A stretch of 64,000 bases of DNA from Hydnum rufescens UP504 (lineage: Eukaryota; Basidiomycota; Agaricomycetes; Cantharellales; Hydnaceae): positions 153,055 to 217,054 of the forward strand of contig MU128934.1 in the NCBI GenBank assembly GCA_014904985.1, in the 5' to 3' direction. The translations under genes and the position numbers were made by a program. Within the stretch, counting starts at the first letter, position 1, and every line of letters starts with the position of its first letter. The notes beneath the pieces are model-generated. The model was given only the letters and a program-made list of their open reading frames with translations, was not told where the DNA came from and did not search any database. Positions 1 through 64,000 of the stretch are shown here, one piece after another.

Positions 1-122
1 ATGGGAGAATCCAGTCTCTTTGTCGTCGGCTCACGAACAATCCTTTCATCTTTGAGAAAAAAAGATCCCCTACTATTATACACATTCCTTGAATGGTAGA
101 GAGAGAAATTACATCATTTTAT

Positions 123-886
123 CTACTGCGCGCCTCTGGGCAATTCCAAATCCCCGGGCCCAAAGCTTAGAGGCAGTAGTCCTTCCACAGTGGTCTGGAT
201 GATCTTGCCGGAACCATCTTCACGTCCGTCCGGGAATTCGTCTGTATAATCGGCGGGGACGAGGAGGATAGGCATGTCCAGGGGGCAGAATTCTCGGATA
301 ACTGGGGGCCGTGTGAACATAAATGGATGAATCCCCCTATAAACGGAGGAGAGTGTGAAAGACAGACATTGACGACAGATTCCACAAGGTGATATAGGTG
401 CCTTCACATCACTGGGAACAAATTTCTTCAGCGTCACACGAGAGTACTTGGAAAAATAACAAGTTACAGACGTGGTGACTGCCAGGGCGGCAAAGGACTT
501 GGTCCCCTCGCTCTGGTTTAAATAAGAGGGGATAGAAGGATCCAGCACGATTTAGAAACGTACGACAGCTTTCACCAATGCGGTCCTTTCAGCGCAGATC
601 GTCCCACCTCGAAAGAGGCGGGCCACAGCATCAGAAAATAACGACACCCTGTGGGGACAAACACATTACCATAGCTGGCGTTCTCGACATTGGCGCCTTT
701 GATAATTTCCCCAGATGCGCTTATCAGAGCCGCGCCTACGCGAAAATTGGAATAGGGACAATAAGCGCTTTCACGAGCTGATCGTGAACGCTTGAGTCCC
801 CCCAAAAAACATCATGATCAAGAATGTCCGGGACCTTGAAATGCACTTTGAATAATTCTCGCGCGGTCGTGGGGAGTGAGAGACAT
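123..886 (-). CDS. Cytidine deaminase, six exons
   Basis: Hydrolytic deaminase converting cytidine/deoxycytidine to uridine in cytosolic pyrimidine salvage. My splice model is exons 886..835, 777..670, 607..564, 512..472, 411..368 and 301..123, with GT-AG introns throughout, giving 155 residues; family members are usually 130-170. Visible hallmarks are [14 protein letters not shown] (substrate pocket), [18 protein letters not shown] with the Cys-Ala-Glu zinc/catalytic triad, and SPCGICRQ with the other two zinc cysteines. All three are split across exons and come into frame only after splicing, which supports the model. The start is the first ATG (886), giving [17 protein letters not shown], the usual leading helix. 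It is head-to-head with the DnaJ gene 250 bp away. No breaks seen; probably functional. Confidence 0.93.
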
Positions 887-1135
887 CGGATTGAACGGGG
901 TTTGCCGTTTTTCGAAGGCCAGAGAATAACACATTTGCTCGGTATATAAGTTTGCCTTGCTTACCAACACCTGGCACCTCGCTCCACTCCACGTTCATGC
1001 CCCAGAAGGAGACCAAGCAGTCTGCGAAGAAGAAGTGTGTTCCAAGTGTTGTCAAATTTTGACTGTGGCGGTCTCTAATCGGTGTGGAACCATAGTTCAG
1101 GTTCCGAAGCCAAGTCCCGAGAGAACAGAGCATCG
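887..1135. promoter_or_regulatory. Shared divergent promoter
   Basis: This 249-bp gap separates the start codons of two diverging genes and must hold both 5' UTRs and core promoters. A TATA-like TATATAA lies at 943-949, about 190 bp upstream of the DnaJ ATG. No heat-shock element of proper spacing was found. Confidence 0.5.
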
Positions 1136-3021
1136 ATGGAGGTCGATCCTGAAGAGTTTCCGAACGAAGAACAGACGACAGACACCCTGTCCTCTCTAGA
1201 GGAAGAAACTCCTGAAGAAAAGGTCGACCCAATCGTCGCGGCCGAGCTTGCGAAAGAGCTGGGCAATGCCAAGTTCAAGGTTAAGAAGTACGGCGAGGCT
1301 ATAGACCTCTACACGCAGGCTTTTGGTAAGCTCTTAGCTCGCATTTATTGGGGGTCTGGGGTCGTTTGTGACAAGAGTGACGTCTCCCTCGCCACAGGCT
1401 TGAATCCAAACGAAGCAAGCTACTTGACGAATCGGGCGGCATGTTACATGGCATTGAAGCGCTATAAGTCTGCTATCGAGGACTGCCAAAGCGCTGTCCA
1501 TCTACAGCGCGCGTCGCCGCAACCAAAGACTCTCCTTCGTTTAGCGCGGTGCCAATTCGCCCTCGGTCGTCCCTCCCAGTCCCTTGCTTCGATCCATAGC
1601 GTTCTGGCTGTAGACTCAGCCAATACAGACGCTATTTCTCTCCGGCAGAAAGTCAACGCCCTACAGAACCACCTCGACCGGCACCGGACGGCAGTAGAGT
1701 CGGGTGAGTGGATCTTGGCGCGCCTTGCCCTGGAAAACGCAGAGAAGATGATCGATGGATCCGTCCCCATTGAATGGAGGTGCTGGAAAATCGATATTGA
1801 GATTCGGCGGAAACGATGGGACGCTGCGACCAGTGCAGCGAGGTGCGTCTCCCACGCCATTTTAACGTGTCTTTCATTATGGATGTTTATTCGAGTGTGT
1901 TCTACCCAGTGACGCGTTGCGAGTGGATTCTAGCTCGCCCGAGGTGCTCACTGTGCGCGCGGTAGTGCTGTTCCTCACCAACCGGATACCTGACTGCATA
2001 AAGCATCTGCAATCCGCGCTTCGGTATGACCCTGAATATCCACGTGCTAGGACTCCTTCTCCGACGTGCCCGGGAGATTGAACGGCTAAAGGACGAGGGG
2101 AATGCTGCTTTTAAGGCTGGTCGGCACGCTGAAGCCGTTGTAAGATATACGGAGACATTGGAGGCCATTGGAGAGCGACCGGAGGAGGGAGAAGGGGGCC
2201 AGCTGCGTGCACTAATACTCTCCAACCGAGCAGCTGCGTTGCTCAAGGTGGGTTGATTAACACATATCCGTGGTTGGGGCCCTCATGTTTTCTTTTTTTT
2301 TTTGCTCTTTAGATCGAGAAGTATCAGGAGGCATTGATAGATACGAGCGCGTCCCTGAAGATTCACCCGTCGTACTATAAATCCATCCGGACTCGTGCGC
2401 GAATTCGGCTGGCGCTGGAGGAGTACGAGGAGGCTATCGAAGATTTCAAGAGCGCGCTCGAGTCGAGCGCGATCGAAGCCAGTACTGCGGAACAAAAGTC
2501 TATCGAGAAGGAGATTCGGTTGGCCGAGGTACAGCTTAAACGCAGTAAGACAAAGGACTACTACAAGATTCTTGGGTGCGTCTCTCATTTACTGTTACTG
2601 TCCCGGGGTTCGGTGTTGTGTCTGATGTGAGCGTCGTTTGGCCACTCAAAGAGTATCCAAGACGGCCTCTCAACCAGATATTAAAAAGGCCTATCGACGA
2701 GAATCGCTTATCCACCATCCAGATAAAGGGGGAGACGAGGAGAAATTTAAACTTGTTGTCGAGGCGCATGCTGTACTGTCGGACCCGGCCCGGAGGGAGC
2801 GCTACGACTCTGGGGCGGATGAAGATGGGCAGACGGAGTCTGGCGGAATGGGTGGCGGTGGTCCGGGTGGCGGAGTCGACCTGTCTGACCTGTTTGGTAT
2901 GGGCGGTGGGTTCGGAGGATTCCCTGGTGGAAGCCCGTTTGGCGGCGGGGGTGGAGGAGGGGGATTCCCCGGGGGCGGACGAGGCGGAGGTGGTCACTAC
3001 CACAATCCGTACGGCTTTTAG
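1136..3021 (+). CDS. TPR-DnaJ co-chaperone (DNAJC7-like), one apparent frameshift
   Basis: Cytosolic Hsp70/Hsp90 co-chaperone: TPR repeats bind chaperone C-terminal tails and the J domain stimulates Hsp70 ATPase. Exons: 1136..1325, 1398..1842, 1910..2247, 2313..2575, 2652..3021. The N-terminal half shows TPR signatures ([65 protein letters not shown]). The J domain starts at [14 protein letters not shown], spans an intron and contains HHPDKGG, i.e. the essential HPD. A Gly/Phe-rich tail follows. ATG 1136 is chosen because upstream in-frame sequence has only a GTG. In exon 3 the frame shifts by one base between 2001 and 2080, probably near 2050: one frame carries [12 protein letters not shown], the next carries [18 protein letters not shown] real indel or an assembly error would both fit; no intron of suitable length and phase solves it. 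Confidence 0.88.
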
Positions 3022-3623
3022 AAGCATTTGCAGGTTTTATCTTTTGCTTGGCCTTAATAGTAGTGAAGAAACATTCGCATTTTTTTCTTCTTTACTTTAC
3101 AGTACTGCTTGCTGTACCTTAGTCGCGGGAAGGACATACTTTACTCATTTGCCAGTAGTCTGTAATTCTCTCACGGGATGCCGGCTAAAAGGGGGATCAT
3201 AATGGGGAGAGCTGCCACCGCGCGGAGTCCTGCAATGGTACATCCCAAGGCCGACAAGGATGTTCATATATGCTAGGACGACACCCTAGCAGCCTGCGTG
3301 CTGTGCGGCTCACAGGCCGACTCAGGCGTGTGCGTGTGGACTCATTCCAGAGAGAGAGAGGGAGAAACACCCCTACCGCACTCACTTCACTCATACCGTG
3401 CACTCGATAAGCTTTCGAAGAAGGAACGATTACCATTGAAAAGCAGCAAACACACGAAGGGGACGAAAGGGAGGAGGGGGGGTTTCAATTTGAAACGGAA
3501 GAGAAGAAAAAGAGAAGAACAACGTGGCGATTCTCCGGCCCGTCTACACACATCCCATGAGCACGCGTGGGGGGCCCCTGTTGCGTCACTTTGTTATTTT
3601 TCTTGCGCCTCGGGGAGCGAAAA
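3022..3623. other. Intergenic, no gene seen
   Basis: Holds the 3' flank of the DnaJ gene and, because the next gene is on the other strand, the convergent 3' flank of the secreted-protein gene. It has a short GA-rich run near 3350 and purine-rich sequence near 3480-3520, with no convincing coding or RNA signal. Confidence 0.6.
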
Positions 3624-4522
3624 TTATAGGCCGCAGGCGAGGAGGGTCGCGACGAATTTGAGGAGGACTAGTAGGTCGTAGCCAATGCTGACAAGACTGG
3701 TGGGGGAACACCAGATAAGTAGTATGCGTGCAATTAGGGGAAGCTCTACATCACGTACAGGGAAGCGACAAGTCCGAGGAGACTCGGGATCAATCCGTGG
3801 CAAGAAGAGACAAGGCGTGCCAGGTGTACGTCGAGTGCGAGGACAAGCTTGATGAGGATTGCCCCGCCATACTTGCCACATGCACCGGCAATAGACTGTA
3901 GAGGAAGACAGGGGGGATGAAAAGGTGCCCAAAGCGAATATACTGGAAGATGCCACGTACGACAATAATGGCGACAAGGACCTCGACGATGGCTCCCACG
4001 TTCAGTAAGGGTCCATCGATTTTGAGGTCGACAATGAGTCCGATGGCGACTTCAATCGCAGCAATAATGCCATTGCACGCTTCGGTGGGATCATGATTTC
4101 CATCTGGGAGGCGATGAGGATCCCAATCCCATCAGCCCATCAGTAAGCGGAAGTGAAGTCGAAAAACGAACCGAACGAGGGGATAAACACCTCCACGTCT
4201 ACCTGGAGCTTGAGAAGAATATCCAGGACATCATGGTCGCATCCTTAAGTCGGATGAGTAAACAAGGTGACGTAGATGCGGAAGATGAACACACCACAAT
4301 GCTGGTCTGCATAGGGAACCAAGTTTCTCGAAGCGCCGACGATGGGAGGCAGAATAGAGGTGGGGGCGATCGCGCCGACAGCGGGAGGCAGAGAGGTGGG
4401 GTGATCGCGCCGACAGCGGGAGGAAGAATAGAGAGGGTTGGAAAGATTGGGCCCGCAAAGACGGAGAGTCCAAAGGAGACGAGAAGAAGGAAAAACAGAG
4501 AAAGAGCGCGAGTTGGAATCAT
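3624..4522 (-). CDS. Small secreted helical Cys-containing protein
   Basis: Uncharacterised. The first ATG (4522) opens a clear signal peptide, MIPTRALSLFFLLLVSFG with cleavage plausible after VFA. Later exons join cleanly in phase: 4243..4172, 4103..3961, 3895..3759 and 3687..3624, preceded by an exon ending at 4295. They encode hydrophobic amphipathic helices with single cysteines (HCGCDHDVLDILLKL, ACNGIIAAIEVAIGLIVDL, IAGACGKYGGAILIKL, LVSSCHGLIPSLLGL) and end at TLLACGL. This alternation of Cys-tagged helices is a pattern I associate with a secreted basidiomycete family of unknown function. The join of the signal-peptide exon to the exon ending at 4295 is uncertain because it crosses a short tandem repeat (about 4335-4430). 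Could be an effector-like or cell-wall protein; function not inferred. Confidence 0.62.
4335..4430. repeat. Short tandem repeat in secreted-protein gene
   Basis: About two to three copies of a roughly 33-bp unit containing GCGATCGCGCCGACAGCG and GGGAGGCAGA(A/G) blocks. It lies in the N-terminal coding or intron region of the secreted-protein gene and clouds the first splice junction. Confidence 0.6.
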
Positions 4523-4559
4523 GGCCTTGGCTAGACGAGTGGTGACTGCGCGAGGCAAA

Positions 4560-7130
4560 CGAGAGGGAATTTATCTGAGGGAATTTTCTGCCATTGTCAA
4601 GGCCCATATATACCCAAGCCCGGTGGACTCGTGACGGATGCGGTGGAGAGAAGGAGACGGAAATGGCAAAGCGTGGCAAACCAATGGTGTCGCATACCGC
4701 ATTTACGCGGTGTAGAGACTCCGGGCGGGCGATCGGCGTGCACAGGACCAGGGGGATTGCTGGAACAGAGAATGCAGCGTCAGGATACGCGTTATCCTGC
4801 TTTCTTTAGATGCACAACTATTATAGACGTGTGAACGAAGCGTTGCAGGGTAGATTGCATAACATTTCGAGTGGGCTGCATTCCAAATCAAGGCACCAGT
4901 GCCGAAACAAGGCGCGAAGATCGGGTTATCCCTCAGGCCTACTATCCACAGTGAGAGTCTGGGTTGCCCAGAAGAGCGATTGAGGGAACGGGTTATTCCG
5001 AAGGCGAAAACGCCAAGTTGAACTACTTCGCTTATCCTTTGGTCCATGACATGAGATGACAAAATCCGTTACTTCTTTGCAGGGTAGATTGAACATCCGT
5101 AAATCCGAGTGCCGATTGGGAGGTAATATACTAGTAATATGCACTACTTTATATGCCTCCAAAATGGGGAAGCACTATTGGTACTGACTATACTTATGAC
5201 TGTAGTCATGGTGATTCAGTGGATTCTGCTGCTCATACAGGCACGACGGGGGCCTAGAGCCCCACATCCCCAAAGGAATTTTGGAGGACTACTCGTACCA
5301 CACAGATTTCAAGCTCGCCTAATTCTCGTCGACCGAGAATAAAGTATGAGAATAAGGCCACCCACTGTCTCCTCGCAACCAGCACAATTCATGAATCATT
5401 CCCTGAAGAGTCATTCGCATCCAGTCTGTCTCTCTATTCTCGGTGGAACACTGGTGGAACTCGGCAGCACCCTCGCCGGGCCACATGCTCGTCCTTGGAG
5501 ACAACGTGCGTTCGCAGCGTGGATGCCCAACCGAAGTGCATAGCCACTTTATTACGCATCCTTTCCTCAGGCATTCATCCAGGACGGTGTGCTTTGCCAA
5601 AATTCTCCGGCCAGTGGCTACAGAATTAGGCGAGTCAATTCCCCGAAGATCTCAACGGTTATCTCGTTTCATGGGCCATCAGCCCCGCGGCTGCTCGGTC
5701 TCTGCCCAGCGCCGAGTCGAGTCGACTTGGTTTCAACTCGTTCCCCTCCCCGTCGTGGAATGGCGACTGACAGTGCCAATTATTTAATATTGCCCAGTAA
5801 TGGTCGACGACTGCTATCTACCGCGTTCGTGCCGGAATCAGACATTCCGGCTTGGTAGGAGCCTTAGGGGTTACCCTCCCCTCCATTCTGCGATCCTCAT
5901 CCATCTATTTCTCCGATAGATAACTGAGACCAGAATTGGACCAGGCCACAACACCTGTTGTGGTCCAGAACTTACCCACTCGAGCTCTACCCTTAACATC
6001 AACGTCTACTGGGTGATCCTATGCACGGGGACATACGTTATTGTGTACCTCATGAGATGAACACGTACGCCAAGACGTCAGGCCGATGCACATGGAACTA
6101 GGGAACATTGTTCATCAATATGAAAATGATTGGAGTATTGTGTGCGAGTTATACACCACATGCAGACTGACCAATAGGACGGGCCCCAAGGGCGGTGCGT
6201 TGTGCCACTGTCAATCCCTCCTTTCAGCCCTGCCTCTTGCCGCTTATATTCGCGAATCCGGTTTTTATCCGAGTGTATCTGTTGCGGCCTGGCAACAAGG
6301 ACAAGCCAGAATCGGAGAGTGCAACTTGGGGCCCCCATACTTGTTACACGAACACAGGTTACACAAGTGTGGCTAATCAGGATCCCAGACGTTTTCATGT
6401 TGGCGAAAGACTGACAGTGAGATCCCGCATTTGGGTGGGATTAAAGCCCTTTGAAGGGTCTTGTCCCGTTTCGGAACCGCGTTATTGAAACCCGGAGTGA
6501 ATCACTCTTTGAGTCTTTGTGCCGAGCCAGACATAAATAGGTCGAGTGCGGTTCACCAGAGTCCTCATCGCAAGAAGAGTGCCAGTCGTTAGCCTGGCAT
6601 CCATGGCACGCAAGCAGGATTCCCACTCCCTCCACACTCTCGCTCTCCAACTAATTATTAATTCCCCATTTGTTCCGGATGCACAGGGCAGATGGACATT
6701 TTCACTCACGCGTGCCTCAATGAGTTCACTAGACGACTAGTACTGTTGAAGAAGTTGAAGGGAAGGAAAAAGCCGATGTGATCATTCACATACAGTATAG
6801 TTTTCAAGTGAGCAGTTGCGGTTGTCGAGACCGGACGTGTTTTCAAATAGGGAGATTACGTACTGTAAGGCTAATTTGCCTAGAGAATCTGCAAAGGTAA
6901 ACATGGGCCTGCTTGCTTCTGGTGAGCCTGGGTGGCTATTTTGCACGGAAAATGTCCTGAGCGATGTCCTTGATGCTGGAATCATGATTCCAAGTTGATT
7001 TGGGCCTCAAAGCTGCTGGAATTAATTTGAAGCTAACTTAATTTTGGAATTGTGACCGTATGGCGCCACGATGTGTTTCAGTTCCTACCTACCAGCTCTC
7101 TGTCCTTCACACCCTCTCTATTGTCCCACC
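4560..7130. other. Gene-poor stretch, about 2.5 kb
   Basis: I see no reading frame with protein-like composition, splice continuity or domain motif on either strand, and no tRNA. It is not CpG-depleted like the transposon block further right. A small hairpin (CACAAC-ACCT-GTTGTG) occurs near 5948-5963. The last 100-200 bp should hold the promoter of the lyase-like gene. Confidence 0.55.
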
Positions 7131-8912
7131 ATGGCCACTCTTTTGCTCCTAATCACAACATATATCGCTACCGTTTCCGCTATCACAAGCTACGCAAACG
7201 AATTCATCGATCCTCAATTCCTCCTTAATTCTTCTGCTTGGACTGCCCAGACACCCAATGCTCGTGAGAGCATCCCGCCAGGCGCGGACTTCCTGACATC
7301 TCAGGGTCCATGGGGTGCGTTTCTTTCCCCCTATTTATCCGTCTGTGGCTTGAAGACGCGTACAGCTGTCACGAACAAGACCATCCTCCCACCTTCCAAG
7401 GACTTGAAAGACTATCTCAGTTGGCCTCCTTATGCGTGGCCAGACTGCAGCAAAGCTGGGAACACTACAGTACTCACAGACCAGGAAATATGGGTACGGT
7501 GCAAATATGGTGCGCAATGCGTCCCTTAGATTTGTTCTTCCCTCCCAACGATGTCGTATAGTCACCAGGGACGGACAGTTCAACCCCGACCAACATCTCG
7601 TTAATAATACTGGGGCCTTCTCTGCCATGTCCGACGCCATCTTCTACAACACTATCGCCTGGCGCCTCACGGGCTTTTCAAATTATTCTGCCAGTGTGGC
7701 CTGTCTTATCAACACGTGGTTCATCGACCCAGCCACCTCCATGAATCCAAACTGTGTGTGTGGTTCTGTACATGTTGGAGACCACCCGCCCTTCCTGAAT
7801 GTCTCTCTCGTGTTCTGGTCCGTGTAGTGAACTATGCCCAGCTCCTTCGAGGGCCAGGAGTGCAGGCCGGCCAGCATACAGGGGTGCTCGACCTCAAATG
7901 CATGGCCAAGATTGCCTCCGCCGTGCTTACCCTCCGACTTGGCGCAAGTCCTGAGTGGACCGCTCAGATAGACCAAGGCTTCACTCAATGGGTCCGCCAA
8001 TACATTGTGTGGATGACGAACAGCACTCTTGCATATCAAGAGAGGACTACTGTGAAGTGCGTACCGCGACTAATTCGTAGGAATGCCCTCCGACGTGATG
8101 GGTTTCCTGACTTTCGTTTGCATGGGGTGCTTCGCAGTAATCACGGCAGCTTCTTCCACAACCAGCTTGCTTCCTTGTATCTCATTGTTAACGACACGAC
8201 AAATGCGAGGAATACGGTGCAAGAGTTCTTCTCTAGTCTCTACCAGAACCAGATAGACGCCAACGGAGAACAAGTAAATGCCTTGCCATTTCCCTGCATT
8301 TTTTTGCCCGTTCCTACCTTTTCCATTTCATCTAGCCGCTTGAAGCGTCTCGCACGCGGTAAGTTGGCATTCACTAGTGCATTCATCTTCGCGGGACGTG
8401 ATATCTGAATGAGCCTGGCTTCGCCTTCACAGCCCCTTTCATTACAGAGCTTATAATCTCGCCGCTGTAATCGTACGCCCAGTCCACTCCCCACACTTTA
8501 GCATGCCTGTCCTAACAATCGCATATTACCAGACCAATGCAAAGATAGGGCAATACGTCGGGTTCAACGCGTGGAACCTCACTACCAAGCAGGGCGGCAC
8601 GATCCAGAAGGCCACTGACTACGCGATGACGAAAAACGCATCGACATCTGGAGAGCCTGGAGCCGCTCCGGAGCTCTTCCCAGTCGTGGCTGCGGTTGCG
8701 GCTGTGTATGGAGATCCTAGTGGGAAATACAAGCAATACCTCGAGAAGTGCGTCATGGTCACTTGGGCCAGTCTTCCTTCTGATGATGATCTTCTTTACC
8801 CGGTGGGTCTGTCAGCGCGTCCTCGTATGAACCGTTCTTCTTTTGGTACCAACTTGGGGGGCAAGATTCGCCGTGTCAGACTCGGCTGGGGTCCTTGTAT
8901 TCATTGTGCTGA
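7131..8912 (+). CDS. Alginate-lyase-like secreted enzyme, nine exons
   Basis: Probable secreted polysaccharide-active enzyme of the alginate lyase domain superfamily; the real substrate in fungi is unknown. The start ATG (7131) sits in CCACCATGG and opens a signal peptide, MATLLLLITTYIATVSA. Exons: 7131..7314, 7366..7509, 7562..7753, 7828..8056, 8138..8273, 8336..8358, 8433..8472, 8533..8747, 8816..8912. All junctions are GT-AG and in phase, giving 419 residues, normal for the family. Family blocks seen after splicing: TKTILPPS-like AVTNKTILPPSKD followed by YLSWPPYAWPDC, VTRDGQFNPD, LNYAQLLRGPGVQ, HTGVLDLKCMAKI, NNHGSFFHNQLASL (the NNHG/H block likely lies in the active site), YRAYNLAAVITNAKIGQYVG, and the C-terminal YEPFFFWYQ. 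A 23-nt micro-exon (8336..8358) is required. No breaks seen. Confidence 0.88.
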
Positions 8913-9188
8913 GATGAACTTTCATTGTAAGACAGGGAAGGGAATTTGGAGCAAGTGCCAGCGCCTGTACCGACACCAGTACCCAATTCCTCTACTAGCG
9001 GAGGAGGGAGATTGATTACATGGTCGTGTCAACCCTTTGCAGATCGCCTATTTGGATGCTATGTATGCTGCGCGACTCACTTTGTGTAAGGGCATACATG
9101 TCCCATTATTCTTGCAGAGAGGAGGCATAGATGAATTGGTATGAAAATAATAAGAAAGAGGGCGACGGTGCCTTCGCATTCAAAAGTG
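8913..9188. other. Intergenic between lyase-like gene and tRNA
   Basis: 3' flank of the lyase-like gene. On the minus strand a T4 run (AAAA at 9182-9185 on plus) directly follows the tRNA and suits RNA polymerase III termination. Confidence 0.6.
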
Positions 9189-9272
9189 TGGTCCTTACAG
9201 GGGTCGAACCTGTGACCTTGGCGTGCATAATTCATATTAGCACCACGCTCTAACCAACTGAGCTAAAAGACC
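9189..9272 (-). tRNA. tRNA-Ile (anticodon AAT), with a short intron
   Basis: Read on the minus strand from 9272: acceptor stem GGTCTTT pairs with AAGGACC plus discriminator A at 9189; D arm AGCTCAGTTGGTTAGAGC; anticodon stem TGGTG/CGCCA; loop CTAATAA once a 10-nt intron (TGAATTATGC) after position 37 is removed; T arm with GGTTCGACCCC. A-box and B-box promoters are intact and a T4 terminator follows. The anticodon AAT reads isoleucine ATT/ATC codons after A-to-I editing. Confidence 0.93.
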
Positions 9273-9569
9273 GCCTTGCTTTGCGAGCTCGGCCGCAGCA
9301 ATCCTATTCGGCACATGCACAATCGCAATCGCAATGAATTAGCCCGACGACGACGATCGATTTGCAATAGAATTAATTTCGGCTTTTGAATTTTGAATTT
9401 CCATCTTCTATTTCTGTTATCTATTTCCACTTACAACTAGCGAGACCTGGCCAGAAATAACCACCCCTTGACTGTAGGAGTGCCCACGTAGGTGCTAATT
9501 GATCGCACTACCGCCTATCATCTTTAAACGTCTAGGCAGTCCATCAGTTACAACGCTCTCTCGAAAATC
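9273..9569. other. Intergenic before the NLR gene
   Basis: AT-rich 5' flank with TTTTGAATTTTGAATTT near 9383-9400. It contains the upstream regions of the tRNA and of the NLR gene; no coding signal. Confidence 0.5.
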
Positions 9570-12500
9570 ATGCCATCTAAAGACCCGCCAACCCAGCGGA
9601 CATGCACAAAGTGTATATTTCTGGTATGCCGTCTACTTACAAGCCAGCAACTGGCACCTAACAAAGCTGTTCGACCCTCACGAAAGAGGCCAAATGCAAC
9701 AGCCATCTTCTACATACGTCGAAACGATATCGCCTTCACTTCACCATTGAGTCTCCCGATACCATCACTGGACCTCGTTCGCCAAAGTCGGAGTACATCG
9801 AGGCAACACATGATGCCGTGGTGTGGAAGGATCCCTTTGGAGATGAGTTGTAAGTTTCTTTCACGCACTTCATGCTTTGCTGCTCTTCATTCACATTCTC
9901 TCGGCAGCACGGTGAATGCAACACCTATCGATTGCAGAGTGGCTATAGAGCTGCGCAAGCGCCGTTTCGGACGTTCCGGGTGGATCGTCGCATCGTGTAG
10001 TTTGGATCTCTCCTCCACGGGGGACAAAGGTGAACGAGCTCATGCTGATGTGAAGAGAGGGTCGCGCTCACGCTCGGTCTTTATCCCTGCAGAGATACGC
10101 CTCGATTTGAAAGATAACGCGAACGACAAATTCGGAGAGTTGACAATATGTGTGGCATCGTCTGTCGTATCCACTGGTGGGACTGTCCAGAATCCCAGCC
10201 GGGCTGGCGAGCAGCTAGGCCCCGGATTACCGACTATCAACGCTCTCGTGGTGACTGGTGAGGCTGTCCAGAATGCTGGCCAGACTTCCGAGCAGCTAGG
10301 TCCCGGTCAACCGACTGCCAACGATCTCGTATCCACTGTTGAGGCGGTCCGGATTGCCGGCCAGGCTGTCGAGCAGCTAGGTTCCGGACTACCGGCTGTC
10401 AACGACGCCATTCAAACTATTGCCCCACTTGCAACACAACTCACGGCCCAGTTCAATGCTTGGCAGCCCTTGCTGAGTCGCCTCGGCGCCCTTGTGAAAG
10501 TTGCGGATGCGGTCGCCGAGGCACGTTTCATCCTGAATTCCCTGGGCTCTGCGACCACTAAGAACTATTTACAAAACAGGTTCACCCCTGGATCAAGTTA
10601 GCATGGGGTATCGTCTCAGCAGCATATAAGGTACGACAAGATTCGAGTTTTGCATGTGTATACTCTCTGACTGGTGTTCCATTAGATACCTGCCGTCCAG
10701 AGCGAACGAGATGCCAAAGTGATGCATTTAGTACAGACTATGACGGATAGCTGTTCCTTTGCCGAAGAGGCCGAGGAGTTGAAGAAACGCTCAAAAAGAG
10801 ATCAAGACATCATCAACCAAATACTGCACCAAGTAATGGAGTGCACCAATTTCATTCGGGACTATTGCAAGGACAAGTCCTTCGGTATGTGGAATCCCGC
10901 ATCTTCTACTTACTCCAAGACTAATCTATGTGGGCCGCAGTCAAACGCACTGTGAAGTACACGGTTTCCCTTGTAGACGGACAGATCGATAAATACAAGG
11001 GGACCTTTGAGACTCTCCAGCGGAATCTGATTGATCATGCGAGCATACAGTGCTCCGTGATTACGCATCGCGTCTTAGACGTCGTGAATGAAGTCCGTAA
11101 GTGCTTTTTGTATGTCTTCGGTCGAAATCTGTGTTCTAAGATGGTCCACAGGGGATCTTCAAGTGCTCAGCGAAATAAAATACGCGCCGGAGGCCGGTGA
11201 CTCTTTGGATAAAGGGTGCCTGCCAGGCACACGTACCGAGATCATCGACGCCGTTGTGCGTTGGGCTGTTGGAGCGGATACGCCAGCGGTTGATTCGAAC
11301 GGCTCAATTCCATTGAGCTCTAAGGAATCGTCTCGTGTCCTTTGGCTGTGTGGGCTGGCGGGAGCGGGGAAATCGTCGATCCTTCGCTCATGCGCGAAAC
11401 GCGTTTCCGACCTTGAACGCATGGGGTCGTACTATGGCTTCAACAAGAATAAACCCCTCGCAAACCTGACGAACCTGTTCAGTACAATCGCTCTAGATCT
11501 CGCCGACCTCGACAACTCCCGGAAGCAGCGTCTGGTCGATGCTGTGAAGAACGAGACCGCGATACGAAGAAGTCTCGACTGCATGTTGCAGTTCAAACAC
11601 CTTATCATTAGATCATTCGAGGATGATAAGGCCGTGGGGGAGACCGTTGTCTTCATTGACGCCTTTGACGAATCTGGGGACGCTGAGGCTCGTGCGGACG
11701 CGCTCTCTATTCTAACAAAGCGAGCGCCAGAGCTTCCTCCGGGTCTTCGAGTCGTAGTCACTTCGAGATATGAGCCCGATATCCAAGATGCATTGCGCTC
11801 TCCGCTACCACCTGGGGTTGACCTCGTAGTTATGGACCACATCCCGACTTATCAAACCTCGCGTGATATTGCGACGTATATACACAGTGAACTCAGTAAC
11901 GTGATTGAATTCCGCATGGAGGAGCACAAGGACAAGTCCAAGAAGCAGATCGGTGCGCTCATTGAGAAGGCCGAAACTTCGTTTCAGTGGGCTGCTACCG
12001 CCTGTCGTTTCATTCGCCGGCGTTATGCTGGCGTCGACCCGTGGAGTCGGCTTCAGAAGATGCTGGATGCTGATAAAGAGCTCTATGGGCTCTATGGCGA
12101 CATCATGAAAGAGCACTGTGATCCATCCGATGAGGAGGCGGTCGAACGAGTCAAATCAATCCTAGGCCGAATCATAAGCGCTCGGGAGCCTTTATCATTG
12201 CATGCTCTTGTGCATCTAGTGCCAGCCAACTCTATCTTCACCCCCGGGGACATCCAGATCCAACGACAAATCGTGCAGTCTCTTGGCACGCTCCTTAGTG
12301 GTACGCACAGTGATGATGAGCCGATTGTGCCCCTCCACTCCTCTTATCGTGATTTCTTGTGCGATCCGAACCATAAGCAAGAGTTCTACATCGACAAAGG
12401 TGAAGCCAATCAGGACATGGGCCTGGCGTGCTTCCGAGTGATGGACCAGACCTTGACCTTCAATATCTGTCAAATTCCGACGTCGTTCCTTCGCAATGTT

Positions 12501-15289
12501 GCCATCCCCAATATTAAGGCACTCGTGGAAAAATACATCCCTTCTCATTTGTATTATGCCTGTCAATTCTGGGGCTTCCATATGTCCACAATGCCTAGGG
12601 GCGAGGTTGCTCATAAACCCTTGGAGTCATTCTTTCACAAGGATTTCCTAGCCTGGTTGGAAGTGATGAGCCTAAGACAGAGCTCCCCTCAAACTGTGTT
12701 GGCCTCTCTTAGTACCTCTGATGTAAGCATTGTTCCAATTTGAGTACATGCTGAAGCTGCAGGCTGATTCTTAACATGTATTCCCTAGATGCCTTTGAAC
12801 CTTGTTGAATTGCAACATGATGCCATGCAATTCATCTCCATGTTCTCAAGTGCCATTGCAACCAGCATGCCTCACATCTACCTCTCCGGGCTCACATTTT
12901 CTCCAGTGTCATCCCTCCTATATCAGAGGTGGCAAGGTCAATTTCCAGGAGTTGCCAAACTTGCTCAGGGGCAACTCCAGCACTGGCCAAAGATAATGCT
13001 GAGCTTAGAAGGGCACAGTGGCAGTGTGCGATCTGTTGCTTTCTCACCTGATGGCAAGCAGATTGCATCTGGCTCAGAAGACAAGACCATACGACTCTGG
13101 AATATGGAGACAGGTGCAAGCATTGGCCAGCCAATGGAGGGGCATCATGATGCCATCCTTTCCATTGCTTTCTCACCTAAGGGCAAGCAGATTGCTTCTG
13201 GCTCCTTGGATAAGACCATACACCTCTGGAATGTGGAGACAGGTGCAAGCATTGGACAGCCAATGGAGGGGCATGGTGATGCCATTGCTTCCATTGCTTT
13301 CTCCCCTGATGGCAAGCAGATTGCTTCTGGCTCTGCAGACAAGACCATACAACTCTGGAATGTGGAGACAGGGGCAACCATTGGCCAGCCAATGGTGGGG
13401 CATGATGATGCAATCCTTTCCATTGCTTTCTCTCCTGATGGCAAGCAGATTGCTTCTGGCTCCTTGGACAAGACCATAAGACTCTGGAGTGTGGAGATGG
13501 GTGCAAGCATTGGCCAGCCAATGGAGGGGCATCATGAGGCTGTCCTTTCCATTGCTTTCTCACCTGATGGCAAGCAGATTGCTTCTGGCTCTCAGGACAA
13601 GACCATAAGACTCTGGAGTGTGGAGATGGGTGCAAGCATTGGCCAGCCAATGGAGGGGCACCATAGTGTCATCTGTTCCATTGCTTTCTCACCTGATGGA
13701 AAACAGATTGCTTCTGGTTCTTGGGACAGGACCATACGACTCTGGAATGCAAAAACAAGTGAAAGCATTGGCCAGCCAATGGAGGGGCATGGTGATGCAG
13801 TCTTTCACATTGCTTTCTCACCTGATGGCAAGCAGATTGCTTCTGGCTCTGCAGACAAGACCATACAACTCTGGAATGTGGAGACAGGTGTGAGCATTGG
13901 CCAGCCAGTGGCACCTCATCATGATTCCAATCCCTACTCTGATGCTGATTCTGATGCCAATTCCAATTCTGATTCTGATCCCAACTTCAGTTCCCACTCT
14001 GATGCCAATTCTGATGTCAATTCCAATTCTGATTCTGATTCCAACTCTGATTCCAATCCCAATCCCAATCCCAATCCCAATCCTGATTCTGATCCTGATT
14101 CTGATTCTGATTCCAATTATGATTATGACAATGACTATGATTGTGAAGCTACCTTTTCCATTGCTTTCTCACCTGATGGAAAGCAGATTGCATCCAGCTC
14201 CTTGAAAACTGTGCAACTCTGGAATGTGGAGACAGGTGCAGGCATTGGCCAGCCAATGGAGGGGCATGGTGCTACTGTTCGATCCATTGCTTTCTCACCT
14301 GATGGCAAGCAGATTGCTTCTGGCTCAGCAGACAAGACCATACAACTCTGGAATGTGGAGACAGGTCTGGGCATTGGGCAGCCAATGAAGGGCCACAGTG
14401 GTACAGTCCGATCCATTGCTTTCTCACCTGATGGAAAGCAGATTGCTTCTGGCTCCTTGGACAAGACCATACAACTGTGGAATGTGGAGACAGGCATCAG
14501 CATTGGCCAGCCAATGGTGGGGCATGATGATGCAATCCTTTCCATTGCTTTCTCTCCTGATGGCAAGCAGATTGCCTCAGGCTCTCAGGACAAGACCATA
14601 CGACTCTGGAATGTGGAGACACATACCAGCATTGGCCAGCCAATGGTGGGGCATGATGAGAGCATCATTTCCATTGCTTTCTCCCCTGATGGCAAGCTGA
14701 TTGCATCAGGCTCATTGGATGAAACCATGCACCTCTGGAATGTGGAGACAGGCATCAGCATTGTCCAGCCAATGAAGAAACTCATGGCCCCATCTTGTGC
14801 ATTGCTTTCTCACCTGATGGGAAGCAGATAGTTTCTGGCTCCCAGGGCAAGATCATACAACTCTGGAATGTGGAGACAGGTGATGGCATGGGTCAGCCAG
14901 TGGAGGAGCATCATGCACCCATTGTGCCAATTACCTTCTCTCCTGATGGCAAGCAGATTGCTTCTGGCACCCCAGAAAACCCTGTCAAGGTTTCATGGTC
15001 ACCCACTGCAGAGTCTGAACACAGCCTTCAGTACCCTGTCAATCTATTCCCACTCCCACCATCCCCCTTTCAACTTGATGATGGATGGATTTTGGGTCCC
15101 AGTGATGAGCTTATTCTCTGGGTGCCAGCTGCCTACCGTGGATTCCTGGAACACCCTCACTGCCGCATCATGGGAACTCCCAACAATACTCAGATTGATT
15201 TCCAGCACCTTCAGTGTGGCATGGACTGGGTGCAATGTAAAGAACTGGTTGGTGGGGCACAAGATGCTGCTGATTTCAGGGATTTGTAG
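9570..15289 (+). CDS. NACHT-WD40 NLR-like STAND protein, frameshift near the 3' end
   Basis: Fungal NOD-like signal-transducing NTPase; family members (e.g. Podospora HET-E/D/R) act in non-self recognition and regulated cell death. Likely exons: 9570..9849 (internal structure unclear), 9908..10029, 10093..10524, 10563..10630, 10686..10884, 10941..11096, 11152..12722, 12789..15289. Order of parts: C2-like N-terminus (THDAVVWKDPFGDEFTVNA), three 27-residue repeats, a helical linker (VHPWIKLAWGIVSAAYK), NTPase with Walker A GLAGAGKSS and Walker B VVFIDAFDES, then VVVTSRYEPDI and helical STAND region, then about 14 WD40 repeats, then a C-terminal block GWILGPSDELILWVPAAYR typical of mushroom WD proteins. 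A 1-nt shift between 14770 and 14795 splits repeat 12 from 13; the first exon also mixes two frames. Could be a decayed or phase-variable allele, or sequence error. Confidence 0.82.
10167..10409 (+). repeat. Three 81-bp coding repeats (27 residues each)
   Basis: Tandem in-frame units in the NLR gene, each of the form (V)V(S/T)TG-(E/T)AVQNAGQ-(T/A)-EQLG(P/S)G-(L/Q)P-N(A/D). They sit between the C2-like part and the NTPase and probably form repeated helices in the oligomerisation or adaptor region. Confidence 0.8.
13003..14990 (+). repeat. Tandem near-identical WD40 repeats, about 14 units
   Basis: Units of about 129 bp (43 residues) with the core IAFSPDGKQIASGS-DKTI-LWNVETG-SIGQPM-GH. Units 2 to 12 differ mainly at a few positions: the three to five residues after GH, the residue between GS and DK, and the residue before LW. 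Units 13 and 14, past the frameshift, are more diverged. Such homogeneity implies recent duplication or gene conversion. Confidence 0.9.
13919..14142 (+). repeat. Asp/Ser/Asn low-complexity insertion in a WD repeat
   Basis: Reiterated GATTCTGA / CCAATTC / CAATCC hexamer-like units encode a run of Asp, Ser, Asn and Pro-Asn dipeptides. It interrupts WD unit 8 just after HHDSN and leaves the reading frame open. Microsatellite expansion is the simplest explanation. Confidence 0.85.
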
Positions 15290-16310
15290 CCTTTGATGGG
15301 CATTTCCATTAATAATTGGACAAAATCAGTAAATGCTGTTTCACATCATAGTTAGGGCTACCAAAGTTTGGTTTGAACAATGAGAGAACAATAGCAAAGA
15401 TGTTCACATCTGAACTAAACTGAACATTGTGGGAGTGGAAAGAGATGGTTCAGTTTGTAGACGTTTCTTCTATATAGAATTTGAGAAACCAAAGGGAAGA
15501 TTCGAGTTTGATGCTCAAAACCTTGCCTTAATACACCAAGGTGAAACAGGTACTTCCCTCCCTATTTAGCTGGGAATGCCTGTAGGCTTTTTAGAACAGT
15601 ACTAAGATAGGTAGCTATCTGTACTGGCAATAAGAGTGTTTGAGACAAGCTGTCTCAGAGCTAGTCAAATGGGTAGGGTTCAGAAGAGGGGTCCTCAAGA
15701 TGGGTATGTGTCAAGAAACTGAAGGGTTTGGCTATCCTCAGATTTTCAGGTTGGTGTCAGGTGTGTCTCAGAGTTCACTCTTTCTTGTGCCAGCTGGTTG
15801 TTAAGCTGAGTCCACAGAAATCTTACAAGGTCTAGGTGTTGACCAGGGAATACCTTCACACAGCTTCACAAAAGCTCTTTTTGGCTTGTAGTGGTAAGGG
15901 GGGAAGAATTATTATGATTGGGGATGAATGTACAGGTTTTTATATGCTAGCCTGGAACTCCTGAGTAGCACATGGTATGGATTTTTATTTCTAGGTGGGT
16001 TCCAGATGTGGCTGGCCTTTTCCTATTATGGAAACCTCCACTAAGCCTGGAGGATCCTTGGTCTATTTAAGGAATTTGCTATAGAGTCCAGACAATGACT
16101 TATGCAAGACTAAACAATTAACTAAGGGGAAGGAATGTAATGAGTGGCTGGAAGAAAGAATGTATAGACTATCTAGTCTTGGCTCACCTCAGTCTCATTA
16201 TGGAGGACTGAGGAGAACCAGCTCTATCTGAAGAACTGTATAATGGATGAGTGGGATAAAAAAAGGAAATGATTACATAAGAATGATGTCTGTATGTCTT
16301 GATTACTGAC
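15290..16310. other. CpG-poor noncoding, possible copia LTR debris
   Basis: No supportable gene. CG dinucleotides are nearly absent from here on. On the minus strand, TGTCAGTAATC begins at 16311 right after a purine-rich GAGTGGG and downstream of the copia RNase H remnant, so a decayed 3' LTR may run leftward from 16311; its far end was not found. Confidence 0.4.
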
Positions 16311-16319
16311 ACCCACTCA

Positions 16320-16625
16320 AGGCTAGTGGATCCCACTAAGGCCCATCATATTGGTAAAAAAATGGAATTTGTCCATGGTGAGAGATTTTGTGAGAATATC
16401 CATGGGTTGGTGCTCTGTTGGAATATATTCCAGTCCAATGATTCTGTCTTTGAGCTTTTCATGGACAAAATGGTGGCCAACTTCAAAATGTTTCATTCAC
16501 TCCAAAAATTTCTCATTCTGCACAATGGCAATTGCTGATTGATTATCAATGTAGATTGTTGTTGGGTCATCCATTGGGGGCCTAAATCATTGAGGAGGCT
16601 CCAGAACCAAATTGCATTGCATTGT
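16320..16625 (-). pseudogene. Ty1/copia RNase H remnant
   Basis: Minus-strand translation with interrupting stops shows the end of a copia polyprotein: MDDPTTIYIDNQSAIAI (the catalytic DNQ-A block), HFEVGHHFVHEKL, IIGLEYIPTEHQPMDILTK, and a final FFTNMMGLSGIH before a stop. Only the RNase H part is left; no reverse transcriptase was recognisable to the right. Clearly non-functional. Confidence 0.8.
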
Positions 16626-18607
16626 AAGCAGGAAATGAAGGGAGGAATCCAGCCACAGTCCACAATGTGGAATTGAGAATGAAAAGAGGGGACCATGGGA
16701 TCAATCTGAATGCTAAGGGTCAAAGGAATGAAGGTCTTTTGGGATAGAAATCTAATGCTGTAAGCAACACCTGCTCAAGCAATAGAACAAAGAATGAATT
16801 TGGGTCACAATACCACACCCCAAGGCTCTCCTCTTGAGGCCCTAGACAAAGTGTAGTGGTCTTAGTGGGAATCTCCCAAGAACTAGTGGCAATACTTCAG
16901 TGCCTCAAAACTGGTGAGGGGGAAGAAAATGGATCAGGAGGGCACTTGTTGTTGTACTTGGACAAAGTGGAGTTGACAGGGGAGGGAGTAGGAATAGGGA
17001 GAAGAGGAGAAGGAAGCTTAATCACACCACCCTTAGCACTGGCTTTGCCCTGGACACAGGAGAAAAGGTTGTGAGGGAAGGGGGGTCATGATGAAAGGCA
17101 TAAAGTAGTGACTGGCCAAGTGGCACAGTCACTAACTAAGGAGAGAGTGGGGGGTCAGTGAGAGGAATGGACTATCCTACTCACTGATTTCCCAGCTAGG
17201 GTCCAAAGGTGCAGTCCCAAAGCCAGGGAAAGGGCTAGTATTGATGACTACTAGGGGCCAACTAGATAGCAAGATAGAAGCAGAGACAGAGAGGCAGAAA
17301 TTCATGGTTTCTCACTTGGTGACAAAGATCTGGGCAAAGGTTAACTTTTGATTCCATGGAATCTGCCATATATACATGACTTTTGAGTCCTAACTTAATT
17401 ATGTAATACACTATATTACACTTGAGACAATGGAGGGGTTGGTGAGAAGAGAGTCAATCTAGTGACATGTATTCTTGATCTTCTAAAGAGGCAAGAATAC
17501 AAGAAGTAACTACTTATATACTAAGAGGTTAAGGAATTACTAAGGAGGGGAAATGGTATGATATATGGTACAATATGTAGTGGTGTGACAAGAGGGAGTC
17601 ACATGATGTGGCTATGTAAGAGGTTGCAAGTATGACTTGTGACATGTCCAAGCAATTGAAAATAAAGGAGTTTTGTTGATTACTTACCACACCCTAAGAA
17701 TCTCCTCTTGAGACCTTAGTCAAAGTGTAGTTAGAGTAGTCTTTTCAAGTGAGAAATCACCCAGAAACCAGCAGCAAGTCACTGTGCTTCAGACTGGAGG
17801 GAGGGGGAGAACTACTGAATTTGTGTGCTATCTGCACTTAATATACAATCCAGACTTAGACTCAATAGAAACTGAAAAAGTCAGACATAAGGAATGCATA
17901 GAGAAAAAGAAATGAAGTTAAAATGCTTAAAACTGATGGAGATATTCCAATTTCAAGATAAAGGGGAGATTGACACATTACATGCTATTCTTCCTTCAAT
18001 TCTGGATAAGTTCCCTTAAGAAAAAGGAAAATAGGTCACCCTAAAGGTCTTCTCCATCAGACATAAGAGGGCCAGAAGTAATTCACTATTTGTGATGGTG
18101 GAGCAAAGGGGGAGTCATGGGAGGGAGTTGTCTTGTGAAAAATGGAGTTCTTATCTGATTGTTTTTCCCTTGGAACCATTTGATGTGAATTTTTAACAGC
18201 TTTCAGGGAGTGGTAGTCATGAGTGAATCAGATAATAATTGGCTTTAAAAATTGAAAAATACTCCTTCAGAGTATGAATCATAGAAAGATAATGGTTCAG
18301 GGACCACCTCGGTCAGCCGGTTATGACACCTACCTTAGGTCAAAAAATGAGGCATTTTTAATACCTAACTAGGTCCCAAGCAATATGGAACATAATTGGG
18401 TCCAACTCAGGGTCTTTGATACCTGGTGGCTTACAGTCTTTGGGCCCAACTGTGCCCAACTTGGGGAACTTGCACACTTGAACAGCAGATCCTTAAACCT
18501 CACTAGAAACCTAACATTCATGTTGAAAACTTAGAACACTATTAATGATGACAAGAGCAATGTATTATGATAGGAATGGAATGATATGGACATGAGTAGT
18601 CTCATAT
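16626..18607. other. CpG-poor transposon debris, no gene
   Basis: No open frame of note. A diverged direct repeat is visible: 16810-16920 and 17688-17812 share CACACCC-AAG-CTC-CTCTTGAG, CAAAGTGTAGT and CTTCAG blocks in the same order. This may be two old LTR fragments or a local duplication. Confidence 0.5.
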
Positions 18608-21144
18608 CTACAAGAGCCCAGTACCATTTCCTGCCCAAGTAGCAAAGCTCATTTGAAGTGTGTCAAAGTCTGCAGCACTGAGATGAACCTGCACACTGGG
18701 CAGTGAAAATGAGGCCTGCAAGGGTCCATTTGGGTGAGTGCTCATCATGTCAGGACCAGAGTTGGGAGTGGAAGATGATGATGCTGAGCTATCCCTAAGA
18801 ACTTGTATAGGTGGAGACATAGACATAGGGAAATTATCCAAGGGTGTTGAGGCCCCTGAGTTTGTCGAATATGTTGGCATCCTACATAGTTGCATGACCC
18901 AGCTGTTGACCAAAGGTACTGTGGCTCCTACATGGCTTGATGCAGAAGTTGTCATGAGAAAAGGTGGAGGGCTCTGGTTAGCCTGAGCACGGATGAGCAA
19001 GTTGGGAGAAAGAGGAGTTGGCGACTTGTCAAGTTTGTCTGGAATTGTAGATGTCAATCTTCTTGGGAGTTGTAACTTCCTTCTCCTTCTCACTGGCCTC
19101 TCATCCTCCTCTATGTCACTGTCACACTCCCCAGCATCCTCAGCCACATGACCAGGCCCAATTCCTGTAGAGTCCCAACTTCTACCCAATTCACTATACT
19201 TCTGTTTCCCCATTGTGCTCTCCACATTCTCCTCCTGGACTTCATCCAGAACTGGACTGTTGATTCCTTCTCCCCCCAGTGTGGCACCCCCAGACCAGTT
19301 GTTCGAAGCTCTAGCACAATCTACACTCCTGATGGTATGCTGGACTCACCCATGGTGATCGATCATGACTGGCAACATGGACTCATCAGAGTCGAGAGGA
19401 GACTCTGGGAGTTCTTCTAGGTGGATCCGATGATCTTCAGGATGAGTAAAGGCCTTGTACATCTTGTTCAAGTGGGACATTCGGTACTTATCAGCTATCC
19501 AACTCCCTAAGAGTGGGAATTCATCCACAGTAGGAAGCCCCTCCAACTGAAGTTGATTAAGCCTCAACAACTTTGGTATCTCCATCCACTTCGTTACTTT
19601 GACCTTCGCTGGCATATAGGGGCCCAGGAGCTTGTGCATTCTCTGTGCACAAGCAGCTTTTGTATGGTGCATGTCTTGTGTTTCCATTATATGCTGCCGG
19701 TGTGACTCTCCTTCTTCCAAAGCCTCAACCTCCTTTGACCATAGTTGCTGAGCAAGAATGTATTTGTAGACATCACCAATGTGCTGGGTGGGGTCAAAGT
19801 GAGACTTGTACCATGATTCCATTTGGGGTGAGTTCATAGAGGAGGTATTCCGACTATGAGCAGCTGACGAAGATGCCATATCGGAGACCATCATGTAGAA
19901 GGTATGGATGCTGGTGTTCAGCAAAGTTTTGCCATCTGCATTCCACCAGTGCTGTGTCTGTTCCATGAGCTTCACCACATCCCTCCTGATTCTCCTTTCT
20001 TCTTTCCTACTGCAGTCTTCCTCCCATGAAGTTCAGACATCAAATGCTCTGTCTCTGCCGCCCAGGCTTCAGTATCACTGCCACCCATATCATTTTGAGT
20101 TTTGCATATGAGTTGTGTGCTTCTGACTTCGACACAAACTCATCTTTCTCTATGTTCCAGAGATCAGAATGAGAGATGAAGGGAAATTGTGACATCAAGA
20201 TCATGAACCTTTGAGAAGGTTGAGGTATGCATTCCAAGGATTCCTGCACTGTCAGTGCTCACTCGTATTCAGCAACCATTTCCCAATTCTCATCAAGCGT
20301 GTGACAGTACAACCCAGGTGCTGGGCACATGGTTTAACTTTCATCTCTTCAAACTGGTGGAACATTTCTACAACTTCATCAATTTTGTCATTCTGGAATT
20401 TGTGCCTTTGACATTGTATGTCTCCAGTATCATCTCCATCCTCGCTGTCTTCATCACTATGATCATCATCCTCATCGCAATCATCAAGGGAATCATCAAA
20501 TGACACTGTTTGGCATTGAGATTTTTGAGACTGGGAAGGGGGCGATTGCCAATCAGGGTTTGATTCATCAGAATCATGGTCTCGATGTCCTCTGGAGTCT
20601 TTCACCCTAGGGCGGTCAGGGGGTTCCAGTGATGGTCGGTGAATGGGGATGGAGTGGTTGACTGGGGACTCAGGGGACCATCCATCCTGCAAACTGAAAC
20701 CTGGACTGGAGGGTGGGGTGACTTCCCGAGCCATAATTTTATCACTCGTCACATTGGTGGTCTCTAGTCTGGAGTACTGGATAATAAGCCACAGTGTAGA
20801 TATAATCTCCAATAAACTACTCACTTAATTTGCACTTCCAGGGCCTCCACAAGATGTTGTAACTTGGTTCCAAAGTAGACTGGATTCAAGCCATGCTTTT
20901 CAACAAAGAAGGTGAGCCCTTCTACAATCCTGAGAGTACCACTGGATCCTCTCCTGATGCCTTTCACAAGTACATCCATTTGTATGTCCACATGGAGCAC
21001 ATGATTAAGAACTGGATCCAGATTCTCCCAGTCCTCATCATGGTCTTCACCACCACCTGAAAAGGACAAAGGTATAGTCTCTGGGTGTCTTCGCATCCCA
21101 GAGACATGTAGCCCTATCATCCTTCTGATCCCATTCAGGGACAT
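18608..21144 (-). pseudogene. Uncharacterised repeat-type protein, broken frames
   Basis: Three long minus frames probably belong to one spliced or decayed coding unit: 21144..20821, 20824..20252, 19978..19346 and 19225..18608. The second has an acidic Asp/Ser/Glu stretch then CQRHKFQNDKIDEVVEMF and KPCAQHLGCTVTRLMRIGKW; the third has HWWNADGKTLLNTSIHTFY and a Pro-Lys-Val region; the last has a basic RPVRRRRKLQLPRR patch and Ser/Pro-rich tail. No known domain was recognised. The setting among elements and repeated stops suggests a transposon-associated protein or an expanded mushroom family of unknown role; a degraded host gene is possible. Confidence 0.4.
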
Positions 21145-21483
21145 TCAGAGGAAGTTGGTGGGATAGTTTCTGGCCTTGATCAAGCAATGCTAATACATCA
21201 GCAGATGTGAGGGCCTCCAGAATCAAGCAGGGGCATCAACTTGCCATTAGGGCTGGCCACTGTCTAGGGTCTGTAGATGGACCCTTCAACTCAGATAGGC
21301 TCGGCAGAAGGTGTGTGGAAATAGATATAGAGTGGTGGGCTTGTGGATAATGACACGTCTTCTCTTTCATGTAGGCCATCAATGTCAACGTGATCAAACA
21401 TATCCATTGTGGGTCTACTGTACAAGTCGAAAGAAGAGAGAATCGGTTTGTCGAACAGGGCGTGTCCTTCACTGTCGACATCT

Positions 21484-22668
21484 TTAAAAATCCTTTGCCA
21501 CACCCTCATTTCCATCCTCAGCAGATTTGGGTGCCAGAGTAGCACGAACTTTCTCTACCACTTCCTCCATCTGCTCAGATGACAGAGCACCTCGTACTGA
21601 ACGAGAGCGTGGGGGCTCAGGGCAGTCTCTGGCAATGTGCCCGGGTTTGTTACAATTCCAGCACAGACCAGCAACTCTGCGAGGATTATTCTGACGACGA
21701 TTGGAGTCTACGTCCATAGGTTCATAGGTAGAGGAGGAGGGCGCAGCAGCAGCAGCAGGATGGAAAGAGGTTGGAAGAGTTTGAGGAGTAGTAGCAGGAG
21801 GGCGGAAAGGTCTAATTGTTCCTGGACGATTGTCCTGGCGAGGGTTGGTGGGAGAGAAGGAGTGCTGTTCGTTAAAGTGACGCCACAACTTATCAATGCG
21901 AGTGGCTTTGTCCTTCCATTCTTGAAGGGACATAGGGAGGGTGTCGAGGTGTATCTTCTCGACCAAGCTACGGAGCAGTCCATGCTCATAAGCATCCATC
22001 AAGGCTCCATCATTAAAACCTGTCTTCCCAGATATGGCCTCAAAGGCCGTCGTATACTCCTCAGCTGTCATCCCTCAAGTCATCTTCAAGGTACGAAGTC
22101 GCTGATGGGCATGAGCCTCTCGGTCCGCATCACCAAAGGCTGCCTCAAAGCGGGTGCAAAAGGTTTCCCAATCAGGGAAGGGAGAATCGCCATCAAGGAT
22201 AGCGCGTGTGTAGTTGGAAGCCCAATCACCAGCACTGCCTCCTTGCATGTAGGAGAGGGCATAGAGGATCTTTGTCTGATCACTGGGAAAGGAGTTGGGT
22301 CGAATAGCAATGTTAAGTTTGAGAGCATGGAGGAAGGGATCAGCCTTCTTGCGATCACCACCAAAGACCTCTGGATCAGCTGCCTTTGGGGGACGTGCAG
22401 AGATAGAAGGAGTAGTGGCAGGAGCAGGAGGAACTCCAATGACAGGAGCAGGGAGGTTCTCGACAACAGCCTTGGTAATCGCCTCGACTTCAGCCATCAG
22501 AGTTTCACGAGAAGAGGTATCCGTCTGAAGGCGAGTCACTAGGTTCTGGAGTACAAGGTTCTGTTGCTCCAACTGCTTGTACCGTCGTTGTTGTGCCTCC
22601 ATCATTTGACGAAGACCTTCTCCAGCAGTGCCGAAGACGGTGAAGGCATCAGCGGGGATTTCGTCCAT
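21484..22668 (-). pseudogene. Tf1/sushi-type Ty3/gypsy gag, one in-frame stop
   Basis: Capsid/nucleocapsid polyprotein of a chromovirus. ATG at 22668 starts MDEIPADAFTVFGTAG; a coiled segment follows (KQLEQQNLVLQNLVTRL), then the retrotransposon gag core (PEVFGGDRKKADPFLHAL, GGSAGDWASNYTRAIL, FEAAFGDADREAHAHQRL), then a CCHC zinc knuckle CWNCNKPGHIARDC near 21650. A single TGA (22072-22074) splits two otherwise intact halves in the same frame. No protease or polymerase follows to the left, so only the 5' part of the element survives. Confidence 0.88.
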
Positions 22669-22733
22669 GAGGAGAGGAGGTAGAAGGGATAAGGAAGATG
22701 TTTGTGGGGTCAAAGAGATGAGTTTTGATCTTC

Positions 22734-22990
22734 TGTCAGGGCGACACTGCCGTCGAAGCCACAAACAGAAAGAGGAAAGAGATTAATTAACCACACGCTA
22801 TCGCAGTGGGAATCCTGAGTATACACCACACAACAAGGGACACACAAGTCTCGCACCTATCGCAGTGGGAATCCTGAGAGATCAAAACTGGTGATCCCCC
22901 AACTGCGAAGGGCTATAAATACTATTTCCTGCACACAGCCTCCAACCTTCCAGAGCCTTCCGCCGTCTTCCATAACCTTCCGGATCCTCC
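22734..22990 (-). mobile_element. Probable LTR fragment upstream of gag
   Basis: On the minus strand the sequence GTGTCGCCCTGACA ends at 22734, 65 bp before the gag ATG. It matches the end of the LTR at 54590 (GTGGCCCTGACA), the usual terminus of this chromovirus group. The far boundary is not resolved. Inside, a 22-bp direct repeat occurs at 22798-22819 and 22857-22878. Confidence 0.5.
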
Positions 22991-23126
22991 TAGAATGCCG
23001 GCTCCACAGCCCATCAGTCAGCCTCCACAGCCACCATCACTAAGCCTCACTAAGCTGACGCAGCCGTGTTACGAATCCTGTGCGCACCTCCACATGGCTA
23101 TGCCCCAACTTCCATATGTATCCCCC

Positions 23127-23504
23127 TTAGCGTATGTACTTCCAAGGCAGTATACACCGGGGTACTCCAAAGGTGTCCAAAGTGTCAAATGACCGTAATG
23201 ACGTGGATGGAGTACGGATTGGGACAGGTGATGTGGATGCAGGGACTGGGGGTAGAGGAGGAGGAGGGGGAGTCTGGATTGGCAACTCCATGGACTCACG
23301 TGGGGAGCGAGGGAATGACAGGTGCTGACAAGGGCGCCAATGCTGCCACTGGTTGGCTACCCAGCCCATAGCCCGCTGGCCGAGGCCTGATAGAACAAGG
23401 GCAATAATAATAAGAGAAATGCCAATAATGGCAAGGATGACAATAACCCCTGTAGTGAATGGAGGGATAGAGGAGACAAGAGCATTTGAGGAAGTAGGCG
23501 CCAT
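23127..23504 (-). CDS. Small single-pass membrane protein frame, unknown
   Basis: ATG at 23504; 125 residues. A hydrophobic segment TTGVIVILAIIGISLIIIAL (residues about 17-36) follows a short polar N-terminus, and the C-terminal half is Pro-rich (PPPPPLPPVP). Type-III-like topology is plausible. It lies upstream of the gag and shows no homology I recognise. It may be a chance or element-borne frame. Confidence 0.35.
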   Translation of the reverse strand: MAPTSSNALVSSIPPFTTGVIVILAIIGISLIIIALVLSGLGQRAMGWVANQWQHWRPCQHLSFPRSPRESMELPIQTPPPPPLPPVPASTSPVPIRTPSTSLRSFDTLDTFGVPRCILPWKYIR

Positions 23505-23763
23505 ATGATAGAGTCGATGAAGAATAATACTCTGACGGGTAAGTCCTTAGGCGGAAGCAAATGTCAATTTGATCCTGACACTCAAGGTGCATTCCATGTG
23601 GGAAGGAAGTGAGAAAAAAACATGTCTGGAATTGGGCATCAAGAAAGTTGATTGGTAATATCCGAAACCATTACATTTTCAGAGTACAAACCGCACAAGA
23701 AAATCAATAAATGGTAGTGTGGGGTATGGTTTTTGAATGAATAATACCAGGAACTGTTTCCTC

Positions 23764-24774
23764 TCATGGATCTTTCAAGAAAAAGGGTTCAGGTAAATCC
23801 ATCTTGAGTGTCAATCTCCAACATTTATGGAGAGTGAATCCAAGTGTCTCCTGAAGCTCCAAACGGTTCTTTCCCTGTTTCAATCCATCAGTTTCTGCCC
23901 ACCTCACAATCTGGCAGATGATGGTGTTGACTTGGCTGGTGTTTGGCCAGATTGGAGCAATGAATGCCTGCTTGAATCCAGTGCACGCATGGATACGGAG
24001 AAAGATTTCCAGCTGCTTGAGGTCAATAGGAATGTCATGGATTTGTTCTATCCTGTTCATGAGCCATACAGTTGTGAATTCAATCATTTGCATATCCCAT
24101 TTTCAGGCAGGAAAATTGGCAGGAGGATATTGAGTGATGGCTTCAGGTAGATGAGGAGGATGTTGGACATAATCAAGAAACTCCATTTTAAAGTCCTCTG
24201 GAGTCTTTATAGGTGGAGGGCCACAAGCAAGGAGAGCATTGCATTCCAGCTTGCTACCAGTGCATGCATAAACCTCGTCAACATACAACAGGTCCACTGG
24301 GGCAACATATGGGTGTGCTACTGCATTGGCTGTGGATATCTTCAGATTCTTGAACCTGTTCTTGTTCATCTCCTGTGAGAAGTTGGCAAGAACACTGTCC
24401 CTCTGCGATTCACTCTTGAAATACAAGGAGCAAAGGTAGGGCTGACCCATGATGTGTTTTTGTCTCATACAGTGGATCCCAAGGACTCCTCGATGGGTAA
24501 ACTCCGTCATGAGGCCATTCGCAATATCTTTGATGTTGCTCTGGCCCACTGTCAGTGGCCCCCACTCAATGTAGAACCATTGACCCAATGGAACCCATTC
24601 AAATGGCTTGGCAGATGATGATGGGTGCTCTACTGGGGGAGCTGTAGAGTTTGATGCTTTCACAGGGAAGGGTGGCATAATCAATGTCCCCACAGTGGAT
24701 GGGACTGGTAGAGTGGACTTCTTAAAGTTCAGGGAAGTTTGCACCCCCTCTTCCTGTAATGAGGGTGTATTCAA
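23764..24774 (-). pseudogene. Uncharacterised coding region, one TGA stop
   Basis: Two consecutive minus frames (24774..24103 and 24093..23764) in the same phase region, separated by a single TGA. Content: Pro-rich start, then FEWVPLGQWFYIEWGPL, HRGVLGIHCMRQKHIMGQPY, VAPVDLLYVDEVYACTGSKL, and a C-terminal FLRIHACTGFKQAFIAPIWP. Globular composition suggests a once-functional protein; the family is not recognised. Probably the 3' part of the same unit as 25605-27512. Confidence 0.4.
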
Positions 24775-24874
24775 GGGTGATGTACCATGGGAGTCCCTTG
24801 AGCCATTCTTAAATGCATATGACCTATAGAGCTGTTAATACCTCGCTCTAACTCTATAGGGATCATGATAACCC

Positions 24875-25605
24875 TCACCATTTTGATTTCATAGACATAG
24901 AAGTCACTTCAGAGGCTTCTCCAGTAGTTAATTCCCTTGGACTAGATGTTCTAGGCTCCTGGTAAGCTCGTGGGTTCAAGGATCCAAGTTCTGATCGGCA
25001 ATAGGAGCCATTGTGCCTTGGGCCAGTTGGTGGAATAGACTGAGGGTTCGAAGGGTCTGGAAGTGCCCTGGGACCAGTTGGTATTGGCTTGCCAGGTTGC
25101 AGGCTTGGAGCTGAAGAAGTAACAGAGGGATGTGGAGCACCATGCTGGGAAGAACGGAGCTCAGAAGAATTGTGGGGAACCCTGGGACGATGAGAGTGAT
25201 GGGAAGGGGAGAATGGGCATGGGTGTGAGAATGAGAATGGGGATGGGAACAGGAACAGGAACAGGAATGGGCACATGGATGGAAATGAGAATGAGAATGA
25301 GAATGGGAATGGGAATAGGAATGGGAATGAGAATAAGGATCAAGGGAATCATGGGGGAGAGAATGAGAATGAGAAAAATAGTGTGAGGAAGGTAAAGAGC
25401 CATATGATTGATTGGGACCAGGAGAAAAGTGTGTGAGGTCATGATTATGGCCGTGGGGTGCCCATTCACAATCACAGATCTGGAGAGGACGGGTGGGAGG
25501 GGGAGAACAAGCAGGTGCAGGGGTTGGGTGCTGTATCTGCACCTGAGTCCTGGAGCCAGGGAGCAATGCATTCATTTCCTGGGCATCTCCTGCTGGGGTC
25601 TTCAC
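24875..25605 (-). repeat. Low-complexity Ser/His coding-like tract
   Basis: On plus, GGAATG / GAGAAT / GGGATG hexamers at about 25195-25375 yield Ser-His-Ser-His on the minus strand. The frame stays open for about 200 residues mainly because of this composition. It may be a linker of the surrounding unknown protein. Confidence 0.45.
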
Positions 25606-26581
25606 TAGCCTGACCTGAGCTTCACCTCTGCAATCTCTGCAGTTTGCCGGCGTAATCTCTTTTCATGCTTCTGATTGTTCAATTCAACATTGTCCGGGTT
25701 TATGAAATGTTGCCACAAATAGACTACTCCAGGACTTGCAGGTGGCTTGCCATCTCTTGACCTCACCCCATTCTTTCTGCCATGCTCAGCATTGATCCTC
25801 CAAATAATCTCAGCTTTGGCTTCCCAATCACCTTTCTGTGCCTTGGAAAGCAGCTGGGTGGCTTCGTTGATTGCCTCAGCTTCTACTCGTTTCTGCTTTT
25901 GTCTCTCTCCTATCTTGGCCGCCCTAGTGGACTTGACCACAGCATCCTGGGAGTTGAATCATATGATGATATGTCAGAGTTGTCATTGTAAGGTAGGCCC
26001 TCAGAGGACTGATCCCAGAATTTGGCATATAGATCCTCTGCATCATTCACCAAATCATTGATTGGTACAGAAGGAATGTGTGTGGAAGGATTGCTATCTT
26101 CAAGGGATAACCAATCAATTTGAGAAGTGATTTCCACTTCAGTTGCACTTGGAGGAAATGGACCACTTCCCAGGATATGTTGGATTGTTGCAATCATTCT
26201 CAGGTCCAGCTTCACTGATGTGGGGTCAGGAAAGAGTTCATGGAGGAGGCATTGTTCCAAAGGCTCATGACTTCCTGGAAGTCTATTTCCAGGATATCTG
26301 CTGGGGGGTCGAGCTTGCCAGGGTTCAGGATGCAGGATATGTGCCAGACAGTGTTCAACACGGACAATATGCCAACTAGTAGGGAGGACTCTGCCTTCTG
26401 GAGCAGCCACCTGCACCCCTTCTGGCAACTCTTTGATGCTCCTAACCCCTGACTGCATTGGACCTTCGACTACACCAAAGGTTGGGACCCCATCCTCCAG
26501 TAATTCCTCTAACCACTGCAAATCAGCCTGCAACACTGGATATGTGAAAATGGTGCCAATAAGGGTTTCATCCATGCCCAT
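25605..26581 (-). pseudogene. Uncharacterised coding region, middle part
   Basis: Overlapping minus frames 26581..25910 (LQADLQWLEELLEDGVPTF, SVKLDLRMIATIQHILG, acidic tail) and 25940..25605 (basic, KIGERQKQKRVEAEAINEA, DWEAKAEIIWRINAEHGRK, SPGVVYLWQHFINPDN). The junction needs an intron or shift near 25920. No domain recognised. Confidence 0.4.
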
Positions 26582-26671
26582 TTTGGGGGGTGATGCTCCA
26601 AATGTACAGGTGATTTGCCAGACACATTGGCAAGCCAGTAAATGGGTGTAGCCTCCAAATTCATATGTGCA

Positions 26672-27512
26672 TCAGAGATTATCATAAACAGCTTGTGTGT
26701 GATGCACAGACGAAGAATGGGGAGTATCAAGGGAAGCACTGGATGGGGGTAGATGAGGCACAAAGTCTTTGCCAATGGGGATACCAAGTGACTCAGCAAC
26801 TAATTTCCAATCCATGTACAGAGCTCTGTTTTTCTCCAGGAAATATGTAACATTCTTGCAGTAAGGTGACAATAGGAGGTAGCCACTAGAAGTTTTGAGT
26901 GCAAGCTCTGTTGAAAAGGGCTTGGGATCACTGGGCAGTTGTTGGATGTAAGGTCGGTATGGAGCAGATTTATTGTAAGTCGTGGGGATGTGGGTGAAGT
27001 CCTGGGGCATCATGCCAGGAGGTTCTTTAAGTATGGTGTCTTCAGGGCCATACTGTGCCAGCATGTACATATCATTGGTAGTCCTCCCATGTTCCCAATG
27101 ACCAAAGAACTGGAATGGACAGCGACTGTTTGTATATGCTAATGACCATTCATATCTATCAAAACTATGCACCTGATTCCCTTGACCTGGAACAGAAATC
27201 AGCATGAATGCAGAGCAGTGAGATGCAAAAATCAGTATACACATGCATATTCTGAATCACATGCCTCGAGAGCTCATCCTTGTGGAGGGAGGCCCAGTCT
27301 ACCAGTCCAGTCGGTGATGGAGATGGCATAAGAACACCATTTTCATCCCATGTCATGGCTTGACCTTCTCCAGCAAGGCAACAAAATGACCCTATGGCGC
27401 AGTCACCCTGACTGCCCTCAAGCTGGCTGCCAAACCCCTGAAATGTCTCAGGATGATCCACTCCACCAGGGGAATCACACAGTGCACCATTGGACTGGCC
27501 AGTAGTCACCAT
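26672..27512 (-). pseudogene. Uncharacterised coding region, N-terminal part, with an intron
   Basis: ATG at 27512. Exon 27512..27243 (FETFQGF-like, GSFCCLAGEGQAMTWDENG, DWASLHKDELSRHVIQNM) and exon 27186..26672 (VHSFDRYEWSLAYTNSRC, FFGHWEHGRTTNDMYMLAQY, YCKNVTYFLEKNRALYMDW) are joined by a good 56-nt GT-AG intron, 27242..27187. That real-looking intron argues for a once-expressed gene. The next exon to the left (about 26670-26509, AHMNLEATPIYWLANVSG) is in another frame. Function unknown; likely an expanded or transposon-linked mushroom family. Confidence 0.45.
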
Positions 27513-27767
27513 TGAAACAGTGGGATTGGAGTATTTTCAGCAGACCCCAAGAACCCTTTCTACATGTTGATCAAAAGCTCTAACAATGAGTTTAGATCTC
27601 ACTGGTACTGTCTTTGTCAATTGTTGGTTGCACAGGCCCCAACTACCTTCATAATTGAAATCTAACCAACCGTTAAGTGTCTTTCTTTTTCAAAATGTTT
27701 ATCTGTGTCCTAACAATTAGACCTACAGCACCAAACCTTGTTCCTTCGATACTTCCACTAAATTTTC

Positions 27768-28277
27768 ATGGTCACTATCACAAACCAACTGCCACAAGGC
27801 CTTTGGTGGTATTGCTGGATGGGCAGATCTGGTGGGAAACATAAAGAAGCTGAGTCTGATGTGTTAGATGAAGCTAGGCTGTGCAACAATCTGCATTTGT
27901 ACAAATGTGCCCAAACAGAGGGAGGTAGTGACTTCATGGACACTTCTCCTACCTCCCCAACCTGCATTGCCTGGCTGAGTCATGCTGCCACCCCTCTACT
28001 GGTGGATGATGGAATGGATGGAATGGACATCGATGAACTGCCAATGCCCGGAACTAGGGACACTGACGAGGCTCATGAAGACACTGCGGACAAGCTTCCT
28101 GCCTCACCAACCTATGCCCCCAACCCTCCACCTGCGGATGATGGAATGCACATCAATGAACCCCCGGTATCTGGATCTGGGGATGTGGGCAAGGCTCACG
28201 ACACTGTGGTGATTCCAAATTATTTCTGTCCCCCATGTCCACATATTATTGAGGACTGGGTATTCTTTGAGTGCTAG
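27768..28277 (+). CDS. Hypothetical protein with an internal duplication
   Basis: ATG at 27768, 169 residues. It contains two related acidic Pro-rich blocks: PTSPTCIAW-LLVDDGMDGMDIDELP and PASPTYAPN-PPADDGMHINEPP, each followed by G-T/S-G-D-DEAH/KAHD. No domain recognised; surrounded by element debris; may be a chance frame. Confidence 0.3.
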   Translation: MVTITNQLPQGLWWYCWMGRSGGKHKEAESDVLDEARLCNNLHLYKCAQTEGGSDFMDTSPTSPTCIAWLSHAATPLLVDDGMDGMDIDELPMPGTRDTDEAHEDTADKLPASPTYAPNPPPADDGMHINEPPVSGSGDVGKAHDTVVIPNYFCPPCPHIIEDWVFFEC

Positions 28278-28390
28278 GATACCCATGTATAACTCTAGTG
28301 GTTTAATACATTTCAGTTTAGGCTATTGCATGGGGTCCTGCAGGGGATTTTTTGACCTCCCCCACAGGTTCAAAAACCACTGAGTAGAAT

Positions 28391-28439
28391 CCTGTGACCT
28401 GTGACTGAACCTGTGGTAGGTTCAGTCACAGGTCACAGG
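28391..28439. repeat. Perfect 22-bp-arm hairpin
   Basis: Left arm 28391-28412, 5-nt spacer GTGGT, right arm 28418-28439, all pairs matching (core GTGACTGAACCT / AGGTTCAGTCAC). Confidence 0.9.
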
Positions 28440-28618
28440 GGCGCTCATGAACTGAACCCCAGGCATGGTGTCATGCATCACAGACCCTGGCAAACTATGA
28501 AAAGGCTCCTTTTGAAATAGCCAAGTTGAGCCAAGTCTTTTGTTGAAAGGACTTGATCTGTATTCAGCCTAATTCATGGTATAAAATATACAAGTTGTTG
28601 GCTCGAGTCGAGTCAACC

Positions 28619-29133
28619 TGTTAATTCAGTAGTATCCGAATTGAGCTTAAGATGACGAGGCAATCCCAGTGGGGGTTCTGGACTGGGTTTATGGTTGTGG
28701 CTGTCACTGGTTAGGATACAAGTTGTCCCACGAGTCGGGTCGATGAAGGGTTCAAGAGTTGGGCTGAGTCAGGGAACCATATCCTTGGGGTAAACCATGA
28801 TGTAGTTTACGAGTCTGAGTAGTAGTATACCACTCAGTGCAGAGGCCGTAGTGTACTGTTTCAGTACACTGTGGACAGCAGCCTGAATGAGGAGCAAAAA
28901 AGATACATTTCAGGTCTTTCTGTGGCTAGCTATGCGAGTCCATTACATAAATATAGACAAATCTAGCTATAACCGGGGCAGCACCAAACTCCAGTGGAGA
29001 AGCTTTCCACTGGGTTGGTTTGAGAAGGAGAAAAGAGAAGAAAGAGTCAAGTAGGAACAAAGAGGTACATTGTATGTACATAAGTAGAATGGTAGTAAGG
29101 CCGGGTGCCTGCCAGACTCATACACCACTAACA
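28619..29133 (-). repeat. 3' LTR of the gypsy element
   Basis: TG...CA ends; adjacent internal sequence on the minus strand is ACTGGGGGGCAT, a polypurine tract priming plus-strand synthesis, ending at 29134. Confidence 0.93.
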
Positions 29134-30870
29134 ATGCCCCCCAGTCTGGCGGGATGATGGTTTTATCATCGGGAGGAATATCCCTGTCAATTGTTCAAGT
29201 ACGAGTCTTCATCGCTATCATATGAGTTTTGATGTTGGTCCCTGCGTACTTCTGAGCATATGGCCCATCTTTGGGCTCCACTAGATCCTGCACATGCCAT
29301 TTCTAGTTCTGCTCTGTCATGGGGGTGGAGTCAGTCTGGTCTAGGGGTGAACAAGCCTAGTTGGATTATGGGTGCTTCTTGCCAGGAGCCGTCCGCGGCA
29401 TTTACAAAGGGTATGTGGCCCACTATTTGGGGGCAGGGGGGTGGGAGGGTTTGGTGTACCAGTGCAGGGTCCATCTGGCTGGGTCTGGCTGGATGGTACC
29501 TGTCTATGGCTCATGATGGTGGATCTTGTCGATTTTTGATCTCCTCATATGGTGATTCGCGAGGGTAGGCCCAGCCATCTGGTGAGCATGGCTGTCTGGT
29601 CATGCCAGATCTTCATGAGACTTCCTCAGGTCAGTAGGAGGTCTCCTCCCTGGGTCGCCAGTGTCTGTTGTCCTCCAGTATCCCCAGAACACAGTTGGAT
29701 CCTGTGCAGGGGTCCCTTTGTCGGTCTCATGGTGTTGTATGCAGTATGTAAGTGGGACAAGTTGATGCCGGTTCGGAATACATGACCATGGTCGGAACTG
29801 GCAATGTGGGCAGTTGGTTCCACCAGTCATCTGTGTCCATGCCACTCCTTGAAGTGCCTTCAGTGGTCTCCGTGGTAGGGACCTCATCCCCCCAAGTTGG
29901 TGAGGATATGGGTACATTGAATTGCAAGATGCTGGGTTCTGTGGTGTCCTCATTCGGGGGTGGTCCAGCATTTACAACTCATCATTCGGTGGCTGTCATG
30001 AAGGTTCCATCCAGTCAGTAGTATGTGGCCGAGTACAGGTGCTTGGTTGTGTTATCCAGCATGTTGAAGTTGTTGGGGTGGGGAGGGGGACCTGGGAATA
30101 TGTCTTCCCATTTGTAAGTCTCCCGATCATTCTCCCCTGGGAATGGGGAGGTGTCTCCTTTGAAGGGGTCACAGAGGATGAGTGGTTCCTGTAATCTGGC
30201 TTCGTCACTTGTGAAATAACCATTTTGCAGTAGTACAAGTTCGGATTCTGGTAGAGCTTCCATCATGTGAATGGTATGGCTGGAATCTGCAAACGCACAA
30301 AGCCTGTAGGCATGTAACTGTTTCCAAAGCAAGGAGTCCATGGTCTCATCGGCCAGTTTGTCCCATACGAAACCAACTGGTGCGCTCAAATACCATGGGA
30401 CTGTAGCCATGTCCTCTGGGCTTTCGTATGGTGGATGGGAGCTGGTGAATAATTGGTGGGTGATGATGTAATTAGAGTAAGCCAATAGTACTGTGATCAC
30501 TCATGTGATCTGGAGGTATCTAGCATGAAGTGCATCACTACAATACCAAGGCTTGAATAGATTTTCGAACTTGGGGTGATCTGGAGCATCGATCCTATAG
30601 CGGATGTCCCTGATGAAAGTGGGAATCAGGAATTTGGAGTTTCATTTGTTTTCCTCTGCTCGGCTCCAGGCATAATCCCAGGAGGACCATAGAGCCTCTA
30701 GACATTCCTTTTTGACGATGGATTGTTTGTTTTCATCCTGTACTTCACAGATCGGCTGTAGAAAGGTGGGCATAAATGCTGCAAGTAGGCTAAGGGGCTG
30801 CGCAGAGGTGACTAGTTCGAAAGAAGGCCATTGACCAAGGATGTCCAACATGCTCATATGTCCGGTTCGG
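29134..30870 (-). other. Extra 3' region of the gypsy element, unknown frames
   Basis: Between the chromodomain and the 3' LTR lies 1.7 kb instead of the usual short UTR. Minus frames 30857..30642 (MSMLDILGQWPSFELV) and 30500..30015 (HPPYESPEDMATVPWYLS, FVWDKLADETMDSLLWK, TYKWEDIFPGPPPHPN) look protein-like and could be one decayed accessory gene. No envelope-like signal or transmembrane helix is obvious. Confidence 0.5.
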
Positions 30871-30875
30871 GTAAG

Positions 30876-31286
30876 TCATGCAATCGGTGGCGTCAGGATG
30901 GCATGGTACATTTCGTAGAAGGTGTAGCCATATCGTGGCTCTCCTGTATAGCATGCTGGGCTGCTGTTTTGGAAGTTGGTGCAGGACCTCATGTGCAGTT
31001 TGGAGAACAATGTGGGGCCCTCAAACCCGGCTATCACCGTAAGTAGGGCCAATGGGATCTCAGGGTCTGGGGCAATACTGGTGGCCATATGGTCCTTAAA
31101 TTTCTTCCCAACCTCCAGGGTGTTATGTAGGTCACAGCTCAACTGCCATGAATCGTGCTCTGGCCCATAGCCAAGCCAACGAACCAGATATTCTACAATC
31201 CTTTTTTTCTTGTTGTACCTAGAGTCCATAATCCTTTCTACTTTGTACTCTTCGGAGGCTTTTAAATCATCCCAAGGATTTGGCAT
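30876..31286 (-). pseudogene. Chromodomain at the integrase C-terminus
   Basis: YKVERIMDSRYNKKKRIVEY followed by LVRWLGYGPEHDSWQ: the aromatic and acidic residues of a chromodomain are present. It targets integration to methylated-histone chromatin in chromoviruses. Confidence 0.88.
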
Positions 31287-32458
31287 CCTGGGTCAGTCTT
31301 TATCTTGAGATTGTCGGTATAGGCTGAGGTGTTCTAGGTTGATGACATTATGCATCAGCATTGAGTCTGGGAGTCGTATCCTGTAGGTGGTGGGACTGAG
31401 GACTTTGGTGATTTCAAATGGGCCAATTCTTTGTTGCATAAGCTTGCGTCCAGTACCCTTGACGATCCATGAGTTCCAATGAATGGGGGTTTAGTAATAC
31501 CTCATTGCCCACTTTATAAAGGATGGCTCTTCATTTTTTATTGTATTGATATGCTTGAGAGTCAGCAGCTTGGATAATGGTGTCACAGGCCAGGTCCCTT
31601 CAGACCTGAAGGGCCTTTATGCATGTGTCTGCCAACGGGCTGTCCATGGGTATTGATCCTGCTGATTCCTGCAGCAAACATAGGGGAGTTCAGGGCATAT
31701 ACCCCAACAATAAGGAGGCAGGTGACATCTGTGTGGCCAAGTGCATGGCCCTGTTGTAAGCAGATGCTAATACATCCAGCCAGTTGGCCCAATCGGAGTG
31801 GTCTGCATTTACATAGCACCATATCATGGTCTCAAGGTGTTGGTTCATCACTTCGGTTTGGCCATCAGTCTGAGGGTGGTGCGAGGTGGACATCGCTAGT
31901 TGTGTGTTGAAGTAATCCACTAGAGAATGCCAGAAGTTGCTTATAAAGTGTGAATTGTGGTCACTCACAATCCGTGATGGTAGGCCAAAATGCTTGTATA
32001 CTTCTTTATGTAGTAATGCAGCCGTTCTATCTGCAGTTACATGGGTGGTGGTGGGGACAAAGATGCCATACTTCGTGAGCTTGTCCACAATGACTAATAT
32101 CACATTGTATTCTCCTGACTTGGGCAGCCCCATTATGAAGTCCATGCTGATGACTTCGAACAGTAACATGGGCACGTCGATTGGTCAGGAGGTAGCCCTT
32201 GGGTCCCAATTGGTCATGTTTAGTCTTCTGGCAAATGTCACAAGTTTTGCAGTAACATAGGACATCCTTTCACATGGACTTCCAGTAGAATCCTTGGCAA
32301 AGTATTTCCAATGTTTTTCCCCACCAGCCATGAGCGGACTTGTGGGGGGTGTCATGGGCTTCCTTGACAAGGGTGAGTTGCTCCTTTGAGGGTACGCATA
32401 ACCTGGATTGGCCATCCGAGTCCTTAAAAAGTAGGAGTCCGTTATCACCCCTGGTGAA
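31287..32458 (-). pseudogene. Gypsy integrase, broken
   Basis: HHCC zinc region in a shifted frame (H-DTPHKSAHGWW then CYCKTCDICQ) around 32220-32400. The catalytic core 32175..31690 shows the DDE residues: VISMDFIMGLP, RIVSDHNSHF (usual SDRGSHF), and HPQTDGQTEVMNQ. A TGA at 32185 and frame changes separate the parts. Confidence 0.85.
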
Positions 32459-34941
32459 TCAGCGGAAGCATTCGAGTTCAACTTTCTGACCTTGTGGGGT
32501 CTGGGAGGCCAAGTCAACTCTTGTCCTGGTCCAGATGGCTTTGAACTCTGGGTCGTTGATGTATCCCTCCTGGAAATGACGAATCATACTGGTCGAGATA
32601 GACAAATTTAGTCCTGGCAGCAGTCTCTCTAGACTTTGGATCTCCATGGTTGTGTCCAGGACACCCAGCGAAACTGTCATTGGCGGGTTGTCAGTGATCT
32701 GCAAATCATTTGGTATGACTGTCTGAGTTTGTGTAAGAACGAATATGGCCCTTCCCATGCTGGGGGAATGTTGAGCGAGACTCAAACTACTCATTTGATC
32801 ACTCTCGTTCATGACCAGTTTAGGGAGGTCTTGATCCTTGGGCAATACTACTTCAGGGGTTAGTGGTAGTCTGGACAGGGGGTCCACATTGGAATGGATA
32901 TGGCCTGGTCGATGTACTATAGTCATCCCTGGGAAGGCTGTGAATACTGCTCCCCATGCGCTAAGATGCTGGTTGGCATTTTCGTAGGTTTTTGCCCACT
33001 GCAAGGCTGCATGGTCTGTTATGAGAAGGATTTGTTCCCCCTCTATAAAGGGCAGGAACCATATTAGACTATCTTTAGCCGCTAGGGCCTCCCTTTCCAT
33101 GGCAGAGTACTGGGTTTCAGTGGGCTTGCATGTACAGCTCCAATAGGCGATAACCCTCTCCACTTGGACAGTAGTTTCTTCAAATGATTCTGCCCAGGGC
33201 CCTGGTGCTGGGTGGTCATCATGGGTCTCTGAGAGCTTCACGGTCAGATTGGGTACTGGATCCCCCTCCTTGTATGCCTTATAAAGACATTCATAGGTTT
33301 TGGTTTTGCATAGGTCACGAATTAATATGGGCTGGATCTGTTGCAAGGCTCCAGCAAGGGCCATGTCAGAGGCATCTGTGTATAGCCTGTAGCCTTGGCC
33401 ACATATTGGGTGGCCGCAGACTGGTGCCGACATTAACACTCATTTCATCATTTCGTAGGCCTCCTCGTGCTCAGCCTTCCAAATCCAGGGTGTACCCTTT
33501 TGTAACAAAATGAACAATGGTGCTGCTATTCCCAAAAAACAGGGTATGTATGCAGCAAAATAGATGGCCATGCCCAAGAAGGTTTCCAGGTCCTTATGGT
33601 GATGAGGAGTGGCCAGGGCCGCAATGGCCTGTATCTTTTCTGCATTGGTGGACAGGCCCAGACATGACACCTTTTGTCCTAAAAGTTGTATACTTCGATA
33701 CCCTACATGACACTTGTGGGGTGCCAACGTAATTCCAGACTTTTTAATGGCCTCGAGAACCATACCAATATGGTTGAGATGCTCGTCAAAGGTTCTTGAG
33801 TAGACCATGATATCATCGATGTATACCAGTGTGAATATCCACAGGTAAGGGGCTAAGATTTCCTGTATGACATGTTGGAAAATCAGGGGGCCATTCCTCC
33901 ATCCGAAGGGCATTCTTGTGAATTGATGTAACCCCTGATGTGTCCTCATGGCAGTGTAGGGTTGAGAAATACTATCAAACTCCAGTTGGGTGAACCTGGC
34001 TAGTGCATCGAAGGAGGACAGATATTGTGCCCCAGAGAGCGCTTGTAAAATGTCACTTTGCTGTGGTATTGGGAACTGGTCAGGTATGGTGGCTGCATTC
34101 AGCCTCCTCCAATCGACACAGAGTCGGTCCTTGCCATTTTGTGTACGATCAATACTGGGGCTCCCCAAGGGCTGTTTGATGGTTTGATTACCCCCTGCTT
34201 CAACCACAAGTCCAACTGCTTATCGATGAGCTCCCTTTTAGCAGGAGAGGCGATGTACGGTGCGGATGAGATAGGCTTGGTACCAGGGACTAGTTTGATG
34301 TGCACTTTGGTAGGGTGCTTGCCCAATCATACATTGAATCCGAAAGCCAGTTCATGCCTCCATAATACTTCATAGAGGCGTACATGCTGCTCGGTAGTCA
34401 GGGAGGGGTCCACGTTGATCAGGCTCTCCAAATCCTGGGACTTCCATTCTGTGGTATCACCCATCTCGGTGGTCTTCAGGCCTTCTCCAGTGAACTCCTG
34501 GGAGTCTGCACTGGTGGTCTCCTGGGGGCTCCTAGGACAATCCTTGGGGCCCATTTGGTTCAAGTCTTGTTTACTGAGCGATCCCTCTACAAGTGTGCAA
34601 ATGTATAGGGCCTTTCGTTCGAACCATTCCCTGTCTTCCGGGCTCAAGTCGGACTCCTTGCTGAGACATTGGAGGGGATCGAGCATGTGTCCCACCACTT
34701 CCCCTTTGCATAACAGTTTAGGCAAGGAAGAAGGGTTGGCAATAGGTAAAGTTAGGTCCTTTGCCATGTCCACTATACAGTCGACCGAGGCCAGGAAACT
34801 GTGACTACCCCTCCATATTATTTGTTTCTTGATTAGACATAGTCTGCTGTAATGATCGTAGTCTCCTTTAACCTGTACTTGGGCCACATGTCCTCCGGGA
34901 ATACAAGTATCTTCCAGGGCCACAATCTTCCCTGCACCCAT
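32459..34941 (-). pseudogene. Gypsy reverse transcriptase and RNase H, with linker
   Basis: 34941..34327 is the protease-RT linker; RT follows with LCVDWRRLNAATIPDQFPIP, FTRMPFGWRNGP and the catalytic LVYIDDIMVYS; RNase H begins YRLYTDASDMALAGAL and has YSAMEREALA and ITDHAALQW. The stops at 34327 and 33440 are TGA, the latter falling where relatives have an Arg (EMMK-stop-VLMSAPV). One frame change occurs near 34140. Confidence 0.92.
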
Positions 34942-35311
34942 TTTCCTTCTTCCCAGGGTGATGATGTCCGGTCCTTTCTTGGGAATGGCTTTGTCACACG
35001 GGACATCTACTGATCACCAGGAGGCAATGAAGGTTTCCTGATCTCTCATAGTATGGCTAGCTGGGATTCGGTGTTTGCTGTCTCCCACTTGCCAGTGGGC
35101 TTCATGTTTGGGTCTCATGGTATGGAGTTGCCAGGCCTGGTGTGTATCCTCACCAATCAAGAGGTTAGCATTCATTCCGTCGACAATGTAGGCTTTGACT
35201 CCTCAGAGTAGTACGGGCCCCAATTGACTATGAAAATACAGATTGAGTGTAACATATCCTAGACACTTGGCTTCCCCAGTAAGGTGCAGTAGTCTCAGTT
35301 TTAACCCTTGC

Positions 35312-35815
35312 TTAATCACTGGGCCTCAGTTCCTTCAGGGCCTTCAGACACTTGGCTGACACTAAGGTGGCTGTGGCTCCCAAGTTGGCGACCACTTCAA
35401 TCATGGGACTGTTCACATCATTGACACAACATTGCAATTTGAAAGCATCCATTCCCAGGCTGGCTAGTCCTGGGGGCCTTTTTACTGTAGGCTCAGGGAC
35501 GATGTAGCAAGCAATTCCCTCTAGGGGTGATTCATCAGGTACAGTAAACAAAATGTCAGTTTCTTCATCCTCTTCCTCACTACTAAGGGCTTCGTGGGTG
35601 GCTACCATAGCGGCCTGGTAGACCTCCTCCGATCCTGAAGTCATGGCAATGTAGGCCTTACAGTAGGCTACATCATGTCTAGTACTTGTAGTTGGTTTGG
35701 CATGCTTTGGATCCTTTTTGTAGGAACCACAGTCATAATCTTAGTGCAGTTCACTTCCACAATGTTGACATGGCCAAAGTGGGTTTCCTTTTAGACCTTA
35801 CATCACTGGGCTCGT
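35312..35815 (-). pseudogene. Gag zinc knuckle and aspartic protease of the gypsy element
   Basis: CQHCGSELH-stop-DYDC near 35735-35790 keeps the CX2CX4HX4C spacing with one stop inside. Downstream frame 35644..35312 has an acidic linker and the protease flap/active-site region NSPMIEVVANLGATATLVS, where the usual Asp-Ser/Thr-Gly is Asn-Leu-Gly. Confidence 0.75.
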
Positions 35816-36760
35816 ATGTGTAACTTGGTTCAAGTGAACTTGAACTGGCCATCATGGCAGGCGAGCAGTACCGGCTTCATCGAAGATCCTCACATACTCG
35901 ACTGATCACCTCATTGGCTATGTCCTTGGTCTGTCATGAATTGGAAAGGTTCAATATGGCCAAAAGAGCATCCTCTTGGTCCTTAACTCTCAAGAACAGG
36001 GCATCCGTGTCGTGGCAAAGGTCCACATCCACGTAGGCTCTCCAGGATGGTGGGGCATGTTCCATAAGGGTACCCACTTCCAGGGAGTCAAACACAGGAT
36101 TGGGTATTTCGGGCAGCAGGTGCAATACTCAGCAGGCCCTTACCTTATGGGTAAGCCACTCGGTGGGCATCTCCTTTTCGTGCCCTCAGTTATGGAATTG
36201 TAGTTCATTGTAGATAGTGACTTGCTTGTCGTACCAACATGTACCCAGTAATCGAGTCCTCATAATGAGTTTCAATGAGTCCCAGTCTTGACTAGCCTGA
36301 ATCTTTGTAGTGTTGGGCAGACTCTGCCACCATACATCTGTGTGCTTGGTGAACCTCATGGTAGCAGCAAAAGCTAGTTGTTTGCGCATTCGACGACTCC
36401 CAGTGGTGTAATGGTCCAAGTCCTCGGTCCATGTAATGAAAGCATTATCCGACCCATCATACTCTGGTAGGTCACTGGGCTGGAATTTGAGTTTAAACTT
36501 GGGTTCGTGGTAGGCTTCTCATTGACAGGCCGCATCGTCAATTCCCACAGCTGGCAGCCCATGATCTGGGGGACCAGGTCCAGGAGGACCATTGTTGGGC
36601 CACCCTCGGTTGGGATAGCCACCACCGGGTCCCATTGGGGGTCGTCCTTGATGGGGGAACCTTCCACCAGGGGGTCCATCTCCATTCCCTGAGTCATCTC
36701 CATCCGGGGGCCCCCCATCTGGGGGATTCCAGTGCATGCCTTCCAGCCATCCATGATCAG
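35816..36760 (-). pseudogene. Gag capsid of the gypsy element
   Basis: After a Gly/Pro-rich start (PPGGRFPHQGRPP), the capsid core reads LPEYDGSDNAFITWTEDLD, MRKQLAFAATMRFTKHTD, VWWQSLPNTTKIQASQDW. Several stops (e.g. near 36520, 36186, 36124, 35934) break it. Confidence 0.8.
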
Positions 36761-36828
36761 ATGGGGCTCAAGGAGCCAAGGGGGTGTCCACTGGTCTGGG
36801 AGGTGGTTTGGATCAATAATCCTGAGAT

Positions 36829-38061
36829 TCAGACCCTTGAATACCTGTTGTTCTGGTAGAGTTTGCCAGGACCTGTTGCCATAGAGGGTCTACCAAAGGG
36901 CAGGGTCAGTCGGACGTTGAATTGAGGACATGGCAGTTGGGTCCCTTCATCGCTGGCCAATGTTCCAGGCATTGGTATCTCTTGATTTTGCCACAATAAC
37001 CCTTGTTCTGGTACTGAGTAAGCTGCTAAAGGCGAGGCAACCTGGGGAGGGTCATTCACGATCCCAGTCATGTATCCTTGTGCCTTGGAGTTCGTAGTAT
37101 AGGCTACAGATTCATTTTCGTCGACACTTTGCAGTTGTGCAATGATCTTGAGTCCAGTGCATAACTGACGTAGGGCCAAGGCAGCTAGCTGTAGGACCTT
37201 GTCTTCAGAGGAGGCTCCTGCACTCATATGGACAGCTAACATGCCCCCTGGGTTGAATTTGTAGGGGTCTGGGTCCAATAGGAAGTAATGCTTTGCCATT
37301 TCTACTGCAGTGTCTTGCAATATTTGGCCACATTGTAGCAGTGTAAGGCAGAACTCCGTGTCAGGTTTAAAGACTGTAGGGTGTCCTGTGCAAGACACAC
37401 GGATGACAGTACTGGTGAATGAGGAAGACTCCACATCCAGATTGTATGCCAAATGATATAGTGAGGTGTTGATCAAACATACATTGGCAGCTGCGCTGGG
37501 ACCTTGCTCACGTTGTATGGAGTCTGCTACCAATGCCAGTAGGGTTCTTCGATGGAGTAGTTCCTGGTCTACAGAGTTTTCATTGGTCAAGGATTTGTTG
37601 GTCGTAGATCTGGCTCGTTTGTTCGATACAGGCATGACCGACCCACTATCTTGACAAGGGTCTTGCAGAGTGTTTTGGGATGTGTGCATGTAGTAGTCAA
37701 CACATAAGGGGTCTGTATAGTTTGTAGACAATGGATGTTCCTTAAGTACCCACCTGGCCTCACTCGTCTGGGTGTCTGAATAATCACATTGTGTGTGGTG
37801 GCCAGGCTTCCACACCATTCCCATGAGGCTGGAGGCGGTGGAATCTGGGCTTTGTCCAGACCTCAGGCTGGGCCTGGTCCAGTTCAAGGAGGCTATGCCT
37901 TTGGTCTCGATAGTTTTTGGGGAAGTGACCACCCCTGTTGAGGTATCCACCCTGTTTAACAGGGGGTTGTGGGTCTTGTTTGAGAGTGCTTCATAAGCTC
38001 GGTTGAGGATAGGAGAAATGAGTGTCAAGTCCCATATTCGGGTTCTTACACACTCCACCAG
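36829..38061 (-). other. Extra ORF upstream of gag in the gypsy element
   Basis: A frame of about 400 residues stays open from the 5' LTR through 36829, upstream of the capsid. It is Thr/Ser/Pro-rich, then has a helical part (LLHRRTLLALVADSIQREQG, LTLLQCGQILQDTAVEMAKH, LQLAALALRQLCTGLKIIAQ). Unusual position; may be an N-terminal gag extension or a captured gene. Next to the LTR, TGGTGGAGTGTG (minus, from about 38060) is a candidate primer-binding site. Confidence 0.55.
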
Positions 38062-38576
38062 TGTTAATTCAGTAGTATCCAAATTGAGCTTAAGATGATG
38101 AGGCAATCCCGGTGGGGGTTCTGGACTGGGTTTACAGTCGTGGCTGTCACTGGTTAGGATACAAGTTGTCCCACAAGTCGGGTCGACAAAGGGTTCAAGA
38201 GTTGGGCTGAGTCGGGGAACCATATCCTTGGGGTAAACCATGACATAGTTTATGAGTCTGAGTAGTAGTATACCACTCAGTGCAGAGGCCATAGTGTACT
38301 GTTTCAGTACACTGTGGATGGCAGCCTGAATGAGGAGCAAAAAAGATACATTTCAGGTCTTTCCATGGCTAGCTATGCAAGTCAATTACATAAATGTAGA
38401 CGAATCTAGCTATAACCGGGGCAGCACCAAACTCCAGTGGAGAAGCTTTCCACCGGGTTGGTTTGAGAAGGAGAAAAGAGAAGAAAGAGTCAAGTAGGAA
38501 CAAAGAGGCACATTGTATGTACATAAGTAGAATGGTAGTAAGGCCGGGTGCCCGCTGGACTCATACACCACTAACA
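38062..38576 (-). repeat. 5' LTR of the gypsy element
   Basis: 515 bp, colinear with 28619..29133 without gaps in my alignment; about 27 differences, all but one transitions. Confidence 0.93.
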
Positions 38577-39984
38577 CAACCCAAGTCAAGTCAACTTTGG
38601 CAGTTGAGCCAACCACATCATTTTTGGCAATTAGCACAACCCCACTGGGGTCACTTCGCATGTCCCAGTTTCATTACGGATCCAAATTTATCCACAGGTG
38701 TTATCACACTGGGGAGCACACCAATCATACTATGTAATATCTAATTATCTATTGTTGAATTAGGGTCTTTCATGATAACAAAAATGAGGCAAAAATGTGC
38801 ACAAAACCAATTCAGTTGGCCTCGAAAATGCTGTTTTTGGGTTCATTTGAGTTCTATTGTGAAACACCCTATTATTATCACAACTTATTTAGAGTACACA
38901 CTCCTGCTTGCCTAAGGGGCTCACCCATGCACACACCACCATGCAGGTTTTTGGCACATGATTGGAACATCTTACTCCATTGTCACATTGTGCAGGTTGT
39001 TGGGGGCTACCATTGGTGCAGGTGATCATGTGGCTTTCACATGACTGGTTCTAGCAATGATCTGATTATATAGCTCGCAAACTGGCTGGTAAAAGTCAAA
39101 TCCAGTTCTAAGTGCCAAGGAAGTTGACACCCTTCTCGATGTTTTTCTTCAATTCGGGGAGAGCAGCCTGGATATGTTTCTCCTCAGCAGAAAGCTAGCC
39201 CAACAGGTGAATCTTGGTGAGTCCTTCCGGCTGCAAGTAGGGAAGAAATAATAATAATAATAAAAAATGTAGGTTCCAAATAGGGGCTAGTGGACTGCTT
39301 ACACTCATTGCTAGGGAAGCATGTGACACCCTCACTCTTGTAAAGAGGAGACTTGATGAAGGACAGTCACCTATTCATCATATCACCTGACTGTAATATG
39401 ATGGAAGAACATCATGTGTATTACATGCATATTAGCACTGTTTTCCTTTCTGCAGTGCTCTGCCAGAAATTTGTCATACTGCCTAGATTTGACCTGTCAG
39501 ATAAGCTGTGCGGAGTGTGGAAGAGAAAAAAATACCCCTGTTGCGAAACTTGTTTTCTATATGATGTAAGCAAACACAGCCGCACCAGTGTTGAGTCCCG
39601 CACTCGATGTCATTGTCCACATTCTCAACACTGCTCTTTGTTGTCCCCTCAGTTTTTCACCGTTTCTCTCAAACCTAGTGGCAGTTATTCCTTGCACACT
39701 GTCTATTGTTCTTGTACCACCTTTGTTGCTGGTACAATGCCGAAAGATCCTAAACTGATTGGTATACATCAAAAGGCAGCATGATACAAACCTGCTGTCG
39801 TTAGGGCCACTCTTCCAAGTCTTCCAAAGGCTGGATCATTGGCATGGGGTCCATCAGAGAGTAAGGTTTACAATAGTGCTGCCCAACAGAAGTATGCGAT
39901 GGACTTAGAGACAGTTAGACATGATGAGAGGAAAAGTATGTTGATCATCCTCACTGCGGGTTTATATTTACTCCCTTAACAGAG
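38577..39984. other. Decayed sequence between gypsy and KDZ elements
   Basis: The plus frame 39353..39784 is Cys-rich (KYPCCETCFLYD, TRCHCPHSQHC) and could be the remains of the Cys-cluster domain that often precedes KDZ transposases; this is a guess. An ATA trinucleotide run is at 39250-39264. Confidence 0.35.
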
Positions 39985-42900
39985 ATGACAAATTCAATGA
40001 TTGAGGTGCTTGATGAATATCGTGAGTCCACTTCTGGGAATCCCACTATGGGTGACAACCAGAACCATTATCACCCTACTACTCTTAATGGGGATGAGGA
40101 TGAGGATAATGTCCTGAACATAGCCCATGCTCTGTTGGCAAGTGTGGGGAATGAGTATGTATTATGGGCCTTTGACACTTTGTTTTCATTTTACTGATAA
40201 AATTTCCAGACGTCATGTGCAGCATGTGCAGCAGACCTGGTGTAGTCGTATTTTAGGTCACCAGGAGGGGTGGGCCCCACAGATAGCCACAATGTGCAAT
40301 GCTTTCTTAGAATACAAAAATTCAAATCCAATGTCTTATCCCTTCCATGACTCTGATGACAGCGAGGGCAAGCCCTCTCTATTGATCATGTTGGTTGATA
40401 TACATGGTGCATCATCGGATTATTAATGCATAGATTGTGCTAATGCATTAGACCAGATGGTGAACATCGAGGCTGCATTCCAGTGTTGCCTGCTGACATG
40501 TTTCCTGCGGTATCACTTATGTGCACTGGCTATATTTCCCCATCCCCTATTATGCCAACTATTGCATTCTCAGTGTGAACAATTGAACTATTTCATGGTC
40601 TCCAATGCACTATGTCATCATACAGTGTGCAGAGTTTCATGCGCTTGGTGTGCCACATGCTATGGGTTTGCCATAATGTCCTATTTCAACAGATCATTTT
40701 CTTATTGCTCATTTACAAGCACCATACTGAATATATCTGCGTACACAGATCAGCCTAACATTTGACATTTACTATCAGATTTATGAAGGCAGCATGTTGA
40801 TTATCAAGGTAGCACTGGGACATGATGCACCTGATTACCGACTGCGTCACTCTTGTCCCTGCTGCCACCTCAAGGTCAATCCCTCTGTAATCTGTTGATT
40901 ACATGTGGAACTGATAATTATTTGACAGCTCAAGGACGAACCTCAATGAAAGATCAGCCTTTTGTCACCAGTGATGGAAATTCGTCACTCTCGAGACTTG
41001 CCCACCACCATGAGGTTGACTGCCATACCTTTGAGAATGATTATTGTCTTTCCTGGGAATATGTTGATCAATTCAAGGATGAAGTCAAATATCGGAAGAA
41101 CAGAGAGGTAAGTATGAACTGCAGGACTAATAGGATCTGACCTTACTGATATAAGAATGGACCTAGGATATTTCAGGGGATGGTTATGATATTCCTGATC
41201 AGTGTATGGGATGGGAGAATGCTTGGTCTTCGGAAAAACAATTGTTGACAGCACTTGACGAGACCAGCATATATGCTGTTGTTTGCCAGCATGGGATTGT
41301 CCAAATCTTCACAGACATGATCAAAAGTGGCAAGCTGTTAGTGTGATATCTTTTCAGTGTGTCCACTCAAGAGTACTGACTCATGCGGTAGTATGAAAAA
41401 TCCCCTAGCATGTGTACATAAATTAATTACGACATTTGGATCAGATGTTATGTTTGGCTATGACATTGCATGCTCCTTCCTTGCAACACTGAGGAAGTCA
41501 TCTCTGGGGTCTCTGGTCTGGGACAATAATTTCCAAGTTGCCACTGGTGCTTTCCATGGGGCTGCACATCACTGCACCTGCCAGCTCTCGCATATTATTG
41601 GCATGAAGGATGGTGCTGGACTTGAGCTGCTTGAAGAATGTGAACAGTGCTTTTCGGCCTCAAATGCAGTTGCCATTGTGATGTGGCATTCCTCTGCATA
41701 TCACTGAGGCCTTCACATAGATATGCATTTCCAGAGATGTGATGAAGAGAAATTCCTTGCTCTCCATGTGTATATATTTCACTGCCACTTGCCAAGGAAA
41801 TAACATTGCCTCTAAATCAGCCACATATCTCACAACAAAATATAAGGTGGTGATTACAACATTAAGAGAATCTGAAAGGACACTGGAACATCTGGCCAAG
41901 GCTCCATGCTTTCTGGATGCCGATTCTTGCTGTCCAGGTTTTCTTGAATCTGAAAAGGCATATCTCAAGGCCCTGGCAGCAGAGCCCCCTCTTGAGAGGT
42001 TGGGTATTGAATATCTTGATGCCCTTGAATGTTACTATGCTGCTGAGTCAGTTCAAAACTGTAGAATGAATCATAATCTGTTGAATCCTGATAAGAATGA
42101 TTTAGATCCACTATATTGACTCTCTCAAGTGCCATGGTTCTATCTACACCTACAACAATTCATAATCAACATGGATACAATGCTGATGCATCCAATACAT
42201 TGAAATGTGAAGCTGAGTGTTATCACGCATTCGAATTGCGAGATAATGCATTTCAGCATGTTGTACATCTCGAATGCAAAGGATGCTTTAATCCAGAAAC
42301 AAGGTAGACTCCTGTGTCTGTGGATTGGATTGTGGCATCCAAGTTATGAAATGATCATGATGCAAACCACCTCTTGGATGAGATTGAGTGTGGGGGAATA
42401 TCATGTGCATTGGAGCTTGAGAAAGTAGCCCTCCCTGGGACCAGTAAGTTTACCCACCTCTCCTTTATTCTACATATCATTAATAATACCTGGCCAATAG
42501 ATTACAAAGCTCGTGAGCAGATTATGAAAGCCCTCAGCTGACACAGCACTACACTGGCCAGTAATCTGGAGAAATATAACAAACTGGCTACTGAGATGAT
42601 TCCCCCTAGGCCTCATCTCACATGGGCAGAAGTCACTAGCCTTGATTTTGTAGCTGATGTCCATATCCTCTGAGGTTGTGGGGATGTATGGATGAGAAAC
42701 TGGGCAAGTCCAGTCAATAGGGAGGCAACATGTGCTTGGCTCAAGCGTGAGTGAGCAAAGGAAGAGCTTGTAACAGTTGGTCTGCAACTTCGCCACCTTT
42801 GGACTTACATGTGGGATGAAGAGGTCCACCTAGTCACGACACTTCATCACTCCTCAGATCAGCCAATTGTGGAACTTATGATCCAATTTGTGGAATTCTG

Positions 42901-43159
42901 TACAAGGACATTCCATCAGATGTGCCAATGACTCACTTGGTTGGAATCTCTTCCTGGGTTCTTTTTGTTACAGGGAGCAGAGGAATGTGGGGCCACAAAT
43001 ACAGGCAGTGAGGGTGAGCACAGCCCCTCTCAAATCCTGCATGATACTATGGAAGTAGGTGTGTCATCTTATGAAGAGGATGAGGATGATGAAGAAAATC
43101 AAGAGATTTTTGAGGGGGCAGTAGATAAGCTTGTTGCAGCATTAGATCAAGTCCAGTAA
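39985..43159 (+). pseudogene. KDZ-family transposase, degenerate
   Basis: DNA transposase of the Kyakuja-Dileera-Zisupton superfamily. From ATG 39985: SMIEVLDEYRES; after an apparent intron (40155..40209) WCSRILGHQEGWAPQ; then YISPSPIMPTIAFSVRTIEL, ALGHDAPDYRLRHSCPCC, GWENAWSSEKQLLTALDET, IYAVVCQHGIVQIFTDMI; the core FGYDIACSFLATLRKSSLG, GAFHGAAHHCTCQLSHIIG, CEQCFSASNAVAIVMWHSSA; then FLESEKAYLKALAAEPP, PPRPHLTWAEV and an acidic tail ending at 43159. Frameshifts and stops (e.g. TAA near 40424) and missing pieces make it inactive. Terminal inverted repeats were not found. Confidence 0.85.
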
Positions 43160-45556
43160 ATATATACAGTGGATTCTGAGTCAAGGGGATATTCCCCAAT
43201 AGTTCTAGTCTATTTCTTATACATATTTGAGCCACTCAGAGCATTATGGAGAATTCTGGTCTTTGTCATATATCTATCAGTTGGGCACACACCATTTAGG
43301 CTCGATTTCTCACAGCTTACTCCAAGTTTGTATTCCTCATTATTCTTCCAACAGCTGATGTCACAGTCCAACAACCATCACCTCCAGGGTGCTACTTGTA
43401 AGCTTATCATCCAATGTCTCAATATAACATCATCATATACCCTTGTAGTGTTGTTGGAGTCTCTCATTGGGGAGTATTTCAGACAGGAACTGTCAAGGAG
43501 TATATTTGCCAATGCAATCAAGACCGCAGAGGCTGCCCATCAAATTACAGTTACTAGTCACCAGATGGCCTACTTTCATAGCACCCCACTGTCTGATGAG
43601 TTTCTCCACATCATCTACCTTGAGCATCAGCAAAGTGAGTCATCATGATCCCTCTATCTGTACAAAGGGCTGTTGGCTGACTGTCAATGAGAAATCCTTC
43701 ATCAAATAGATGGCTCCAAGAAGGTATATGACCAGCCTGTCAGGATAGGTGATCTTAAGGACGAGATCCAATGAATCTCCGAAGACATTATCTGGCACAT
43801 AGTGTGTCCCATTGTTTTTTTGTGTCATCTTTCATCCTGATCTCCCTGTCCATGTAGATGCCACATACAGGGTCTGTTCTGGTGTTGCAAAGTACCATGG
43901 ATGGCCCATCTGTTCCCCTTATGCAATCTGCTACACAGCCACTGGGTACTGCGTTGCTAGAAATGGTAACAGCAAGAGCCCCAGCAACCCATTCACAACT
44001 CTGATACCATATAAAATTTGTTTTTTACTGATGGGTGTTGATTCTGATAGTAATATCGTTCTGTAGGGCTCAGTTTTGATCCGTTCTTCATGTGCTCAGT
44101 ACCATTGGATGTGGATTTTTTATATCTTTCTAGGTGCCATGATCTCGAAATCGAATTTGGTCTTCTCCTCTGTGTTCCAGAAAACATGTCTGTGCCCCAT
44201 CAAACCTTCTCCACAGACACTCTTGACCTCCACCTGAACAATGCCATCCAAAGTGGGTATTCGCTTAAAAATCCTAGGATAATACAAAGGAAAAACTATT
44301 AAAAACGCGGATATTAAAGATCCTTACCCAACCATAAGTGACTTCTATCACCAAATTTGAAACATAAACTCACAAGAAATCTCGCTTTGGTTTGAAGGAT
44401 GGATGTGGTGGTTCTGTCTAGACCATCTCAAATCCATTCATAAAAGCACTTCTCACACAAAATCCTCCTTCCCCATCCCATCCATTGACTCTAAAAGAAC
44501 ATATGTCAAAAACAATGTGACTCATATAAATGCTTACCTAAAAAGGGGTAGAACACCATTGAATATGCCTACAAACATACTCACCAACAGCATTTCCAAA
44601 ACTCACACAGAACTCCCATCCAACCTCAACAACATATACATCCCAGACGATGTGACAGGATACATGGTTTTCTTCATACAGCACATCAGGGACCAGAACA
44701 ATCCAATTCTAAATCTCCACATCAGATGAAGGGGTTACTTTTGCCCCAACACAACAACTGCAGTCCAAACATATACAATTGCCTGCTCAAATCATATTGC
44801 ATAACCCGAGAATACTCCAATGACTCTGATTTTCATGTGAAGGTGCAGATAAGAATGGCCATATATGGGAATGCCCTTTGATTCTCAGGCTGTGGAAATG
44901 AAGTGGAAATGCCTTCCACAAGCACAGGAACATTCTGGGCCACATTTGCTGCTGTGTGAGCTCAATGTGCGAGCTCCACATCTGAGACATTCAACCCCCA
45001 ATGCACCACATTCAGCTTCAGGGCTGCTAACACTGCATCATAGACTGGATCATTCTCATGTAGGTCCTGAGACATGGCCTGGGGTGGACCAGGGGCAGGA
45101 TCTGGTGCAAGACCTAAATCCATGTTGGGAGCTGCTGTTCCACCCCCACTTAATGTTGCTAATCCAGTAAGCAGAGAATGGACTGGATTGATGTCTCCCT
45201 GACCCTCTGACATATTGGCAGAAGAAATGCTTATAGTGAACAATGTGTAAACAAGTGAGTTGGATGCCTAATGCCAGGATCATGGTCAGGAACAAAGAGA
45301 CTGACCAGATCCCTCCACACACTATATAGCCTTCAGTCTTATCCTTGTGCTTCTGCTAAGACTGAGACATCCACATCATTACATAATCACAATCCTTTGC
45401 CCTTAAGGCAGTAGGATGACTTGGGAAAATAGACAAGTCATACAGTCTTGGGGAAGAATGGCAAGTTGAATTGGCTTGTCCAAAGAAATTAGACTTGAGA
45501 TAGGGCATAAACTGCCCATTTTTGATGAGGACTGTTGAAGTCTGACAGACAGTCAA
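43160..45556. other. Element debris with a copia-type primer-binding site
   Basis: At 43999-44009 the minus strand reads TGGTATCAGAG, the classic initiator-tRNA primer site of LTR retrotransposons, so a decayed 5' LTR should lie just to the right. Short frames (43169..43648 plus, 44403..44729 plus, 45243..44962 minus) show no domain I know. Confidence 0.45.
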
Positions 45557-46046
45557 TGTTAATTCGGTAGTATCTGAATTAAGGAGTGGGGAGGGACCAG
45601 AGGATGGAGGAGGTTCTGGATCCAGTGGATTAGTCCAGTCTGTGGGACTAAGACCATTCTGCCTAGCCCGACAGGCCAGCAGTTCCTGGAGGGTTAGGGT
45701 TTCTATACCCACTAGGGCAAAGTAAGAGGGTTTAGTCATAAAGCTGGGAGTTGCACAGTGTGTAGTGTGTAATCAACAGGTCTGCAACTCTATGAGACAG
45801 ACAGTTGATGGTGGTAGAAAAGATATCTTTTGGGCTCTCCCATGGCTAGCTATCACTAGACTGATTATGTAATAAGGGACAAATCTAGGTATAAGCCAGG
45901 GCAGCACCAAACTCCAGTGGAGAAGCTTTCCACTGGGTTTGAATAAGAAGGAAGAAAGAGAAAAAGAAAGAGAGAAAGGAGGCAAGAGCTATGGCCCTGC
46001 CCATGAGTCTGCTGAGTGGCCTAAGGGACTCCAGACACCACTAACA
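45557..46046 (-). mobile_element. Solo LTR, 490 bp
   Basis: TG...CA ends, flanked directly by GTCAA at 45552-45556 and 46047-46051, a 5-bp target duplication. Homologous along its length to the LTR at 47063..47552 and shares an inner block with the 515-bp LTRs. A lone LTR with its own duplication arises by LTR-LTR recombination. Confidence 0.92.
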
Positions 46047-46323
46047 GTCAATAAATTGATTGGTATTCATGGTAAAGGAGTAAGGCAGAATTGCAGATTG
46101 ATAGAGGGTAGGAATCCAATTGATTCTTGAGTAAATGAATGACAAAGGAATTCAATGAGCAGGGTGACAATTAATCAATTTGTTCATCAGGAAATTAGGC
46201 CTCAGATGAGGATTCTATGGTGTAGGGATTTATCCCTCCAACATATTAGGCCTCAGCTAAGTTGTGGTCCCTCACAACAGGCATCCAAAATATATTATCA
46301 TTGTACAATAAGCCATCATGTGA

Positions 46324-47012
46324 TTAAAGCTCTGATGGGGTATTGCTGATGACAATAGGCTCATTTTGTTCTTTTTCTTGATCATTCAACTGCAAAGATG
46401 GCTCTTTGACTGAGACTTCCAGCTGTTTAAACACAAGTGGTGAAGGTCTGGTTGTCAGATCAACTTCCTTCCTCAATTCCTTCTTTTTCTGGCTGATAAT
46501 ATTTGCTATTTTGGCCATCCAGATGGCATGACTCAGTGAGGTTGGAACTATTGAATTTCATTGATGAAAGACACTCTGGACCTCTGCTTTCAAGGCCAGA
46601 AACCTTGGGTCTTCACTATCAACATGGGTGGACATTGAAGTAAGTGCCCCATGGAATAATTCATTGATTGCAAGATAATAATCTTCCATTGAGAAAGAAT
46701 TGTTATGCATCCTTAAAAGGATGTCTTTTAATGCATGAGTCATCTCAACTGCATGCATTTGTTGAATGCCAACAGAATCAAATTGTTTGTATAATGCTGA
46801 TGTAGTTCTTTTGAAATCTTTGATTAGGTCCTCCATCCATTTGGTAAGAACATCTGCAACATCATGAACATGGAAAAGCTCTCAATTCAAGATCTTGAAT
46901 GTCTCTTTGGATGTCTCTTGGAGATCATGACATTCTTTTTCATAGAATGCCAATTGAGAACTGACAATTCCAACATTCTTCAAGAGTTGATCAGAGATGT
47001 TAATGAATGGCT
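46324..47012 (-). pseudogene. Helical protein frames, unknown
   Basis: Minus frames 46836..46558 (MEDLIKDFKRTTSALYKQFD, HALKDILLRMHNNSFSMEDY) and 46518..46324 (ISQKKKELRKEVDLT), with related coding-like sequence up to about 47012 (KNVGIVSSQLAFYEKECHD). Coiled-coil-like; interrupted by stops. Not recognised. Confidence 0.35.
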
Positions 47013-47062
47013 TGTGTTTAATGATTAGGACTGAAGCTGCTCTGCCCTTGGTTGACATCTCT

Positions 47063-48780
47063 TGTTAGTTCGGTTGTATCCAAACTAAGGAATTGGGAGG
47101 AACCAGAAGGTGGTGGAGGTTCCAGGTCCAATGAATTAGTCCAGTCTGTAGGACTATGGCCATTTCGTATAGCCCAACAAGTTAGTAACTCTTGGAGGGA
47201 AAGAGTCTTTATGCCCACAAGGGCAAAATAGGTGGGCTTAGTCATTAAGGCTGGGGTTGCACAGTGTGTAGTGTGTAATCTGTAAGTCCACAACTCTGCA
47301 AGACGGACAGATGATGATGGTAGAAAAGATAGATTTTTGGGCTCTGCCATGGCTGGCTATCACTAGACTGATTATGTAATAAGAGATGAATCTAGCTATA
47401 AGCCAGGGCAGCACCAAACTCCAGTGGAGAAGCTTTCCACTGGGTTTGAATAAGAAGTAGAAAAGAGAAAAGAAAGAGAGAAAGGAGGCAAGAGCTATGG
47501 CTCTGCTCATGAGTCTGCCAAGTGGCCTAAGGGACTCTGGACACCACTAACACAGCCCCCCAGTCCCTTCAGCCATGAAGGGGTATTCCCTAGTATCCTG
47601 GTTCTTCGTTTAGCGGGTATTGTCAATGCCTGTTGTAACAAGCTACAGGAGGCTACACTCCAATCTTGGTAGGTGGATACATCTGGATTGGGAGAACATG
47701 ATGGTGACAACTGGATCTTCCTTGGGCAACTCCTCTCATATCTGGTAGGTCTCATTTTTCATAGTATCAGTTAGGCTATGAGCTCCCAGTTCTACGATGC
47801 ATGGCATATCGTAATCCATACGTGTGGCAATGTGTGGTTTGGTGACATTGTTTAGCCCCCATTGAAGGGTCTTGTTGTGACTCTGGTAACTGGAGACCAG
47901 CCCAAGTTTGCTTGTTTGGATGGGTTCAGCTCTGGCTGTGGCTTCCCCATGCTGCAGACAATTCAAACTTGCTGGGATATTCATGACCATGATTCCCTGT
48001 ATGCCTGGTGCATTGACAGATCTTCCCCACATCCATGGTACCTTGTGCGATGCTGGTTTGTTTGAATGTGGGGTACATCTTCCATCACCATTTCTATATG
48101 TCCCAAATGGCTCAAATGAGTTCTCCTTCTTGGGTACTTGGAACCATCCTTCTGGGTTTGTGTTTCTGCATGGAACATGCATACTGGCTATTTTGTTAGG
48201 TGGGTCTTTCCCTGTAAACATAACCCCCTTTGTTGTAGTTTTGTGGGGTGGACTGTTTTGTGACATATGCTCATTCCTTCCAGTTATGGCAGTGCTTGCA
48301 GTTGCAACAGAATGTTCAGGTTGCAAGGACCTCTGTATCCACTTGGGTTTCAGGATCCTGGTCAAGTTGAACATCCAGTGAGTTGTAGGAGCCCTGGTAT
48401 CGACAGTCTTGTTGTTTCAGTATTTTGGAGTCAAGGCTCCTCAAGTCTCATTCAAGACATCTTGAGTACCCGGCAGGTGTATGATGTAATGAGTTTGATG
48501 GTGGTAGGCCATATGTCTAAACAGCATGACCCCTTGGGGTAAGCTACAGCTTTGTTCAGTGCCTTTATCCACTGGGATGTTCAAATTTACAGCGTGGGTG
48601 CCATGTTCAGAGGGAATACAATCCTTTCTGTCCTTGAGAACATCCCTGGAGGTCTGTCCTCCTGACAAGTCTACTCTAGCAGTTACTGGCTCTTCTACGA
48701 CAGGTTCTACCCTTAGGCTTTGACCCAACCCAACCATATGAGCTCCAATGTGCACTAAGAATGGAACCTGGTATAGAAGA
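47063..48780 (-). mobile_element. Truncated LTR retrotransposon, 3' end
   Basis: 3' LTR 47063..47552 (490 bp, TG...CA) followed on the right by the polypurine tract ACTGGGGGGCTG (minus), nearly the same as in the 9,958-bp element. Beyond it are minus frames 48374..47736 (basic, GRNEHMSQNSPPHKTTTKG) and 48755..48441 with no known domain, then homology is lost. No second LTR; the 5' part is missing. Confidence 0.72.
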
Positions 48781-49440
48781 AGGATTGGGAGCTCCGATGA
48801 CTGTCAAATCAAACTCTGGTTCAGCCAGTGTGTAGATGGGAGACTGTATTTCTGTTTTTATTCAATGGGCTCAAACCAGTCAGCCATAATTGTATATCTA
48901 GTTAGGCCCTTTTGCCTTGCTTTTATTCAATCTAAGAGCGGGTTTTCAGGTGGGGGCCCACTGGGTGATTTCTTGGCATGAGACAAGGGGCCCCATGGGG
49001 CCCCTTGCTCTGAACTTGCCTTTGGGTATCAGCCCATGTATGAGACCAAGAGGTTCAAGGCCTTGTTCAAGACCAGTCAGAATAGGTACTTTCAATCAGG
49101 GTATCGGGATAGGTCCCGGCAAGCCCGGGAATGCCCCTGAATGGGTGAGTGGGCTATATGGACTTATCAGCAATTGGGATTGTTTATTTATTACTATTTG
49201 TTATCATTATCAGATTAATCCCCCTGCTTCCCCCAGATCATAACACATAATTATTCATTTGTTATTATTATACTATTATACATGTATCATAGAACTTATC
49301 CCCCCTCCCTCCTGGGGTTGCATGTTTATATTTGGCAGGGTTGTGGGTTTTTGTTCGGCGGGGTCGCAGGACTAGTTGGGGGTAGGTGCAAGCAGTGAGG
49401 TCAGAAGAATACCTAGAATAGTACATTAGTGGAAAAAAGA
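48781..49440. other. Noncoding, GGGGCCCC-bearing
   Basis: No gene seen. GGGGCCC palindromes occur at about 48953 and twice at 48990-49010. AT-rich ATTATTA runs at 49230-49290 precede the stem-loop array. Confidence 0.5.
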
Positions 49441-49448
49441 AAAGCCAT

Positions 49449-52400
49449 GCAAAAGGAGCAGCCTGTGCTGCTCCTTTTGTGCGATGTTACATATAGCCTG
49501 AGTACTTACCGTAAAAAATCACCACACCCACCAAAGCAGGTGTGGCTCATGTGGGTTCTCAGCGTTGCGTTGTTTCATGTCTTCATTGGGCGGTGGTTTT
49601 CGTTATCTGGGTGGGTCTCGTTCAGCGCGGGGTTTTGGGCAGGTCATTGTTCACGGGTTTGGTGGTCTCCATTTGGCTGTTCATTCTCATTCAGCTGCCC
49701 TTCATTTTGTTGGTGGAGGTTCAGGCGATAACCTAAAAAAATCAAGTGTTAGTTAGATGTTAAAACTGGCACAAAAAGAGCAGCCTTCGCTGCTCTATTT
49801 GCGCCACTGTATGTATAGACATTAAAAACAAATTCACCTTAAATTACCACACACCCACCGCAGCGGGTGTGTGGTTAGGGTGGTCTCTCATTAGGCGGGT
49901 GCCTGTTCAGCGCGTTATCGTTTGGTGGGGGCTCATTGGGCGGGTGTTTGTTCAGCAGGCGTTCATTCAGCAGTTGTCTATTTGGTAGATTGTCGTTTGG
50001 GGGCTCGTGTGTTCATTCGGCGGGTTCTGGTTCAGGCGATATCCTAGAAAAATCAATAATATGTTAGTTAAAATCATAACCAGCGCAAAAAGAGCAGCAT
50101 TTGCTGCTCTTTTTGCATGGTTGTGTACACTACTTACCTTATATATATTACCCCACGCACCCCGCAATGTGTGTGTGGGTTTTTTGTATGGCAGGCCTCC
50201 GTTTGGCAGTCTGGGTTTGGTGGGTTTTGGTTGGGTGGGTGTTAGTTAAACCATTACAACATGGCAAGAAGAGCAGCTTACACTGCTCTTCTTGCACCAC
50301 AAAACAAAAATAAATTTAAAAAAAACTCATCTTGTAGCACCACACACCCACCGTGGCAGGTGTGTGGCACCTCATCTTGCACCATGGCTACGCACCGTTG
50401 TTCACGTGGCTCTTCATGTGGGTAGTCCCCATGTATAATTGGTCCGGTGTAAATAGATGGGGCTGCAGGGGGTTTTGTGTTGGTATTCACATGAAAGATG
50501 AAAACCTAGAGTTAAAAATAAGTGTCAGTTAAGAAGTAAAAGCAGCGCAAAAAGAGCAGCTTTCGCTGCTCTTTTTGTGCCATTGTAGCTACTAAAAAGA
50601 AACTCACCTAGTGACCACACACCCGCAGCGGCAGGTGTGTGGTCATCTGTTTCCTTTTCTGGGCAGTTTGCTTGCGAGAAAGAATGCAACTCAACACCGG
50701 GAATTGCCAGTATCCAAAAAGCACTCGAGTGCCTGACACCACGAGTGCCGTATGAATTAGTAGCAAGTAAATGAATGTAGAATAAATAATATACAATCAA
50801 TATTTGCCCAAAAAAATAAAGAAGACCAAGAAAATCAGTCAGAGTCCAATAAGGCATGATATGCTACATTGCAAAGTGGATTGGGCGATTTCTACTGTTC
50901 AGAATCGGTCCTAATTTGAATATATTGTTCATATGTATGTATCCTACATGGGCAATTAATTATTTCGGACGTTCTCTTTATTTTTCTATTTTTCACACCT
51001 TCAATTCCCTATTTAGGGAATTGAAGGCATGAAAAATAGAAAAATAGAGAGAACGTCTGAGATAATTAATCACCCATGTAGGATACATACATATGAACAA
51101 TATATTCAAATTAGGACCGATTCTGAACAGTAGAAATCGCCCAATCCACTTTGCAATGTAGCATATCATGCCTTATTGGACTCTGACTGATTTTCTTGGT
51201 CTTCTTTATTTTTTTGGGCAAATATTGATTGTATATTATTTATTCTACATTCATTTACTTGCTACTAATTCATACGGCACTCATGGCATCAGGCACTTGA
51301 GCACTTTTTGGATACTGGCAATTCCCGGTGTTGAGTTGCACTCTTTCTTGCAACTCGTTACCACCACCCAACAAGGCAGCCACCCAGATAAGACACAACC
51401 ACACACCTGCTGCTGCAGGCATGTGGTCACTAGGTGAGTTCTTTTTTTTTCATTAGTAGATACAATGGCGCAAAAAGAGCAGCGAAAGCTGCTCTTTTTG
51501 CGCTGCTTTGAATTGTTTACTAACATATCTTTCATTATTTTCAGGCATGGTGACAACTCGCCAAATGAGGCCCCAAATGGCAACAGGACAGATGGTAACA
51601 CCAGACGACATGACAGATGGCAACGCACCAAATGGCAATGCGCCAAGCGACAATGTGATAGACAATGACACCCAATGAGTGGCCCAAGGAACCACACACC
51701 TGCTGAGGCAGGTGTGTGGTGCTATATAAGGTGAGCTCCCCCTCAAGTAGATACACCTGCACAAAAAGAGCAGCGAAAGCTGCTCTTTTTGTGCTGGTTT
51801 TAATTTCTAACTAAAGTATCAATTTTTTAGGTTATCGACTGACCTACAACCAACAAAATGAAGAAAACAACGAATGGAACGGACACTGGCCACACGAAGA
51901 CCCACCATACGAACCCCGAGCCCCCCGAAATGATGGCCCACCACACGAATACACGCCAGACGGTAACCCACGCGCCAAAGGCTACACAGCAAATGAACAC
52001 CGCGCAGGTGAAGGACTGCCCACAAAAGACATGAAACAACGCAGAGCCAACGAGTGGCCCCACGAACCACACACCCGCTGCAGCAGGTGTGTGGTATTCC
52101 AAGATGAGTTTTTATTTTATTTTATATTTATTTTTGTGGTGCAAGAAGAGCAGCATAAGCTGCTCTTCTTGTGATGCTTTAATGTTTAACTAACACACTT
52201 ATTTTTCTAGATCTTGGACTTGAACCCCACATGAACCCCCAACACCAACCCTGCGACCCGAAACCCCGCGACCTGAAACCCATGACACAAAGCCCCACGA
52301 CCCCAAACCCGTGACCCGAAGCCCCATGACCCCAAACCCGCCAAACGAAGGCCCACCGAGCCAAACCCCACAAATGAAACCGCAGAATGGGGTCCTCCAA

Positions 52401-52795
52401 GTGGAACCCCAGCCAACAACGGACATATGAACCACACCTGCTCCAGCGGGTGTGTTCATTTCAGGGTTGTTTATTTTGAGTTTCTATGTGACAGCAGCAC
52501 AAAAAGAGCAGCGAAGGCTGCTCTTTTTGCGCTGCCTTGAGTTGTAGCTAACATGCCATATATTGTAGGCCAGAAGCTGACCCCAACCCTGTACAACCCC
52601 CATCCCCAAACCTGGTGAGCGACAACCCAGCAAACGAAACCCCAGCAAGTGATGACCCGACAAACGAAACACTGGTGGGTGAGTAACACATAGGAACCAC
52701 ACCCACTGCAGCGGGTGTGGTGGTGTAAGGATTTTTTTTTATTGTAGTAGATACAGTTGCACAGAAGGAGCAGCCCTGCCTGCTCTTTCTGTGTT
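49449..52795. repeat. Array of ten stem-loop intron-like cassettes in two opposed halves
   Basis: Ten stem-loops with the core AAAAAGAGCAGC-N4-GCTGCTCTTTTT lie at 49449-49482, 49768-49805, 50085-50116, 50264-50295, 50545-50580 (read on minus) and 51468-51503, 51759-51794, 52141-52172, 52497-52532, 52759-52795 (read on plus). Reading outward from the central palindrome, most are preceded by AAG or TAG then GTGAGT/GTAAGT and followed by a CTAAC branch-like motif and a pyrimidine-rich TTTTTAG or TTTTCAG. Segments between cassettes are low-complexity, exon-like, and end in a second hairpin of CCACACACC...GGTGTGTGG. Looks like introner-type stem-loop introns; protein content unclear. Confidence 0.8.
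50545..51503. repeat. Large imperfect palindrome, about 0.96 kb
   Basis: Arms meet at 51012/51013 (TCAATTCCCTA-TT-TAGGGAATTGA). They match with high identity for about 335 bp each side, diverge over a short stretch (about 50650-50680 against 51350-51390), then match again through a second hairpin, a donor site and a stem-loop on each side. It is the mirror point of the cassette array. Confidence 0.92.
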
Positions 52796-53470
52796 ACTGA
52801 GGGTGGGCCATTTGGCCCACTGGATGCATGTATATAATATATAATATGGAAAATAAATAATAATAATAATAACAATAATAATATCAGAATGAATATTAGT
52901 AATAATATGCTATCCCATGAAGCTTCATGGGATAGCATGAATTATTACAGGAGCTTCATGGGTTTTTAGCATATAATCCTACGGCCAGGGCTGGCTGCTG
53001 CTGACTATATCCATCAGCAGGGACTCTCAGGTGATGAAGGTAGTCAGGGCTAATGGCACTGACAGTGAGGATGAATGATTCCTTGACTCTAGATATCTTT
53101 TTACTATGTGTACTATGTCAATATCTAGTTTGTCTGTCCCTATATTGAACTCTAAGAAGTAAGGGGGCTCTACTCTTAGAGACTCCTGCCATATGCACAG
53201 GGGCCCCCACTGTACACACAGGGGCCCCTGCCATGCACACAGGGGCCCCTGCTGCACATGCAGGGGCCCCTTCAGAGTAGGGTCCGAGGCCATTTCTAGG
53301 CCTTAAACATGGCTGTGGGGCCCCTGGGGCCCCTACATCAAGAGTGGGGGCCCCTCGGCATATGGGCACAGATGATAATCATACATGAGGGGCCCCTAGG
53401 GGCCCCCATGGAAATGTATCTTATTAGACTAGATAAATGCAAGGCTAATGATATCTAATTAGACATGGAT
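52796..53470. repeat. Simple repeats, palindrome and GGGGCCCC cluster
   Basis: An ATA/ATT microsatellite at about 52840-52885 is followed by a perfect 32-bp palindrome at 52907-52938 (centre AAGCTT). At 53195-53420 about ten GGGGCCCC or GGGGGCCC octamers occur, the first four in a roughly 25-bp minisatellite with CACACA spacers. No gene. Confidence 0.8.
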
Positions 53471-53495
53471 AATTGGCTGACCAGCCTGCCCCTCC

Positions 53496-53879
53496 ATGCA
53501 AGTCCACCCGGTGTTCCATGTCTCAAAACTCCGCCCTTTCCAGCCTGACCCAATTATGGATCGTGTTGCACATCCTCCGCCTCCTCCTATCCTCCATGGT
53601 GGTGAGGAGGAGTATGAGGTGGAATGGATTGAAAACTCCCGCTATTTCCGAGGCCAACTCCAGTACTTGGTGAAATGGAAAAGCTACCCACCCTTGGAGA
53701 ACCAATGGCTTCCAGAGACCAATCTAGATAATGCCCCAGAAGTCATCACGGAGTTCCACCTTGCTCATCCGGAAGCTCCACAGCAGATCAGCGCCATTGA
53801 CTTCTCCTCCATTGGGTTCTGGACTTGTCCACTCCTAACCAAACCCCCTGCAGACCTCCCAGACTGGTCGACCCATTGA
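53496..53879 (+). CDS. Integrase C-terminus with chromodomain (fragment)
   Basis: Reads EYEVEWIENSRYFRGQLQY and LVKWKSYPPLENQWLPETNL, then a tail to a stop at 53879. The aromatic cage region and the WLP-E-NL ending are classical. The fragment lacks the catalytic integrase core and all upstream pol. Confidence 0.9.
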   Translation: MQVHPVFHVSKLRPFQPDPIMDRVAHPPPPPILHGGEEEYEVEWIENSRYFRGQLQYLVKWKSYPPLENQWLPETNLDNAPEVITEFHLAHPEAPQQISAIDFSSIGFWTCPLLTKPPADLPDWSTH

Positions 53880-53928
53880 TCCCCACTCCTCTGGCCAATT
53901 GGGACGATTGGCCCTAAGAGGGGGGTGA

Positions 53929-54590
53929 TGTCAGGGTTTGTCCCTTACTCCGGTCCACTCCAGTCCACTCCGGTCCACTCCGGTCCACTCCGGGTCACTC
54001 TGGTCCTTGTCCACCCACCTCCAGTCCAGTTCTCCGCTTAGTTCCTTCGCCCAAGTCCACTTTGCTTCCGGTTTGACTCTGATCCAACCCTATCTTGGTT
54101 TCATTTCCCTTTCATTTCCCATTGCTTCCGGTTTGCCCCCTGGCCGAGTTCCTGTTCCTGTTCCTGTCCCCCTTGTAACCACCCACAGTTTAGTCGATCA
54201 CTCCCCTGTAGTATAGTCATCATGTATAAGTAGTCCGAGAGCGAAGTCCAGAGACCCCAGCTTTGGTCTCTCAGGATTTCTGCTGTTACTCCGGACTACA
54301 GGTCAGCCTTCATGTATTCCATACTCATATTACATAATCTCAGGATTTCTGCTGTTACTCCAGACTACAGCTCCGAGTATCATCCAGTTGACTCCATGAG
54401 CTTAAGGACTGCTGTGCTCATTTCCGCCTAGTCCCTTCTGGGCTGCTGGACCGCTCCTCCGACATCCCTAACCTCCTTATCTCATTCTTGCCTGGATTCT
54501 TGCAGACTTAGCCAGACTTACACCGGACTTAGCCGGAATTATTTGTGTTTACATTTGTTTGGTGCCCTTCGTCGCAGCGTGGCCCTGACA
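53929..54590 (+). repeat. Chromovirus LTR, 662 bp
   Basis: Ends TGTCAGGG and CCCTGACA form an 8-bp perfect inverted repeat. Inside are short CCGGTCCACT tandem repeats (53950-54000) and a duplicated segment of about 33 bp starting CTCAGGATTTCTGCTG at about 54271 and 54340. Confidence 0.9.
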
Positions 54591-54593
54591 AGT

Positions 54594-57500
54594 GGCCATT
54601 GCTGCATATAGTAGTGATCCAGTGAGGTTCTGATATGGTATGGATTTCATTTTGGCATGTTCAGTATCAGTTTGTGGTGATTGTGTGGTGGAGAGGGGGG
54701 TGTTCATGTCCATTGGGGTATGTGCACCATTTGCATCAGCCATACGGTATCGCTCACACATATCTTGGATGTAACGTCGTTGGGAAAGAGTTATTGTCCG
54801 GTTGGGTCGGTCGCAGATGATCTCCATTCCAAGTAGGAAGTGTGCTTCCCCAAGCTCAGTGATATCAAACCTTTCTTTGAGGCGACTCTTTATCTTGGTC
54901 CATGTGGGGCTTGAGTTTGTGGCAGCAAGCATATCATCCACATAAAGTGTGATAATGATGAGGATTCCATTGTGGTTGTACACATAGAGACATTTGTCTC
55001 CAGTGCATGCGATGAAACCAAGTTCCACCAGGGTACCATTGATGAGATCATTCCAGACCTTTCCAGATTGTTTCAATCCATACAGGGTGCGTAGTAGTAA
55101 CCATATGTTGTCTGGATCAGCCCCTATGCCATCTGGTGGTTTCATGTATATTTCTTCCTTCAGGTAGCCATTTAGGTAGGTGGTTTTTATGTCGAGTTGT
55201 TCAAGATCCAGGTCATATATTGCAGAGAGAGCACAGACAAGTTGGATTGAGGTGATTTTGGTTACAGGTGCATATGTTTTGAGATAGTTGATCCCTGGGA
55301 CTTGGCTGAATCCTTGTGCAACCAGTCGGACCTTGTGGCAGACCACATTTCCTGCAGCATCTCGTTTCAGTTTGAAGACAAGTTTACTGCCAACAAGTTT
55401 TCAGCCTTCAGGGACATCCTGTTTTTTAATGACTTCAAATGTCTTGTTTTCCAGGATTGACTGCAGTTCCTCATCAATTCCCTGTTTCCATTTGTTGGCA
55501 TCAACACCATGCATGGCTTCTTTATAGCTGCGGGGCTCATCAGTGCTTTTGGGAGTGGTTACTGCTGTGAGTGCAAATATGTTGTGTTCATGGATAGTGA
55601 TTGTTTCTGCTGTCACAGTGTTGGGCACTGTGGTAAGGTATCCAGCAGCTTGTTGGAAATTGCTCTCACTAGTGGCATTATTTAGGTCCTCTTGGCACCA
55701 TGCAGGAGGGTGGCAGTCACATTGTGGTCGTCTGGGTAGCAGATCAGGTACTGGTGCCAGTGCAGCAGGTATAGGGGCCAATTGGGGCACCTCTAGTGTG
55801 GGGGCCTCATCCACTGTGGGGACCTCATCCATTATGGAGGGTATGTCAACCAGGGTTGGCATATCATTGGCCTGGGTGGTCTCTGTATTTTCATCAGGCC
55901 AGAGGTCGATTTCCTGTGGTGCATCTTGTAGGTATGATCCCTCATTGAATTTGACATCATGGGAGATGATGATTCAATGGTCACTGATGCGCCATAGGCG
56001 GTATGCCTTGCTCCTGACTGTGTATCCCAATAGTATGCACTTGTTAGCTTTGTTGTCTAGTTTCTTTTGGAGTGCTTTGGGGATAAATGCATATGCAATA
56101 GTTCCAAATTCGCGGATCCCAAGAATGTGGGGTTGTTTCTTGGACCAGATTTCCATTGGGGTTTTATCATTTAGAGCAGCATGGGGGGATACATTTCCAA
56201 GATATGTAGCAGTGAGGGCTGCCTCTGCCCAGAAGCCATTGGACATTCCTGCTGCCTTAAGCATTGGCCTGATTTTTTCGACAATTGTTCAATTCCCCTG
56301 CTCTGACAATCCATTCTGCTCTGGTGTGTATGGAGTGGAAGTCTGAGAGGTGATCCCTTCAGTTCTGAGGTAGTGTTGGAAGTCGAGTGAAGTATATTCA
56401 CCTCCATTGTCACTGCGGATTGTCTTGATTTTACGCCCAGTCTCCCTCTCAACAGATGCTTTGAATTCTAGGAATGATGACAAGACATTGCTTTTTGCTG
56501 ATAGGAGGTATAGGAATTTTCGGCAAGAGTGATCATCCATGAATGTGACGAAGTATCGTTTGCCACCAATTGATAGTGGGAGTGGGCCACAGACATCAGA
56601 GTGAATGAGATCGAGGATTTCATTTGCAGTCATCTTGTTGTTTGGGAAGGGGAGTCGGTGTGCCTTTCCAAGGGCACAGGGTTCACAGAACTCTGGGGTT
56701 CCAGTGAGTCTACTGATGTCCTCCACCATGCCCTGATTAACTAATTGCCAGATGTTGTCAAATCCAAGGTGGCCTAGTCGTCGGTGCAGGATGTTTATGT
56801 TGATTGAGTGGGTTGTGGCAGTGTTGGCAGAGGTGTGGTTGTGTATGACATGGGCCAGGAGTCAATAAAGATCACTTGGTCCTCCTTGGGAGGCTATTCC
56901 AACTAGTGCGCCAGTGGTTTTTGACCTTATGTTGCAGTTGTCATTGTCAAATGTGAGCATGTGGTTACGCTTAGTGAGATCTGCTACTGAGAGGAGGGTG
57001 GTGGCCATGCGTTCAGTGTATAGGACATTGGCGATATAGCCATAGGTGGTATTCCCATTTATGTCCAGTTTGAGATGGATTGTTCCAATGCCCATTGCCA
57101 TAATAGAGGATGCATCACCCAGGTCGATGCTGATTGGCTTGTCTAGCTGGCGGAAGGTAGAGGTTTCAAACCAGTCACGTCGGGGAGATATGTGGCATGA
57201 ACAGCCCGAATCAATTAGGATGTCATTGAGGGCTTTGTGTGTGGCAAGGTTTGCATTTACTTTGACATTCGATGTAAGGAATGCATGCGGTGAGCCACTG
57301 TAGGTGTGTTGCTGTGCATATGCAACTGTTGGTGTTGTAGCCTTTGGTTGATTATTGAATGGAACCCCAAATTTTCCACCTCCTTTCCCTCGACAGTCCT
57401 CGGCCTTGTGTGACCTTTTTGCAGTTAGTGCATAGTGGTTGAGTAGGTTTTGGTTTGGTCTGGGAGGCTGAGGCTTGTCTTGCAGTGCAACAGCAAGTGC

Positions 57501-58184
57501 AGACTGCCCATGGATGGGGTCATCTTGTAGGAGTGATTCAGCATGAAGGAGCCAGGATTCAACATGTGCAATGGTGAGGGGAATGGTGTCTGATGTGGCT
57601 TCAACAGTGTTTGATATGAACCTTGCCCAGGTTTCCGTTTTGGGGAGGGAATGAAGTAGGAGCAGGGCTAGGAATTTGTCATCTAGGCTCTTTTTCATTC
57701 CCTGCAGCCATTGGTTCTCCATGTGTATCCAGCCAATGTGATCAGCCATTGGAGTACCATCAATGTATTTGCATTCAATTATACTGATCTTGATGTAGAA
57801 TGCTGTGACACCGGAGTGGGTGTCATGGTTCACAGATAGTATGATCTTCCAGATCTCAGAAGATGTTCCTTTGTCCCCAAACTGGGATATCATATTGTCA
57901 TCAACATTTTCCACGATGATATTGAATGCGTCAGCATTGCGTTTCATCCAAGATGCAATGGAGATTGATCTTGTGGCTGCTGCTCAATCATGGGCATCCT
58001 CAGAGATGATGGTGTTCAATACATATGGACTGGAGGGGTGAGGGCATGTTTCAATGCCAGAGAGGATATCAGAGGCACCAAGTGTTCGAATTTTGGCACT
58101 GATGCAGACCTTCCATATTGGGAAGTTTGAACTTGTAAGTCGTGGGATATGTGTCTTAATGTCGCTGGGTTCTACAGTTGTCAT
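54594..58184 (-). pseudogene. Ty1/copia polyprotein, one frame with five TGA stops
   Basis: ATG 58184. In a single reading frame: gag (FPIWKVCISAKIRTLG, WLLHAESLLQDDP), decayed zinc knuckle (SHKAEDCRGKGGG; the first Cys pair lost), protease ILIDSGCSCHIS, integrase (EFCEPCALGKAHRLPFPN, VTFMDDHSCRKFLYLL, TIRSDNGGEYTSLDF, YTPEQNGLSEQGN), reverse transcriptase (VRLVAQGFSQVPGINYLKT, DIKTTYLNGYLKEEIYMKPP, ITLYVDDMLAA, FLLGMEI). It stops at 54594 within the segment GSLLYAAMAT, where the chromovirus LTR abuts; RNase H and the 3' LTR are lost. Premature stops are at 57984, 56862, 56289, 55974 and 55401, all TGA. Confidence 0.92.
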
Positions 58185-58443
58185 TGGATGCAGAATAGTG
58201 CTGAGTTATTTTTGCCTCTATAATGGGCCCATAACCTAATGAGGCAGTGGCTCAGTGTACACCCATATAAGGGAGAAGACTATATTAGTACCTAATGAGG
58301 CAGTGGCTATACATAATAAAGTATAAGTACTTGGCTAGGGTATATGACAGTTGGCCCTGGACTTTACCTCAGTGTACACCTGTATAAGGGAGAAGACTGA
58401 GGGAAAGTCCAGTGGCAGATTCCGGGTTGTATAGTCACAGGCA
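58185..58443 (-). other. Leader and probable 5' LTR of the copia element
   Basis: Upstream of the copia ATG. Direct repeats of CCTAATGAGGCAGTGGCT (58235 and 58291) and TATAAGGGAGAAGACT (58266 and 58383) suggest a rearranged LTR. AATGGGCCCATAAC at 58222-58235, also found at 59062-59075, may include the primer-binding site. Confidence 0.45.
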
Positions 58444-58572
58444 TTCGGCAAGTGGCGTGCTTGCACTGCGGGAGCTCGGTCTGTCTTTTGGCAAGTGGTG
58501 TGCCCGCACTGCGGGAGCTCAGTCTGTCTTTCGGCAAGTGCCGTGCTTGCATGCGGGAGCTCAGGTCTTGTG
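58444..58572. repeat. Three 43-bp tandem repeats
   Basis: Units of GGCAAGTG-(C/T)GTGC plus TGCGGGAGCTC plus GTCTGTCTT; the third unit is partly degraded. Confidence 0.8.
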
Positions 58573-60166
58573 GCATGTGCCAGATTGGAGTGTAGCCATC
58601 TCAATAGTGCTGAGGGCAGTGTGATTATCATTCCTTCTCCTTCCCCTATCCTTTCCCCTGACCTGTCAACTCCACTTTGTCCAAGTACAACAATGAGTGC
58701 CTCCTGAATCTGGGAGGCACTTCATTACAGTGGGTGTGTGGTGGATTTAAGGTACTTTTCTTTGACTAATGTGTTATCTATTAACCTGGCCCACCACCTG
58801 CAAACCCACCACCTGCATGAACCCCCTGTGGTGGGCCTGGGGGGGATAATATGTATATAATAATAATAAATAGTAAACAATTATATAATCTAGCACAGCC
58901 ATGGATTGGCCCAAAAACTGAATTGGAATGGCCACATGTCAGCTGTACTGTCTGGGGGACCTATTATGTACCATTTTCTGCCCCAAAAATGGTACCTAAA
59001 TTAGGTCCCCCATGTGACTGACCAGCCTGGTAAATGTTTTTTTTTTAATTCTAGGAGCAGCAATGGGCCCATAACATAGTGTGAGGCTACAGATGAGAAT
59101 GGTATTTCCCCTGATGACTAAGCAGACATGAGCATATTTGATAGACCAGAGAGCCCTAGTTGCTCAGGTGAATTAGCAGGAAGGATATTATTAAAGAGTC
59201 CTTAGATCTGTAGGTGAGCCCAAGCTGGCCCTTTTATACTATGTACAAGACATTAAAGAAAGTACAGGAGGACAGTAGAATGTTCAGGTGCTACACTAGT
59301 GGCACCAACCTGAAAGATATAGAATATTCTCTTAGGTATATTATTACCATAAGAGGGTGGTAGTGGAGTTGCACTTGATATGCCGTTAAGCCCAAATAGG
59401 GGGTATTGACTTTATGGGTTGATTACATAATCAACATGTATTTTTTATTCCAACATTCTACTTTTGCTCCACTTTCAGTTTCCACTTCTGTCTCACTTTT
59501 GCTTCACTTTTGCTACTGTGAACACCCCTAATGTTGGTGCTGCACAAACTGCTCAATTCATGTTATCCTGACTCAGGGAATGCCCTCTCTATGGGCAATT
59601 CTAGGTGTATTTTTCAGTGTGGGTTTCATGCAACAGAGAATTTGACAGGAATCAGTGCTGGAACTCACCAATTCCAGTAGGCTCTGACTCTAATTCCAAG
59701 GTTGATTCCACCTTGATTCCAGGTGAATTTCCATAGCCCGAAATCCCCTAATGATGGACTACTGAGTGAAAACACAAATAGACTTCAAACACTACATGAA
59801 CATAATGCACACATCTTGATATATGCCCTCCACAAAATCCCTTCATGACATCCCTCTTCATAAATTCAATTCAATCTCATCTGCAAAAGCCAACTTAATG
59901 AAATATATCTATATGGCAACAAACTTAAGAGTTGGGGATTGGCACTTGTCGCCGCTACCCGATAGTTTCGACCTAGCACAAAAAATTAGCCATTGTGCCG
60001 GCACCATGGAATAATGAAGCAGACTAGGGACGGTGAGCACATAATTTCAGGTGTAACCCCCCGACACGCACATCCCGGTATATCGAGCGAAACTCGAGTC
60101 CCTCGACACCTTTGCTTTTTCACGTATTATGTAAGCGCCTCTCCGAATGTGCTTCCGCTGCCGATT
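58573..60166. other. No gene; element margin
   Basis: Contains a hairpin AGTGCCTCC/GGAGGCACT at 58692-58717 followed by GGGTGTGTGGT and a donor-like TTTAAGGTAC (58728-58756), reminiscent of the 49-53 kb cassettes, and a second hairpin GTACCATTTT/AAAAATGGTAC at about 58969-58996. From 60000 on CpG returns, marking the border of the host gene island. Confidence 0.5.
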
Positions 60167-60394
60167 ATGGACGTTCAGCTCTCAGCTCCTCTCCGTATCC
60201 AGCCAACATCATCCACGCCCCTCTCTGTCGAAGAAGCACACGAGCACCTGGCTGCTTTTCTTCACCGATATCAAAATCGCACGTCCCAGTACGGTGGAGA
60301 GACGACGCTCGCGAGTGCCCAGCTGGAAAAGCTTGCCGCGGCGCTGAACAAGGAACGCGTCTCAACGCTATCTGCCTCGACCAAACACGAGTGA
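60167..60394 (+). CDS. Small uncharacterised protein, 75 residues
   Basis: ATG 60167, MDVQLSAPLRIQPTSSTPL, then an amphipathic helical part (SVEEAHEHLAAFLHRYQNRT, TTLASAQLEKLAAALNKERV). Single exon, ordinary host base composition, ends 184 bp from the convergent NOL8-like gene. Composition and helix pattern suggest a real gene; I do not recognise the family. Confidence 0.55.
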   Translation: MDVQLSAPLRIQPTSSTPLSVEEAHEHLAAFLHRYQNRTSQYGGETTLASAQLEKLAAALNKERVSTLSASTKHE

Positions 60395-60577
60395 ATGTCC
60401 ATATGGTCTATGCGTCTTGTTGGGTGCCCAAGCCTCTTATGTACTCCGCGTCTCCATCGCTCACCTCGATCTTCATAGTTGTACACTCGAGGAATCTTCC
60501 GGACTGTTTACAGAAAATGGGCGACAGAGACGGAAGTTGCTGATATGGGGGGCTGAGTTAGAGGATAGAATAATGTA

Positions 60578-62905
60578 CTAGTTTGCATCCCTATCTGCTA
60601 TGGATATCCCGTGGCCCCGTTTACGCTTCTTCAATGCTTCTCGATGCCGCTTCTTAAACTCCCTTGTGAGGTCTCCCTTTACCATGTCCCATCGCTCCCG
60701 GATCTCCTCCCTATGATGATGATACGTCTTGAGTACCTTGAAAATTTCAAGTGTGGGTGTACAAGAAAAAGAAATCACGAACTCGTTGGATGTTCGCCAG
60801 AAACCCCCGCCAGCTTTGGCTGCCCAGCCTCTATCCAATCCAATATCGAAAAGATCCTTCGGTCTAGCGCCTTTCTTCCCGGGGAATCCATCATCACGAT
60901 AAGAGGGCAGAATTGGGAAAAACATAGGGCTCGAAGAGTCAAATAGCAGTGCTTCATTGCGGAATACGGGGGCAAGGGCCGTGATTGGTGCTGCTGCCAC
61001 CGCCGCCGAAGTCTGGTTGATAGTTTTAGTTCCTATTGGGTAAACCTCTTCCTCTTCCTCCAGGTCGAGCTCAATTTCAACACCACTCGCTGCGAGATTC
61101 CCGAATAAAGAAAATCCAGCTGTGCAAGAAAATGGAACGAGTTGAGGGCTGCATGCAACCTAAATAGCTGAAGGCGGAGGGTCGAGCACGCACCTTCTTC
61201 TTCCCTAGGCGCAAACATGTCCTTGAGTGACTTGGGTTGGGACGTTGAAGGTGGCGGAGCTGGGACGGCTGCGTCTGTTTGGGGGCTATCGGATGGAGCA
61301 TCCGCAGCATCATCCTCGCTATCGCTCTCCTCCACCTCTGTGCTTTGATCCGCCTTTTCGCCATCTTCGCCATCCTTTCCAGACTCCGAGCCAACGCTAA
61401 CACTGGCGAGGCGAATAACTTTTTCCCCGACCACCCCATCGTCTGAACCCACCTCCCATCCGTTCTTGAGGAGCGAGTGCATAATAGCAAGTCCTTTACT
61501 TTTTTCGTCCCGAAGCTGAATGGCAATCGCGTCGTCATTGACTCCCGATTCAATAGAGGTCGTCAGGAGTGCAGTTGCCACGGATTTTGATACCGCAGGG
61601 ATGGGCGAAGTCGGGGAGGCGGATATAGAGAGTGGTTGGTTGGCGGCCGGGCCAGGCAATGTAAGAGGGTTCAATGCCGTGGATGTGGAAGGGGATCGAC
61701 GTCGCCGATGAGTAGAAGGGACAGGTCGATCACTCTCCACGGCCGAATCTATGGCCATTATTTTTGGGGAAGGCGTACTGCCACGATGGGATGGTCCAAG
61801 GGATTCGACGTCCAAGACTGTATAATCATCGTCTGCCAATTTCACCCATTTCTGGACCTCTCCATCAAACGTCCAATAACCATCATTGCGTGAAGCGCTA
61901 GTTGTCAGTTTTTGGTGAATGGAGCCATACCGAGTTGGATCAATGATCGTCCGTCGTGCGTGCACTAATTTATTTCGAGATTGTTTGGCAGCAAGTTTGG
62001 TCTTCTTTGTCACGAGTGTCTTTTTCGCTTGAACATTGGTGTTTATCTTTGCCATTTTAGTGTTCAACTTGGTCTCTCTCTCGGGGGGATCAGCTTTTGG
62101 GGGTGCGGAAGCAGTAAGGCCAGCTGAGGCCGGATGCGCGGGAGGAAGTGGATGACTTGGACGCATGCGAATGGGTCGGATAATGCGATTGCCAGACGAA
62201 ACGTTCCATCCCTAACGACGCAGTTCACATCAATCGATGCATTCTGATTAAAAGGCGCATACCTTTTTTTGCTTGATATTTTCGAGCGTTACCAATGACA
62301 TGTCTGGAGCTTCGCGTGAGGTCTGAAGCGTGCGTTTTCTGGTCTTTTTCTCGAAAGCGGGGTTTGTTTTCCGGCGTTTCTCTGACAGGTAAGAGACCGA
62401 ATCATAATCTTCCCGGACGCGTTTCCCAGACGCGATATCCTTCTCGAATGCGATTCTGGACCGCAAAAGTCAGCATCTACTCGCAGTGTATACAAGGCAT
62501 GATACGCACTTTTCCGTCAAAGTGGGACGCGCTTCACCTACTCTTAGCCTTGTGCCTTTCCAGGAAGAGCCAGTTAGAGCAGTAATACCTTGAGAAATCT
62601 TTGGTCGGGAGTCAGTTCAACGGGGGCGATGATATATTCTACCATACATCTTGACAGCTTGGCCTTCGTTGTTACCAAGGTAAGGTGAGCGAATTTTCGG
62701 GGGTGACCTACAGGCCTTCGTGCGTCAAATTCGAACGTGTCGAGAAAATTCCTCCCTCCGTACCATTGCCATCCAGAGAGCCAACACCGTCGATTGACTC
62801 CACAATCCCAAAGCTCGTAAGTCTCTGGGACAACGCGTCCTTGGTGATGGCGGGCGTAAGTCCAGAGACAATGAGTCTCCTGCGAAGGATGTCGTTATCT
62901 GCCAT
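60578..62905 (-). CDS. RRM nucleolar protein, NOL8-like, six exons
   Basis: Probable nucleolar RNA-binding protein in ribosome biogenesis. Exons: 62905..62764, 62707..62648, 62588..62510, 62455..62263, 62211..61194, 61119..60578; all GT-AG and in phase, 677 residues. N-terminal RRM across exons 1-3: RRLIVSGLTPAITKDAL (RNP2), HPRKFAHLTLVTTKAKLSRC (RNP1), ALTGSSWKGTRLRVGEARP. Then a basic region (SEKRRKTNPAFEKKTRKR), GWNVSSGNRIIRPIRMRPSH, a long acidic Ser/Pro-rich middle with nuclear signals (THRRRRSP), the block GFSLFGNLAASGVEIELDL, PMFFPILPSYRDDGF, and a basic C-terminus (HREALKKRKRGH). The layout of RRM plus C-terminal block matches NOL8-type proteins; assignment is by pattern, not alignment. 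Confidence 0.82.
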
Positions 62906-64000
62906 TTGCTATCGCGCACGTGCCTCCGGCACGATATTTGCTTCCGCACCGCCGCCGCCTTCCACACTGGACTCAGTGGACTGACGACGGTCGGCGTATG
63001 GACCAGATATTTGAATATTTCGGTTATACCAAGCACCCTCGTTCCTGAATCATGTTGACACCCCATGGAAGCAGTTGTATCAAAGCGCGACTGGACCATC
63101 GGACTAGTAGTTATACAGTTCAAGTCGCGATGGAGAACATCCATCCACCTTTACACAGTATAGAAATGATCACCACGATGGACACAACCACGATCACGTG
63201 TGCTGAACGCGGAATTCTCCCGCCCAGCGACACGCCAAGCCTGAGGTAAGTGATAACACCACTCGGAAGCCGAGACCTGCCTTGTCCAACGCCGCGTTCG
63301 GCACCTTTGATCGTGTATCTCCCATTATGGTTCGCCCAACGGAGATTCTCTCTGGAGGTCCCGGCTTCAAGTAGAATGAGAGTATCTATCGTCTCGGTCA
63401 GTATTATAGTTGTGAGTAGTTGGGAATACCTACACATCTTCAGTGGTGGGAAGCCCCGCTGAGAGGCTCCAGTGACATCTCTGAGAGAAGCTTGCCTGTC
63501 TTTTGCATGGTAGTCCATAGCTAGCACATTTATATTGCGATCCGCAGATTGACAGATTCGATCCCCTTGACATTCCTCAATCAGAGCGGATGCCATCCGA
63601 TCCGCATCCGATCCGATCTTTGGGCGAGGAGAATTTGGCATATTCAGGCCTGTGAAACTGAGCGTATGCCCCACATCCTGATCGGGCAGAAGTGAACAAT
63701 TATCGGCAAATAGAGGGGAAATTCGACTGACGATTGTTCATTGTGATCCGAAACACCGTGTCTGCGAGGCACAGCGTGTCATTTTTGGTCCCTGATAGAG
63801 TATGTCGGATCAGATGATATCGGGGGACTGCCCTCGATGTCACCATACTTCCTTCTCACCATGATCTCACATTTGGCAGCAGGGTGTGTCGTCGGCACCA
63901 AGCAGCGAGCTCATGTCGTAATGGTGCGTTTTCATTGCGTATCAATAAACGTGTTTGGGCATCTATTTCGCCAGCACACATGTCTATTTCACACCATATT
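62906..64000. other. Upstream region of the NOL8-like gene, no supported gene
   Basis: Host-like composition. A minus frame 63674..63120 is open for 184 residues but shows no domain, no credible splice partner and a chance-like composition; not called as a gene. Promoter of the NOL8-like gene should lie in the first few hundred bases. Confidence 0.45.

Follow-up and report, generated by a model that had tools for sequence, protein, structure and literature searches.

A probable KDZ-like transposon of Hydnum rufescens with a central palindrome and two outward arrays of hairpin-bearing, putative introns

We analyzed a 64,000-nucleotide stretch of the Hydnum rufescens UP504 genome (the window). 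It contains a whole transposon copy of 4617 bp at 48872–53488, with the termini CAAACCAGTCAGCC ... GGCTGACCAGCCTG (CA...TG). The limits were set by alignment with the copies at C415 and C177, and similarity ends at both edges. Inside the element is a 682-bp palindrome (50672–51353) whose arms (50672–51011 and 51014–51353) are 96% complementary and separated by a 2-nt spacer. It is flanked on either side by a row of hairpin-bearing units pointing outward. The original prediction described ten repeated stem-loops; all ten are present, five per strand, and they are the five units in each arm of this one transposon. GGGGCCC, which occurs 19 times in the window, is found 12 times inside the element, always close to its ends (three copies at 48953–49003 on the left and nine at 53200–53405 on the right), and these subterminal motifs are putative transposase-binding sites. 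No ORF of at least 180 amino acids was found within the element.

Going outward, each unit has an exon-like segment, a hairpin (B), a donor, a second hairpin (A), a branch motif, and an AG. In the right arm (plus strand), hairpin A of unit 1 (51466–51505) lies between the donor GTGAGT at 51434 and the branch motif CTAAC at 51520–51524, with the AG ending at 51544. The corresponding features are 51759–51794, GTGAGC at 51731, CTAAC at 51807, and AG to 51830 in unit 2; 52140–52173, ATGAGT at 52104, CTAAC at 52190, and AG to 52210 in unit 3; and 52500–52529, a weak donor GTTGTT at 52466, CTAAC at 52548, and AG to 52568 in unit 4. The last unit (52759–52794) has GTAAGG at 52725 and is without a branch or acceptor. 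In the left arm (minus strand), the features are 50548–50577, GTGAGT at 50607, CTGAC at 50528, and AG to 50506 in unit 1; 50264–50295, ATGAGT at 50330, and CTAAC at 50245 in unit 2; 50084–50117, GTAAGT at 50137, CTAAC at 50067, and AG to 50044 in unit 3; 49777–49796 (the core of the hairpin), GTGAAT at 49837, CTAAC at 49756, and AG to 49733 in unit 4; and 49450–49479, GTAAGT at 49509, CTAAT at 49429, and AG to 49413 in unit 5. Hairpin B, just upstream of the donor, is clear in nine of the ten units and degenerate at left unit 3. It lies at 51398–51427 (on the exonic side of the donor; -17.2 kcal/mol, z -3.1), 51691–51720, 52066–52095, 52431–52455, and 52696–52720 in right units 1 to 5, and at 50614–50643, 50340–50367, 49846–49875, and 49521–49545 in left units 1, 2, 4, and 5.

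These positions largely bear out the splice signals that had been reported. A branch-like CTAAC, CTAAT, or CTGAC does follow nine of the ten hairpins (only the final unit of the right arm has none), and two units do have ATGAG in the donor place. Exact GTGAG or GTAAG donors, put at about seven, number six (50607, 50137, 49509, 51434, 51731, and 52725), and the two remaining donor places hold the GTGAAT and GTTGTT listed above. An AG acceptor was said to follow nine hairpins; in eight of the ten, the AG comes no more than 25 nt after the branch motif. The right-hand motifs quoted as an example exist, but at coordinates that differ from those quoted by 1 to about 8 bases. In the unit at 50264–50330, the normal acceptor is deleted in the window copy, and the next CAG is 34 nt on; in the C415 copy, the acceptor is intact.

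The near-symmetry of hairpin A makes a scan of the opposite strand a matched control. We scanned 17 elements for a strong frame, defined as a donor (GTRAG or GTATGT) plus a branch motif plus an AG, and found it in 78 of 127 units reading outward versus 1 of 130 reading inward. The intron-like frames of the original prediction are thus far above chance and strand-specific. The same holds for strong donors alone (94/127 versus 7/130) and for branch motifs alone (115/127 versus 25/130). Could the hairpins instead work at the DNA level, in recombination, replication, or transposition, with the splice-like motifs a by-product of one much-copied founder? The palindrome and the hairpins are strong DNA inverted repeats, and the homogenised look of the palindrome arms (below) would fit. 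However, the motifs are strand-specific, the donor variants are mostly donor-like (GTGAGT, GTAAGT, and GTATGT), and the spacing of branch and AG is kept while the spacers diverge, and we consider this reading improbable. In the lineage to which the window copy belongs, each arm has a unit with ATGAGT in place of a donor (11 of the 11 arms that possess the unit), and another unit carries GTTGTT; the introns therefore cannot all be needed.

The hairpin at 51468–51503 (right unit 1) pairs perfectly over 16 bp (-29.2 kcal/mol, z -6.6 versus shuffles). Across hairpins, two-sided changes were found at 9 of 29 pairs, with 26 cells versus 10.1 in shuffles (reached in 0 of 500); covariation by further pair types showed no excess (19 versus 17.6, with 125 of 500 shuffles reaching it). 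Among 122 units, at least one of which has a misassigned branch (put after the acceptor), the donor-to-branch distance had a median of 84 nt, or 46 nt after subtracting the hairpin-A stem. The shortened distance fell within the 42–85 nt zipper-stem window for 96 of the 122 units, and for only 35 of 122 under a stricter rule that also requires 20 nt from stem to branch; the window itself was set for yeast (accessible text of PMC12350175). As in the zipper-stem introns of yeast, the stem lies between donor and branch point and leaves a linker of 42–85 nt. The yeast introns sit in host genes and differ in sequence, whereas here a single stem design is repeated thousands of times. In intron 1, the branch motif may also pair with an upstream TTAGTA (mean paired probability of 0.70 versus 0.46 with shuffled spacers). 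This pairing reached p of 0.05 or less in 16 of 32 first introns versus 5 of 88 later introns; the copies are related, so the 16 are not independent cases.

Copies of the hairpin extend far outside the window: its core has 4151 exact occurrences in the 63-Mb genome. (A stricter form of the pattern matched 8 stretches in a prokaryote collection and none in viral contigs.) One of the two readings in the original prediction was units that multiply as stem-loop introns. These would be introner-like mobile introns, with the hairpin intron as the entity that enters genes and spreads. Copies in the thousands, mostly within intron frames in the sampled elements, would be expected of introners, and fungal introner-like elements are likewise structured (according to the available part of PMC8469720). 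But in a sample of 50 hairpins (of 4151, from places listed on contigs C1 and C2 only), 49 lie in arrays, and the remaining one (C1:334480) was left unread. Another listed hairpin is at most 1 kb away for 46 of the 50, and three of the four unclustered ones (L085–L087) are in arrays of variant or decayed hairpins. Nor did we find target duplications at the edges of 110 units, where the mean common word was 3.18 versus 3.24 in shuffled pairs. Neighboring exon bodies were duplicated together with their introns, and the best within-arm exon matches are between neighbors. Since neighboring units are most alike, the arrays grew by local duplication.

We reject the insertion of single units on the clustering in arrays in the 50-place sample and the lack of target site duplications (TSDs) at the 110 units, and we judge the introner reading as a whole very improbable. 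The other suggestion of the original prediction, a single gene with introns all derived from one, comes close in that duplication within arrays was local. Some known introner families are without insertion signs (TSDs or terminal inverted repeats, TIRs) at intron edges, and the fungal groups named for introners are Pezizomycotina and ascomycetes (both from the part of PMC9860276 at hand). Like introners, the element has many related, structured, apparently spliceosomal intron frames; it differs in that these were not seen dispersed singly in the 50-place sample, have no duplication at the intron edges, and are borne within a larger transposon.

We also considered that the arms once encoded a repetitive protein (with 5-residue repeats of the PPNEH type) interrupted by ordinary introns, so that the copies are a decayed gene pair, now pseudogenes. 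Repeats of 15 nt hold frames open locally, and in one lineage an in-phase frame runs through exons 1–3 with no stop fixed in its five copies. In the left arm of the C415 copy, this phase-consistent frame spans 212 amino acids (p 0.01). Overall, the longest spliced frame reached p of 0.05 or less in 5 of 27 arms; in the other 22, the longest frames were as in Markov controls. Against a coding origin, at least one exon has stops in every frame that are common to all aligned copies in each of six lineages (3–6 copies per lineage). Furthermore, most exon gaps are of a single base (120 of the 158 in well-aligned windows), and exon-1 peptides with a common frame in one lineage fall in different frames in two others. 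The fixed stops and control-like frames lead us to reject a coding array, with a partial exception in one lineage, and an origin from a decayed gene pair is unlikely.

Selection on introns in recent lineages seemed to be indicated by rates of 0.118 per site in exons versus 0.042 in introns, but for transversions in well-aligned windows this difference vanished (0.0061 per site in exons and 0.0054 in intron spacers), and we ascribe it to misalignment. The equal transversion rates imply that, once inserted, copies decay with no visible selection. For transitions, the well-aligned windows still give a higher rate in exons than in intron spacers (0.0756 versus 0.0163), which CpG decay could explain.

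The ends of the element indicate what moves. Of 30 loci, among them a hairpin-free family that has this left end too, 28 have the same first 14 bases there, and the right terminus recurs in the C415 copy and at one additional locus. The C415 copy has a perfect TSD of 8/8 bp (CTTACTAA). A TSD of 7/8, with a degenerate right end, marks a single insertion common to the copies C177 and C34, and none was seen at C120 or around the window copy. A nested insertion and the element limits both count toward the transposon reading. Termini matching CARRCYRGTCAGCCAWWWT occur 158 times in the genome, and we scored proximity to KDZ domains among the 100 of these that were listed (53 of the CAGGCTGG/CAGACTGG kind and 47 of the left-terminus kind, CAAACC). 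A KDZ domain lies within 4 kb inward of 10 of the 53 and outward of none; 9 of the 10, among the matches listed, sit 1.8–2.0 kb from the terminus. All 10 of these termini start with CAGGCTGGTCAGCCA, the 15 bases with which the right end of the element opens. Near the 47 listed left-type termini there was no KDZ domain. The near-invariant terminus, the CA...TG ends, the perfect 8-bp TSD, and the KDZ-like right end lead us to conclude from these comparisons that the mobile unit is the whole 4.6-kb element and not the single intron unit.

The KDZ transposons of basidiomycetes (Zisupton, Kyakuja, and Dileera) share the CA...TG ends, and the 8-bp target duplication reported for Zisupton has the same length as that at C415. 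The element differs from them in its palindromic core and its hairpin-intron arrays, and in that no transposase was found inside it among the best 150 of 584 candidate KDZ places. At a locus of the neighboring family (L079), none of nine ORFs has a transposase domain, with weak keratin-like and helicase matches only. Kyakuja of Laccaria makes 7-bp duplications and has no TIRs (in the accessible portion of PMC12730594). The 8-bp TSD at C415 and a short imperfect TIR are also compatible with hAT DNA transposons.

Long palindromes are usually unstable. This one was found with both arms at 38 places and with one arm at 2 (among the best 40 of 490 candidates). Its arms have a median similarity of 0.957 within an element versus 0.856 between elements, and they are 99% complementary in a distant lineage (L080), so that they look homogenised within elements. 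Membership in an Rfam family was rejected (17 matches up to E 1, 12 of them on the palindrome and none at the gathering score). We propose that the palindrome is a putative divergent promoter.

Comparison of the copies establishes fixed termini, many copies, a conserved near-perfect central palindrome, two outward unit arrays that grew by neighbor-unit duplication, and the lack of a reading frame that stays open along them. The best explanation, to which we give a probability of about 60%, is a non-autonomous KDZ-like transposon in which the palindrome gives rise to two divergent transcripts, both spliced and for the most part noncoding. The palindrome would act as a bidirectional promoter, each arm would be transcribed outward, and several introns of ~105 nt would be spliced out; the remaining RNA would be mostly noncoding and carry a B hairpin ahead of most junctions. 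Hairpin A would serve as a zipper-like stem that brings the donor about as close to the branch point as the spliceosome tolerates, and a KDZ-type transposase encoded elsewhere would move the element. As to the benefit, we suggest with considerable doubt that efficient splicing shields the transcripts from spliceosome-coupled silencing or maintains transcription of the locus and its accessibility to transposase.

The literature we searched, which did not extend to subscription papers and Repbase, yielded no comparable element. Foldback elements and MITEs are gene-poor, have inverted repeats, and reach high copy number. Here, the long inverted repeat is central and not terminal, long terminal inverted repeats are absent (the inverted repeat common to the two ends is short and imperfect), and the element has 4.6 kb with splice frames. 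The symmetrical stwintrons of Hypoxylaceae are related fungal introns that have an inverted-repeat structure and proliferate. They lie in host genes with terminal repeats of 45–55 nt (as described in the available text of PMC8469720), whereas the element has an internal hairpin and tandem arrays within a transposon.

If the units splice, they would provide thousands of near-identical natural test introns, varying in stem, donor, branch, and spacing, that are carried by a transposon and not by host genes. Introns would then multiply by unit duplication within a transposon, a route distinct from introners, alongside a long palindrome with arms that stay alike across deep divergence. The role of intron structure in the silencing of transposon transcripts would become testable; RNAi in Cryptococcus is supplied by transposon RNAs that are spliced poorly (from the accessible section of PMC5851062). 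In a bolder version, which we think is unlikely, splicing would be the payload of a gene-less transposon: the homogenised palindrome would fire divergent transcripts, and the locally duplicated zipper-stem introns of one design would be exceptionally good substrates for the spliceosome. If so, the element would stay expressed or escape spliceosome-coupled RNAi, and it would be a factory of new introns held outside genes. The element may show how a transposon uses splicing.

We found all ten predicted stem-loops in the window (G000:C26:153055-217054 of a 63.2 Mb assembly with 539 contigs). They form a single class, hairpin A (CAAAAAGAGCAGC-loop-GCTGCTCTTTTTG and variants), with five on each strand, and all ten are directed away from a central palindrome of 682 bp (50672-51353) whose arms are 96% complementary and separated by a 2-nt spacer. 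Reading outward, a unit consists of an exon-like segment, a second stem-loop (hairpin B, ACCACACACC...GGTGTGTGGT), a donor, hairpin A, a CTAAC-type branch motif, and an AG. Hairpin B, which lies between the exon-like segment and the donor, is clear before nine of the ten A hairpins. After the last right-hand unit, we noticed by eye a short, perfect inverted repeat within an AT-rich stretch (CTATCCCATGAAGCTTCATGGGATAG, 52900-52948), which is a possible candidate for the 3' end of a transcript. Elsewhere in the window, a NACHT-like (NPHP3_N) ORF and, after it, an ORF with WD40 repeats (11088-14831) resemble fungal NLR-type genes; together with the KDZ transposases described below, this pair hints at a basidiomycete. 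The window also contains pieces of Copia-type retrotransposons (RVT_2 and gag) and part of a reverse-transcriptase RNase H (54549-57947 and 32459-33439).

Both arrays lie within one element with defined ends. Copies on contigs C415 (93-95%) and C177 cease to match the window at 48872 and 53488/9. Of 30 loci compared, 28 have exactly the left end CAAACCAGTCAGCC and 29 have its first 13 bases; the flanks of these loci differ, except for one that is common to L056 and L060. The 30 loci take in a second, hairpin-free, high-copy family with the same first 236 bases (L044, L048, L050, L052, L053, L059, L061, and L064; left end at 1501-1698). Beyond the common 236 bp, this family has at least 1.7 kb of different sequence with minus-strand ORFs; the ORFs of a longer locus, L079, had no transposase match. 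In the inward direction, the right end of the window element reads CAGGCTGGTCAGCC; with the left end, this gives CA...TG termini and a terminal inverted repeat that is short and imperfect. On C415, the copy is nested in an older relative, and a perfect 8-bp duplication, CTTACTAA, lies on either side of it. The copies on C177 and C34 (about 46405-52790 and about 205095-209927) have a 7/8 target-duplication match and a degenerate right end, and they have the flank ccaggtggataac in common, which implies one insertion in a stretch that was duplicated afterwards. No target duplication was found at the C120 copy or at the window element. Just outside the latter's left end, 106 bases (48766-48871) are a reversed 99% match to one terminus of a 1.6-kb insert in the C177 copy, so another repeat adjoins it there.

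The ends link the element to Kyakuja-Dileera-Zisupton (KDZ) transposons. The genome has at least 154 matches to KDZ transposase domains (150 of 584 candidates scored) and 90 to the hAT dimerisation domain. The terminus pattern CARRCYRGTCAGCCAWWWT occurs 158 times. Among the 100 termini listed and the 150 KDZ places listed, a KDZ domain lies inward within 4 kb of 10 of the 53 termini of type CAGGCTGG or CAGACTGG, versus outward of none of the 53 and near none of the 47 CAAACC (left-end type) termini. Nine of these ten KDZ domains are at 1.8-2.0 kb, and all ten are in one orientation. All ten termini start with CAGGCTGGTCAGCCA, as does the window element's right end, which departs from CARRCYRGTCAGCCAWWWT two bases later. 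Also, 12 of the window's 19 copies of GGGGCCC are clustered near the element's two ends. On the basis of its ends and one clean duplication, not of a transposase, we conclude that this is a putative non-autonomous transposon of the KDZ type.

Both arms of the palindrome were present at 38 places and one arm at two (40 of 490 candidates scored). Similarity between palindrome arms is higher inside an element (median 0.957) than across elements (0.856, best of four comparisons); for the outer arms of the same element it is just 0.58-0.78. In L080, a distant relative, the arms span 305 nt and are 99% complementary around the same 2-nt spacer, and over 143 nt its palindrome sequence has only about 68% similarity to that of the window. 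Because of these two patterns, the palindrome arms seem to have been homogenised, or re-formed, in most lineages; in three of 17 elements, they are only 0.74-0.79 alike.

The hairpins are not confined to this locus: the exact core of hairpin A, AAAGAGCAGYNNNNRCTGCTCTTT, occurs 4151 times in the genome (backward control, 0). This pattern matches five of the ten hairpins in the window; provided that other elements are alike, extrapolation gives ~8000 hairpins in about 800 arrays. A stricter hairpin pattern matched eight stretches in a prokaryote collection (257 billion bases) and none in viral contigs. We took as a sample the 50 separate hairpins that were listed on C1 and C2: 46 had another listed hairpin within 1 kb, and the three of the other four that were read (L085, L086, and L087) all sit in arrays whose other hairpins are variants or decayed. 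This clustering (49 of the 50 sampled) argues against the suggestion in the original prediction that the units multiply as introner-like stem-loop introns, and no target duplication was found flanking 110 units. The introner-bearing fungi named in the portion of PMC9860276 consulted are Pezizomycotina (ascomycetes). Within an arm, exons match best between neighbours (scores up to 36.5 versus 19.5, medians 13 and 10), which indicates that units multiply along an arm by duplication together with their exons. The alternative proposal, of one gene whose introns all derived from one, comes close to this local duplication.

That the stem-loops lie in intron-like frames was borne out. Since hairpin A is nearly strand-symmetric, scanning the opposite strand by identical rules gives a matched control. 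In 17 elements from the 40 palindrome places (omitting the C364 copy, which is cut by a contig end, and hairpins too close to the end of the fetched sequence), a strong donor, branch, and acceptor were found outward in 78 of 127 units versus inward in 1 of 130; these units are not independent, as the elements are related to the window's. Under a looser rule, whose donor list was composed after the strict-rule failures had been examined, 123 of 133 units have both predicted splice ends, and the putative introns are 85-120 nt (median 105). In the window's lineage, ATGAGT replaces the donor in one unit per arm (11 of 11 arms having that unit), and the window element's last right-hand unit has no acceptor, both of which count against every intron being needed.

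All six lineages examined include one or more exons in which every frame contains a stop common to all aligned copies (exon 1 being defined as the 150 nt that precede the first donor). The longest spliced frames of 27 arms fit a Markov control in 22 cases, with five at p of 0.05 or less. Coding ancestry is possible for the left arm of the window-type lineage, given an in-phase frame across exons 1-3; exon-1 peptides are in one frame there and in different frames in two other lineages. Within lineages, exons do not differ from intron spacers in transversions (0.0061 and 0.0054 per site, respectively), so inserted copies decay neutrally. On the right arm of L038 (C207:66312-69648), exon 3 contains a 15-nt minisatellite of some twenty PPNKH/PPNEH-type repeats, which keeps several frames open.

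We examined covariation in 21 units: 19 of 20 representatives with <80% identity (one is interrupted by a nested insertion) and two from the window. Two-sided changes occur at 9 of the 29 pairs of the two stems (shuffled 5.8; 8/500) and in 26 cells (shuffled mean 10.1; 0/500), and 92.6% of cells are paired, versus 31-61% when slid. Further pair types were not in excess of the shuffled sets (19 versus 17.6; 125/500). The invariance of the innermost hairpin-A pairs and the splice motifs is uninformative here because the search rule required them; some outer pairs, which it left unconstrained, covary (e.g., AU to CG at columns 82-109).

This transposon architecture is real and abundant. KDZ transposons, structured introns, and palindromes are each known separately; their combination is new to us, and we found no such architecture in the open literature searched. 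As for how it might work, PMC12350175 describes yeast zipper stems as intron stems that leave 42-85 nt of linker joining donor, stem, and branch point. Hairpin A likewise shortens the donor-to-branch distance from a median of 84 nt to 46 nt, with 96 of 122 units inside that range (only 35 of 122 if at least 20 nt from stem to branch is also required), and may be a zipper-like stem that would let a long intron behave like a shorter one. The first intron of several lineages (window 51455-51530 and others) has, upstream of hairpin A, a TTAGTA that is able to pair with the branch TACTAA; the modelled pairing probability is 0.70 in first introns, versus 0.46 with shuffled spacers, and such pairing would hide the branch motif. 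According to PMC5851062, Cryptococcus turns poorly spliced transposon RNAs into siRNA. A well-spliced transposon transcript could evade that route, and our guess is that good splicing would allow this element to escape siRNA.
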